The position numbers and the translations under genes are program-made. Positions 1 to 64,000 of a stretch of DNA of 64,000 bases are shown here, in pieces (position 1 is the first letter of the stretch; each line of letters opens with the position of its first letter). The stretch lies in contig CAJQUW010003400.1 in assembly GCA_907163375.1 (NCBI GenBank), positions 310,001 through 374,000 on the forward strand, written 5' to 3'. The notes under the pieces are model-generated. The model made no database searches and had not been told where the DNA came from. It saw nothing but the letters and a program-made list of their open reading frames with translations. The DNA is from Prostheceraeus crozeri (taxonomy: Eukaryota; Platyhelminthes; Polycladida; Euryleptidae).

Positions 1-1655
1 TCAATAACTATTAACGGTGGGATTGAATTAGAATATCACCTAAAAAATTCTCCAGTACAATTGTTTGCAGTTTCCGGACATACTTAGTCCATGTAGTCGA
101 GAAATGTCAATTTTAAAAAATTCATCGAGCTATTTTCGAGAAAATTCAAATTTTACAGTTTTTTAGTAGTAGGCCCTATGAAAAAGAACATCTTAACTTC
201 TTTTTCATAAAAAATTCTCCAAAGAAGCTGTTTGCATTTTTTGAACATACCATGTAAGCACACTTGAGAAATAACAATCTTACAGATTTTCATTGAGCTA
301 TTCCCGAAAAGATTAAAAATTCTGAATCCTTACACGAGTAATTCGATGAATTTTTGAATTTCTAACCAAGAATATTTCTAGACATCTTATTTCTCTGGTT
401 GGAGATGATTGTAATTGTCATAACTTGACTTGCTTGATATTTTAGGCTACTGGTTTGATTATTCTATGATTTTTTATAGCAAGTTAAAAATGCATTGCAC
501 ATGTACATGGCGAGGTACTGGACTTGTTATTTGTGGACTTCACGGACTATGTATGTACAGAAACTCCGAACAGTTTTATTGGAGAGTTTTTTAGGTAATA
601 ATCGAATTCAAACCCACCGTGCATTGTTGTCATCAGCAATTCAATTTAATAAAAACACGGGGGAAAACCTTGTGTCAGTGGATAAAATACAATAAAATCA
701 TTGACTGTGCAGTAAAAAAATGATCGACGAAAAACGAGGAATGGCCTACTCTCCTTTCATGATCAGTTCAAGAACCCTGAGAGATGGTTGGAAACATTCC
801 ATAGTAGAAATTTACTTATTCATCGATAGGTTTGCGGAACTGGAGCACAAATTTTCCAAAATTTCAGCCTGGAATTTAAATTTGACACATTTTGAACTTC
901 GCAGTGCTTACAATGAATACCAGTGTGCAACCTAATCCCATAGGAATATGAAATGGTAATTAAATTATTTACCATGACTCGCAGAAGAATAAATGGCAAT
1001 ACGGTATCTCTATACCGCATTTTCGCAAGGAGGTGAAATAGCAAAATACAACCATGGAATGAAATGCAATCTCAGAATTAGATATTTGAAATGAAGATGA
1101 AACAAAAATGCTATGGAGCTATTCATCTAAATTAAATGATATTCAGAGACAATGATCTTAATAATACATCCGTCAGTATCAAAATTTATCAGCTTCACTA
1201 TAATTTCACTACCACGTAATTCTCATGAATGGAATTAAATATTCTGAAACTGAATTTCAATCGAAAGAGAAAACCTCAGAGGATTTAGTCAGATCAAACG
1301 ACGTTTCATAAACCGTATGTTGCATTGACTGGACATTGAGGCCAGCAGAACAGCCGGCATCAAAAAGTAAGATTATCCTTCGAAATTATTGTTTTTCACA
1401 GCGGACTGAAACAAGGATAACACGTTTTTTGAGGTAGAATTAGCAATACATTCAGTTGTCAGCGCAGCGGTGCTTGATGATGCCAACTCTAGCCCAATCA
1501 TTCTTATTATTCACTTTGCCTTTAATTATTTGACTTCATCATTTTCAAAACATCTCAATTCTATCACTTTTTCAGTGAATTGGTAAATTTATTTGATCAA
1601 AGTACATGCACTATAAATGTTTAAATAGTATAATAATAGTATTTTGATAGCATAA
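1..1655. other. AT-rich non-coding DNA with a diverged tandem repeat
   Basis: No convincing gene is visible. The block at about 41-160 recurs at about 209-315: both start with an A run plus 'ttctcca', then share 'tgtttgca', a 'gaaat' block and 'gagctatt'. This gives a diverged two-unit repeat with a period near 168 bp. The rest is low-GC sequence without recognisable motifs. Confidence 0.5.
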
Positions 1656-1671
1656 TGCACAAATAGTTGGC

Positions 1672-1722
1672 GTGAACAGGACCGAAGTAGCGGTCGAAAC
1701 GTGTAGCCTGTGATTGAATAAA
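1672..1722 (+). other. Degenerate hammerhead-like hairpin and polyA signal (retroelement 3' remnant?)
   Basis: A perfect 5-bp stem, GACCG (1680-1684) with CGGTC (1691-1695), closes a 6-base loop and is followed directly by GAAAC (1696-1700), as in stem II plus the GAAA box of a hammerhead ribozyme. The upstream box reads GTGAACA where CUGANGA is expected. The base at the presumed cleavage site is G, which is not permitted, and stem I does not pair. AATAAA follows at about 1717. Penelope-like elements carry hammerheads in their terminal repeats, so a dead remnant of such an element is the likeliest reading. A chance hairpin is possible. Confidence 0.3.
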
Positions 1723-2129
1723 CATCATCGAACCGTAGTTTTCCCTCCGTCAACTTAAACTATGAAATGAAGGTGCCACTTAATCTTTCAAAAGCCGTGT
1801 AAAATACATGGTTATTGTGTCCATCTATTTGGCGGGCCTTCCGATTCGATTCGAAGTTTGATTCAACTCCAAATTTGCCGATTCACAGGTCCCTACATAC
1901 ATAGAGAAAATTTGAGCAAATTCGCAAATGACGTAACACTTGACCAGCAAAAGTCATCTAGCCCATACGGGAAAACAGAGGACTTGCGGAAAAGCAAAAA
2001 TAATCTAAAAGGGAAATTCTAGGCTTTAGGATACACAGAAGCGTGAACACCATCTTGATGAACATTCAGTTGACATTTTATATTATTATTTTTCTCATTT
2101 ACACCAATATTCTCCACAAGCGGATCGTC

Positions 2130-4312
2130 AGGGTAAGCAAGTGGCATCAAACTCTCAAAATGCAAATGCACTCCGTATACTACTCATGTCTTCAATATGT
2201 CACTGGCAGGGATGCGGAGTCCCATCATTTTGATAGGATTCCGACTCCGACTCCGGGTGGCAAGTATAATAGGCCTATAGCCTAGTTTTTTTTAAATAAA
2301 CTGACAACCTACATCAAAGATCATTAGGCTTACCTGAACCTATTTTTAGTGATCATTGATGTATCAATTATCAATCATTTTCGATGAAAGTTTATTAAAT
2401 GTCGCTATAAGTTGGATGCATGCGACTCGGCTCCTCCCATCTTCTTGATGTGTGCTTTACACGGTTTATCTCCAGTTTCTACCAGACAAGAAAATCCACC
2501 ATCCTTCTTCAAAAAGTATGAGTACACTTTCGATTTAAATATGCGCTTTAGAGGAACCATCACATACACGATTAACGTGAGGGTGAAAGGTAATGTTCTC
2601 AAACAAACTAGCATTTCATTTTTGTCTCTGATGCAACCTTTGGTGCGTAGGTGTGATCGAGGCTAGGAAGGCTTGTCTTCTCTATAAAATCACCGAGTGA
2701 AAAGACTATCCTTTTTTAGCTATCACGGTTCATTCCCTCAACTATTGCAAGCTTTGCATGCACGTCTCTGTACTTTTGTTTGACGGAAGAAGTTGACATC
2801 AAGACAATGACGGTCATATGCACGAGGATAATTAATTTGTTTGTATTATACTATTTCAAGCTCTAGTTATAGCTCGGAGTCCGGAGTCCTATCATTTGAT
2901 AGGACTCCGACTCCGCATCCCTGGTTACTGGGATATGGAACCTTCCTTTCTCTGTGGAAAGAAACTGTTATCAACCCTATCTTGAAGAGGGACAGTCCCG
3001 ACTCCAATGAGGTTTCATCCTACAGACCAATCTCTAAATTATGCACCCTATCGAAGGTCCTCGAACGCTTAGTCTCTCGTCAACTCCTACAGCATCTCTT
3101 CAATTACAACTTACGCCCAGAACAACAATCTGCCTACCGAAATCTTCACTCAACAGAAACAGCGCTCGTGAAAGTAACATGTGATATCTTGCTAGCCGTT
3201 GACAGATGTGATTTATGTCTCATTGCTGTCTTCGCTCCATCATCTGCCTTTGACTCAGTCCATCATGACATCTTGCTTCGCCGTCTCTGTCATTCGGCCT
3301 GAGACACCAAGTCCTGTCCTCATTTGAGTTCTTCCTGGCAGATCGTCGCCTAATTGTTGCCTGCGGGTCTTCCAATTCAACACTGTCCAAGTATACTCAT
3401 GGTGTTCCTCTAGGCTCTGTGTTAGGTCCGATGTTGTTTCTCCTTTACATGGCCGATCTCCTCAATATCATTGCTTTTCACGGTTTATTGTGCCAAATGT
3501 ATGCCGATGATATCCAGATTTATGGCTTCAGTTGCCCAACTGACACTCACGACCTGACCATCAAGATGACTAACTGCCTATCTGAGGTTCAGGTTTGTTT
3601 GAAGAGGAACCACCTCCTGCTTAACGTCGACAAGACGGACATTATGTGTTTTGCATTCAAACGACGTTGTCACCTTGCCTCAAGTTCTCCAATGATCTTT
3701 GGAAATGACACCATCAGTCTGTCTGACAAGATTCGCGATCTCGGAGTACCGCTCGATCCATCCTTCTCATTGAAAAGACACTAACAAGACTACTGCTACG
3801 TGTTTTAGCGCCCTAAGACAACCTTGTTCCATTCGACGATTCGTCCCTCAATCATTGTTGAAAACTCTTATGATTTCTCTTATCCATTCCCGCCTTCATT
3901 ATTGCTCGATTCTCTTTTATGGTCTTCCTGACAGTACCTTATCAAAACTCCAATCAGTTCTTCACGTCACGACCCTCATTCGACGCCCACCTTCATGACC
4001 ATGTAACCTCATTACTTCAATCCCTTCAGTGGTTACCCACACGAAACCGTATAACATTTCGTCTAGCAGCCCTTGCTTACAAATATCTCCAGGGTGGTGC
4101 CTCAAGCTATCTGTCTTCCCTCATCCACGTCTTCCAACCCTTCCCGCTGCCATCTCCGATCTGCCTACAACGACCAACTTCTCATTCCGACTTCCCAACT
4201 GAAGACAGTTGGTGCTCTAGCCTTTCCTATAGCTGCAGCTCGCACATGGAATGACATTCCAACAAGCTTGAAAGCTGATACGTCAATGATCACTTACAAG
4301 AGAGAGGTCTAA
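2130..4312 (+). pseudogene. CR1/L2-like non-LTR retrotransposon, reverse transcriptase remnant
   Basis: This is the RT half of a non-LTR retrotransposon that copies its RNA at a nicked target. After removing the hAT insertion at 2207-2923, the frame reads through a 'HVFNMSLGYGTFLSLWK' segment into 'VINPILKR' and 'YRPIS', which are RT entry motifs. A frameshift near 3300 separates these from the catalytic block with 'HGVPLGSVLGP' and 'MYADDIQIY' (the YxDD active site) at 3400-3780. Further shifts precede the C-terminal 'LQWLPTRNRITFRLA' region at 4020-4310, typical of the CR1/L2/Rex1 group. No endonuclease domain is visible upstream, so the copy is 5'-truncated, frameshifted and inactive. The group call rests on motif style only. 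Confidence 0.8.
2207..2923 (-). mobile_element. hAT-type non-autonomous transposon, family A copy 1
   Basis: A 717-bp element with terminal inverted repeats (TIRs) beginning CAGGGATGCGGAGTC. It is flanked by 8-bp direct repeats, gtcactgg (2199-2206) and gttactgg (2924-2931), matching at 7 of 8 bases. CAGGG ends and 8-bp TSDs are hAT hallmarks. Subterminal blocks GGAGTCCTATC/GATAGGACTCC form hairpins at each end. On the minus strand (2614-2405) an open stretch with 'VYSYFLKK', 'FSCLVETG' and 'ESHASNL' resembles a degenerate BED-type zinc finger, so this is probably a deletion derivative keeping only the transposase N-terminus. It interrupts the CR1-like RT, whose frame rejoins across it. Confidence 0.85.
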
Positions 4313-4319
4313 CTTCTAC

Positions 4320-5985
4320 GAATGCTTATCCTGACCATTCCTGACGGTTGCACTGTAGTCGATGGTTCTAACCATATTAATGTTTTTTATGAAGCTCAAC
4401 TTAGAAGTGCCATTGAAGTCCGATCGGACAATAATGTCACTCAAATCAGTCTCGTTCGACAAAATGAAATACACACAAATCATCAATATAACTGCGATGA
4501 CAGGATAACAACCTAGCAAGACCATATATTTTGTCCGAAAAAACAAACTCGTAGTAAAAAAAGAAAAACATTCGTTAACAAGGGCTGCAATTCTCATTGG
4601 AATTCAGTGATGTCAATTGATGTTTTTCGATATTATGCAATAATAAAAGAAAATAATTATCGAATATTTTTTAACGAAAGTCAAGTGAAAGATCACAATT
4701 TTCGTTGCTGTGATCAGTAAAATATCTTCAATGTCAAACCAGATGTTTATATAATCTCGATCAATTAACAACAAATTCTGGAGAATTATCTGAATTATAG
4801 CTCATTGTAAAGATTAAGATTTTAAAGAGATTAATCCCATAATTCTTTTATTTTATTGTATTTCTGTTATGAATGAAGTTTATGTTTGCACTTGACTTCC
4901 TTCCGATCATGAGAGTACATTTCGAATAATTCGATGAACTGAAGTTTGATGTGAACTATTGCATGACGTGGGAATTTCGAGTTCAAATAATAAACATGTA
5001 TTTCAGGTCATCAAAAATTCACAGCCGGAAAAAGCCATTTTTACATTTAGTGCAGTGTTGTTAGTGACTGATTTTTCACAATTGCTACATCCTCATGGGA
5101 AAGCATCTACTTATCCTATTCGCTTACTTTGTGATGATCAGAATGAAACACCGGTAGTTGATTAATATATCACTGTGTTGACATTGAAACTTAAAATTTG
5201 TGCGAGATAATGAGCAGAAAACGCATCAATGGACTTGACTTGATTTCAATAACAATCCTAAAATTATAGAGAAGTGGACATAAGGAGAGAGTGGGACATA
5301 AGGAACTCGGCTACATGGATGAGCAGCGCGTCGCCGAATTTGCTGCAACTGAGATTTCTGCAAGTGTATTTCAGTGCTATGCCTTAACAATTCAGAAGTA
5401 CCAATTGCAGATGTGAAGCGTTCTCTGAAGTTTGACACCTATTCTTTTCTGTGACAGATAACTTCCTTTTCGATGATCGACTTGGGGTTCAGAGTCGGAC
5501 AATAGCTCTGATATAATTAGTAAGCTGAGAAAGTTATTGAAATCATTAGACATCTGATCTTTGAGACAGACGAATCAATTTCAACAAAGAAAGCCTTCAA
5601 TGTGGCCTGAGGATCAAAAAGTGAGTTTCTGCTCCCTCTTCAAGCTCCAAGTTCAATCTGCTAACGTTTCAAAATACCTTAGAAGCCTTTTCATGATCAC
5701 TTTTTTATGAAACTTTTACTTTTTGATGGTTCAAATTATTTTCACAAAACGTTGTCTTAATAATGCTACAATGTTGTCAAGTTTTAAGCAGCGTCTACCT
5801 GTGGGTTGGATTCACGCTATTTCCTTAAAACGACTTATTGCGTTTGACTGTCGATAAACAATTCAATACCAATGGTTAATAAATACATCTCAGACTACTG
5901 GTGAACGGTCAGCCACATGCATCCAGATCTTGAAAGGCTAGTAAGTATGTATCTTTGGTAGATTAGCAACAGTGATAATTATATC
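4320..5985. other. No recognisable feature
   Basis: AT-rich sequence following the CR1-like 3' end. Only short open frames without domain similarity are present. Confidence 0.5.
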
Positions 5986-5989
5986 CTCA

Positions 5990-6520
5990 ATATGTAATCA
6001 GTTTCGATTTTATTAAATGAACTCGAATTGAGACCCAGTTATAAATGTGAGATATGCAAACTTTTGACATTTTGAAGAAATAACCATGGAATTGACTGGT
6101 CATGATAGCAATATAGAAGGATAGTATAGATTTGATAGTATTCTACAAATCCTCCGTGTCATGACAACCTTGGAGAGGTAATGTTTACTAAATTATCAAT
6201 CTGAGGGGTTTCTATTATTTTAATGCTCAGCCGTGTTAATTTGAGTATTTTCAAAAGCGCGATCATATCACAAACTACCTGCCTCTGAAAGAGCAAAATA
6301 TCATAATCAATGACAATGATCATAAATAGCATTAAAAGATGTAAATGGGTCCACATTACTATTCAGATTCAAGAAATGAAGCATAAATTTAGTGAGTCAA
6401 TACATTCTGCCGATGAAATAGAATTTTTAAAAATGTGAAATTTAAGCCAATCTTTTGATATAATAAATTTCACTGTATGCTGACATTGAGTCGATACTCT
6501 ACCTGCTAAATACTTACTGA
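5990..6520 (-). mobile_element. Family B hAT-like element, truncated or deleted copy (B5), inverted
   Basis: Shares long blocks with the other family B copies in reverse orientation: 'tttattaaatgaactcg', 'aaatgtgagatatgcaaa' and the stretch around 6150-6360 that matches 58995-59240. It ends near 6520 with 'gagtcgatactctacctg', a decayed copy of the family's left TIR. The other terminus is missing and it is shorter than the roughly 730-bp copies. Non-coding. Confidence 0.6.
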
Positions 6521-6661
6521 ATCAGCTATGCGATTTTTCTAGACTGATGGCACGCTCAGGTTTTTACGTTTACATGCCCGCACCACAGCATGCATGTCCG
6601 CACCTTTGCTCGCATTGCCAGCACTTCAGTTACTGCTTCTGAATTAGTCTGTCAAGCTTCC

Positions 6662-6855
6662 AGCCAACATTGCTTTTTCCGAGAAACGTGGAGGCTGGCA
6701 ATGTAGGATGCTTTCCCATCTAACATTGCGAAATAATAAAAGCTGCACTATCGGGAAATTCGCTGTCCGTATTGTCCCGCAATGACAATGCGAAACATAA
6801 GTTGACGTCAAACGTTACATTTCACACACGCCTTTTGTATCAAACCCAATCAAAA
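6662..6855. repeat. Dispersed repeat D, copy 1 (inverted relative to 52186-52382)
   Basis: About 190 bp that reappears as its reverse complement at 52186-52382. Shared words include 'gacaatgcgaaacata', 'gttgacgtcaaacg' and 'tatcaaacccaatcaaa'. No coding potential or recognised family. The second copy lies in DNA inserted into a Tc1 transposase, so the unit is or was mobile. Confidence 0.65.
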
Positions 6856-6974
6856 TAGAGAATATCAAAATACATAGAGGAAGTCAAAATCCTTCTGTCG
6901 TGATGACTGTGTGGATATGCCTACGAGGAAGATATACTATATATTATACTATGTATTATAGATATATTATATAT

Positions 6975-7690
6975 CAGGGATGCGGAGTCCCATCATTTTG
7001 ATAGGACTCCGACTACGGGTGGCAAGCATATATAGTCTAGTTTTTTTAAAAAAACTGGTAACCTGCATCATAGATCAATATAGGCTTGCCTGAACCTATT
7101 TTTAGTGATCACTGCCGTATCAATTATCAATCGTTTTCGATGAAAGTTTATCAAATGTCGCTATAAGTTGGATGCATGCGACTCGGCTCCTCCCATCTTG
7201 TTGGTGTGCTTTGTACGGTTTTTCTCCAGTCTCTACCAGGCAGGAAAATCTCTCATACTTCTTCAAAAAATATGAGTACACTTTCGATTTATATATGCGC
7301 TTTAGAGGAGACATCACACACGATTAATGTGAGGAATATTCTCAGACAAACTAGCATTTCATTTTTGTCTCTGATGTGACCTTTGATGCGTAGGTGTGAT
7401 CGAGGCTAGGAAGGCTTGTCTTCTCAATAAAATCACCGAGTGAAAAGACTATCCTTTCTTAACTATCACGGTTCATTCCCTCAACTATTGCAAGCTTTGC
7501 ATGCACTGCTGTCTCTGTACTTTTGTTTGACGGAGAAAGTTGACATCAAGACAGTGACAGCTATGCACGAGGACAAATAATTTGTTTGTATTATGTTTCT
7601 GGTCTGGTTATAGGCCGGAGTCCGGAGTTCTATCATTTGATAAGACTCCGACTCCAGCAAAAATGATGGGACTCCGACTCCGCATCCCTG
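6975..7690 (-). mobile_element. hAT-type non-autonomous transposon, family A copy 2
   Basis: Same family and orientation as the element at 2207-2923, with CAGGGATGCGGAGTC at the left and its inverse ending CGCATCCCTG at the right. The flanking 8-mers are ttatatat (6967-6974) and ttatatag (7691-7698), a 7/8 TSD. It landed in an AT dinucleotide-rich stretch (about 6935-6975). The minus-strand remnant of the putative BED finger (7317-7120) is frameshifted relative to copy 1 ('YFLKKYERFSCLVETG' then out of frame). Confidence 0.82.
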
Positions 7691-7698
7691 TTATATAG

Positions 7699-8045
7699 TG
7701 ACTAAAGAATACGATGTGACTAAATTAGTTAGGCTAGATTCAATTATATAATAAGACTAGCCTACATTAGCCATACGTCATGCATGCCGTCACGAATTCC
7801 TACCTGCATAGCCACTTACCGAGTATGAATTCGTAGATTAAGCCATTATTGTACATGACGCGCCCTTGCCCGCGAATGCCTGCTGCCCGCAAAAATTGAG
7901 ATGCCCGAAGCGGGCCCCGCCCCAGCTAATGACGGTATTTATTTTTATGCTTTTATGGTGTAGTCGTGACAGAGAAGAGGAAAGCTAAATATTTGCTAGA
8001 AGATGGTCAGTCACGCTTCTTTATATCAGTGACTACACAGTGGAT
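7699..8045. other. No recognisable gene; short GC-rich patch
   Basis: AT-rich, apart from a GC-rich patch at about 7855-7920 ('cgggccccgccccagc'). No coding similarity seen. Confidence 0.4.
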
Positions 8046-8049
8046 CGGA

Positions 8050-8109
8050 ACCCCAACTGATGCCCGCTACCCCAATGTGGGTCGCGGCTCAAAAGTTTTG
8101 GAGTCACTG
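8050..8109. mobile_element. Possible hAT terminal fragment
   Basis: On the minus strand the sequence reads CAGTGACTCCAAAACTTTTG followed by a 'GCGACCCACATT' block. It resembles the CAGTG-starting ends of Charlie/Tip100-type hAT elements, which often carry a 'GCGACCC' motif. No partner terminus or TSD was found, so this is a solo end or chance similarity. Confidence 0.35.
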
Positions 8110-9244
8110 CCTTGGATTCATATAATTGGCTTTTCACTTTAGTAGCTTTCATTTATATGCAGCTTAATTGCGTAATGATGATTTGTTACTTAAGCAACTT
8201 GATTAACTTAATAAAGAATAATCACTTTTGATAATGTGGAATATTTCTTATAGAAATACAGCTATACATGGAGTAGGGATATATAGGTAGAGTGTCGACT
8301 CAAAAAGTATCTGCATACAGTGAAAATTTTTATATGAAAAGATTCAGTTTTTGTGGAGATTCGTTCACGTGGTCCAAAAATTGTTTGAGCAGTTTAAAAA
8401 AGTCAAAATTTGCCAATTTATATACTACCGAGATGACTCTCCTATATAAGTAGTATGAAACAAGTTGGATATCAAAATGAATGAATATTTGCTAATAAGC
8501 ATCCTAACTAAGCGGAAATAAATCTGATTATCAGAGGAATTTTATGAATTGTATTATAACGAAAGTCTTCATGAAAAAGTCGCGCTATGTTATTGGTGTG
8601 TTTTATGTTATATTATGTTATTACGTTATTCGTGCTTTCTAGCCTGAAATTTCAGATTTTAATTCAATTGTCACCGGCATGATTTCATGATTCACTAAAT
8701 TCATGTTTCATTTCTATAATCTGAATAGTGATGCGTAACCATTTACATCTTTCAAAGTTAAATGAAATCATTGTCTTTGATTATGTGATTTTGCTCTGCC
8801 AGTGGTAGGTTGCCTGTGATATGATCACGCTTAAGAAAATACTCTTGAGATAATACTCTGAAAGCAATAGCAATATCGAATTGCTAATTTAACAAACATT
8901 AAAATTTCTAAGGCTGTCATGAGAATCTGTGAAATACCATCATTCCTTCTGCATTACAATCATGATCACTCAATTACGTTGTAATTTCTGCAAAACTGCA
9001 AAAAATAAGTAAGTAAGTAAGTAGGTGTTTATTTAAAGTCATTAAAAATCATCATTTGACAAGACACAGTTGCAGAAATTCAACAGAAGTAAAGTTTAAC
9101 ACAAGTATTCATCAAATAGTCAAGACATGTAGAGCTTTCAACATAAAGAAGACTGTCGATTCAAATAACCAGTCATAAAGGGAAAAAATGATCTTTGGTA
9201 CTTTAGTGACTTTATCAGCGGTTGACAATATTGTTGGGAGTATG

Positions 9245-9970
9245 TCAGTTTACGGGGGACACAATAGTGAAGCAAATACTAGGCGGACAATCGTACTCAA
9301 CGTCACTCTCTCCGTAGATGTTCTTCAGATCATTAGATATCAAAACATGATCAAGAATACTATTAAGTCTGGTAGGTCTGGTAACTATGTCCTGGAGTCC
9401 GAGATCAGCACATAGATTGACGACGTTGAAATGATTGAAATCGCCCAACACAATCTGATGATAATTTGGCTTTTCCGAAAGAAAGTCGTCGGATACGCGA
9501 ATGATTACTCGGTGAATATGCTTCAGCTCATCAGCAGAAAGATTAGGTGGTATGTATACACATATCAACATGCATCTAAATTTGATAATGTCGATAATAC
9601 AACAGTCGCATTTCAGGGAGCTAAACAGGTTCTGTTTGACGACAGAAAAGTTGATGTCACTGCGTAGGTATACGGCAGTACCACCACCCCTTCGAACATC
9701 ACGGTCACATCGACAAAGCACATATCCATCAATATCAATAAGGGAAGGATCCACTGCCTCGTTTAACCAAGTCTCCGCTATGCAGCACAGGGATGGAGAT
9801 TTCATTGTTAGAACAGCTCGAACTTCATCAATTTTCGGCAACAAGGAACGTATATTAAACAGTGATACGATTGGGAAAGCAGGAGACTTTGCAGATGAAT
9901 TAGAATTACATGCAGGACCTGAAGTAAACCTGCCTACGTGATCATAAGTCCAACGATTTAAAAACTTCAA
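9245..9970 (-). pseudogene. LINE ORF2 fragment: apurinic/apyrimidinic-type endonuclease domain
   Basis: This is the target-nicking endonuclease of a CR1/Jockey-like LINE. Motifs in order are 'FNIRSLLPK', 'IAETWL', 'RRGGGTAVYLR', 'VYIPPN', 'LGDFNHFNV', 'TRPTR' and 'LDHVLIS'. The final catalytic motif, normally Asp-His before a proline, reads 'YDCPP', so histidine is replaced by cysteine and the domain is probably dead. There is no ATG before the domain. The frame overlaps the ORF1 stop through TTGA at 9970-9967, so the intact parent may use stop-coupled reinitiation or frameshifting. The frame ends at 9245 without any RT. Confidence 0.75.
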
Positions 9971-10698
9971 CGAAAATTTTTGGCGTCACTTCGCAAAACA
10001 ATTCTGTTCCGAAAAATAATGACATCTTCTCCTCTGAGCCTCCTTGATCTCAATTCCTCACGAAGTTGCTTAGATTCGAGTTGCTGCATGGGAGTGAGGT
10101 CTGCATTCAAGTACACATATCTGTAGGTTGTTGATTTTCTAAGCTCACCAGCTTTCTTGAGGATTTCAATTTTGGACTCATAACTGGGACATTGCACTTT
10201 GAGTAGTCTCGGTTTATCCTTTTGAATCCTACCAATGCGCGATACTTGATAATCAGTACCACTAATATCAGGCAACCCAGCTTCTTCAACCACTTTTTGG
10301 AATGCGTCAATATCATGCTCTGTCCTCTCCTGAAGCGAACCACTGACAGTTTCAGGGAGTCCAGAAATAATTATGTTGCATTTTCTTCTAGTTCTTTCTT
10401 CGATTTCACCAAATACATTAGACGGAATGTGATCAAAATTAGTAGAAGTCAAGACATGCTCTATTTTGTCGATTCGCTGATCATGCTGGTCACTGCGCAT
10501 CTTAAGATCGTTCAAACAATTTTCAAACGTTTTCAGCTGCTCAGTTATGCTGTGAACGGAGGAAATAACCTTATCGACTTCCAGTTTAACAAATGACATA
10601 ATTTCCTTCTGAGAATTCGATATCAATTGCTGTACGTCTGCAAGAGTTATTGGTGCAGACGATGAATTTGATCGAGTGTTCCGCTTTGGGGTAACCAT
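9967..10698 (-). CDS. LINE ORF1 protein (coiled coil, RRM-like, RNA chaperone type)
   Basis: A complete 243-codon frame starting at ATG 10698 ('MVTPKRNTRSNSS') and ending TGA at 9967. Heptad-like spacing around residues 20-80 suggests a trimer-forming coiled coil. 'RRKCNIIISGLPE', near residue 100, is the beta-1 strand of the RRM-like fold seen in LINE ORF1 proteins. A 'VSRIGRIQKDKPRLLKVQ' stretch follows, then a basic C-terminal part with 'RSRRLRGEDVI'. Such proteins coat LINE RNA and help strand transfer. It is uninterrupted, while the ORF2 behind it is deleted, so it could still be made if transcribed. Confidence 0.7.
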   Translation of the reverse strand: MVTPKRNTRSNSSSAPITLADVQQLISNSQKEIMSFVKLEVDKVISSVHSITEQLKTFENCLNDLKMRSDQHDQRIDKIEHVLTSTNFDHIPSNVFGEIEERTRRKCNIIISGLPETVSGSLQERTEHDIDAFQKVVEEAGLPDISGTDYQVSRIGRIQKDKPRLLKVQCPSYESKIEILKKAGELRKSTTYRYVYLNADLTPMQQLESKQLREELRSRRLRGEDVIIFRNRIVLRSDAKNFR

Positions 10699-11293
10699 TG
10701 CGTATGAAAACAGCAAAATGAGTAATTCAGGGTTCGAACACGGGGCAGTGCAGACAAGAGTCCAAGTCACAGTCCGACAGGGCAAGCACGCAATACTAGC
10801 AGTTGGCTATCAGAACCATGAGATATTCCGGATCACATGAAAACTCGTGCATGTAGTGCCCGAAGCGATGACGTCACCGATTATTCGGAGTGATGCGATA
10901 CTTAACTGTCTTGTTGCTGGATGTGAAGAGAGCTCACAGGAAGTATGACATTCCACTATGAATCAAAGGATATCGAAGTGAGGAATGGAGGACACGCAGC
11001 GATGATCACACAAATAGGAAGAGCACAAAACGACGAATAGACTCATATAAAAATTTCCGAAAACGAATGACTTGACACTACACTTTGCGACGAAAACTGA
11101 TATCGATCCGCAGCAGCGAGACAGACAACCTTTGTTGACCGCTAATTCCTTTCCTGCATATCTCACATTTGGTGACAATACCACCTGTATCCCCCTTGAG
11201 TTCATTTAATAAAATCGAAAGTGTATACACATTGGCCATTTAATAAATGTTGAGTTACCACTCTACCTAATATACTTACTCTATGCAGTTATA

Positions 11294-12200
11294 GTAGATG
11301 TACAGTCGCAAAACTTGTGTAATTCTGCTCCTCTCTCGTTACACAAATGCCAAACCGCCCACAAGCCATGATGCAAACCATGATCAGTCCGGATTTTTTT
11401 CAATTTAATTGTCATTATCCTCATTACTTCTCACAACTCGCACATGCATAAAAGGGGAAAGTTCGGAACTTCTTTTTGAAAGTGTTCTGGAACAGGTCTA
11501 TTTATATGACTTTGCATCTTGAAGAAGTAGGTAAAACCAAGCTTGCGTAAATTATTTACAAATCTAATTACAACAAATTATTTAATTCCACAAGAAGATC
11601 GCGAACTCTTGTACACCATCAACCACAATGTATGTATCATATAGGCCTATGATGTACCAACTTTGCTCCTGTATTATCGAAAACATCTGTAACAGGTTTA
11701 ACACACGAAGAGAAAATCGGGGAGACAACTTGCCTCGATGAAACTCATCTCAAAATTTCACAATGTTTTGATTGTGTAACAAATCAATGTTGTCACCAAA
11801 CGTGAGAAAATTGTCAGTGAGTTATCACGCGGTTTAGCAATAATGAAAGGCGTTCATTCTATTTTCACCGATCGTGGACTGACTTGAAGACAGGATAACC
11901 TCAAGCATGGCATGTCATCTTGAAATGCTAATGACATGAATGCGTCCTTCTTGCTGCAGGTGAGGTTGTATCAGATTTTCTTGGGTTGCACATTGTGGGA
12001 ATTTCAGATAGGCTACATGGAATATAGCCAAAAATACAAGACACTAATTGAAAGATCAGACACTTCAGCATTTAGAATGTCATCGTTCATGATAGATACT
12101 TTTAAATCTTATTTAAAGTAGAAGTATTCCATATTGGCTTGCATTCTCTATTCAAACATCTGACCAGACTTGAATGCCTCCTTCATCCAATTTTAAACAG
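11294..12200. other. No recognisable feature
   Basis: AT-rich sequence with only short open frames. One 'ataggcctat' word occurs near 11641. Confidence 0.4.
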
Positions 12201-12203
12201 TAA

Positions 12204-12554
12204 TCAGCAGTCCACCGGAAAATTTAAATGAATTCCCGGGATTTCCCGAAAGGCGTTTCCTGCTAAACCCTCATATAAACGGCACGCCATGCCACCAATT
12301 ATCAATAAAACGTAGCTCAATACGCATAGAAATTTCTGAACCTTGAGTGAGAACTTCACAGTATTCGGCAGATCAAAATTTCCAAAAGCAGATGAGAGAT
12401 AGCTTTGACGACTTTTCAGATGAAAGGAGTTGTTCTCATCCACTCTATCTGAACTTATAAAGTCTTGCATAACAGTGTGTGATGTGATTTTATCTTTTGC
12501 TTCTTGCCGCTGAGGATGATCTTTTACACATCGAAACATGTCCGCAATGCATCT
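12204..12554 (-). CDS. Possible host terminal exon with one membrane segment
   Basis: I do not recognise this protein. A minus-strand frame runs from a plausible splice acceptor ('attgcttttcag' ending at 12555) to a stop at 12204, about 116 codons. The N-terminal part is polar ('KDHPQRQEAKDKI', 'DRVDENNSFHLKSRQ'). 'KFLCVLSYVLLIIGGMAC' then forms one strong hydrophobic span, and about 25 residues follow to the stop. Composition looks more protein-like than neighbouring frames and no transposon motif is present. It may be the last exon of a membrane protein gene. It could also be a chance open frame, because no other exon is seen. Confidence 0.3.
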   Translation of the reverse strand, partial: RCIADMFRCVKDHPQRQEAKDKITSHTVMQDFISSDRVDENNSFHLKSRQSYLSSAFGNFDLPNTVKFSLKVQKFLCVLSYVLLIIGGMACRLYEGLAGNAFREIPGIHLNFPVDC

Positions 12555-12614
12555 GAAAAGCAATATGGATTTACAGTATTTCATCAGATTAGGAAATCTA
12601 TCGTACAATTATTT

Positions 12615-13020
12615 ACAATAAGCCACCATTATCAATGCGGCGGCTGGGGAGGCTGTGGCAGCTCTTCGCCGTCAAGATGCGAAGGATAGTGCGGTTCTGG
12701 GCTCCAGCGAAACAACAGGATTCGATTTCCTCCCAATTGCCGTTGAGACTTTCGATGCTTGGGGTCCCGTTGCTCTGGAAACTAGCAAGTTGATAGGTGG
12801 CAGATGGGCCGACTGGCATGGAGAGCAGCATAGCAAAGCGATTGACAGGATCTTTCAGAGATCTGTTTCACTACAACGCGGCAAGGCTACCTTGCTGTTT
12901 TCAAGAAGCCCAACCTTGAATGCCTTCCATGGTTAACTTGTCTTCGTGTCTTTATATTTTCTTTCATGTTAACTTATTTGTACTGCTTCTGTAATATGTT
13001 TAAATTTAAATATAATTTCT
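12615..13020 (+). pseudogene. 3' end of retroelement with restriction-like endonuclease tail, second copy
   Basis: 5'-truncated copy of the element at 48300-50290. Similarity starts at 'aagccaccattatcaatgcgg' (12618) and covers the last coding block 'VETFDAWGPVALET', 'KLIGGRWADWHG' and 'FQRSVSLQRGKATLL' up to a stop near 12935. It then continues through the shared 3' untranslated words 'cttatttgtactgcttc' and 'gtaatatgtttaaat'. The abrupt 5' end fits a truncated retrotransposition product. Confidence 0.7.
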
Positions 13021-15060
13021 CCATACCCAGAATTGAGGAAATTATTTACAGCTAGACGTGCTACTGTCATAATTTATGAATATAAGAGGGTCACGTCAAT
13101 TTGTGACAAAATGGTACGCCCATGAAGTTGACTCGTAGTTGCGCAAAAGGACGAAGGGTTGAGGAAATAGTAGGTCCACTTCATTTATCATATCTTGATG
13201 AGCATATTAATGTTTATGCGGTATTTTATTGCTTCACGTGAGGCATCCAGTCCAGACACCCGCAATAACAAAAAATGTTTGTTCATCAGATTAATTATTG
13301 TTCATCATGCGAATTCAATGAAATGACAGATTCAAAAAAAGACACTATCGTTTCACGCCGCAGGAATTCATAACTCATGAAATTATCAGTTTGTCTATTC
13401 GATGATCATTTCTCTCATTTTTTTCAGCTGTAAATTTGTTTGGCTGAAAAAGTGTCTCGCATTGGATCTTGTTGAATTGTGTTTTTGATATCAGCTGGAC
13501 ATCACAAACATTTTATCATTTTATAAATGCATATAATAGTGAGACATTAATCTTAACTCTGACTTTCCCTAAAGACAAACCAAGATAACGTCTACGCATT
13601 TTCCCAGCTTTTTATTTTCGCTATTTGTCGGTAGCTTTGAAGTTGACCACGAGCGATCATTTGTAATCTGTCTCAAGGGAAAATTTATTGCAGATCATTA
13701 ACGATCCAATGTCGTTTTGAAGTACAAACTGAGTTGCAGTCATAGAAACAATTGAAAAGATTACATGCGACATTCTTCTCTTTTATCAATCAATTCATGA
13801 CCTCATAAGTGTCTCGGTGTCTGAGAATTTTTTATCTTCCTAATGAAAACAATTCCGGTCGTTCTTTTGACCTTTTACACCCTAAGGCAAACATTGATTA
13901 ATACAAACGAAGTGGACACAGAGAAACAGGTCGCTTGATGAAAATTCTCCTTCATAACTATAATAATGCAACTCATAAAAGACTAAAGAGGTATATTTCC
14001 CGTATTTTTCTATTTTCCAAACTCTACTTGTATGTATCGTTGAAAATATTTACTTTCCATAGCATGTAAGTGCGGAAATGACACTTCTGTGTACATTAAC
14101 TTTTCTAGGTATGAAGCTTTTTGTGTTCTTAAAATCCATTCACGTATCCTCATGCTTCTTGTCTCAGTGGCAATGTATGTTTCATGATTTCATTTGCAGA
14201 TGGTTGAAAGGTTGACATATCAATTTTTCTTTTTAAATGAACAAATTATCAGTCGAATTGATGTTTTAAATTCATCAATCGGAATTATGTTTGAATTGAT
14301 CCCTAGCTGAAGGCCATTTAGAATTAGCTTACAAATTGAAATCAGTGCTAATCTTCATGCAGAAATAATGACACTCACAAGAACACAATGCATAGAAATT
14401 ATTTAGTGCAAAGAAAGATTATAGAGTAAGTTGGATGAAATTCTGTACGATTTTGATGAGACGCTGAGACTGTGACTGTGCCGTGAAACGTCTGTCTCTC
14501 TGTACATGGCCTGCAATAGTGAAAACTTTTGTGGATAATGCATTGTCTTTTTCTTTCCTTCAAGCTATGATGAACCACCTTCCATCAAAAGCCGTTAGCT
14601 GCAAAGAAAAATACCTCGATATCAGTAAGTAATTGAAATAACATGCTTATCTGAAGTCAACTAGAATAGAAATTGTCCTAAGGACGTGGCATCGCCTGAG
14701 GAACTAAATTGGGGCATTATTGATCAAGATAAGACTTTATTGATGGCTCACAATGTGCGGTGAACGCATTACAGAGGTATGTTTAAAACATCAGACAAAT
14801 AATAAAAATGCAACGAGGTACAAGTGCATCATAAAAAAGAGTTGTACAACTTTACCTTCCGAAGCGGATAAATGAGTTACTAAATCGAACATGTTTGGCT
14901 CGCGGTGCTGTAATATACAGAGGATTTCGCAGAGTGGGTTTTTCTCTCATCAAACATGATATTCAAATAAAACAAAATAAATCAAACATGCTCCTAGCAC
15001 TAACAATTGTAGTAAACAACCGTCTACACAAGGTCTCGTTAACAAATGTCAAATCAGAGA
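13021..15060. other. No recognisable feature
   Basis: About 2 kb of AT-rich sequence without domains. A 'GATGAGACG ... GAAACGTC' string at 14455-14500 was considered as a ribozyme and rejected. Confidence 0.4.
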
Positions 15061-15290
15061 AGTCATGATTACGAAAAAATCATGCTGGTAGTTTCTCGAC
15101 CTGCAAAAGTTTTTCAAACAAATATTTAGGGAGGTTGCAGAAGGTGGGGAAACCATAAATGAGGACCGAACGAATAAAAGAAACGTAGCATTCAAAAATT
15201 ATCTTTGGTGGACAGTCACATAGTTTTAAATTACGAAGAATATACATTCGTCGGTAACATTTCTTAATGAAATATGCAATTTCCAACATA

Positions 15291-17030
15291 CGTGGTGTGA
15301 TCCAAAATGTCCCGGACTAACCTACTTGCAGATAACCTGTGATAACGAATACTACTTCAGATGTAAATTTAGGTCTTTAAGGCATGAGAAATATAGTTGC
15401 CGAAATTTTTCCGGTCAGTTTTCTATTTTTAAAAAAAATTTTCAAACATTTTTGTCTGAATTTCAAGATTTTCCTATAAATTCTAGCGATTTAGAATTAA
15501 TATATTTAGATTAACTTGACAGTTAAGCTATCACTAATAACCTGACTAATAATTAACGGAAAAACAAATGTTTTGTTCCAGAAAACAGTTTACTTTTCAA
15601 TGTATGAGCCGTTAGCATTCGTCACTTTTTGCCAACGAAGTCTCAATTCACAAAAAGCTTTATGAAAAAATTCCGGTGTCAAAGAATCAAAAAACTCAGT
15701 AACTGCATCCCGCAGTTCAACTGGCGATTCAAAATGGTGTCCACGAAGATGCTTTTTGAGGAATCTAAACAGATAGAAGTCACTTGGGCCAAGTCAGGTG
15801 AATAAGGAGGATGGCTCAATAGTTGAAATCCGTTTCTCGTTAAGGCATTGGTTGTCTCCTGCGAGGTGTGAATCGGAGAGCATGTCATGAAGCAAGGTAG
15901 ATGGGAATGTTTCGTCGTGGCTTTCTTATTTTCTTCCTCGCTTCAGATAACAGATTGGAATAATATTCGCTATTGATTCTTACTCCTTTATCCGCAAAGT
16001 CAACCGTTGGATTCCCGAAGCGTTCCAAAAGACCCCAGCAGCATCAACGACCGGCGATGTGATGTTCCGGATCGCATTTTCAAAGGGGCAGACTCGCCTG
16101 ATTTTCGCCACTCTGCAGATTCTCGCTTACTTAAAGGTGGCAGATACAAACTGTAAGGTGTTTCATCCTCAGTAGATCTCCGTGCAGTTCAGAAACTGAT
16201 CGAGGAAATCCAAATTTGACTGTGCCGCCAGAAGTCTGTTCTCCTTCATTTCAGGTGACAGAAACTTCGGTACGAAACGTGATGCCAGTTTGCGATATCC
16301 AAGTCTTTCGATGATGTCATGACAGGAGTGATAACTGATTCGCAACTCTCTTGACAACTCACGGATGGTTATCCTTCTGTGTGCTGTAATCACTTCATCG
16401 CACTGACTCGATTTCTCTTCCTCCTGCGGCCGACCAACAGTTGAAAAAATCTTGCTCCACAGATTGTCTTCCGCGTTTAAATTCGCTTATCCAGAAATAA
16501 GCAGTAGTTCTCGATGGAGCTTTGCTTCCATATGCCAGGCTTAATTCCTTTAGAATGTCACCATTAGCGAAGCCGCGGATCAGGAGGTATCGTATCACAC
16601 TGCGATATTCGACTGAAGACACGCTTGTCACATCCATCATGAAAACTGATAGAACAAAGAACCATCGTTGACACGGATTTCTTAATGAATGCGTGCTGAA
16701 TGAACTTCACTGATTGATATCGTAACACACAAGCAATTAACAAAACAAAAATATTCATGGCAAAGATATCCGTCAAATAAGGTACAAATCAAAATCAATC
16801 TAACTATAACAATAAGACAAAATATCAAATCAATTCGATAAATACAGAAATCATGTTAAAATGTAAAAATAAAATTTTTTAAAAATAGAAAACTGAAAAT
16901 AAAAATTCTGAAAAATTTCGGACCATATTTCATGCATGCCTTAAAGACCTAAATTTACATCTGAAGTAGTATTCGTTATCACAGGTTATCTGCAAGTAGG
17001 TTAGTCCGGACATTTTTGGATCACACCACG
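15291..17030 (-). mobile_element. Mariner DNA transposon 1 with about 100-bp TIRs
   Basis: A 1740-bp element bounded by TA on both sides (15289-15290 and 17031-17032), with TIRs starting CGTGGTGTGATCCAAAA. The inverted similarity continues for roughly 100 bp ('ctacttgcagataacctg', 'gatgtaaatttaggtc'), which is long for mariner (usually near 30 bp). It carries a decayed transposase on the minus strand and sits inside a LINE remnant. Confidence 0.9.
15600..16640 (-). pseudogene. Mariner transposase, DD34D-type, multiply broken
   Basis: Cut-and-paste transposase. The N-terminal helix-turn-helix region reads 'SVEYRSVIRYLLIRG', 'SRTTAYFWISEFKRGRQS'. After a frameshift near 16430, 'RRITIRELSRELRIS' and 'LGYRKLASRFVPKFL' follow (the WVP linker reads FVP). 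The middle is full of stops. The C-terminal part shows 'HPPYSPDLA' (15800-15830). The spacing between the second and third catalytic positions, read across the frameshift, is the mariner 34 residues. Not functional. Confidence 0.8.
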
Positions 17031-17290
17031 TAAGTCTTCAGAGAAATATACCCAACAACTTCATTGATGCCACAGTAGAAATAGATTGTATATTTCCACA
17101 GCAAGATATTGATGAAAGTGAAATCGACTCTTTAGAGAAAGCTTGATGTGACTTGAAAAGCTTGATGTGACTGATTCTATTAGTTGCAAGTGTATCGACA
17201 TGAAAATACGACCAATTTTTCTGCCACTGTCATGTATTGCATGAAGCCCAAGTTCCAATCTAGATGTTTCACTGTTATAAATTTTATATA

Positions 17291-17776
17291 ATGCCGGTGA
17301 AATATGACCAATGCGTTAGAATATCAATTTTCGCTTTTATTTATTTCAAAAGTGACACCAAGAGGATTACTTAATATCTTCAGCCAAAAAATTCAATTCT
17401 TTGCACATTCGTCTTCAGTTATGGAATTTAAGTAGAAAATAATTCAAATTAATTAATCGCTCCTTGAGTGACAAATATGTACTAATTTGTGTACTAATTT
17501 TATGCCTACACTGATTTAAATGAGTATCTTAAAAATGAACAAAAGAAAGCAGCATTCGTCATCGCAGTTATCATATATTTCCAATCACAACTTATAGACA
17601 CTATAAGTCTTCCTCAGGTCAATTCTTTTAGTTTTTTGTACCTTTTATTTTGATACACGGTTTTAATGTGTTGTATAATTAATTAATCTATGCGGTTTCT
17701 ACGGTTTTGATGAACGAGGATCTAATACGGCTATTTGTATGTTAAGTCAGTGGTCAAAAATGTGTAGTAATAAATA
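17291..17776. other. No recognisable feature
   Basis: AT-rich spacer between the LINE/mariner nest and the second mariner. Confidence 0.4.
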
Positions 17777-17913
17777 TAGGTCATCACATAAAAAATTGCG
17801 TTTTTTATATGGTTCATTTAATTGGATTCTATGATATTATTCTTTATCATTTTATTCTTTTGTAAACAAGTTTGTGTCATACCTGTAAACCGTTCATTGT
17901 CTCTACTATATTG

Positions 17914-18267
17914 CATGGATATCTATATAGTAAGGGGATGAGACACTCTACTCAAAATCAATTTAGCTCTATACCAACTTGGTGTTACTTGAATCAAAGA
18001 CTTTGTAAGTTACAATACGGCAACGGCGATAATACAGTTCAGATGTTGAACTGCCTAAGTCAAATTCATTTCATTTTGAAGTGAAAACAATTTATCGTGT
18101 AGAAGACGACTGCTTCGTATCAGTAAAGAAATCAGCCATAGCTATAACTTATTGATTTTCCCATGAGTCAAAAAATCGACGTTTGAATGTGCACATGGAT
18201 TTCTTTTTCATTTGCGACTATTCTCATCTACGGCGTGTTCGGAATCCTTACTATACAGATATCCATG
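17914..18267. mobile_element. Putative 354-bp MITE nested in the mariner 2 leader
   Basis: A 22-bp terminal inverted repeat, catggatatctatatagtaa plus gg, matches its inverse at 18246-18267 at all but one position. The interior is non-coding. Flanks on both sides contain 'tatattg', a possible short TSD, but the exact boundary is uncertain. Confidence 0.5.
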
Positions 18268-18426
18268 TATATATTGTCTGGTTTGTTCCATGTTTGTTCC
18301 ATCATCGCCACTTTCACATGAATCATAGATATCTTAAACACAATCATCATTATCTTTAACATGGATTCACTTTGAAATCAATTTTAATTTTGATTCCGAA
18401 AACCAGCATTCATTTTGACTGCCGCA

Positions 18427-19485
18427 ATGGAGGAGATCAATCGTCGTGACATCAACCTAATCGTCGAGACTTTAAGAAGAAATAACTTTAACAACACAAA
18501 AATACACGAGATCATAACAACTGCTTGGGGTGATAAGCGGATATCAGTTAGACGTGTACAACAAGTTATGACTGAGTTTGGAGAAGGTCGCATTCAATTT
18601 GATAGAATTGATGGAAGTGGGCGTCCAAAGTCTCAGAAAAGAATCGATCTTACTCAGATGGTTGCTGATGAGGTGACCGTGAATAGGAGAATTACGTGCT
18701 ACGAGCTTGCTGATAAATTGGATACAAATCATAGAATGATTTACGACATCCTGATAGAAGACCTGCATATGCGATCAATCCAAGATTAAGTGGGTGCCAC
18801 ATAATTTATCCGAGGCAAACAAAGAGGCTCGTGTATCGTGCTGCACTGAGCTTATTGAGAAATTTACAAGGCGCAATATCCATCGCAATCTTGTAGTTGC
18901 AGACGAGAAATGGTTTTTCTGTAGGCCAGTTGGTTGTCCTCAAACCAGAAGGTCTTGGTGTTCAGCTGATGGTGATGTTGATAGAGATCAAATTCCTAAA
19001 CGTTTAACCGTCGACAGAAAAGTCATGGCAATTGTTGCTGTGAATTTTGATGGATTATCGTTTTCTACAGTACTTGAAAGGAATCAGTCTGTAGATTCCG
19101 AATTGTATACTAATTTTTCTGATTGACACAGTTAATTCTTTCACTAACCATGATTTAAGAAATGAAAGAAGAGAGGTGTCATGGGAGAATATGGTTTTGA
19201 TGCATGATAACGCTCGACCACATGTATCACGCCACACTCAAAACTTTTTGGCAGACAAGAATGTTCAGCTACTGTATCAAGCTCCATATTCACCTGACTT
19301 AAATATATGTGATCGCATGATATTTCCTGCTTTGGAAATGAAGAGAAGTGATTTGGAGTTAATGACAAAGGAATCTTTAGAATCCTACTTAAATGACTTT
19401 TACTCCACAAGTAATGAGAAGAGCAGCATTGAAATTGATTGACCACTGCAGAAATGTGATTGCTGCAAACGGCAATTATTTGTGA
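18427..19485 (+). pseudogene. Mariner-like transposase (DD34D), three frameshifts from open
   Basis: Starts at ATG 18427 ('MEEINRRDINLIVETLRRN'). The helix-turn-helix part ('RRVQQVMTEFGEGR', 'GSGRPKS', 'NRRITCYELADKL') is open to 18787. A one-base shift there breaks the 'KWVPHNLS' linker. The first Asp lies in 'VVADEKWFF', the second in 'MHDNARPHVSR' and the third in 'YSPDLNICDR', 34 residues later. Further single shifts fall near 19117 and 19400, and the C-terminus 'HCRNVIAANGNYL' ends at TGA 19485. All three catalytic aspartates remain, so loss of function looks recent. The 'DLN.CD' form of the last motif differs from the commoner 'DLAPSD' seen in mariner 1. Confidence 0.85.
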
Positions 19486-19654
19486 GTTACTTACTGTCTT
19501 ACTGACCCCCATTACCCCCATTTACTGAGCCCCCCATTTGTGAGTTAACAGAACACAAATTTTAATAGGTCTCAGTGCCATAATAATGTTTTCAATTGCC
19601 ATTAAAAAATCAATTATAAAAACGCAGTTTTTTATGTGATGACCAATAATATTA

Positions 19655-20792
19655 AGATGAAATAGAGTAATTCATACGTACGAATAATTTGCAATTAATC
19701 GAAGGCAGTTTAGTTATTGCAAAAAAGTGAGGACACATTTCACCGCTTAAAACTCTCAAATTCAAAGCATGCGCGCACATTTGTAAGAAATACATGCCCA
19801 AGAATGAAATGTGTTACCTCCTTCTCGACTTCAAATCGGTAAAAATGACAACTATATGCGTCGGTGAATTAAATGTCTGCACATTGCTTGAACGTAGCTT
19901 TCGTAGAATGCAAAGCACGCACATCTATTGTTTCATTTTGCATCGCAAAATTGGGAATCAGCGAGACAGCCTCAAATCCACAGATTTCATGTGATAGTGG
20001 TCGGTGTAGAGATTGATAATAAGTTTCCATTACCGGTTTGGTAATGCTCGGTTAAAGTGTAATAAGCTATTCCAACACGCAACATCATGACATGCATTAC
20101 TATCTTAGATCTCATAATAGTTTTGAAGCGTAACTACAATCTTCAGGTAACTGTGTTTTGACTGAAACATGACGATTCACCTATTGAGCATCTTCAGTGT
20201 AACTCAAGAAAAGCATTTACGCGTATCAAATCTCGCAACAAACCGAATGACATAGCCTCACTGATAGGATTGCTTTATTTCAATATTTCTATTCTACATA
20301 GAAATTTGCGAAAACAATTTAATGATGTAAAACTCCAATCACATCAACAGCAAACAAAAATATATAAATGAAATCAATGTAAATAATTTGAACTTGAATG
20401 AAGGATTTCAAGTTTAAATATTCAATGCAGAGTCAAGGATCGCGACAATAATTAGCACTATAACAACAATTCAATATTGAGTTGCATGCTGAGTTGAAAA
20501 ATGGGAATAGACCTGAATAGCTGGACAAATCCGCTTATGACAACATTTTGGGCAATTTATATAAAGAAACTAATACATGTAACATAATTTCTATGTTGAG
20601 AAATGTGCATCAGTCAGAAGACAAAACAATGGTCGGTTAGAGGACAATTTTGGGGGACAAAGACTAATTGAAGAAGAATATCAAATCAATGTAGATGCAA
20701 TCTTGAATTACAGTCTGGTTGGAAGTACGGCTCATGCGCTTTCGCGTGATAAATAACTTTAGATGTACAATTTAAATAGATCACAACGAAAT
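19655..20792. other. No recognisable feature
   Basis: AT-rich sequence without coding or repeat signals I can support. Confidence 0.4.
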
Positions 20793-20800
20793 TTCTATCG

Positions 20801-20812
20801 AAGATAAAGTAC
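20801..20812 (+). repeat. 12-bp direct repeat (target-site duplication), left
   Basis: aagataaagtac here is repeated exactly at 21255-21266, bracketing the inverted retrozyme-like pair. This implies the whole 442-bp segment was inserted as one piece. Confidence 0.7.
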
Positions 20813-20900
20813 ATAAAGATTGCAGAGTGCCAGTTCGCCTGGGCATTAAATAGAAAGATGTCATCAGACTTGAACAGTTTAAACACAACAATTCCTTGGC

Positions 20901-20947
20901 ATCCGTAGACGCTGCGTTTTGCCCTACAAGGGCTCGTCAGTACGGAT
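20901..20947 (-). ncRNA. Hammerhead ribozyme 1 (core mutated)
   Basis: Read on the minus strand: stem I 5' side AUCCGUA (20947-20941); core box CUGACGA (20940-20934); stem II GCCC-UUGUA-GGGC (20933-20921), a perfect 4-bp stem; AAAA at 20920-20917 where GAAA is required; stem III ACG-CAG-CGU (20917-20909); cleavage base C (20908); stem I 3' side UACGGAU (20907-20901), giving 7 perfect pairs. The G12-to-A change in the GAAA box should abolish cleavage. The fold is otherwise complete. Confidence 0.82.
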
Positions 20948-21154
20948 CGGAATGGCCTTCACTAGCTTAAAATATCTAGAATGACTGAACAAGCTGAAGG
21001 ACTGCACAACATGCTGCTCTGCATTTCCGTATCCTATTATTATCATTCTGCATTTATTTATTCTATTCAATGCCCAGACGAACTTGGCACTCTGCAACAG
21101 TCCTTCAGCTTGTTTAGCCATTCTAGATATTTTAAGCTGGTTTGGGCCATTCCG

Positions 21155-21201
21155 AGCCGTGCTGACGAGCCATTGTAGGGCGAAACGCAGTGTCTACGGC
21201 T
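21155..21201 (+). ncRNA. Hammerhead ribozyme 2 (intact catalytic core)
   Basis: Stem I 5' side AGCCGUG (21155-21161); CUGACGA (21162-21168); stem II GCC...GGC around a 7-base loop (21169-21181), where one of the four pairs in ribozyme 1 is lost; GAAA (21182-21185); stem III ACG-CAG-UGU (21185-21193) with one G-U pair; cleavage after C21194; stem I 3' side UACGGCU (21195-21201), 7 pairs including one G-U. All invariant core bases are present. Against ribozyme 1, stem I shows a compensatory U-A to G-C swap. Predicted type I topology, because stem I is the open end. Confidence 0.87.
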
Positions 21202-21254
21202 GTCAAGGAATTGTTGTGCTTAAACTGTTCAAGTCTGAGGACATCTTTCTATAT

Positions 21255-21266
21255 AAGATAAAGTAC
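21255..21266 (+). repeat. 12-bp direct repeat (target-site duplication), right
   Basis: Exact second copy of aagataaagtac; see 20801-20812. Confidence 0.7.
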
Positions 21267-21416
21267 CTATGCATGGGACAGGCTTTTTGGTACTTTTCTG
21301 CCTTGAGTTAAAATTTCATGAAAAAACTTTGTTAGATTGAGTTTGATAATCTGATAACATCACTACATTAATTACACAATTGTTTGCAAGTCCATGGACG
21401 CGGAGCAGGGGGGCAA

Positions 21417-21434
21417 GGGGGGCAGCTGCCCCCC
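21417..21434. repeat. 18-bp perfect palindrome of G6-CAGCTG-C6
   Basis: GGGGGGCAGCTGCCCCCC lies in a GC-rich patch (21390-21436) that is sharply bounded by AT-rich DNA on the 3' side. Similar 'cggagcaggggggcaagg' strings occur at ends of some DNA transposons, but I found no partner terminus. It could be the outer edge of the element suggested at 21.4-24.1 kb. Confidence 0.4.
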
Positions 21435-21787
21435 CTTAAAAATATTTTGATGGGACAAAGTATCGTTTTTGCTCCTCCAAAGTAGTTGGGGTGAAAAATG
21501 TTTTTATATAGATTATCATCTTTTGATTAAGCAATATTTCGGCAAAGTATTTCTACACAGAATAAGTACAGTCGGAGGACGCAACGACCTCTGTCGCGCT
21601 ACATCATTTCCGTTGACAGCGGCTTATGTAACTGATTTATAGTTTATCAACATAAGATGTAAAACCGAGGACTGTCACGACCTCTGCCAAAGGTTCGTTT
21701 ATGCTAAGGGAGCTCAGCTGCCGATCATCAGCTACGATATTGCTTATTCTTCATGATGCTCTTTAACTAACAGATGGCTCAAAACAC

Positions 21788-21803
21788 GGTAACGGACGTT
21801 ACA
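21788..21803 (+). repeat. GGTAACGGACGTTACA motif, copy 1
   Basis: Near-palindrome: GTAACG and CGTTAC arms around a 2-base centre. Five copies with the same centre orientation lie within 2.3 kb. Confidence 0.75.
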
Positions 21804-21847
21804 AACGATAGATTTGTAGTTTTTGAGATGAAAAAAGTGATTTTTTC

Positions 21848-22406
21848 CAGGGATGTGGAGTCGGAGTCCTATCAAATGATAGGACTCCGGCCTTCAACTA
21901 GACCCGAAATATAATACAAACAAATTATTTATCCTCGTGCATAGCTGTCTTCCTAGCCTCGATCATACCTACGCACCAAAGGTTGCATCAGAGACAAAAA
22001 TGAAATGCTAGTTTGTTTGAGAACATTACCTTTCACCCTCACGTTAATCGTGTATGTGATGGTTCCTCTAAAGCGCATATTTAAATCGAAAGTGTACTCA
22101 TACTTTTTGAAGAAGGATGGGGGATTTTCTTGTCTGGTAGAAACTGGAGATAAACCGTGTGAAGCACACATCAAGAAGATGGGAGGAGCCGAGTCGCATG
22201 CATCCAACTTATAGCGACATTTGATAGACTTTCATCAAAAATGATTGATAATTGATGCAGCAATGATCACTAAAAATAGGTTCAGGTAAGCCTGATGATC
22301 TATGATGTAGGTTTCCAGTTTTTTTTGAAAAAAACTAGGCGATATATACTTGCCACCCGTAGTCGGAGTCGGAGTCCTATCAAAATGATAGGACTCCGCA
22401 TCCCAG
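21848..22406 (+). mobile_element. hAT-type non-autonomous transposon, family A copy 3 (inverted, shorter)
   Basis: A 559-bp copy in the opposite orientation to copies 1 and 2. The left end is CAGGGATGTGGAGTC and the right end ...GCATCCCAG carries one substitution in the terminal CTG. The flanking 8-mers are attttttc (21840-21847) and atttattc (22407-22414), a 7/8 TSD. The putative BED-finger remnant is now on the plus strand (22005-22214; 'YFLKKDGGFSCLVETG', 'GAESHASNL') and nearly identical to copy 1. The element lies between motif copies 1 and 2, so it interrupts the 21.8-24.1 kb structure. Confidence 0.83.
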
Positions 22407-22530
22407 ATTTATTCAGTTTCTATCGGACTTCAAACTATCATGATATTTCATTCATACGCATAAGTTCATTGTATTAGAATCCTGTTCACTACTACTGGCT
22501 ATATACGCTGAAATATCAGAATGGGTCTAT

Positions 22531-22546
22531 GGTAACGGACGTTACA
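22531..22546 (+). repeat. GGTAACGGACGTTACA motif, copy 2
   Basis: Exact 16-mer followed by T, as in copies 3 to 5. Confidence 0.75.
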
Positions 22547-22727
22547 TTGATTTGTCAGTTTGAAAAACTTTTCATCATTAATTGCAGACATTATCTAAGA
22601 TAGTCATCATATGAAGACGGCATTAGACATTCATAAAATCACAGATATAATGGTAGAAATTCATCTAATATGATACGTTTTGCATGTATTTAAGTCCCTA
22701 TAATCCCGACTTTCTAGGGTAACGGAC

Positions 22728-22743
22728 GTTACATATCTCAATC
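22728..22743 (+). repeat. GGTAACGGACGTTACA motif, copy 3
   Basis: Exact 16-mer, 197 bp after copy 2. Copies 4 and 5 show a similar spacing (199 bp). Confidence 0.75.
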
Positions 22744-23059
22744 AGTCCCCAAAAATGAAAACTACAAGTTCCATGAAGCTGACATAGATTGCATTCATAC
22801 ATAACATTACCACATATAACATTCAGACATAACACCTCGACAATCTCATATGAATGATGAAGTCACATGCACAACATGCATGTACATGTCAAAATAATAT
22901 GATATCATACGAATTCCAAAAAATTGCGTTATGCGACGAATTCTTAGAAATCATTCTATCAAAGAAATAAACGTTGTACCAAAATTCAATGAAATCCATG
23001 TCAATGCTTCAAAAAAATTCATGCTATCGAATCGACATGTTGTGGATACAATGTTCAGG

Positions 23060-23500
23060 AATATTACTGGGTCAAAGAAAGAGTAAGAGAAGCACTATGA
23101 GGCTTATGTACAAGATTGTGTTTTGATACTCCAGCCTCAACCCAATGGATTTTTGAGTTCCAACAATCGGTTTGACCCTCGCAAATCGGTCTTCCACCTC
23201 TCTCTTTCGCGCAGTGACTAATTCGGATGGAACGAATTTCACGATGATATTACTCGTTATATCCTTTAATAACAAAAAGAAGAAGCATCTGCAATATGAG
23301 CACCTTTCCGCAACTCTCGCTGAGCCATTTGCTTTATAGTTCCTCCGATTCCATCAACTGCTCCTTTTCCTTGGCATGATGCAAAGAATGACCACGTAAC
23401 ATCTATATCAAATTTTTCATTAAAAATTTCTACTGTAGATATAGTATATATCGATTCTTAAATTGGGACGCTGCTCTGTCACTGAATACATGCAATTGTT
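23060..23500 (-). pseudogene. Transposase-like remnant with 'SDRAASQFKN ... GKGAVDGIGG' motifs
   Basis: Minus-strand translation shows, in order, 'LPKGEQLHVFSDRAASQFKN', then after a stop and frameshift 'DVTWSFFASCQGKGAVDGIG' (continuing G-T-I-K-Q) and 'ELRKGAHIADASSF', then in a third frame 'KFVPSELVTARKREVEDR' and 'VKPIVGT'. The Ser-Asp-x-Ala-x-x-Gln-Phe-Lys block followed by the Gly-Lys-Gly-Ala-x-Asp-Gly-x-Gly-Gly block is a pattern I associate with transposase-like proteins repeated in invertebrate genomes. I cannot assign the superfamily. Asp in the first block and Asp in the second are plausible catalytic residues (inference). It is broken by at least one stop and two frame changes. Confidence 0.5.
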
Positions 23501-23519
23501 CTCCTTTTGGCAGAATCCC

Positions 23520-23632
23520 TTTGAACACGATAAAACACGAATTAACCACGAATAAACACGATAAACATTAACACAGAAAGGAAAAGATCAGATTAAACAC
23601 GAATATCGACGAAATCAGAATAACACAGAGCA
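23520..23632. repeat. Degenerate tandem array of 'aacacgataaa / aacacgaata'
   Basis: The words aacacgataa, aacacgaat and taacacaga recur about eight times over 110 bp with imperfect spacing, forming a low-complexity array next to the transposase remnant. Confidence 0.6.
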
Positions 23633-23847
23633 CAAGCACTGTAGGATACCGTCGCGTTGGATTAGTCATATCGAAGTGACAGTGAAGCCGTAAACTCAAC
23701 GAATTCTCAATAATAAACATTATCCTTTGAATTCTCAGCTGTCTATGATACTCAGTCAGCGAATGATGTGTGAATAAAAAGACGCCGCATTCATATCTAC
23801 TTCCAGAGTGCGACTTTTAGGACAATGCTGATGAAAGTCTATTTTTT

Positions 23848-23863
23848 AGTAACAGACGTTACA
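23848..23863 (+). repeat. Motif copy 4 (AGTAACAGACGTTACA)
   Basis: Two substitutions from the consensus 16-mer; the CGTTACAT half is conserved. Confidence 0.7.
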
Positions 23864-24046
23864 TACATAGAATTCTTACTAGTCTGTACTATTGTAGAAT
23901 TCTGTACTATTGTAATCAAGCGAAAGTTGATAATAACAATCTCATGCCATTTTAGAATGAACACGTTGACATAGAGATAATCTATTCGGTTTTTCAGATA
24001 ATTGTGATTATAGTGCCTTATCTGGACAAACATTTAGTTCTTTTAT

Positions 24047-24062
24047 GGTAACGGACGTTACA
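24047..24062 (+). repeat. GGTAACGGACGTTACA motif, copy 5
   Basis: Exact 16-mer. Here the palindrome extends outward through 'ttctttt' and 'aagaa' with small bulges. Confidence 0.75.
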
Positions 24063-24064
24063 TA

Positions 24065-24735
24065 AGAACGGACCTTATTCACTAGTCATTTAAATGTACT
24101 TCGATATTACTTCATATTTAATTTAGCCTACATACGCAATGACAATATCCATGATAATGACATCATACAATTCATTCACACATCCTGCGAAATTTGATGG
24201 CTTTCAAACCGCCTGATATTTCTGTAAAAATTTTTATATTTAATACCGAAATTTATATCTAGCACTTCTATGCTCTATTTAAGAAAATACATAGCCAGAA
24301 AGTTTTCAGAATCGAATTTTGATGCTTCAGCATATATAGGTTCATAATATAGCTGCGTAAAAGTTGTATGAACACCTTTATCAAAAAGTGTCATGTTAAC
24401 TCTTACGCGTTTTGACCCAGATGTTCTGCTCATCAACTGTGCGATGCAAGTTGACCAAGTGCTTTGAAATCCGTGCGACCCATGCACCGTCCACCTACAT
24501 ATGGAATGGCTTGCCAATTGAAATGCTCAGGTTATGTATCTGTTATTCACTTCGTTCGGAATATTTCTTAATTGTTGGTGCCGCTGCATAACTTAAGCAT
24601 TACAGGATAGCACATATTTCTATCGTGCTGACTACACTGATTTCTTCATCCTACAACAACTCTAAGCGGTTTACTACTTTTCGATATGAATTCACGGTAA
24701 TTAAAATTCACCACAAAACGATGAAATCGATGTTT
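24065..24735. other. No recognisable feature
   Basis: AT-rich sequence between the motif cluster and the GC-rich island. Confidence 0.4.
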
Positions 24736-24739
24736 TCAC

Positions 24740-25222
24740 ATTCAAGGTCGGTGGTACATACGGTAGGGTAACCCTTTCAGCGGCTCCAGAAGCCCGGTCG
24801 CTGCGTCGTTCCTGGAAGCATTAACGACTAACTTCGACGTGAGAGACCTCGGTCCCGGACTTTTGTCTGGGTGTTTCTCTTTAGTAGGAACGCGGAAGAG
24901 CTCCGCTAACGAAGCAGTCGAAGGAAGAATAACTCATGGGCTTAGTGTACCACCGATCTGGCCAACAGAAGTAGGACGACCCTTAGAGACGGCTGGCCAC
25001 CACTTACTGTATGTTTGATCAGACAATTTAGTATTCCTCCCCTACCTCGATCGGATGACCTGCCTGGGTGTAGTGTCGATTAAGCAACAACTTTGACAGT
25101 CTGAGAAGCTAATAGGCACCCTGATCAGATCGACCGTCCGAAAAAGGACCGGCCTGAGAGTGGAGCGGAAGTTTAAAATTACTTTCGATTCGCCAGCAGC
25201 TCCGATCATGAGATGGTGGCAC
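24740..25222. other. GC-rich island of unknown nature
   Basis: About 480 bp with visibly higher GC and CpG content than either flank ('cggtcgctgcgtcgttcc', 'gagacctcggtcccgg'). No long open frame and no recognised domain. Candidates are a retroelement 5' leader, a structured RNA or a horizontally acquired fragment. I cannot choose. Confidence 0.4.
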
Positions 25223-25376
25223 ATCTCATCTTGGAAGTAGCTTAAGGTAGGATCAAATTATGTAAACTTATTCATAGGCATACGTTTTCAAAAACACAAT
25301 GCGTTCAATTTCGTTTTAGATATTTAATCTTCCACAAAGTAGCTTACTTTGATTTATTTAAAGTTGAGGCTGTTCA

Positions 25377-27105
25377 GGGGGCCTATTTCAATTTGAGGTA
25401 CCTAACCTTAGGATTCTTAGAAATGACGTGAGTGCATTTTAAAGTTAAGACTAGGTTCATTAAGATGACGCTAGGTCCCCTAAAGTATCTGAGGTGGTGA
25501 CTCAGCATCAAGAGAAACTTATATACGTCATTCGCTTATATTTGTGTTCGTGATATTCGTAGATTTTCGTTTCCGACACTCATTTTGCAGAAAATGAAAT
25601 CTTCTACAAGGGGCTATTTCAATGAAAGTTCGTAACCTTGCTACCTAAAGGCTAGGTACCTAACGTCATGGTCCCTTAAGGTGGATAAGCGTATTTTAAT
25701 CTTAAGGTACCTAGCGAGCTCCCTTAAGGTATTTAACCAAATATCAAACAATTCAATTCCTCTGTCTGTCACCAGGTCAGATAGATATATTACCTAACGT
25801 AATGAAATACACCATTAAAAGTAAGCCTCGAATTCATGAATGAATCTGGAGACGAATGACGTTCCATTTACTGTAGGATGTGTATTGGAAACAATAAGAT
25901 TCATGTAAATAAATAAAAACGGATGTTGATCTCAAAATTGGTGATAAAGATCGAAAGATCGTCGTTGGTTCTCAAGATAGGTGGCATAAAGTTCTCGCTG
26001 ACAGACAGTCCATTGGCCACATTTGTAAGCGAGAATAAACTGCAGCTAAAGAAGCGTTTTAAGATAGTTAAATTATCGATGTTTCATGAAATCCCACATA
26101 CAAAAGGCCATGAAACGAGATGCAGGACACTTTCTTTTTACTTCTAGTTGATGTAGTATATGTAAATTGCATCATACATTGCTTTCATGTGTGGTCTCGA
26201 CTGACCACAACTAACCACTTGAGAAACTGAAATATTTGCCGAAATAATCTGTCAAACATAAATTTTATATGGCAGAAGGTTTATCAAAATTGAACCACAA
26301 CTTCAACTCGAGAACTTCATTCGAGAATGCATTTTCTTTGTGCATTTATTTTTGAAACGGTCTGCATATCACAAAGAAACCTACCTTGTACCATATAAAG
26401 ACCATATAGAGGTTAGGTAGCTGATTAGGTAGGTCTAGAGCTACCTTACTCTTTGCCTTAAGTTTTGCCACCTAACATAAGATTAAAAGAGGCTAAGATG
26501 CAAGTACTTTAAGATCTTTCGCTCTTTTCATGATGTGTTAGTTAAGATATCTATTCCACGTGACAGCCAGAGACAATGAATTGCTTGTTACTTGAAAAGA
26601 TGTTCAAAGGTGCTGCTTTGAAGTTGTAATACGCTTATCCATAGAAATCCGACTTTTCGCTTTGTTTACTGACAAGAATGGACACCAGCTGTTTGCTGAT
26701 GGAAATTTCAGCCGCTCGGCTGGGTGTCAATTGCTAGATCTTTGAAAGAGTCAAATCACTGAAACATGCAGCAGTTGTAAATTCCTGCCGCATGGCGATT
26801 TATCGTAAGTTATTTTGTCAGAATGCTTTAATATCTAAAGAGAAATGATAATGGTCGTGAATATTTACGAAATTCACAGATAAGCTGCCGGTGCCTTCCA
26901 ATTGTCAACCACTAGAAGCCGCCATCGTGTAGGTACCGTTGTCATGATAGCTCATGTCCGTCCACGACATTCTACTGTTTCATTGTCCATGGCCGTTCTA
27001 GTCATTTATTATTACAGAGTATCGGATTTCTAGGTGCTTATCCACCTTAAGGGAGCATGACATTGAATTGACATTGGTTAGGGACCTTGAATTGAAATAG
27101 ACCCC
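25377..27105. mobile_element. TIR DNA transposon starting GGGG(C)CTATTTCAAT (PIF/Harbinger-like?)
   Basis: The right end (27105 backwards) reads GGGGTCTATTTCAATTCAAG and then 'gctcccttaaggtggataag'. Matching left ends occur twice: 25378 ('ggggcctatttcaatttgag') and 25610 ('ggggctatttcaatg', then 'ggtcccttaaggtggataag'). The 25610-27105 pairing has TIR similarity of about 80 bp, and the 25378 end looks like part of a second copy abutting it. Interior words built on 'acctaa/ttaggt' recur at 25640-25740 and 26400-26480. GGGG-starting ends occur in PIF/Harbinger elements, but no matching TSD and no transposase were found, so class is open. Confidence 0.5.
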
Positions 27106-27302
27106 AGATTCAGATTCTTCGAAAAATTTTAGGTGTTCAAATTAAAAAGTAAGAATATAAAATAAATTACACGATTTCTCTAAACGCATGATTCTCATTT
27201 TGATTTTTGCCTAAAAGGTGTATAGTTTCTCTCTAACAGCTTGCCTAAGTTTTTCATACTTTTCCATACAACCATAGAATTTATGATATTTCCTTATAGA
27301 AT

Positions 27303-29878
27303 ATGAAAGAGCCCCCTACGAAGAAGCTGAAACAAACTTTACTCCTTTCCTTTTCTCCAAGTTCATTGAATCTGAATCAGATAGTGGAAAAATCTAAAGA
27401 AGAAATACCAACAAGTGCATGTATTGACATTCAAGAAGGCACGTCAGGCACTAAGGCACATACTGTATTAAACGATTCACCGAATGAGCCAAATCAACCA
27501 GATGAATGCTTTCATTTTCCAATATCTCAATGTTCAAGCTCGAAACGATCGTGTCGATCAGAATGGTTTAAGAAATGGAATTGGCTGCATTACATTAAAG
27601 AACTTTACCATGTCATATGCTTTACTTGTAAGAGAGCAATTGATCTTGACATATTGAAGAGAAGTGCTCGACGTGAAAATGCCTTTACAGGCGAAGAATT
27701 CAAAAATTGAAAGAAAGGAACGCAAAAAATTGAAGAGCATTCGAAATCTGAAGTTCATTTGGAAGCAATTGAAAAATTAGCCATGCAAGCTCAAAAGTCT
27801 ATCAATGCTTTACTCAATCAGCAATTAGATAACCAAAGAAAGGTAGCAAGCCGATGTTTGAGAGTGATTTTCTCGACAGTTAGATATTAGGCACGTCAGG
27901 GATTTCCTTTTCGTCCAGATAGTCACAACGATGGTGCTTTCTTCAATTTAGTTCAGGAGCGAACTAATGAATTTCCTGAATTAGCGAGTTGACTTAAAAG
28001 AAAAAACAAGTTTTTGTCTGACACCGTTCAAAATGAAATTTTACAAATGTTTGCTCATTCTGTCCAGAGAGTAATCATGAGCGAAGTTAGCAAAGTTGAC
28101 TTTTTCTCTATAGTGGCTGACGGTACAACCGATATCCAACCAAATTTAGAGACTCAAACAAGATTTCCCGGTTTCTACAATTGCCAAGACACCACCGGAG
28201 AAGCATTATACAATTTTTTTAGATATATATACTCCTAAGATTAGATTTGAAAATTGAGAAATTGAAGAGCTATTATTTCGTGGTGCTTCAAACATGACAG
28301 GAAAGTTCAAAGGTGTTCAGGCCAGGTTAAATAAAATATGTCCTGATGCTATATTCGTTCACTGCCTCAATCATTCTCTCGACTTAGTGCTTCAAGATAA
28401 TCAAGTTAATAACAGAAGTATTGTTATTCATAAAGGATGTAGCAAACATTATCAAGGAAGCTGGCAAACAAAAGCATGCTTTCGAAAGTTTGTTTGGTAC
28501 AGAGGAACTTGTCATAACTCTTATCACCTTATGCCCAACAAAATGATGTTTTGGAGCTAGTACGGCAAGGAGAGTTCTAACAGCGCATCATAAGCTACTA
28601 AAAGTTTTACAAAGTTTGTCTGAAGATGTCAGCATCATATAATGATAGCGCTCAAGAATTGATGGATTAAATAAACGATCTTTAAATTCGAAAATATATT
28701 TCGGAGTCACGATGTGTGTGGATATTTTTACACCTTGTGAGGAATTCGCAAGAGCGCTGCAATCAAAGCAAGCTACTAACAATTCAGCATTAGAAGGATC
28801 GAAAAAGTTAGTTGATATCCTTGCCAGTCGTCGAAGCGATTCAAACATTGACAATAAGATAAAAGAATGCGAAGATTCAACAACGTCTTTGGGATTAAAG
28901 CATCCATCAGGAAGAATTGCCAAAGTTCCTCAGAAGCTGGGCATCAATGAATTTAGAGAAAATGCATACCTATCGTACGAGAGAGGGAATGGAGACGGCA
29001 ACACAAGGAAGCTTTGGATGTGGTGATCAATGAAATTGAGAGACGATTTCAACAACCAGGAGTTGTGCAAACAGTTACTCCTCGTCAACGAGAACAGGTA
29101 CTTTGAAAAATTCTGTCTATCTTATGTAGTTTCATAACACTATTACATTAAGAATGTAGACAATTCCCGCGTGGAATTTTGTGTGTAACCATGAGATAGA
29201 ATGATGCACAGAGTTTTTAGAAAGTTACAAAAGTACAAAATGTTTCCTTTCAATTCTTATAAGAAGAATCGCATAAAACTACCTAATTAGGCTATTACTG
29301 ATATTTTAAAGTGTACTCAGGCACATCGTAAATAGTCGAAAGAGTATGGGTGTATCTTGTCAGCAGAGCATAAACGCGTACAAAGAAAGTAAACACTACG
29401 AAAATACCATTAAATTAAGAATTTTTTTATTTGTTCTAGGTTCTTTTGGATGCGGTGCATGGAACGGTACCGTAACTCAAAATCTGTAAGAACTTGATCT
29501 ACAATTATCAAATTTTGATTTAATAAAGCTTCAACGTCATCTGTACACACTTGGAGACATAAAATTGAAAGGTGTACAAAGTGTCGAAGACCTTCGAATT
29601 GCCCTTGAAAAATTGGATCCTGTCAGTCGATAATTAATCTGCGAGGAAGAAAAATTGCTGCAGTTGGTATTGTGCTTGCCAATATCCGTAGCTGATGCTG
29701 AACGATCCTTTTCCTCTTTACGTCGCCTGAAGACGTGGATACACTCTCAGATGACCCAACAACGCCTTACGCATATCGCTCTGCTTCATATCAATCAAGA
29801 CATTCTCTACTCCCTTGACATTCAAGAGATGATGAAGCAATTCATTTTGAGAACTCGAGAGGCAATATACTTTTGATG
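27303..29878 (+). pseudogene. hAT transposase, TTF-type zinc finger (ZMYM1-like), with intron
   Basis: Decayed hAT transposase. The start is probably ATG 27303, followed by a low-complexity tail. 'CRSEWFKKWNWLHY' and 'HVICFTCKRA' (27550-27630) form the TTF-type finger, then 'EEHSKSEVHLEA' follows. The RNase H-like core begins with 'DFFSIVADGTTD' (28100). 'MTGKFKGVQARLNK' and 'FVHCLNHSLDLVLQD' come at 28294-28400. The C-terminal dimerisation region shows 'LCLPISVADAERSFSSLRRL' (29655-29730) and ends at 29878. Several in-frame stops and frameshifts make it inactive. A GT-AG interval at 29099-29440 interrupts 'TPRQREQ|VLLDAVHG', so an ancestral intron seems preserved. No TIRs were located. Confidence 0.85.
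29099..29440 (+). other. Retained intron in hAT pseudogene
   Basis: Starts 'gtactttg' after 'gagaacag' and ends 'tatttgttctag' before 'gttcttttggatg'. Removing it restores a continuous reading across the junction, and the interior is AT-rich and stop-laden. An intron shows that this copy was not retroposed from spliced mRNA. Confidence 0.6.
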
Positions 29879-29879
29879 T

Positions 29880-32800
29880 AGTTGACATATAAAAAGTTTG
29901 TTAGGAATTTACTTGGTTTTCTATGCAAAAAAACTTTTATTGAGTGTGGTATAATAGCATAACATCATTCTTCTACAACATTCAAAACTTTCAGGAATAC
30001 AAAGAAAACGTGGAATTTAAATCGAGTTTGAGCATGAGGTAAACTTTGTGTTTGCACATGCTTGAATTTTCCAATTTCATAAGGATAATAAAATTTTGAA
30101 TTAGTTTAATGAACGTCGAGGCAGGCTATTGCACCGTGGTTTTGTATTATTAAATTCATAAAAGTGAAAATGAAGATTCATAATGGATACATCAGGCCTA
30201 CTCTTTGACATCAACTAACATCCTTCCAAAAAACGCTTCATAGAAAGTTTAGACAACAATTACCAAACAGGCATGGGCATGCGTTTCCTTTTGCCCCATC
30301 AACTTTGAAACTGCTCCCGGGTGCCTGCTTGCAACGTATGTAAACACACTGTAGCCTTTTGCAATTCTTAACAAAATCGCTTTCATTGATAGTTTCTTAT
30401 ATGATGTTTCCCCTGAAATGAATTTGCAAATCAAAAGTATTTTTTAAATTAATTCGATTGCTTTAACTTAAATTGAAGAAATGAATGTTGAATTTATGAA
30501 AATGATTATAAAAGCGAAAATTTTCTCAATCATTTTTTACTGAGGCTTTGATTTCGTAAGAGTGTTGATAATGCTTATTCTTAATTTTAAGCGGCTTTAA
30601 AATTTCCCCCTCATGCGGAATTAATAGAAATGTTAATTCGTTGAGGTTGCCGAAATATTTTGAAGGTTGTTCAATTGATGAGAAACAATGCAAATTCTTG
30701 GGATGAAGAACAAAAAAATAGAAAATTGATTTTTTTTTGTTTTAAAACACTTCAAAAGCACGGCTTGTCGACTCTATTTGAGGAAAAAATAAAAAATGCG
30801 AAAATGCGGACTGTCATACTGTGCGGTAAAATGTACAGTTCGTGCGATCACATACTACCAAGTTTCTGCTGTATTTATAATTACGATTGCTTCAATATGA
30901 TTTGTGATATTTCATAGCACGATGAATGGCGTGATTGACCGATAGGAATGCTAGCATCCTTCGCTTGACCACTGCCATTATGCTTCTCTCCGCTGTTTGA
31001 TATTCGCACCAGACTGAAGCTGATTATGACAAGATTGTATCACAACAGGATAATTCCGGAAATCAACAATTTTCGTGTAATGAAGCACATCATGCGGTTA
31101 GAAGCTTCAGAGGTCGCTTGAGAGTCATCTGGAAGAGCAGATCATGATCTTTTGAGGCACATATCCTAGAAATTCTGCTGTTTGTGATCGTGTGTCAGTT
31201 ATAATGTTTCATAATAAATGTTAAATATCAATTAAAAAACCTGTCTGATATTATATTTAAATCATCGCAGAAACAGGCCGTTTGATGATTTTGCTACGAG
31301 TCTGTCTCTTTATTATAACTATTATTTTTAATATCTTGCAGTCTAGAAAGCTGCTCCCCCATTGAGATGCTGCTTCTTTATTGTGAGGAGGCAATCCCTT
31401 TGTAACTTTCCTGATCTGACTCGCTTCCAAACAAACTCTTCATTTGAAGTAGCAGGCGATTGGTCGGGGGACCGGTTACAACGGAAAACTACATTAGGTT
31501 ATTCAATGTCTCTATAAAGTACTGCATAGCCTATAACTACTCGCATCATAGATTTCTGTATCATGGAGTATGTAGGAGACTAGATTAAGTTTGTAAGTTG
31601 AGACTGTGGTCATGTGATCACTATAAATTTGCGACTGAGACCAATTTTACATAGCAGGTGGTTTCCGTTGTGGAAAAGGCCCTGATCAATTGTATGGTCT
31701 ATGGCATATTTTCAAACTTGTGATGGAGAACGCAATTATATCTGACTTGAGGTGAGATTATCATCACACATGAGATCATCACCCTCTTTGATCAATGACT
31801 TGATGCTGGTGTGCATGGCCTTGAAATAAGAGCAATCATGAGATAAAGGAATGATTGTTTCCGTTGAAAATTTTCACCCCAATGCGAGCTATTAGAGCCT
31901 TCAAGGGTTGTTTTTGTGTGAGAATAAATCTGACTTCTACTTTTTTACTATATTATTTGTATTCTTGTGCAAAACGGCACACTTTGTAAAATTCACTCCT
32001 GCTTTTATGTGAAAAGCTTATTACGTATTAGAAAGTCATTGATTGCAATGTAAAAGTCGTGAAGCACATGTAAGAGGGCCTTTTCTCCATGAATGAATGT
32101 AAATTGCAAAATAGCAAAAGCCCCAAAAACCAAAACCACTGTCTTTTGCAAAAACCGATCAAAGTTTGGATCAAAAAGTGAACATATGTTTCAAGAGCAA
32201 AAAAGTACCACAAAGGGCATCATGGAGATATCAAAGATCGGATATTGCAAGAAGCAAACTTGCCTAGGAAAAGGATGCCTATCGAGATCACAATAAATGG
32301 ATATTGAAACTTTCCTAATATCCATGGATATCGTGGACATAAAATCAATAAAATGAAATAACTGTACTATTATAAAGTAGATTCTCAAGTGCGAACGTTA
32401 TTGATGGTTATGTCATAAATAAATAGAACATGTCGTCGACTAAAACTAGTCTTTTGGACTGAATTAATGTGCAGGACTGCATGGAGCCCTTTATGTTCTG
32501 CTAGACATCTATTAAGTGCAAAATTTAGATGTAGCCATGGATATCTAAATACTAGCTACTATTTCTAGGTATCCATGATGTAGCTCATGTAATTCTTCAT
32601 TGGATCTTATGCGCGGCGCTACATGTGACTCTTCTGGAACTTCCGCTTTGGGGGGGGGTCCTGATGGCTGTAAAGAAAAACCTATGCCTATTCATTTTGT
32701 TCATTGCGTCCCCTTTGAATGTCAGACCCTCTACGGATGAAATTAAAAGTTTTATTTAATCTTACATGTCACTCGCACTTTGGTCTCGAAATGCTTGCTC

Positions 32801-35780
32801 ATTTGCTCATGACGTTCATCATTCAATTTTCAATAATCATCATCAGGTTGGTGTAAGGGGCTTCTGTTGGATGATAAAAACGGATTCTATTAAAGAAGCT
32901 TATACTTCCGTTTTATTGCTTATACTTCGACATGCTGTTCTACTTTAATGCCGACAATGCAAATCAGATAAGTCATACGCATGTATCAGGAAATTTTGCC
33001 ATGAAAGCATCTGATTGACATTACTCTCCATGGATGTACAGTATAAGATCAGTAAAGACACCAACAAATATCCATGAATGTTCACAGAGCTAAACCTGGA
33101 TGTGGATTTAGTTTCTCTTCTTCACGGCTACCATGCAAGAAGTATTTTCATTTTCATGTTTTTGGTCAAATAAGCCGACAAACTGCGACTGACATTTCGA
33201 AAACTGCGTCCATATCTTCGACTCAGTAGGAAGCGTTTCGTATCAGCAGAAAACTGTTTTTCAAGAGATAGATCCTCTTTACAACTGGCAATGATATTAG
33301 ATGGCCCTTTTACGTTTCACAAAGCTATATATTCACAGCGCGACATCGCTAATTAGTAGAGGGCAGGCGTTTAAATAGTTAGAGTGGAGAAATATTAAAC
33401 ATCGAGAGGAATCCAACATGAGGATTTACAATTCACTTATTTGATCCAAACATGATAAGTTTTCTTTTCCGAAGAAATTCTGCATCCACAGAAAAAAACA
33501 GTTCCCATGCCTAAACAGCTTCCCATGTTTAAAACGCAGCCTTTGACTCCAACTATTCCACTAAATAGAAAACAATTTTGATTTGTAATCGGAATCGTTA
33601 GAGCCATATCAGGGTACCAAATAGCTGGAACCAGTTAGCCGAGAGCAGCTAAACTGTGATGTGATTTTAGCCTTTAAATTTCGCACGAAACCTTTTGCCA
33701 AGTATTGATTTAAGATAAGAATGCATAATTAATGTTGAACTTTAAACTTAAACTTCTCTCATGGGTGTCCTCGCATTTCCTGTACATAGCCAACAGTAAC
33801 AGAGATCAGATCTTGTGAAGTTTGTGGCATCGTTAACTTCAATAAATTGTATACAGTTAATTTGATTTTAAGGATGACGTATTACCTGGATTAGATAACT
33901 GACGAGTTCAACATCACGCTTGCACCAATGCTATCTTCAATTGTCTTACGTTATTGCCCTGAAAATACTTGTTTAAGTTTCATTGTCAATTTAAGAGCTT
34001 ACAAATGCAAATAAAATTAGAGTATATTGTAACTGACAATAACTGATATTTACGTTTATTAGACTGAAAAGACATTGTGAACTCAAAGTTAAATCAAAAT
34101 TGATTATTTCATTTGCAAGCATTAAATAGTAAAAATTAATTGGGATGACTTCAAAGAAAGGTCTTTGGTAATGATTTTGAAGGTTTGGCTCTCTGGCTTA
34201 GCTAAAGCCAAAAATTCAAAATTTTTCCTCAGTTAAGCCTAAATCTATAATAACAAAAGTTCTGTTGTTATGTCTATTATGCATCGCATTATTAAGTGCA
34301 TTTTGCAATGGTATAATCATTACTATTGAAAACGCGTGAGTAATTTTTAAAACCCATTTATGCCGAACTATTTTCAAAAATTAAGATTTTCAAGCGCAAT
34401 TTGCGGTTGCTCAAAGCACTGTACGAGGTTGGGAATTGTACCAATGGAATCACGTTGGTCTCTTCTTTCTTATGGCTATAAATTCTTGCCTCTATGAAGT
34501 CAACGTTGATCCAATACTTTGCGTCGAAATTTTGAAAAATGATGAATTGATCATAAATAATTTCAGAGCATAATCTGAAGTCTGAGTTTAAGGTCTACAG
34601 ACATATTTAATCCTTCATTAACCAGAATGTAATCTTTCTGTAATTTCATATTTCCAAAAAACTTTACCGATAATTTTTGCTAATGTTCGGAATGAGTACT
34701 CAATTACCCGCATAGCATTGCTGGAGTGGTAATCCTGACTACATCGCATCAAAAGAATTGTGATAATTATCTTTGTTCAGAGTCCACTATGTGATAAGTA
34801 AGTAATCTTCCACTTATTTGATTGCTTTTTCTCCATCAAGAAATTTTAATTCGAAGATTTTAAAGTAGGCCACCACATAGTAACTTATGACGCATGAACA
34901 AGATCATGCTGACCAGAAAATATGAAGGTTTGTATTCACTATTCAGATCGATGAATATTTTGTTCCATTGAAGGATACAGTATGTACAAAAGAAGATAAT
35001 TGAAAGAACCAATTGTTTACATGAAATTATTCGTTAAGTGGACTGTCATTAAGTATTTCGATAAGGCCAACAAAATGACAGTAGGCTTACATGTACAGCT
35101 GAAAGACAATAGAACAGTTACACCGTGATAGTGAGTTGTTATTTGCTCGCCCAGTAAACCTCATGAAATGTGAAGTTGAAAACTCGTGAATGAAATTCTT
35201 GTGAGTGGTTTGGATTAATGAGACTTCACACGACTCACATATCATTTGGCTTCCACATTGATAGAAGTTGTTGATATTTGCAGTGTTCCATAAATACTCA
35301 TACATGGGAATTAGAAAATATGGAATGCTTTTTTATACTAACTAAATTTCTGAGTGAAACAGAAAGAACAACATTCACAACATTCGTTGGTGTATGTTAT
35401 GATTTCGCTATTCTCATATCAAAAAATGTGCAAATGCATGTGCAAATTTTATATTATTCGCTATGCATTTTATCAAACAATATTAGTAGCTCTAGCTATC
35501 TCAATGAGTCACTTGAGTGGCAGATTTTCCAAAAGGAGTTGACCATTTGACTGGAATGGTCATAGAAGGCAGTGGACGACAAATGCCTGTCAACGTTTTA
35601 CGCACTAACTAACATTGATCTTAAACAAAACGCGGGGAGCATTGCCTCTTACTGCTTTGATGAAGAAACAAAATCTACATGTGTAAGCAAGTCTACGTAA
35701 ATTATGCATTTTATATGTACATCTTAGCTTGTATGAATAATGCACTGAATTAAATGACGCACTAGTTTTGCAGGTGTCTT
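29880..35780. other. Long featureless AT-rich stretch
   Basis: Nearly 6 kb with no domain, TIR or tandem array that I can support. A 9-base G run lies at 32650-32658. Open frames are short and without recognisable similarity. Confidence 0.4.
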
Positions 35781-35785
35781 CTCAT

Positions 35786-35885
35786 TTCGCATAATATCAA
35801 CTTGTATGAATGATTTTATCTCTGTTTTATTTCGCATAATATCAATTTGTTTGACCATTTTTCTTTTTCTCATTTCGTATAAAAA
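35786..35885 (+). repeat. Short imperfect tandem repeat
   Basis: 'atttcgcataatatcaacttg' is repeated about 49 bp later as 'atttcgcataatatcaatttg', and a third partial start 'catttcgtata' follows. Two and a half diverged units. Confidence 0.55.
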
Positions 35886-35889
35886 TGAG

Positions 35890-37180
35890 TTTTAGATAAT
35901 AGCTAATTGATGGAGACTGTAATAGACGTTTGGAATTCAACATATATTAACACTGTTATTCGATCCTGAATACATAGGTTTTCCTCTTAGAATAAAATGA
36001 TAAGTTCTTGTTGTAGCACGTTAAATTGTCAGTAGCGTCTTCGTCAGTATTGGAAATAATTTCTTTAAAAGCGTTGGAAAATACTCACTTAATTGGCTTG
36101 AATGACTCCATCCTCGCTATTTCTCTAGCTTGATCCAATTTCTGTTTTATTTCTATTTTGCTGCTGTTAGACCTATGGTAATGACTTCTATGTTGCATCA
36201 AACTCTCAAACACGGTTTTATACGAATTGATCCACCTGTGTTATGCGATGCGATACAAAGTTTGAAAATAGCGGAACCGGAAAACGAGAAATGGACAACA
36301 AAGAGTTATACAATTTGAAATTATGCGACATGATACGAAGCCATTTTGCGTAATATGAAGCCAATGGACATGCATAGATATACAGTGCATGTACATACTT
36401 CATTCGAATACTCGAAAAGTGTTTGCTCAAGTATTGCCGAGCACCAATTTTTCCATCACTGTCTTGACAAATATTCATTTCTAAAGTAGAAAATTTTATT
36501 AGGATATTTTATTGGTTTCTTTGGGGTAAGTCACTAAGTTTGTGTAACTTATTTTCTCACCAGACAGATTGGGTTGTTCTGTTCATCAATTATTCATGTT
36601 GTTTAATTTTTCTTGAATGATATTCCATCCTTGAGCAAACTGGTGGGAAATAGTACTCCAACCATTTCAGTACCAACAACATTGGAATAACATTTCTCCA
36701 ATGATATAGAATTAGATATTTGTTATGATAACCCTGAGAACGATAGGATTATGGCTTCTCCTTAAACAATAAGATACTGCGAGATTCTTGTTACCATAGT
36801 CTCTAACAATACGCATTGTTTGAGCATTTCTCTCTCTGAGCAACTTTCATTGTTCACTCATTTTCTCAACTTGTATTGTTCTTTATCTATAATTTGAATA
36901 GGATAAACCTGTCAATGATTTTTGAACCAACATGAAACCACTGATATTGGAAAAAGAATGCAACTACAACCAAAGCTCTGCTCTATAATTGGTGAAAACC
37001 TGTTATGGGTTGCCCTTAAGTTATATGCATCAGTCAGACGCATCTATCACAGTTATCAAAATTCATATAATGTATTAGTCTACGGAGTCACGCAAGGCAA
37101 CATACTCCATCATTTTCTAAGTGTGGAAATTGCATCATTGCCTATCAGCTGCAGATAAGTAAGCACAGAAGAAGTGTATT
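35890..37180. other. No recognisable feature
   Basis: AT-rich sequence with short open frames only. Confidence 0.4.
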
Positions 37181-37188
37181 GAAGAGCA

Positions 37189-37216
37189 TTGAAGAAGGGT
37201 CTGGAACCGGAACGTC
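37189..37216 (+). other. Degenerate hammerhead-like motif
   Basis: Reads TTGAAGA, then a GGT/ACC stem around 'ctgga', then GGAACGTC. It fits the layout CUGAAGA, stem II, GAAAC-GUC used by hammerheads in Penelope-like terminal repeats, with changes in both core boxes. A related motif occurs at 37593-37618. Likely dead remnants; chance cannot be excluded. Confidence 0.3.
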
Positions 37217-37592
37217 GAGTAAAAGCTCGTTTTTTCTTTACCTTTTTAACTAACAGATCTGCAGAAATTCAAAGGAGTGCGTTTCTCGATTACGAGTACA
37301 GCCTATAAACAGAAGAAGTGGTTCAATTGAAATGATTAGCACTTTCGTCGGAAAGGACATTAATGAGCTTCGAACATTCAAATGTACTCTTGATGAAATG
37401 AAATTTTGAGACTCCATCTGAAGACGTAGTTTGAAATTTGAAGAGATAGGAATCCATCATCTTCGGAGAAGAAGATATCAGAATTCGAGCAAAATGATTT
37501 TCTGTTGAGAGCTGTTCTTATAGAGAATATGAGCTGTGTGACACGAACTGCAAGGCTCATATCATAGAAAATATTGGAAACTGTTATTATCA

Positions 37593-37618
37593 ACAAAGAG
37601 TCTGAACCCGAAGCGTCG
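37593..37618 (+). other. Second degenerate hammerhead-like motif
   Basis: 'tctgaacccgaagcgtcga' corresponds to 'tctggaaccggaacgtcga' at 37200-37218, about 400 bp away in the same orientation, as expected for two terminal repeats of one decayed element. No RT is readable between them. Confidence 0.3.
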
Positions 37619-37624
37619 ACAAAA

Positions 37625-40600
37625 CATTTATCATTACTTTGATATAAAATACTTTCGGGATACTTTTTAGCATTTTGATTTTTCGCTCGTCGTGGATTTG
37701 TTGTTAAAGTCGTCTGAGACAAAGAGAACTGAATAATTTGAATAACCATAATGAACCTCGGTCCATTTTTCATCGAAAAATTCTACACTGTATGAAGTTT
37801 TTGCTACTGATGATTTGAACAACAAAATTTCCATCTATTTTTCATGTCTAATTTGAGCCCTGCTACGCAAATATACCCATATTGCGATTACAATCCATGT
37901 ATACTTCTTGACATGATTTCATGACATGACATTTTCAACCTTTGAGTTGAAGTCCAATAACTTCTATATACAGTTATGTAGATATGTTTTGAAGCGCAAA
38001 AAATGACTGCGCGCGAGTCAATCATTGCGTTTAAATTATTGTCCATTTTTGAATTGAAAGCAATTCCATTGACACAAGGTTGGACAAAAATCCAAGACTT
38101 TAGTCCAAGTAAGGAAATTTGAGCATTAGGATATATTTTTTATGCTAACTGAGTTTCTCCTCCCAAAGTCAAACCCAAGGTCCAAGATCCACCACATTGC
38201 TCCATATAAACATGCTTTTCAATAGCGAATTGTTGTAGCTTGTGGGACATCTCTAAAACTAGCCACCAATTTGTTGCTTGTTTGTCCCTAGAATCATTAG
38301 TGACGTTGAATAGAGAGATTGTTTTCGTATTTTTAATAATAGTATAATTTTTTCATGACGATTTCAAACATAGTGTTTTACGAGTACAACCAGTCATGTA
38401 GTAAGATCTAGGCCTACATGTTGATATGCATCAATTGAAGGGAACAGTCGCAATCATGTAGGTAGCCGATGCATATGCCTATAAAATACCGATGATAACA
38501 ATGACATTGAGATTTACTACAATAAGTGTGAAAAAGTTTGATTTTTATAAAGAAAGCAATTCTAGCATAGCAATGACTGAAGGCTGATCCGACCAGCTCG
38601 AGCATCAATGAAATCGGTTAAATCCTTTCATGGAATGGTTGCAAGCTGCAATGTCGATTGTGGAAATCAGCATCTGAAAGTGATGATTAAAAAAAGTGAT
38701 ATGAAATAATTACTTTTTTAATATCAAGATGCTCGTAATTTGGGTTGGTATTAAGAGGTTTTCTTTGCGGTAATAATTTATTTATTTATGGCTAATTAAC
38801 TATTTCTTTTTCAACTACCTAAACACGATTTTGTGATATTATCTATCTTTATATTTCATCTGATCAAATATTTAAATCTTTTTCTGACGATAGAACATTC
38901 AGAGCGTAAAAGTTTACGCGTGAGAAAAATTGAATCCGTCCTATTCTTCAGAACGTTTTGCGTTACACTGTATTAAAAGTTGCAATAATGAAGCAGCTTG
39001 GCATATCCAAATTGATCGATAATCATCTGAAAGGTCGTCCTATGCCAACCGGGTTTCATTTGTTCATCATGTGAACGATCAGTCGGCTTTGTCTGCCCTC
39101 GCCCGTTCCAATAAAAGAATATTGCAGAATCTGTATTCATAGACACGCTTGATGGGTCATCATTATTATAGGTTTCTGACAATCGCAGTTTTTAAAGTTG
39201 TGAATTATATATTTATCAGGTGATCTTGATGAGATATTGTTGCAAATTGTACCTTATGTCTAATTTTTATGTGTGTGTTTTAGTAGCATGTTTTAATTAC
39301 ATGCACCTTGTTAAGTTATCTGAAATAAACATTTCGAATATTGGTTTCACTTACGTGTGCTATGCTTGCAACAACACCTTCGTTCTGACGATTTGAATTC
39401 ATGTATACTTAAATTATTAATTCATGCTATTTAATTCAATACAATACAAACCACATCAGATATAAATGAATTGATTACTTTCATTCAGATTACATTAATT
39501 CATTTTTTGATTTCAGATAAGCAAGTTGAAAAGGACTTGGTTTGAAAAGTCACAAAATTAATAATACACAAGCCGGCAGTCCAGCACCTTTATGGTCGAT
39601 GTCGAAATGAGATGCTGTGAGTTCGCGAAACTGCTGTAAATATTTCCAATTTTCAAAAAAAGAAATTAACATCGGCGCTGTAGCCTTGTAGTAAAGTGTT
39701 AGCTCAACGTCCGGGAGACCTTATTTCAAGACTTGGTCGGGTCAAGCTTATAAGACCTTTAAAAAAAGCACGCTCGGCATTCTTGCTAAACGCTTGACAC
39801 AAAAAGAATGAGAGTGGGATAAATGACAACTCGAACACATGGAAGAAAGACTCCGTGCCTAGGTGCTTCCGAGTATAAATAAGATTCATTTATTTGTCAA
39901 TTCATTTTCATACCATGAAAGTTAAAGGAAAAGAGAAGAAACTGTAGCAGAATTCCTTTTTTATATCTAATTCTGTTCACAGAATTCTTCTTATGGTAAT
40001 TCTTTTGTTAGAAATTGACACATGCTCTAAATTTCTAATGTGTCATCTAACGTCTTCTAATTTGTCGTGTTAGCTAAGTTTTAGTGTTGATTCTAGGTAT
40101 AAAGGAAACAAATTGTGTGCATTATTCTTTACGATGATTACGTTTGCGCTAGGACAGAACTGATCTAGGTTTTTGAGCAATCAACGTGTCAACAAAAAAC
40201 TACTTGCCGGAAGAAGACACTTTGCAGCAAAAGAAGTGAGTATCATGCTAATTATACTGTCAATCATAAAAAAGTGAAGCCCGCTCACAAAATCATAACA
40301 CTAACGAAAAATTTATCGTTGTATTTGATTGACAAGGCCATCTAAACGGTGTAAAATTTGCAATATGCCATCAATTTACAACTCTTTCTTTCCGCAGTTT
40401 GACTAAATCTTATAATTCAATATTAAGAAATGCTGCTTAAAATAAATAGCAGCATCTTGCTAATTAATTTTCTTGTTTTCTTGAATTGAGTTGGATTAGA
40501 AATTATTTTTAACAATTGCTATTAGTTATCAGTGAATTTCACAATATTGCTAAGATACTTATTCATTTAATCGAATTATAAAACCTGTCAAGCCTACATT

Positions 40601-43540
40601 TATTGAAGACTTTTTGATCTTCTGATGTGTGAGACAGCTGATTGAGAGAGCACTACTCCGACAACAAAGATTGTAGCATTGCGGTCATTTCATCGCAATC
40701 AGATCATATCATCCAATGCTCCAATGCCCTGCGCCTCTGCTCTTATAATGCAGTGCTGATACGATTCGTACTATTCTAGATCATGCATTCTGTTCATGTT
40801 CCAAGATGATACAAAAAGTTGAATTGCATCAAAATAAAGTAGTCTGGAATATTTGAATAGTAGTCTGGATAAGAAGCATTTGTTTTCGCTTGTCATGCAA
40901 GAACGTGTTTTCATTTGTTTATGAACTTCCTTTCTCCTTAATAAATATTTTAGTTCTAATCTGTAGTTGACCTAGTTCATTTCCTGTGTTCTTGTCATGC
41001 ACTCGAACTTTATAGAAAAACTTGAATACTGAATGCGAGCGATAAAAAAAAGAAAGCTTCTATTTACAAATATTCACGAGTGAACCTTGAATTTATTTAC
41101 TGAACTCGTTCAAGAGAATGGCCATCTTTTCATGCTGTGATAAATGTTATGTATAGCACTATGTGTTGCACCCTCGTTCATATGAAGTCGCACATTTTGT
41201 TTTGTATTCTATTTATTGATAATAGTCGATATTAATTTCGCTCTATTCAACTTTAAGTATTTCAGGAAAGGAAAATAATAGTAGTGTCAAAGCATGGATA
41301 TTTCAGATTTGCGCATGGGCCTGAATTTTCAAGCCCGGTCAAGACTCTTTGTCAGAAATTACAAGCATTGAAATAACCTGTTCACTCTTTTTGGTTCGCT
41401 AGGATCGTAATTACTTACAATTTTTTGCGATAGATATAATAAAAGTGCAAGATATGCCTATATGCATAACTTTACGATCGATTAGTGAAATTGATGAATT
41501 TACGTGAACTTTTGCCAAACTGATAATAGCTGTGACATACAATGTTCGGTTATTCATAAGGGTTATAGTGTTTTATCCAGTACATTCGACTGAGACTCTT
41601 TTTTCAGTTTTTCCTTTCCTCTTTCACTTGGCGATTTTAAACATGATTAGTATATAGTACTAGTACCACATAGTACTTTTATGGTTAGTCCCGATCTTGC
41701 ATTTTCGGAATTGGAGATGAGCTGTTGGATGTCAGAGCTCTGATGAACAGTATTCCTCGCAATAATGATTCCTGAATTCGGAAAGACGTTCTTAAATCCA
41801 TTAGGGGGATTATTTCTATCCATTTTAGAAAAATAAGGATGATTGAAGTTTTACTTTTGGATTGATGAAATAGTTTCGGACATTCCAATTCCCTAATAGA
41901 GTCATAAAAAAAGAAATGGAATTTTCTGAGTGAAAGCGCATACACACAGGCAGACTGATAAGTTCACAAGACTAATATTTTTGAAACTTGCAAAAACGAA
42001 AAATGTCATCCTCTTATTTTGGAATAACTAAGATTGGCAAATCGCATTCCAGGGATTTGAAGATAATAATGACACAATTTACGAAGTATTCAAGATAGCC
42101 TTTCTGCGTCTTCTTGCAACATTTTCATTGTGCATGTAGTTCCTTTGTACATGAATTTTCACAATCGTCTCAGCAACATGATTGAAAGTACACTGATTGC
42201 TTCTACCTTTAAAGGTCATCCACATACGCATTTGTGTTACAAAAATAGGCCTAATTATAACCGATGAAGATGATGATAATTTTCCAAAAGCAACAAGTAG
42301 TGGTCACTTTTTACCGCTAACAGGCATGAGTATGAATTATATCATATCAACTTCAATCACCCAATAGGTCGAGGCATGTCTATTGCCCGTCCATTTTTCC
42401 AAGCGTGGGCAAACGTCCAGACACGGCTCCCGACATTTTCAAGGCTCAGGTCCCCGTTCACGAATTCGTCCCTTGTCCCTTATTACCACATTTTCATTAA
42501 TTCTGTCTGACTTTTCGCTTTTCTGCGGAATTTAAGCAGTATAAGGCCGGATGGTAAGTAGGCACTGACCTTCATGCGATAGCTTTTAGCAGTAATGGAG
42601 GAAAGGGTAAAAGCAGGGCATTGCTATGTTTCGGACATGCAAATCATCCTTTGTATACACTACATTGATGTCTATTGCAAGGGCACTTGTGCGGATCGAC
42701 TGGTGGTCTACCTTTTTAAGCATCCGGATCCAGTCCGTTCATGCATCAAATCGACTTCCATTAAGGTCCGATCCGTACTAAGCTTGGATTCTTGATGTAT
42801 GCTGTAAAAAATTTATAGAACTGCGTTCAAGGTCACAAGCTATCATTTCGAAATTCAGTGACTCACTTGATGCACATTTTTCATCGTAATTTTTCAGGAA
42901 AATGGAGAGTGGGCAGCTAACACTCTTCCTGAAATAATATCTAAATCTGGTTTTTTAACATGGAGGACATTTGAAGAAATCTGAGAGGAATGACATTGAG
43001 GAAATCTGGAGCTAACATGGATAAGAACATTTCGTCCCACTCTGCTGTTGAGCAGAAAATATGTTGTTCGTTTGATTTATGACGTTTTACAACTTTTATA
43101 AAATATCTTCAAGTTGAAGCAGCAAAATCAATTGAAAAAAATTAGAAATCATCCAAAAATATGATAGAGAAATTTGTAATCGAATGCCGTTTACTGATAA
43201 AGTACAATATCAAACTAGAATGTAATTTCCAATCAACTGCAGAAAAGTAGGTGTAAAAAACTTGTAAAAATAGCAAAATACACATGTTTTGATTTGATAC
43301 GTATGTAATCACTGTGCAGGAAATTAGGTAGGCTCCGCAGATGCTAGGTCCTAAGGCTCACTCTTGCAACATCTCAATGAATATTGTTCAAACATTTTGA
43401 AAGTTGGGTTGGCATATAAATGTCATATTGGATACAATGATAAGTATGGGACTGTGACAGTGAACAACTGAATGTGGACGCGTCAAGTGCAATTGTGTGG
43501 GCAACCGATGACAGTGAGCGTTAATCCTTCTTTCATGGGC
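37625..43540. other. Long featureless AT-rich stretch
   Basis: About 5.9 kb without recognisable coding domains, TIRs or arrays. A slightly GC-richer patch at 42360-42480 has no open frame of note. Confidence 0.4.
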
Positions 43541-43562
43541 TTCCATGTTTATGTTACATGCA

Positions 43563-43617
43563 GTCGTATCTCTGTACGTGAATAAAGAAGACCTATTCCA
43601 CTCGTGGAGTTCTTGCA
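43563..43617 (+). repeat. Gypsy 5' LTR end remnant and adjacent primer-binding site
   Basis: 'ctgtacgtgaataaagaag' through 'ggagttcttgca' matches 47478-47532. It is followed at once by 'gctggcgacgaag', a plausible tRNA primer-binding site for a gypsy-type element. Most of the LTR is not recognisable. Confidence 0.5.
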
Positions 43618-43699
43618 GCTGGCGACGAAGATTGCGATCGATACCTACACGATTTCGTTGGCGAATAGCAACATTTGACCGCTTCCAGTATTGTCTCCT

Positions 43700-44133
43700 A
43701 ATCCAAAGAGAGAAGATTGACTCTTCTTCAAGCGTCAGTTTGAGAATTATATCACGATTGTGAAAGCGACGGATGATGACAAGTCGCCATTATTCAGAAA
43801 GTTGTTGGGCCGCGATGGAGTTTGATATTTGATGGTGTTCCTGATCCATAGGGCTCATTCAAAACAGCTATTGGGAATTTTGACTCCTACTTTAATGCAA
43901 GCTCATCAGTATTTTCAAACAGAAAAATATTTTTCAAGCCAAACAAAGTTCGCAAGAGACAATAAATGAATTTGCCTGTCGCCTGAGAAGATTAGCCAGA
44001 GATTGTCAGTTTTCCAAGGCCGCCGAAACGCTGAGAGATGTATTCATTCTCGGTGTTTTCAATGATCGACTCGGAGAGCGGCTCTTGACGAAGACGCATC
44101 AACATTCACGTTCGAAGCGGCTGTTTCGAAGGG
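43700..44133 (+). pseudogene. Gypsy-type gag remnant
   Basis: Frame pieces 'QFENYITIVKATDDDK', 'FRKLLGRDG' and, after shifts, 'SSQETINEFACRLRRLARDC' then 'LRDVFILGVFNDRLGERLL' match the capsid region of Ty3/gypsy elements. The frame breaks at 44133 ('AVSKG'), where a roughly 995-bp insertion starts. Confidence 0.75.
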
Positions 44134-45128
44134 TGAAATACCACTGTAAATCGGTGGATACGAAAAATACATACAAATATACACCAAATTCACATACAAT
44201 TTGAAACTAACATTTGATACGAGACTCTCGCATGTTTAGCGAGATCTCGTATGTTATTCATACGACAGCTCACTTACTTTGGTATGTGATTGTTATGTAG
44301 CGATGCGAACTATTCTATCTGTGATTGGCTGTTTTACGATGAAATACGAGTTGTTGGCATGTTTCATATACGAGACCCAATGCAAATTCGTCATCATTCG
44401 TACGTCTTTCGTATGTAGAGCTTTAAGTCACATAGGAAAAAATATATATTACATACTACTGTCAAATAACTTTTTTCAGTAATGCCGGTTGTGAATATAT
44501 CTTTTTGATAGTGTGGTATTTAACTAGATTAGATCTATTGTGAATTTTATGCTGTATTTCGTCGTTACTACTTACCTAGTAACATTAGCAGGACGCTTTG
44601 TTATAGCTGTACTTGATGAACAAAGTTGATTAACATCAATTCATTCAATTCGTGCAACCATGTTGACTTATATATCTCAAGCATAACTATCTTTACGTTC
44701 ATGAATTATAATATGTTTTTATTTCGGATTGATAATATGCTTAATTCCAAAATTACATAATGCATAATTGTTGATGGTTGAATACTTATTGAGTATTAAT
44801 GAAATGCCCTAGACTTACTGTACATGTATTGAAATCGAATCAGCTTTGCAAGTTTGACTCTTGAATGTCATTATCTCACTTCTTGCAAATCAGTAGTAAG
44901 AACCATGCAACATAAGTGTGATCTTTATTGGCAAAAGGCCTCAAATCAACATATTTTAGACATCATTGATGCTTTCCTTTAGCATTGTGCTGGTATGGCT
45001 TTAGTATGCAAAGCATGCCACAGTTGAAATAACATGCGAAAGCATACAAATAGTTACAGAAATATACCAAAAAAATATTTTGGCATGCATCCTTCGTATG
45101 TGATTGGCATTGAGCGATTTACAATGAG
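44134..45128. mobile_element. Unclassified insertion in gypsy gag with inverted ends and a strong hairpin
   Basis: Flanked by tcgaaggg (44126-44133) and tcgaaaggg (45129-45137). Near the ends 'cactgtaaatcg' (44142) faces 'cgatttacaatg' (45115-45126). At 44218-44251 'tacgagactctcgc' pairs with 'gcgagatctcgta' to give a stem of about 13 bp with one bulge. The word 'cgtatg/catacg' recurs through the left third. No coding region. TIR and direct-repeat edges do not coincide exactly, so the boundaries are approximate. Confidence 0.5.
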
Positions 45129-45249
45129 TCGAAAGGGCATCAATGGAAAGGAACAAAGTAATGCCAATAGTCAACGTTTACAGAATTGATGATTCTTTAA
45201 ATCAAAGAACGCGTGAATCTAGAAGTGAATGTCTCAAAGCATAGTTCTT

Positions 45250-46022
45250 AACTACAGCGATAATCGAATCTTCTGCTTCAAGTGCGATTCTGCGGGAGCA
45301 AACGCTGGTCATCCGGGATGAAAAGCGCGAGATGCGGAATGTCATAACTGTGGACGAGAGGGTCACTTCGAAAAAGTTTGCCGCTCAAGAAGAGCTTTGA
45401 ATTGAGATCCGAGGTCGGTGAACAAAATTGAGGTCGATGGTGAAGTTCCTGAATTCGCTGTCTTTTCTGAAAGTTGTTGCAGATTTTTGACTCTATGTTT
45501 AAACGATAAGTCGTTCGAATGTGTTCCAGACATAGGTTCAGCTTTATATAACATCCCTAAAGATATTCGTCCTATATCGTCTATCTCTGCCTGTAATCTG
45601 CTTGTAATGCAATTTTAAGAACTTGCGGCGATACAATACTTGATGTTATTGGGAAGGTTGATTTAAAGGTACGGCATAAAGATATTGTGAAACATGATAT
45701 GTTCATTGTCGTAAATATATCTGACGAACATCCATTACTTTGTACTCGGTTATGTCGCAATTTGGGCATTTTGCGAGAGCTGAATGCTTGTTGTGTTGAG
45801 GGCACTTGTCTGGAAGCAATATCCGAATTTACCAATTTTTTTAATGGTACAAGACACATAAAAGACATCAAGTATACAATAAAAGTTGACTCTCATGCTA
45901 TTCCAAAAGCTGCGTCATTTCTCAGATTACCACCAAGGTAAGTTGGATAGATTCAAACGGCAGTTAGAGAAGTTGGTCAAAGATGACATTATTAAACCTG
46001 CTGACAGCTATCAATGGATTTA
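45250..46022 (+). pseudogene. Gypsy pol remnant: zinc knuckle, aspartic protease, start of RT
   Basis: 'IFCFKCDSAG' and 'CHNCGREGHFEKVCRS' (45260-45390) are gag-type CCHC zinc knuckles. A protease-like segment has 'VPEFAVFSES' and 'CVPDIGSALYNI', with the active-site Asp-Thr-Gly altered to Asp-Ile-Gly. 'LDRFKRQLEKLVKDDIIKPA' at 45945-46005 is the entry to gypsy RT. The RT is then cut by a LINE at 46023 and resumes at 47401. Confidence 0.75.
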
Positions 46023-47397
46023 GTAGTAATAATAATAATAATAATAATAAAGCATCTTTATTCAGAAAGATTGAAAATCAAACATAGCACAAGTGAATCA
46101 ACTAAAAGTAGAAAATTTACATTTGGACATACATTTGAAAGCATTTTTTGGCATAGAGTTTGCTATACAATACAGTGCAATATGGAATAAATGAACAGGC
46201 TCTCCGTTTAGACTTCAGTATTGGTATCCGCAAATGACCAGAAAAAGTCAATCTCTGAGGACTGAGGTAATGCAGGACACTGTCAGTACATAAAAGTGCT
46301 TTGAATTCCTTTAAGGCTCTTGACTCACGTCGATCGGACAATGCAATGAAATGCGAGCAAGCACAATCCTTTCCACAGATAATTCTATGAGAACGCTTCC
46401 GGATAGCTTCTATCTTTAGGCTTTCTTTCTTGCTTATGCCAACAAAAAGGGGCGAATTATACTCCAAGATACTCAAAAAGTAGACGTTATGCACAGTAAT
46501 CAGATCTTCTTTAGATAACACAGTTTTTAGGACTCTCAGGACATTCACTCTACGAGCCGCGAGCTTACAGGTGCGCTCTATGTGCTGATCCCATCTCAAA
46601 TTGTCTTGAAACAACACTCCTAAAATTCGTAGCGTGTTACATAGCAATGAGTCAGATGAAACAGTAGGTCGAAAGTTGGAACAAGAGAATAACATGCACT
46701 TTGTCTTAGATTGATTAATTAAGAGTCCATGTGAACTACACCAATTTATCATATTAGACATCTCAAGATGAATCAAATGGTCTACAGACTCGTTATTACA
46801 ATAAGGCACTAGCACAATGATGTCATCAGCGTACTTGATCATGCTTGCTGACGTCGAAAAAGGTCGCAAAGAGCTTAGCTGTACATTATACACATAGGGG
46901 CCTAAAATTGAGCCCTGTGGCACTCCAGAAGACACGTTTACAATGGAGCTATAAATATGACTATTTAAACATACGCGCTGACATCTGTCCTGAAGATAAT
47001 CACAAATCCAGTGAACAAACTTTTTTGGGAAGCTGAATTGAATCAAAGTATCTATTATAGAATCATGAGAAAGTCGATCGAATGCCTTACTCATATCAAT
47101 GGAAATTAAAAGAACACCTGACGTCTCAGGCAAGTGCAAGTTAGAAGTTACAAACTCATGAATATAAATTTGAGCGTGGAGCGTTGATGAGGCCGGCCTG
47201 AAACCAAACTGATTGTAACCGCAACATTGAAGAAGGCGTTCCTTTATGTGTTTCAAAATTGATTTTTCCAGAATCTTGCTCATTACCGGAAGAAGTGAGA
47301 TTGGCCTCAAATCACTTAAAGACGGATTCTTCGTTTTCGGCACAGGTGCAATGTTTGTACTGTGCAATTTCTCCTTTAGTACTTGCGGTTTCAAAAG
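46023..47397 (-). mobile_element. 5'-truncated non-LTR retrotransposon inserted in gypsy RT
   Basis: Minus-strand LINE whose 3' tail is a TAA/TTA microsatellite (46024-46053). The 5' truncation lies near 47397, immediately next to resumed gypsy RT sequence. The RT frame is open, so it is among the younger insertions here. Confidence 0.8.
46117..47394 (-). CDS. Non-LTR reverse transcriptase, open 425-codon partial frame
   Basis: RT and thumb region of a Jockey/CR1-group LINE. Seen in order: 'DLRPISLLPVMSKILEKS' (fingers), 'QFGFRPASSTLHA', motif A 'LLISIDMSKAFDRLSH', motif B 'SSGVPQGSILGPYVYN', motif C 'IKYADDIIVLV' with the YADD active site, motif D 'HGLLINQSKTKCMLF', motif E 'LRILGVLFQDNLRWD', then a thumb with 'YFLSILEYNSPLFVG'. 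All catalytic aspartates are present with no stop or shift. The frame has no ATG at its 5' edge because the copy is truncated, and no endonuclease is included, so it cannot transpose itself. The group is judged from motif style. Confidence 0.85.
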   Translation of the reverse strand: MKPQVLKEKLHSTNIAPVPKTKNPSLSDLRPISLLPVMSKILEKSILKHIKERLLQCCGYNQFGFRPASSTLHAQIYIHEFVTSNLHLPETSGVLLISIDMSKAFDRLSHDSIIDTLIQFSFPKKFVHWICDYLQDRCQRVCLNSHIYSSIVNVSSGVPQGSILGPYVYNVQLSSLRPFSTSASMIKYADDIIVLVPYCNNESVDHLIHLEMSNMINWCSSHGLLINQSKTKCMLFSCSNFRPTVSSDSLLCNTLRILGVLFQDNLRWDQHIERTCKLAARRVNVLRVLKTVLSKEDLITVHNVYFLSILEYNSPLFVGISKKESLKIEAIRKRSHRIICGKDCACSHFIALSDRRESRALKEFKALLCTDSVLHYLSPQRLTFSGHLRIPILKSKRRACSFIPYCTVLYSKLYAKKCFQMYVQM

Positions 47398-47400
47398 CAG

Positions 47401-47532
47401 GTGAAGCTAGAATGTGTTGATTTTCGTCACTTGAACAAATTCATGATGCGTGATATTTATCAAATGCCAACTTTTGAGTCGTTTCACTGTACGTGAAAAA
47501 AGAAGACATATACCACTCGCGGAGTTCTTACA
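47401..47532 (+). pseudogene. Gypsy RT continuation fused to 3' LTR remnant
   Basis: 'VKLECVDFRHLNKFMMRDIY' followed by Q-M-P-T-F-E is the conserved gypsy RT block that belongs just after 46022. Directly behind it (47478-47532) comes the LTR-like sequence also found at 43563-43617. The rest of RT, RNase H and integrase are therefore deleted. Confidence 0.75.
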
Positions 47533-47549
47533 GGGATTATGACAGAAAT

Positions 47550-48285
47550 GCATCAGAAATGTTATCGCGATTAATCCTTTTTCGCCAAAAATTGCGGAAA
47601 TAAAACATTGAAGAGAACTGAAAAACATATTCTGATGTAAAAGTAAGTTCTTTCATATTGTTTGATATATCTGTCTTTCAAAATGCCATTTTTGTATATA
47701 GTTGCTGTTTTAACTGAGAACATTGAGATGTGACTCGCTTCGCGGTGATGAGGTTAGCGAAGCGTGAGATGCAATAAGGCCGAAATTTATTGTTGATCAA
47801 AATCCTTTCTGCTGTTTTTCAAAGAGGGACATAAATACTGTTTCTGACTTCTCATTTTCTACTATTACAATTAAATTCAAATTCATGACACATAACAAAC
47901 GTCGCAGGCTTCACGGAAATCTGCTTTACGCAGATCTGCACGCAAATCCTTACCGCACGAATTTTTAGTTACATAAGTTTATAGAAAAACCTAATTGAAA
48001 AAGTAGATAGAAGAAATATAATTTCGATCATGATGCGAAGGTTTATGAAAACAGGAATACGATGTTAGAAACAGGCCGTTGACGATGCAAAATCTCGAAG
48101 AATGGATTCTTGAAGAATTTACTAAGTCTAGCAGATGAAAATGAATTGCACATTACTTGTCCTATTCACTGGTACTTAAATCTTTTATGCCTGGTTTTTG
48201 AAGTTATTTCGAATTTTTGGTAGCTAGAAAAGTAGGCTGCTTCTGTTTTCGTGAGCACAGGTATTTTTTAAAATTCTTCATCAGA
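47550..48285. other. No recognisable feature
   Basis: AT-rich DNA with a short GC-richer piece near 47740 ('cgcttcgcggtgatgaggttagcgaagcg'), which has small inverted similarity but no assigned role. Confidence 0.4.
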
Positions 48286-48299
48286 AGTGATGAATTTGC

Positions 48300-50190
48300 A
48301 AGTCATGGCCTCAATTGTCTCTTTCGACGACTCCATCCGGAGCTGCCTTGAGAAGGTGTACCAGGCCTCCATCAGCTAATCCTCCTGGTCTCAAGCGAGT
48401 CTACCCATTCGTGACGGCGGCTTAGGCCTTTGCTCAGCTGCCTCATCCGATGCGCCTGCGTTCGCTGCGTCTTGTGCTGAAGCTGAACCACGTGTAAAAT
48501 GTCTTCTGGGTGACGTGGATGCTATTGTGCCGGGGATGGTGAATGCTGTGGAAAGTTTAAAGACTAATGGTTGTACTAATGCCGAAGATATCCTCGCTGC
48601 AGACCTTCCAGAGCTTCAACATTGCCTTACCATCCCAATCCATAAGAAACAACGCAAGGAACTTATGGAAACAGCCTCCATCCGCGACAAAGCTCGTCTG
48701 ATCTCCCAAGCGGCGGACCACTCCGGAACGTGGCCTCGTGCCATGCCGATGGCCTCGATGGGCTTAGCCATCCCCTCACGGGAGTTTCGTGTCCTTCTTC
48801 GTTTGTCTCTAGGTCTGCAAATCTACAGTGCCCCTCGAACTTGTCCCGTTTGCAACTGTGCTCGTCTTGACATTTGGGGTAGTCATAGAGTCGTCTGTGG
48901 TTCCGGTGGCGACAGGATTGGCCGTCACAATGCGATCCGGGATACCTTATTCTACACCGCTGAAGCCTCTGCTTTCTCCCCCAACCTTGAGACTGGCCAT
49001 TTCATCCCCAATTCCCCTGTGGGAACGCATCTTGCTAATATCAACAGATTATCTGGCGTGGTAGCGATTTTGTGGATAATTTTTTAAAGGTTCATTTTCG
49101 TGTACAAACTATCTCCGCATGTAAAAATGGTCATCATCTATCCAAAAACATGTGTAAAATTAAAAACGACAGGCGGCGAAAAAGTTGCTATAATTAGTTG
49201 GTTGATATTTGTTTACTAATGCGAGCTGATTTTTCGCCAACCGGCGAAATCGTGGATATTGTGGCAACTAATTAGTGGTAAGTAGTAATGTTCGTATATA
49301 ACCTTCACATGAAAATATATTGTATACTCAGTCTGATCTGATAAAAAGGGATCTTTTTTTAATTCACGAAGGCTTAAACTAAAAAGTATTTATCTTCCAT
49401 AAATGTCGCAGTAAACACTATGATATTATTCAAATATTTGTCATTGTTGTAAATTATTGAATGTCAAGAGATGTTATAAAAATTGATATATGCGGATTCT
49501 CTATATTCTTATCATTATCAAAGAATGTTGGTCTGCACTTATTTCTTAGATAGATTAGCCATATGTGGGGGATAGTGAGGAGGTGAGGGAGAAAATAGAT
49601 CCTCGGCTGTAGAGGCGGATTACTAAAGAAAAGAAGAGAGAAAGTCAAAAGTAAAAGGTGACATATAGAGCGCGAATTGTCGCCGGCGAACTTCGCCAAC
49701 GAATATCCCGCAAACATGACTGAACTGTAGCATGATATTCTGCAGCTGACATTCGCCAGTTTTTCGCAAGATTCGTTCCCACAGGGTCCCAGCGCCGCCC
49801 TGGCGACATCACCATCTCAAACTGGTCCCGGGGCAAGACGGCTGCCTCAGACATCACTGTCACCTCACCGCTGCAGCAAGCCACCATTATCAATGCGGCG
49901 GCTGAGGAGGCTATGGCAGCTCGTCGCCGCCAAGATGCGAAGGATAGTGCGGTTCTCAGCTCCTGCGAAGCGGAGGTTTTAGTTTTCCTCCTAATAGCCG
50001 TCGAAACTTTCGATGCTTGGGGTCCCGTTGCTCTGGAAACTATCAAGCTGATAGGTGGCAGATGGGCGAACCGGCATGGAGATCAGCATGGTAAAGCGAT
50101 CGACTGGATTTTCCAGAGATCTGTTTCGCTACAACGCGGCAAGGCTGCCATGCTGGTTTCAAGAAGCCCAACCTCGGATGCCTTCCAGGG
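48300..50190 (+). pseudogene. Retroelement C-terminal region: zinc-binding and restriction-like endonuclease
   Basis: The coding piece 48300-49016 reads 'FDDSIRSCLEKVYQASIS', stop, 'WSQASLPIRDGGLGLCSAA', then 'EFRVLLRLSLGLQIYSA', then a Cys-x2-Cys ... His-x3-Cys cluster ('CPVCNCARLDIWGSHRVVC') and 'GGDRIGRHNAIRDTLFYTAE'. After the DNA insertion at 49017-49784 it resumes as 'QRRPGDITISNWSRGK', 'ASDITVTSPLQ', 'VETFDAWGPVALET' and 'FQRSVSLQRGKAAMLVSRSP'. The zinc cluster plus 'RPGDI...SDITV' fits the PD-(D/E)xK-type nuclease tail of R2-like retroelements, which cut a target site. The RT core lies beyond the 5' truncation. A copy of the 3' end is at 12615. Family name not certain. Confidence 0.7.
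49017..49784. mobile_element. 768-bp TIR element inserted in the retroelement nuclease domain
   Basis: Ends CTGTGGGAACGCATCTTGC and, inverted, GCAAGATTCGTTCCCACAG (about 18 of 20 positions agree). Removing it and one 'tccc' (49013-49016 and 49787-49790) restores a continuous frame 'IPNS|QRRPGD', which shows it is an insertion. The interior is non-coding, with repeated 'ggcgaa/ttcgcc' words such as 'ttttcgccaaccggcgaaa'. Superfamily unknown. Confidence 0.7.
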
Positions 50191-50290
50191 GTAACTTGCC
50201 TTCGTATGTTCGTGCATTTGTATTTTCTTTCATGCTACTTATTTGTACTGCTTCCGTAATATGTTTAAATATGGTTTCAATAAAACTAGA
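50191..50290 (+). other. 3' untranslated tail of the retroelement
   Basis: Shares 'cttatttgtactgcttc' and 'gtaatatgtttaaat' with 12960-13010 and ends in 'caataaaac', a polyadenylation-like signal. Confidence 0.6.
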
Positions 50291-50298
50291 ACAATATA

Positions 50299-50420
50299 CA
50301 GTCAACTCTTGATATAAACGATCTCTCGATGTAAACGACAGGCCGGGCTGATGGATATGTAACTAGTTCTCAATATAAGCGATCTTTCGATACATGCAAT
50401 GACAACAGACTGATGTAGAC
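50299..50420 (+). mobile_element. Pogo/Tigger-like transposon left end
   Basis: After a TA (50297-50298) the sequence CAGTCAACTCTTGATATAAA closely follows the TIR style of Tigger/pogo elements ('CAGT..ACTCTCG.TATAACG'). A subterminal repeat of 'tataa[ag]cgatct[ct]tcgat' occurs twice (50315 and 50377). No right end and no transposase were found, so this is a fragment. Confidence 0.55.
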
Positions 50421-50424
50421 AGAC

Positions 50425-51770
50425 ATGATTTTATTGATTTAATTTTAATTTTAATGATTAAATGTCGCATCCAGACATTAATCAACATGAATCAATGCGA
50501 CCTTTATTCAAGCATTAGACAGTGTATGTCTTTGCACTGCGTAGTTCCTAAAAGGTTGAGATTTCAATATATTTAAGCAGTTCAGCTTGTCAATAGGCAT
50601 TTGCACCTAGCATAATCATAGCAAAGTTTGTAGATTCGCAATATTTTGCGTGATTCGAATAGCACAGACATTTCAAATTTACCTTGCCTCTTTATCGGTT
50701 CCTGGTCAAAAGGGTCCTGAAATTCGATTATGATAAAACTGCTTTAGACAAAGCTCCAAAATAAAATTTCAACCAACAGTTTCTTTGAAAATTGTTAATC
50801 GGAAAATCGATTACCTCCTACAGTTCAGCGCGAAGTAGGCTTGAATAGTTTAATCATACAGTCATTCATAATGAACAGCTTAATCATACATAACAGAAAA
50901 TTAAATTTCCTGCTAAACTTGAAAGAAGTCATTTTTACATGTAAATGTTGCTGAGAACATTCCTGTTATTTGAATTTCATTTCTAAGCTTCCCTTAGGAC
51001 AGTTTTCTTGTTGACAATAATTTGTATGAATTGTCATAAACCTATATCTCATGCACGGACAAGATTGATATAATTGATGCAATAATGCTTCGATAGATTG
51101 ATATTTTTATGTAATCAAATGCCGGTGTGCCTATCTATACATGTGTGATACAAAACCCCTGATTTTGTTGACTGCAACACAATCCAGTTTTGTTGTATCA
51201 CTCTTGTTTTTTCAGATAACTCGATTTCGATTAATCGATTAATCCGAAGTACATCTGGATATTTTTTAGCAATGTGGAACGCGTAATTTACACGCAGCCA
51301 TTAAATAATAGTGCTACATTGAACAATCTCATGCAGATTGTTTCATAAAGAATTGAAATGGGTAAACGTAAAATACGTATAGAAAGTCGTTTCCAAATTC
51401 AACAAACTTTATTTGCTTAATAAGCTCATGTTCTGAAATTGCTCCTGTGAAAATTTCATGACTATACTACAAATATAGCAGTTAGTCGAAATAATGTTTA
51501 TATCTTTGCAATTTGTTTGGAATTCAATTCTCATTTTCATCGCTAGCCAGAAAGCGTGACTCATGACTCTCACACATACACAAGGCATAGGCAGACGAGA
51601 ACAATACTGTGTAATCGAAAGACATCGAATTCATTCATTTCAGTGTTTTATATCTGTAAGTAACATGCGAACTGCTGTATGAAAGCTTGTCAGAAAAGCT
51701 ATCTTAGGGGTAAAGCTGACGGCCAGTTGCCACTGTGCCGCAACAATTAAAGGTCCTCAAAAGTGCTATT
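50425..51770. other. No recognisable feature
   Basis: AT-rich, with short open frames only. Confidence 0.4.
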
Positions 51771-52139
51771 TACTTTTGATTTCGAAGAGGCTGTCAGCGG
51801 CCTTATGGAAGGTCTTCTGGCCGAACAAGCCTGACTTCTCGACGGTTAAATCGCTACATCACCAGTGTGATCTATCTGAGCTTTCAGCATGTTCTAATCT
51901 TTTCAGGACAACTGTTTGGAGACGACTTAAGGAGTTGAACTACTCCAGTCTTAAGAGACCATCGAAACTGAATCTGTCCGGGCGACACAAGAAACTGAGA
52001 CTATAGTGGTCAATGAAACGTTGCCACTTGCGGAATCAGTGTTCATGTGTTGTCTGGTCGGATGATGCAGCTGTCCGATTAAAATTCAAAGATGGACGTC
52101 TACGCCTTTGTCTGAAGTCTGGGCAAGACATTCCTGATC

Positions 52140-52626
52140 ACTTCCACGTCCTTCCATTAAGCAACTAAATTTGTCATGATGCTCTAGTTTAATTGGGTTT
52201 GATACAAAGGGCATGTGTGACGTGTACCGTTTGACGTCAACCTATGTTTCGCATTGTCATTGTGAGACAATACCGACAAAGAATTTTCCGATAGGGCAGC
52301 TTGTATTATTTCGCGATGTCAGATGGGAGAATATTCTGCATCACCAGCTTCCACATTTCTCTGAAAAAGCCAATGTTAGCTAGAAACGACATCACTATAT
52401 AATAAGGTTCGACAGCACTATGTAGGGTCCATCAAAATTGAATATTGTTTTGACTTAGAAGGAACGATTGAACGGGTGTTTTATGCCATGAACGAACAGA
52501 ACGGGGTGATAGTTCATTTGAGCGGTGAACGAACGAACGGGTCTGAAAGGCTAATGAACGGAAGATCGAACGAACGGTGAAAAATATGAACGTTCAAATG
52601 CCCTGAGTATGAAACATAATCATCGA
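52140..52626. mobile_element. Insertion in Tc1 carrying repeat D and GAACGAACG-rich end
   Basis: Bounded by the exact 15-bp direct repeat aagacattcctgatc (52125-52139 and 52627-52641). It contains dispersed repeat D (52186-52382). The right part (52460-52606) is rich in 'gaacgaacgg' and ends, read on the minus strand, as CAGGGCATTTGAACGTTCA, a hAT-like end. It may be composite. Confidence 0.6.
52186..52382. repeat. Dispersed repeat D, copy 2
   Basis: Reverse complement of 6662-6855 with scattered differences; shares 'gtttgacgtcaac' and 'tttcgcattgtcattg'. Confidence 0.65.
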
Positions 52627-53144
52627 AAGACATTCCTGATCGCTTTTTTACATCGAGGAGTCAGGACGATTGCAGGAAATTGCTCGTCTGGGGAGCCATT
52701 TGGAGTGATGGTGATGCATTAACTGCATGTTATGAGGGGAAACATGAACTCTGAACGCTACATTCGAGTGCTCGAAGAACATGTTTATCTTTTAGCACTC
52801 AGTTTAGGTAATCCATCATCTGATTGGATTCTCATGGATGACAATGCTCCATATTATCGTGTCAGGGCAACTCAATTGTATAAAAGACAGGCAGGAATAC
52901 GAACCTTAGACTGTCCGGCAAGGTCTCCTGACTTGAATCCAATCGAGCATGTCAGGTCTACCTTTAAACGGCGAGTTCGTCGACGAATCTGTCCTGGCAA
53001 TGATTTGAATCGGTTGGAATCTTTGGTGAAGCAGGAGTGGAATCAGATTGATCAACAGATGATCAGAAATTTAATCGGCAGCATGCCTAATCGCATCCGA
53101 AAGGTAATAGAACTTAGAGGAGACCAAGCTGGCTACTAGGGATG

Positions 53145-54685
53145 AACCCATCAGTCCTTTTATGGACAAGATACTGGGCCTTTTACAGTACTTTTACTAG
53201 ATACAGTCCTTTTACTGGGCCAACATATTATGAAAAAAATTATATTATGAAAAATGAATATTATTATGCCAGAAATTATGACTCTGGGCTTAATACTTTT
53301 CACTCAATCAGAGAAAACGTAGAAAATTTCATTTTCATCAAAAACTTCAATCTTCGTGCTATTGGATTAGCATGTGTTTTTCTTTGATCCTGTCGGACAA
53401 AAAGAGGAACCCCGTAGAAGTCGGTAGACTTGCAGATGCGTAATAGGCAAAGGAATGCATCATTCTGTGAAAGTTTTTTGTCGAACTCGTTCCTCGCAGA
53501 AACTTGCTCTGGCTGCCGGACTACTACTGAACTAATTTGAGTATAACTTACATATTCTTGCTCCCCACATCGTAAACATTCTGAGGAGATCAAAAAAGCC
53601 ATTTTTTGAGAAAACTGAGAACAACAGGTTCTCAGCCAAAAATGCTTCTTTAAACCAAGCGATTTTTTTGATAGCTGAACGATATCACTATTTCTCTCCT
53701 AGTCCATCAATTTCGATGAGCAATGCATCGACAGAAATTCAATATGCTTTATAAGGATGCAAATAGAATAATTAAATATTGAGTTGCATCCTCAGTTGAA
53801 AAAATAAAAACAAACCCGAATAGTTGCTACTTCATCCTATATCAGGAATCATCAGCAGGCCTAGCTTACATCTCTCAAATCAACACAATTCCCTAATTAA
53901 ATTTGCAGCCATGCCCGGGTGAATTTGAGACTTTCAATAAGCAAGTCAGTGAAATTTGGACAAAATTTGGAAAATGAAAAGTTTTCATGAATAACCTCTG
54001 TATATACAAAATGAATGCCACCACGACAATAGACATACATGTAAAATTCATTCCTGGATAATTTCATGAAATGTACAGTATGTCGAGTTATCATGAAATG
54101 TGCTTGCTTGAATTTTACAAATGCTATTTGAAATACAAAACAAGTATCACTATCGGCGATAACGCGCATACACGATTTGATAATTCCTAATACTTCATCA
54201 TGGATTTTGAAGTGTTGCTTTGCCATATCCTTAAGGGGAAGTGAATCGTCTCCTTTACCGATTATAATAAGTCTATTAGTCTGAGATAGATGGAGTTAAA
54301 GCGAAATATTGTTTTTCAAGATTGAAGAGCGACTGGGCTATCCTTTCATACTCTGTAGAACCCTGTTTCGAGAAAGACTGCATATTGCAGAATAATAGAG
54401 AATATTAGGCGAACTGATGCGATTGCGCGGAATAAAAGCGTATGGCTTTATGTTTAGTGGACAAGGATTAAACATTTCATCACTAAAAACTCAAACCAAT
54501 TCAGTAATAGCCAGTGGACGAAAACTTCAGATGAGAACGATCTTGTTTAGAGAAAAAGAAGGTTAGTATAAAGAAAGCAGGTCGGATATGGTCAATGATT
54601 TTAAAAAAGATCCTCAGTCCAGCTCTATTACACGCCATGTGTGCTTTAGCAAAAATGTCAACCTTCGAAACGACTGTTAATGCAT
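53145..54685. other. No recognisable gene
   Basis: Just 3' of the Tc1 remnant, 'actgggcc' recurs (53175 and 53215) and may be part of its decayed end. A minus-strand frame at 53602-53300 starts 'MAFLISSECLRCGEQEY' directly before a 'gtaagt' donor-like site. It has no recognised domain and I do not call it a gene. Confidence 0.35.
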
Positions 54686-54689
54686 TTTT

Positions 54690-54752
54690 CATGTGGTGCG
54701 CAGGAATTTGCACCGTCTCTGGATTGCACGTTGCGTCGGCATTGTGCATCAA
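54690..54752 (-). pseudogene. Small second copy of a LINE linker segment
   Basis: The minus strand encodes 'TQRAIQRRCKFLRTT', matching 'TQRAIQRRCKFMRTT' of the LINE fragment at 55330-56216 and sharing most nucleotides with 55695-55757. The flanks do not match, so this is an isolated short fragment. Confidence 0.5.
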
Positions 54753-55329
54753 ACGCCTCCGGCCGAATTTGTGCGTTCAAAAAGAAAACATTTCGTCTTT
54801 AGCTTTACCTGTGTAATTGACTTTTAAATTTTTGCATTTGAAGATTTCTTATCTTTACTTTAGAAAAATGATACTTTCAAGAAAGAAAGAGAAATATCTA
54901 CATTTGTATTTGCACAGTAAGAAAAACAGAGACGAATTTCTGATTGCCCTACCAGCTGTTGCGATTCATTTTGCTATGTGAGGTCATAAACTTAAGAATA
55001 ACAGCTGAGCATGATACTTTGCCATCTTAATCAAGTCTTCGAACTTTTAGAATATACTGTTTGAGTTTTATTTACATCTGCAAGCTATTGAGATACAACA
55101 TCAGGCAAAGTTCTTAATACGTTTCATGCATAATTAATGAAAAATGAAAGGATGGACACTTTCTTTATGAAACGGTCAATTGACCAAAATTTAAGGCGAA
55201 TAAACATCACGCAGGGCAACAGAAGCAAGCTAAAAAGGTTAAATTGAATGTTAGCCAACTACACTTATCAGACACATAGCAATTATCTCTGTAAAGTGTT
55301 TTCTTAAATTATTTAACTTGACAATATAG

Positions 55330-56216
55330 CTATATAGCGACATAGCTATACAGCGTTTCTAGAGTATCAATTGTCTCGACTTCACAAATCTTTAATGCTT
55401 CATAAGTTATTCTGTCAGGGCCACTTGTTTTCTGCGACTTGGATTCTTTAAGAGCATTTACAATTTCAGTTTTTGTAATTCTATTATTTAGATTATCAGC
55501 ATTTACTTGGCCTTGTAATATTTTTGGTAGACTGTTGCAAGACAAACATGTACTGCTTGATACCTTTAAGTCATTAGCTACAATGTAGGAATAAAAATCT
55601 GAAGCCTTTAATACACATTTGCGGTTAGTTTTTTAACAGCTTTATTTTCATTTATCAGTTGCCAATATTCTTTATGATCATTATTTTTTCTTGCAGGTGG
55701 TGCGCATGAATTTGCACCGTCTCTGTATTGCACGTTGCGTCAGCATACTTGCATTTCTTAAATTTCTTAATTTATTTATCTTTTCCAGTCTTCTATCCGC
55801 TTTCACTTTTTTATTTAAGATTCTTTTACTTTCCATCAGTCTACATAAATTTTCAGCTGTTGGGAATTCTTTCCATTGAGAAACATTCTTCCTATAACAT
55901 TTTCTAAATTTTCGTGTTTCACTTGAAAGAACAACTTTTCGAATTGGCTTTTTGATATTTTTTATGCAAATCGAATTAATTTTGCTTAGTTCATTATAGA
56001 TATTTTCAACCGACAGATCATTTTTCAAAATTTTTTTGTTTAGACCTTTACATCTTTCAATAAACTTTTTATGGTTAAAGCTATTTTTCATATCGCTTTT
56101 CCATTTATGAGGTTTGATTACTTTGGTATGATGGCAATCCTGATCAGGTTGATGATTTTGTTCCTCAAATTCTGATATCAATTTTATTTTTAATTCTATT
56201 ATCATTGGAGAGTGAT
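55330..56216 (-). pseudogene. Non-LTR retrotransposon fragment: endonuclease end, linker, RT entry
   Basis: The minus strand begins with 'TDHSPMIIELKIKLI' (56216), the Asp-His ending of a LINE endonuclease. A long basic linker to 55681 follows ('KFRKCYRKNVSQWKE', 'RRLEKINKLRNLRN'). After a gap and frame change, 55545-55330 has 'KTEIVNALKESKSQKTSGPD' followed by 'RITYEALK', the usual block before RT motif 1. The frame stops at 55330, with no catalytic RT core. Confidence 0.65.
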
Positions 56217-56224
56217 CCGTATTC

Positions 56225-57275
56225 TGTATTCTTCCTCTACTTTACAACTATCTCTGCATGGTGTTCACATAAATTATTTAACTTGACAGTATTCAACTAA
56301 CTGTTTTTATACAATTATACAAGTAATTCCTTACGTTTGATCCCTCCAAGATTTTACATATCCCTTGCTTTAGGATCTCAAAATTGTTTTTACATATTTT
56401 ACATATAACAAATGGCACTGATATAAATGATTAACATAAAATGTGTTTTTGCGATGCTCAGCATTTGACTACCAGGCATGTAATGGAATTCCCATCAACT
56501 GAAACTTCGGACTGCAAATTTGCCAACTGCATTCATGAATCCAAATACATGCAGATGCTCAAACTAAATTTCTTTGCTTGAAATATCATGAATGTTTATA
56601 ATATTCATAAATATCATAAATATGACTTAAGAAAATGCATATAGCAATGCACAACCATATAATTTATCCACTGGCACGATGTTCTCCTGATGCTATTTTT
56701 TTCAAAACTATCGATCGGCACAACTGCTTCAATTACTTAACTTCTAATTTTAATTGACTTTCAGTAGTATCAGTAGAGATAAATTCTTTATCTATGCTCG
56801 TTTACACTCGATGCAATTTAATTGTCTGATAATTATAGCAGAATGAATTTTAACTCCCATAAATAACAAATGTAAATTGTACCTTTTAATGATTTCATTC
56901 GCATGACGATGGCCAGCGTCGCTAAGCCGTTGGTCATAAAACCGTTGTCAAATTACACATTGACTTGCATCATAATTCTTCTGACCTATCATTAATCATT
57001 GCAAACTTATAAGTACTCAACTCAATCAACTAACTTCACTATAACATAGCAATCGATCAATTGATTGCAATTATTGACAGCTAATGTTTTAAAGCAATGG
57101 TAATTATTTGAAATTGACAGCAATCAATTGACTGCAAATTTAATTAATTGCAATAAATTGCAATGCAACTCAATTTTTGTAGCTCTCTTTTGTCAGATTA
57201 ACACAAGTATATTTCGTGTGAAAATACTGAACAGGGAGATATTATTGACATAAGATAGCTACGGACAATTGTATT
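56225..57275. other. AT-rich DNA with TTGCAAT/CAATTG-rich patch
   Basis: No gene. At 57050-57170 the words 'caattgattgcaatt', 'attgacagc' and 'attgcaat' recur irregularly, forming a low-complexity, partly self-complementary patch. Confidence 0.45.
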
Positions 57276-57279
57276 TATG

Positions 57280-58250
57280 GGCCATCAAAGGCTACAGGCC
57301 GGGACGGCGGTCGGTTCCATCTATCTTCTGATGTAGACATCAATTCAAATTTGAATATTGAGAGCAAATATTTCCCTTGTGTCCTAATGTCAGAGACCTG
57401 CACTTCGAAAGTCATCTTCAGCATCATGAATCAATCTACGTTCTTTTATCCATTGAATTTTTCATCTCCCGTTAGTGTCTGGCAGCAGAACAGTTGATAA
57501 AAGCCGCCGTTCGTAAAGACAATAGCACCGTAAGCCGTGTCCCAACCGATACGAAAGGAAATTCGTTCTTTCGGAGAAATTGACTGAGATGCGTCATGCG
57601 GACTCCTGGTGAGTCAGATGGATTTGTTTGTCATCTGCGGGAGATTCGGCTCAATATTATGCCTCTGTGCAATGATGTGTGAGGCGAAATGATAATCCCG
57701 GCCGACGATGAAGGTTTATCACGTCAGTCATGGACAACGAAGTAAGATGCCGCCAGCAACAAATAAAGGTGAAAGAGGAAATTTCATACACGGTCTGACG
57801 GTTGGTTGCATCTGATATTTGAAATTCGAATGCCAAAATATCTTCGGTTTTTAGAGAGAGGAAGAGGAGTGGTGCGAGAGAAAAGGATCCGCTGTCTCTA
57901 GCGCCTGCGCTTGCGCGTAGCAATCAAACAGTGAGATAATGTTTATCATGAATGCTCACGCATGTGTTAGGCAAAGATGTGCGAGAGAGAAGAGAGACTG
58001 AAGATTAGACAAATGTTTTTATCGTTGAGGCACGAATATAAGTCATCACGAAGAATTCATCATGTAAATGTACGAATTCAAACTTTCTTTATATTGTCAA
58101 TAATTAAAAGTGCGAATCCGCCGTACTATAGATGTAGATGGCCCATTGAAAAGAGCCTAGTCTCTAGAGCGAGCCGAGCCACACGCTGTAGCCGAGCCGG
58201 ACCGACGAGCCGCAGCAGTCTTGGGTAAAACATGGCTAGAATTTAACCGG
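57280..58250. other. GC-enriched region, possible promoter or non-coding exon
   Basis: GC and CpG content rise relative to both flanks, with 'gagccgagccacacgctgtagccgagccgg' (split here only for description) around 58170-58200 followed by 'cttgggtaaaac', a possible splice donor. Purine-rich 'gagagagaagagagac' lies at 57980. There is no convincing long frame. A host promoter or first exon is one reading; nothing confirms it. Confidence 0.25.
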
Positions 58251-58259
58251 GAAAGTCTA

Positions 58260-58785
58260 CTACTGGCTGGCCTACATGTAGTTCGCAAATGATAGTCGAT
58301 GGAACATTTACTGTATAGAAATAAATTATACATCAATATATTAATGAGGAAACATTCATTTGATTATATTTGCCACCTCAGTCTTGCTTGAATTTAGCAA
58401 CGGTAGTATTGCAATCTTCTGGATAGTCCAGTTTGCATGGATGCCGGCTAGGTTGCTGCATTTCCTGCTGCGCCTTGTATCCTGCCGAATTTTTAAGCTA
58501 CTTTTTATTTATCGCTTTTCCCAAAAATCATAGGCATCTGTTAAATAATTAAATTTTAAGAGCGACGTTTTTCACTACGCTCGCTAATCTTTGAGAAAAA
58601 GCGTTAAAATAATGGTCCTTGATAGGTTATGAAGAGCCCAGCCTACCATGCTGTTATAATGCAATCCATCAACATTAGTAAACTTCTAGGCCTATATACT
58701 GAGGTCAGGCAAATGGCGTAGATGTTGCTTATATGCTACTTATGATACCAACCAAGGTATGCAGCTATTGCCCATTTTATTGTGT
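58260..58785. other. No recognisable feature
   Basis: AT-rich spacer. Confidence 0.4.
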
Positions 58786-58794
58786 AATATCAAA

Positions 58795-59510
58795 CATAGA
58801 GCGAGTATATTAGGTAGAATAGCAACTCATCAGTAGACACATTAATTAGATCGCCAATGTGTATGCAGCTTCGATCTAATTAAATTAACTCGTGTTGAGA
58901 CCCAGAACCAAATGTGAGATATGCAAATTGTTACACTTTTGCAGAAATCTACACGGATTTGACTGATCATGATAGCAATATACAGAAGGAAGAATAGTAT
59001 TCTACAAATCCTCCGGGTCATGAGAATCTTGGAGAGGCAATATGTTTGTTAAATTAGCAATTCGATGAGTGGCTACTTTAATATACTTAATATAATAATT
59101 AATATATAGTCTTAAAAATGTGCGTATTTTCTTGAACGTGATCATACCACAAACTAGTGCTACCTGCCACTGAAAGAGCAAAATATCAGAATCAAAGACA
59201 ATTATCATAATTAACTTTAAAATACGCAAACGGGTCCCCAATATTATTCAGATTCAAGAATTGAGACAAATTTAGTGAATCATAAAATCATGGCGATGAA
59301 AATTGAATTAAAAACTTGAAATTTTAGTCAAGAAGAACCGCAATATCCTAACCTTTCCATGAAGACTAATTGCATTATGAAGCGGTTCATGAAAGTTCCT
59401 TGATAATCATCTCAATTAAGATGCCTGCTAGCAATATTTTATTCCTTTTGATATCTTATAAGTTTCACACTACTTATATAGAGGTTTCAAATCGCTAGTA
59501 CAAAAACACA
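58795..59510 (-). mobile_element. Family B hAT-like element, inverted truncated copy (B4)
   Basis: Starts 'catagagcgagtatattagg', a decayed family B right end in reverse, and follows the family through 'accaaatgtgagatatgcaaa' and the block shared with 6150-6360, up to 'cacactacttatatag' near 59483. The other terminus is missing. It lies 260 bp from copy B2 in opposite orientation. Confidence 0.65.
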
Positions 59511-59770
59511 GGAATAATGAACTATTGACAATAAGGGATTGACATGATGCATTGTTTGCATATTTATATTAGAGGAATTCCCTGAGGCCCGATATAGGCA
59601 AGAAAAAGTTATTACCGATTCATATATTTGTCAGTTATAGAACTTAGAACACATGTGTCTGAGAACGAACCAGGGCGTCTGCCGGATTGTTGTTGGTGAA
59701 TTGTTTCAAATCGATAGCTTAAGTCGGGTGGAAAGAAGAGAAGCTAAAAGACATAAGTCATGGTTTGCGG

Positions 59771-60502
59771 CATAGAGTAGGGATATATAGGTAGAATGTT
59801 TTTATATGAAAATATTCAGTTTTTTGCGGAAAGATCGTTCCCGTGGTCCAAAAAATTATTTGTGCAGTTATAAAAAGTCAAAACTTTGCCAATTTATATA
59901 CTACCGAGATGACTCTCCTATATAAGTAGCATGAAACAATTTGGATATCAAAAGGAATGAATACATGTATTTGCTAATAAGCATCCTAACTAAGCGGAAA
60001 TCAAGCTGATTATCAAGGGAATTTCATGCATTGTATTATAATGAAAGTCTTTATGAAAAAGTCGCGATATTATTTGAGCCTTCTTGGCTGAAATTTCAAA
60101 TTTTTCATTCAATTTTCACCGGCATGATTTTATAATTCGATCACTAAATCCATGTTTCATTTCTTAGATCTGAATAGTGATGTGGACCCATTTACATCTT
60201 TCAATGTTAATTGAAGTCATTGTCTTTGATTATGTGAATTGCTAATTTTTACAAACATTAAATCTCCAAGGCTGTCATGACACTGAGAATCTGTAAAATA
60301 CCATCATTCCTTCTGTATTACAATCATGATTATTCAATAACGTTGTAATTTCTGCATAACTGCAAAAATTTGCATATCTCACATTTGGTAACAATTATCA
60401 GCTATGTCCCCCTCGAGTTCATTTAATGAAATCGAAAGTGTTCACACATTGGGGATTTAATATATGCTGAATTGCTACTCTACCTAATATACCTACTCTA
60501 TG
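59771..60502 (+). mobile_element. Family B hAT-like element B2, complete
   Basis: A 732-bp element starting CATAGAGTAGGGATATATAG and ending CTACTCTATG, with a perfect 8-bp TSD gtttgcgg (59763-59770 and 60503-60510). Non-coding MITE-type derivative of a hAT transposon. It defines the family's ends. Confidence 0.88.
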
Positions 60503-60868
60503 GTTTGCGGCTTATTCTGTGTAGTGCGTACGGAGCTGTCATTGAAAAATGTGAGGGATTGTACTTGCATGCCTCTCGCTTATGGCTTCTCCGAGTGCCT
60601 CCCGGCATCATTGAATAGAAGCTGTCTTCATCGTTAACGGATAAACATTTGTAAAGCATTCATTAGATTAATTTTAGATAAAAAGAAAGAGTCATTACAT
60701 TTCAATTGTCAAAAAGAATAACTTTGTCAGGAAGCACGAGACTAATTCATCGATATTTATTGCGAGTTTATTCTTAAATGAATGCTATTGTTCTATGTCA
60801 ACAGTGTCCACTGCTAAATGCATGTCGTTGCATAATATCTCGCGCATTCATAATGCAGCTATTCTTTG

Positions 60869-61030
60869 ATGAAGAAAGTTTCTATGCTTAATGAGAGAAG
60901 TCTGCGTTATTCTTCGTCTTCCAATCGAAATTTCAGATCGAAGGAAGAAAATCAGAAAAGTCTATTGCTTAGCTTCCGGTTCGGAAAAAGAGAGCCCAAT
61001 AAATTCTCAAGCCGCAGTTTAAGCCTGAAA
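60869..61030 (+). CDS. Short frame with amidation and dibasic site (FRFGKR), speculative peptide exon
   Basis: From ATG 60869 the frame reads 'MKKVSMLNERSLRY', then a Ser/Asn/Arg-rich part, then 'KSLLLSFRFGKREP' and 'SLSLK', running into element B3 at 61031. Phe-Arg-Phe-Gly-Lys-Arg is the classic signature of an amidated peptide: Gly donates the amide and Lys-Arg is the convertase site. Without B3 the frame would end shortly after the target site. There is no signal peptide, a stop lies upstream, and a single hit of this short motif can arise by chance. A 3' exon of a precursor is possible but weakly supported. Confidence 0.15.
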
Positions 61031-62976
61031 CATAGAGTAGGGATATATAGGTAGAGTGTCGACTCAAAAAAGTATCTGTATACAGTGAAAATTTTTATAT
61101 CAAAAGATTCAGTTTTTTGCGGAGATTACGTTTCCATCGTCCAAAAAATTATTTGAGCACTTTTGGAACAATTCAAAATTTGCTAATTTGAATACTACCG
61201 AGACGACTCTCCTATATAAGTAGCATGAAGCAATTTGGATATCAAAAGGAATGAATATTTGCTAATAAGCAGTGGCGTCGCGTGCGCCCAGACCATAGGC
61301 CTTCAATCGGCATTGGAATAGCTACTATTTCTATACCAGACATTTTTTATGTTACAACATTAATTTTCATAAAAGTTGAATTTTTAATTACAATTTCACG
61401 AACATTTTTTAAGGCCAAGTGAATGTGCACATGAGAAGTGATTGCTCATGTCTCTTAACCGCTTACTCAAGGAACTGATTACTATATCCCCTCTTTGTCA
61501 AGACCACATTTTCTCGAGAAAAAAGGAGGCAAGGTCAACAGTTTCTTGCGTTTCTCATGGCCGGTCAGCAACTCACATGTTTGAAATTTTGATGCATTAA
61601 AATGTCTTGTGTATTTCTTATTTCTTTCTCTGTGAGTACTTTCAATTTTTGTATCAGGTGCTGGCCTACCTTGCTTGACGACTGTCATCTTTTCAGTATA
61701 TCCCCTTCGGACGAAAGCGTGGTTATGATCTTATCTGCAGCACTAAACATAGCGTCACATCAATCATGTAAAAACAAATGATGGAATTCTTGGGTTTTCG
61801 AGTCAGATGCATTACTCTGCATTCATTGGAGAACGCTCATTATCTGATCGCAGTCTTGTCTGAACGACAGCCATCTGCTACTGTTGACGTAGTGGCCTCT
61901 CTGACACAAAGCGAATCCAGGAACAATTGGGTTGCGCTTCCCTTACTATATTTAGATACCGCGCCTCGATCAAGAATCGCGTAGAATTTCATTGCAAAAA
62001 TTGTCGAAGGCAAAGCATCATGTCTATCAGAAAAGCCAATATTGGCGCGGGCGCGTGCGCTTACTGCCTCACACGCACACAACTCTCTTTCGCTCTGTCT
62101 GAATATCAATGCTCCGTCTGAACACGCGACCAGCTTTTGTGTCTAATTGTTCGAAGAAAACACCTGTGATTCGAGCACTTGCTGCAAAACTGTTCAATGA
62201 GGTTGAGCGTCTGACTTTGAGACGGAAAGTTGTGCACAGCTGTCACGAGAAGCAATTGAATTTAAATGAATGATGACACTTTTCATTTTTATAATTGTTG
62301 GAAAATTATTTTTTGAGGATGCGCCGAAGGCCTCGCAGGTACGGAGAAGACGCCACTGCTAATAAGCATCCTAACTAAGCGGAAATCAAGCTGATTATCA
62401 AGGGAATTTCATGCATTGTATTATAATGAAAGTCTTTATGAAAAAGTCGCGATATTATTTGAGCCTTCTTGGCTGAAATTTCAAATTTTTCATTCAATTT
62501 TCACCGGCATGATTTTATGATTCGATCACTAAATCCATGTTTCATTTCTTAGATCTGAATAGTGATGTGGACCCATTTACATCTTTCAATGTTAATTGAA
62601 GTCATTGTCTTTGATTATGTGAATTGCTCTGCTAGTGGCAGGTTGCCTGTGACATGATCACGCTTAAGAAAATATTCTTGAGGTTGAACATCAAAGTGAT
62701 AAGAACCCATTGAATTGATAATTTAACAAACATTAAATCTCCAAGGCTGTCATGACACTGAGAATCTGTAAAATACCATCATTCCTTCTGCATTACAATC
62801 ATGATTATTCAATTCCGTGTTAATTTCTTCAGAACTGCAAAAATTTGCATATCTCACATTTGGTGACAATACCACATGTATCTCCTTTGAGTTCATTTAA
62901 TAAGTTCGAAAGTGTATACACTTTGGGGATTCAATAAATGCGGAGTTACCACTCTACCTAATATACCTACTCTAAG
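61031..62976 (+). mobile_element. Family B hAT-like element B3, split by hAT element C
   Basis: Starts CATAGAGTAGGGATATATAG and ends CTACTCTAAG, with a perfect 8-bp TSD gcctgaaa (61023-61030 and 62977-62984). Without the insertion at 61270-62358 it is about 850 bp. The 3' 600 bp are very close to B2 and B1. Confidence 0.88.
61270..62358. mobile_element. hAT-type element C nested in B3
   Basis: A 1089-bp element with ends CAGTGGCGTC and its inverse GACGCCACTG, and a perfect 8-bp TSD ctaataag (61262-61269 and 62359-62366). CAGTG ends with 8-bp TSD are typical hAT. It holds only short open frames (for example minus strand 61688-61482 and 62109-61840) that I cannot match to transposase, so it is probably a deletion derivative. 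It is younger than B3. Confidence 0.88.
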
Positions 62977-62989
62977 GCCTGAAATCAGT

Positions 62990-64000
62990 TTGAGTCTTAG
63001 CAGAGATGTAAGCAGGTGTAAATTTCATAGTCCCCTACAAGCCAGTAAAACCTCGACATATCAGTGCTTTTTCCTCAGTTTGAATATATTCAGCTGATTC
63101 AATATATATATTATTAGTCAGAGGAAGCAGGTGAAAAATATTTGGTGAAGAAGAAAAATGGAAAAGAGAAGGAGAGTGAAAGCGCATAGTCAGCGGTGGG
63201 CAACGCGTGGACCGCGTACATTATGAGAATCGATGACGTAAAAAAGACTGACTCCGACTTCGAACTTTGGGAGGTGCATCTAAGGGTGAGGGATCCTCTT
63301 TAGAATTCCTCATTAATTAACAACAAAATGAGCAATATGATGGCACAAAAAAACAAAAATTCACGTTCTAATGATCAAACCATGCTCCTTTCGCAATGAA
63401 TATTTTCTCGTATAAGCGCTAAATGGTCATCACCTGCGAGAGTTTATGCTAGGTTACATAGCATTCGATGCCCTGCTGAGCATGTTTCTCAACGTAATAA
63501 ACCACGCCTCAATGAACTTAGAAAGGGAGTATATTAATTAGACTTTAACTACGAATGGAGGAATCCAACCGAAAGGTTTTGACAGGCCAACATTTTTTTC
63601 AAATATTCTTGCTGAATTTCATTTGTATACTGCTACACCAATATGCATTTCGCATACTCGATTGACATTACCACACGGCTACCACTTGTGCAGCCCATGC
63701 ACGGTTTTTGAAAGCCGTAAATGTTTGGGTGACATCTGTGCACGTATGTACATGTAGCATGATCAATAATTGTAGCAAAATCAATTATATCTTGTGCAGC
63801 TGTCAGGCGGATAGTTGCACTGTACTTGCAGACCGTTTTGTTTTTCGATGAAATAAGGTAATGACGGTCAAATCACCAATATAGTCAAATGACCGTTTAA
63901 TTACACAAAAGAAAGTCTTCCATGATTTGTTAAAGGCATATTTGCTCTTCAATGCTCTCAAGAATTGTAGAAAGTAAATTAACATTCCTTAAGATTGTAC
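62990..64000. other. No recognisable feature
   Basis: AT-rich DNA to the end of the window, with only short open frames. Confidence 0.4.

Follow-up and report, generated by a model that had tools for sequence, protein, structure and literature searches.

Organization of the locus

The window, a stretch of 64,000 nt from the assembly of the polyclad flatworm Prostheceraeus crozeri, contains between positions 20801 and 21266 two short units in opposite orientation, each with a hammerhead ribozyme fold. The inverted arms, 20846-21004 and 21098-21256, cover 159 nt and are 90% complementary, which confirms the head-to-head pair reported in the initial annotation. Unit 1 (20812-21035, minus strand, 224 bp), the tailed arm, is 91% identical to the natural unit of L021, the locus that serves as the family reference, and spans unit coordinate 68 to coordinate 44 of the next unit. 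Unit 2 (21061-21252, plus strand), delimited by alignment to the same natural unit, is the arm devoid of a tail, and unit positions 37-98 (62 nt) are absent from it between 21097 and 21098. The size of ~190 bp first ascribed to the units has thus to be revised, as relatives give ~248 bp and the right unit misses an internal segment. The inner junction is occupied by a 25-nt filler (21036-21060), part of which resembles the unit region that immediately precedes the arm. At its outer end, unit 1 carries a tail of ~38 nt (20812-20850, minus strand, with an approximate boundary) that extends between two sites termed T and N. This tail is restricted to the unit 1 arm and equals the block that the initial annotation had found displaced between the two units (20820-20855 and 21061-21097; 37 columns, 92%).

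The pair is bordered on either side by an exact 12-bp direct repeat, AAGATAAAGTAC, located at 20801-20812, where the final base may be the element's own, and at 21255-21266. It is a probable target-site duplication and, since it encloses the whole pair, the segment 20801-21266 is most likely a single insertion. Among the listed window frames of at least 110 aa, none covers this segment, and the 248-nt unit is devoid of a reverse transcriptase and GIY-YIG endonuclease frame. Judged from predicted domains and repeats, the surroundings are transposon-rich. The frames at 46117-47406 (minus strand), 9245-9985 (minus strand), 19095-19442 (plus strand), and 52723-53139 (plus strand) are assigned to RVT_1, Exo_endo_phos, and two DDE_3 transposases, respectively. 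A dispersed repeat is present in three window copies of 87-94% identity (2207-2914, 6975-7655, and 21847-22412), and a distance of ~600 bp separates one of these copies from the pair.

Hammerhead ribozymes of the two units

When 511 nt are searched, the Rfam model reports a type I hammerhead in each unit, at 20901-20947 on the minus strand in unit 1 (24.7 bits, E 0.001) and at 21156-21200 on the plus strand in unit 2 (24.2 bits, E 0.0015), in agreement with the folds assigned from the sequence at the outset. The covariance model thus scores both folds, but the two scores lie below the Rfam gathering score for hammerheads (34 bits), and a search of the whole window at E up to 1 lists neither of them, for which we blame its stricter filters. 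The sibling locus L049 reaches 33.0 bits (E 5.9e-7, 161 nt searched alone), and none of the 20 sibling loci fetched for an Rfam search, L049 among them, attains the gathering score. This score is exceeded at seven more distant places of the host genome (35.6 to 47 bits; 73 candidates scored), five of which sit in near-identical 3-kb stretches. The core of unit 2 is intact, and its cleavage is presumably to be expected after 21194 (GTC^TACGG), as in the known hammerhead core. In unit 1, G12 is changed to A at 20920. This position is described as that of the general base of the hammerhead (PMC6155905), and the substitution probably leaves the unit 1 ribozyme inactive.

The hammerhead fold is kept in six divergent sequences, in which 97.4% of the alignment cells are paired, as against 28-40% when the partners are slid by 1-3 columns. 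Both sides have changed in 2 of the 19 hammerhead pairs of these sequences, a number reached by 50 of 500 shuffles, and the covariation score of the six-sequence alignment is reached by 5 of 500. Over 71 distinct close copies, the covariation test is uninformative, the majority of the changes looking like decay. Isolated hammerhead pieces of 76-78 nt display folding energies no better than those of shuffles (z 0.26, -0.88, and -0.64), and the minimum-energy fold of unit 2 of the window is not the hammerhead.

A family of mostly head-to-head copies

With up to three mismatches, the 38-nt core is found at 461 and 429 places of the host genome and its reversed pattern at 0 and 0, so chance does not account for the family. 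It amounts to at least 890 core matches in the 2.05-Gb assembly, of which 63 loci were examined. The assembly yielded one COX1 match. Among its listed relatives (at least 120), the three closest stand at 91%, 78%, and 77%, and the best ones bearing a name are the polyclads Pseudostylochus (72%) and Stylochus (71%); this single marker, which could stem from contamination, points to a probable polyclad host. The first sample, for which the pair served as the query, comprises the 39 scored loci other than the window, and the second the 26 new loci out of the 40 that a single-arm query scored. Three loci were dropped as duplicates according to their flanks, which leaves 63 independent loci, window included; L034 and L038 were both retained despite 108 nt of common flank at 93%. 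Both samples consist of the best-scoring copies and hence favour young or complete ones.

The natural unit, with L021 as a reference, measures 248 nt. Some loci, such as L016, L021, and L033, hold more than one unit in tandem, an arrangement that is present without being the main form of the family. These tandem copies and the unit length are in line with the tandem units of ~150-450 bp of metazoan retrozymes and, together with the type I hammerhead, bear out the retrozyme-like nature initially proposed. Among the 63 loci, 46 are head-to-head, 17 single, and none tail-to-tail, while the sample obtained with the single-arm query comprises 29 head-to-head loci out of 38. At least two of the loci classed as single (L032 and L043) seem to hold a very short inverted piece.

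Two outer sites, one of each per pair

The outer ends fall into two classes, N (unit -5 to 15) and T (unit 38 to 52), the limits of which were drawn after the ends had been seen. Where both outer ends of a pair could be assigned to a class (39 pairs), 37 pairs combine one end of each, compared with 19.4 expected by free choice (P 1.3e-9), the exceptions being two N+N pairs and no T+T pair; this count leaves out the 7 of 46 pairs having an end outside N and T. With a T end on one arm and an N end ~38 nt off on the other, the displaced block corresponds to the tail that Penelope-like elements (PLEs) are described to carry on one side (PMC3846280, PMC11167929). The displacement itself stands, but not its interpretation as a circular permutation, the block being an optional 3' extension carried by one arm.

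Of the 46 pairs, 16 are enclosed by exact direct repeats 11 bp long or longer, versus 1 of 2070 mismatched flank combinations. For repeats of at least 8 bp, the figures are 23 of 46 and 54 of 2070. Thirty pairs are without an exact repeat of the former length and 23 without one of the latter. The 16 longer repeats have a G+C content of 25%, compared with 37% for the window. The same word, which reads GACATCTTTCTATTC at N and GCAATCTTTATGAT at T (e.g. in L021 near 431-443 and 639-652), precedes both start sites of the cDNAs and is possibly a recognition motif.

Inner junctions and the nature of the template

The inner junctions vary between copies, with gaps ranging from -19 to 51 nt, and the inner ends of paired arms are never within 10 nt of each other (0/37, versus a shuffled mean of 3.7). 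In 10 of 37 pairs (P 1.5e-5, post hoc), the inner end of the T-side arm coincides with the N site (unit 0-12), which is expected if its cDNA meets a second cDNA that was begun at N along a shared multimeric RNA. Inner ends of the arm without a tail are enriched at unit 115-127 (7/37 versus 1.9 under a flat spread) and amount to 5/37 at unit 212-228 (versus 2.5); both clusters perhaps reflect pauses at RNA structure. A template ending at the ribozyme cut was considered and rejected: inner ends fall within unit 190-200 in 2/37 and 0/37 cases, with 1.6 expected for each. Neither of the window units starts or stops at the cut site.

Rare variants are common to the arms of one locus five times as often as between loci (0.267 versus 0.053), and the arms of a given locus diverge on average by 0.083, no less than those of different loci (0.086). 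Later gene conversion between arms could be a further source of common variants. Adjacent units of the same arm differ by 13.5% in L016 and by 13.7% in L034, and one of these units differs from the other arm by just 4.7% and 3.7%, respectively, a pattern suggesting that a multimer of unlike units served as the template. The outer unit of an arm of L016 (387-600) is devoid of ~40 nt across the hammerhead core, so a ribozyme-less unit was copied beside a ribozyme-bearing one. Among the 14 head-to-head loci for which the two hammerheads are listed, L022 (G8A) and L066 (G8C) have the same core change in both arms. The template inserted at these two loci thus had a ribozyme that was probably dead, which suggests that the ribozyme is dispensable for insertion.

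Penelope-type elements of the host

GIY-YIG loci are many in the host genome (150 scored out of 11858 candidates). Frames of 707 and 672 aa, which combine RVT_1 and GIY-YIG domains, are located in tandem arrays (L104 and L105). The PLE-type arrays L104, L105, and L106 are 99.9-100% identical over the compared overlap, and the latter two contain an additional long upstream frame. In these three arrays, an Rfam search at E up to 1 returned no hammerhead and one chance-level histone stem-loop, and a motif scan reported no hammerhead. The similarity between the retrozyme unit and 30 of the many GIY-YIG loci is at chance level, with no sequence link, and hence does not designate a PLE partner.

Close opposite-strand GIY-YIG neighbours among the listed matches are four (C2673, C7445, C12229, and C692), all head-to-head. 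All three GIY-YIG pairs whose arms can be aligned combine repeats of 12-14 bp with ends of unequal length: L084 has a 12-bp repeat and an excess of 24 nt on the right side alone, L115 a 14-bp repeat and ~37 nt in excess on the left, and L116 a 12-bp repeat with 12 nt on the left versus 25 nt on the right. The pair L117 has no alignable arms. As the L084 frames comprise the endonuclease part alone, the label PLE-type is based for these pairs on the domain and on the frames of neighbours. In the PLE loci L077, L084, and L088, no clean end classes are observed, the ends differing between copies by up to ~180 nt and not by one tail length.

Comparison with known retroelements

The metazoan non-LTR retrozymes, as described in PMC7229834, resemble the family by their type I hammerhead, short non-autonomous unit (~170-400 nt), high copy number, some tandem copies, and the occurrence of PLEs in the same genome, and platyhelminths are named there among the retrozyme-bearing phyla (Cervera and de la Pena 2020). 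In that description they are tandem repeats and make circular RNA, whereas most copies examined here are head-to-head with a one-sided tail. The plant LTR retrozymes (PMC4918200) are also small non-autonomous retroelements with hammerheads, but are described with LTRs, PBS, PPT, type III hammerheads, and 4-bp duplications.

PLE inserts are reported to show 8-10-bp duplications and to contain inverted pLTRs, one of which may bear an additional tail of 31 bp, head-to-head being the inverted arrangement most frequently observed (PMC3846280). The pair shares with elements such as Pen2a of Adineta vaga the head-to-head inverted terminal unit, the short duplication around the insert, and an optional tail (~31 nt in Pen2a) on one inverted unit; hammerheads are found in many PLEs. 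AT-rich targets are another common feature (PMC11167929), the PLE protein studied there cutting and extending both strands from start sites that bracket the tail. That element, Poseidon PAc of Anolis, resembles the family by its two start sites on either side of a 30-40-nt tail and by the extension of both target strands, and its RNA with a dead ribozyme is still inserted in vitro, in agreement with L022 and L066. In contrast, PAc is autonomous and, in the in vitro data given, its starts show no strand preference, so that system does not account for the one-of-each rule. PLEs differ further in that the retrozyme unit lacks their reverse transcriptase and endonuclease frames and does not match the 30 GIY-YIG loci, and in that the family hammerhead possesses a helix III while the PLE form is minimal. 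Overall, the pair behaves like a PLE insertion, is a metazoan retrozyme by its unit and ribozyme, and is not itself a PLE.

Proposed insertion mechanism and alternatives

The window pair probably results from one insertion of a non-autonomous hammerhead retroelement by PLE-type machinery. An endonuclease would cut both strands of an AT-rich site ~12 bp apart, and each exposed 3' end would then prime cDNA synthesis on the element RNA, one cDNA beginning at T and the other at N, ~38 nt upstream. The two cDNAs would be connected head to head, either across a short filler or with microhomology that is minimal or absent, and repair would leave the ~12-bp duplication. The agent would be a PLE protein, and both cDNAs may often have a single multimeric RNA as their template, in the manner of twin priming, the step of which we are least sure. 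Support for this scheme comes from the two outer sites, the one-of-each rule, the variable inner junctions, and the direct repeats. The intact PLE-type frames of the host and the similar anatomy of three GIY-YIG pairs support it as well, and so do the preponderance of head-to-head loci, the T-side inner ends at N, and the rare variants common to both arms. Conversely, the 17 single loci out of 63, the 30 of 46 pairs without a repeat of at least 11 bp, and the 7 of 46 pairs with unclassed ends count against it, as do the two N+N pairs, the chance-level similarity to the 30 GIY-YIG loci, the arm divergence that is no lower within loci than between them, and the ends of the PLE loci L077, L084, and L088. 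A broader proposal, which we put forward tentatively and which may well not hold in full, is that Penelope-type proteins insert metazoan retrozymes by priming from both cut strands on one multimeric RNA, for which neither cleavage nor circularity would be required, one strand starting at T and the other at N, at most one unit upstream; the ribozyme would be dispensable for insertion and the head-to-head form the normal product of Penelope-type retrotransposition, not an accident.

L1-like twin priming by a LINE enzyme, that is, ordinary target priming, would also yield the head-to-head order and the duplications. The 15-bp duplications around Nematostella repeats have been likened to LINE insertion (PMC4918200), and the window does contain LINE-like reverse-transcriptase and endonuclease frames. 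In L1 inversions, the second priming point is scattered. Here, the outer ends are confined to two sites ~38 nt apart, one of each in 37 of 39 pairs, which makes a LINE enzyme an unlikely agent. The tail, moreover, is a described PLE feature. The initial annotation regarded the units as circular permutations, as expected of copies of circular or concatemeric RNA cut by the ribozyme; under such an origin, each arm would be a copy of a ribozyme-made RNA circle opened at a different point. Metazoan retrozymes do produce circular RNAs (PMC7229834), and block and arm do swap order in the window taken alone. However, the outer ends are two fixed sites and not random openings, the real unit of 248 nt implies that the window arms are not exact turns, and the inner ends show no hot spot at the cut site. 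The G8 changes in both arms of L022 and L066, and the unlike neighbouring units of L016 and L034, one of which matches the other arm, also run counter to this origin, which appears quite improbable; a circular template as such is unsupported rather than contradicted by the cut-site counts.

Inverted arms are equally predicted by fold-back self-priming, in which one cDNA folds back and serves as its own template; PMC3846280 favours this explanation for the palindromic junctions of PLEs. For the retrozyme family it is contradicted at both extremities of the arms, as the inner ends never come within 10 nt of each other and the outer ends, which should be equal, are unequal in 37 of 39 pairs, and we give it very little credence. 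Long inverted arms and flanking direct repeats would also befit a foldback DNA transposon or a MITE with terminal inverted repeats, and a longer ordinary transposon of which the arms are the termini had been named at the outset as the finding that would overturn the retrozyme reading. With arm lengths and inner junctions that depend on the locus, unequal inverted ends, and single as well as tandem copies, no constant element with equal ends is seen among the loci examined, and such an origin can be practically dismissed.

The insertion by PLE-type machinery favoured here bears on which enzyme moves metazoan retrozymes. PLEs have been proposed as a strong candidate (PMC7229834) because they share type I hammerheads and a tandem arrangement with retrozymes and co-occur with them. 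In the present family, it is the insertions that exhibit countable PLE-like features, namely two start sites, each used once per insert, and inner junctions that vary. The data oppose, at least for this retrozyme family, the self-priming account of head-to-head PLE copies given in PMC3846280, and the family data set insertion and ribozyme activity apart. Within the literature searched, no description of head-to-head retrozymes was found, and such retrozymes with a countable two-site rule look new in that scope.

A head-to-head arrangement is also observed in the five near-identical stretches of ~3 kb mentioned above (L107-L111), which contain a divergent family member with the best-scoring hammerheads (47 bits) and a short head-to-head inverted repeat. 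They may represent a retrozyme copy amplified inside another repeat.
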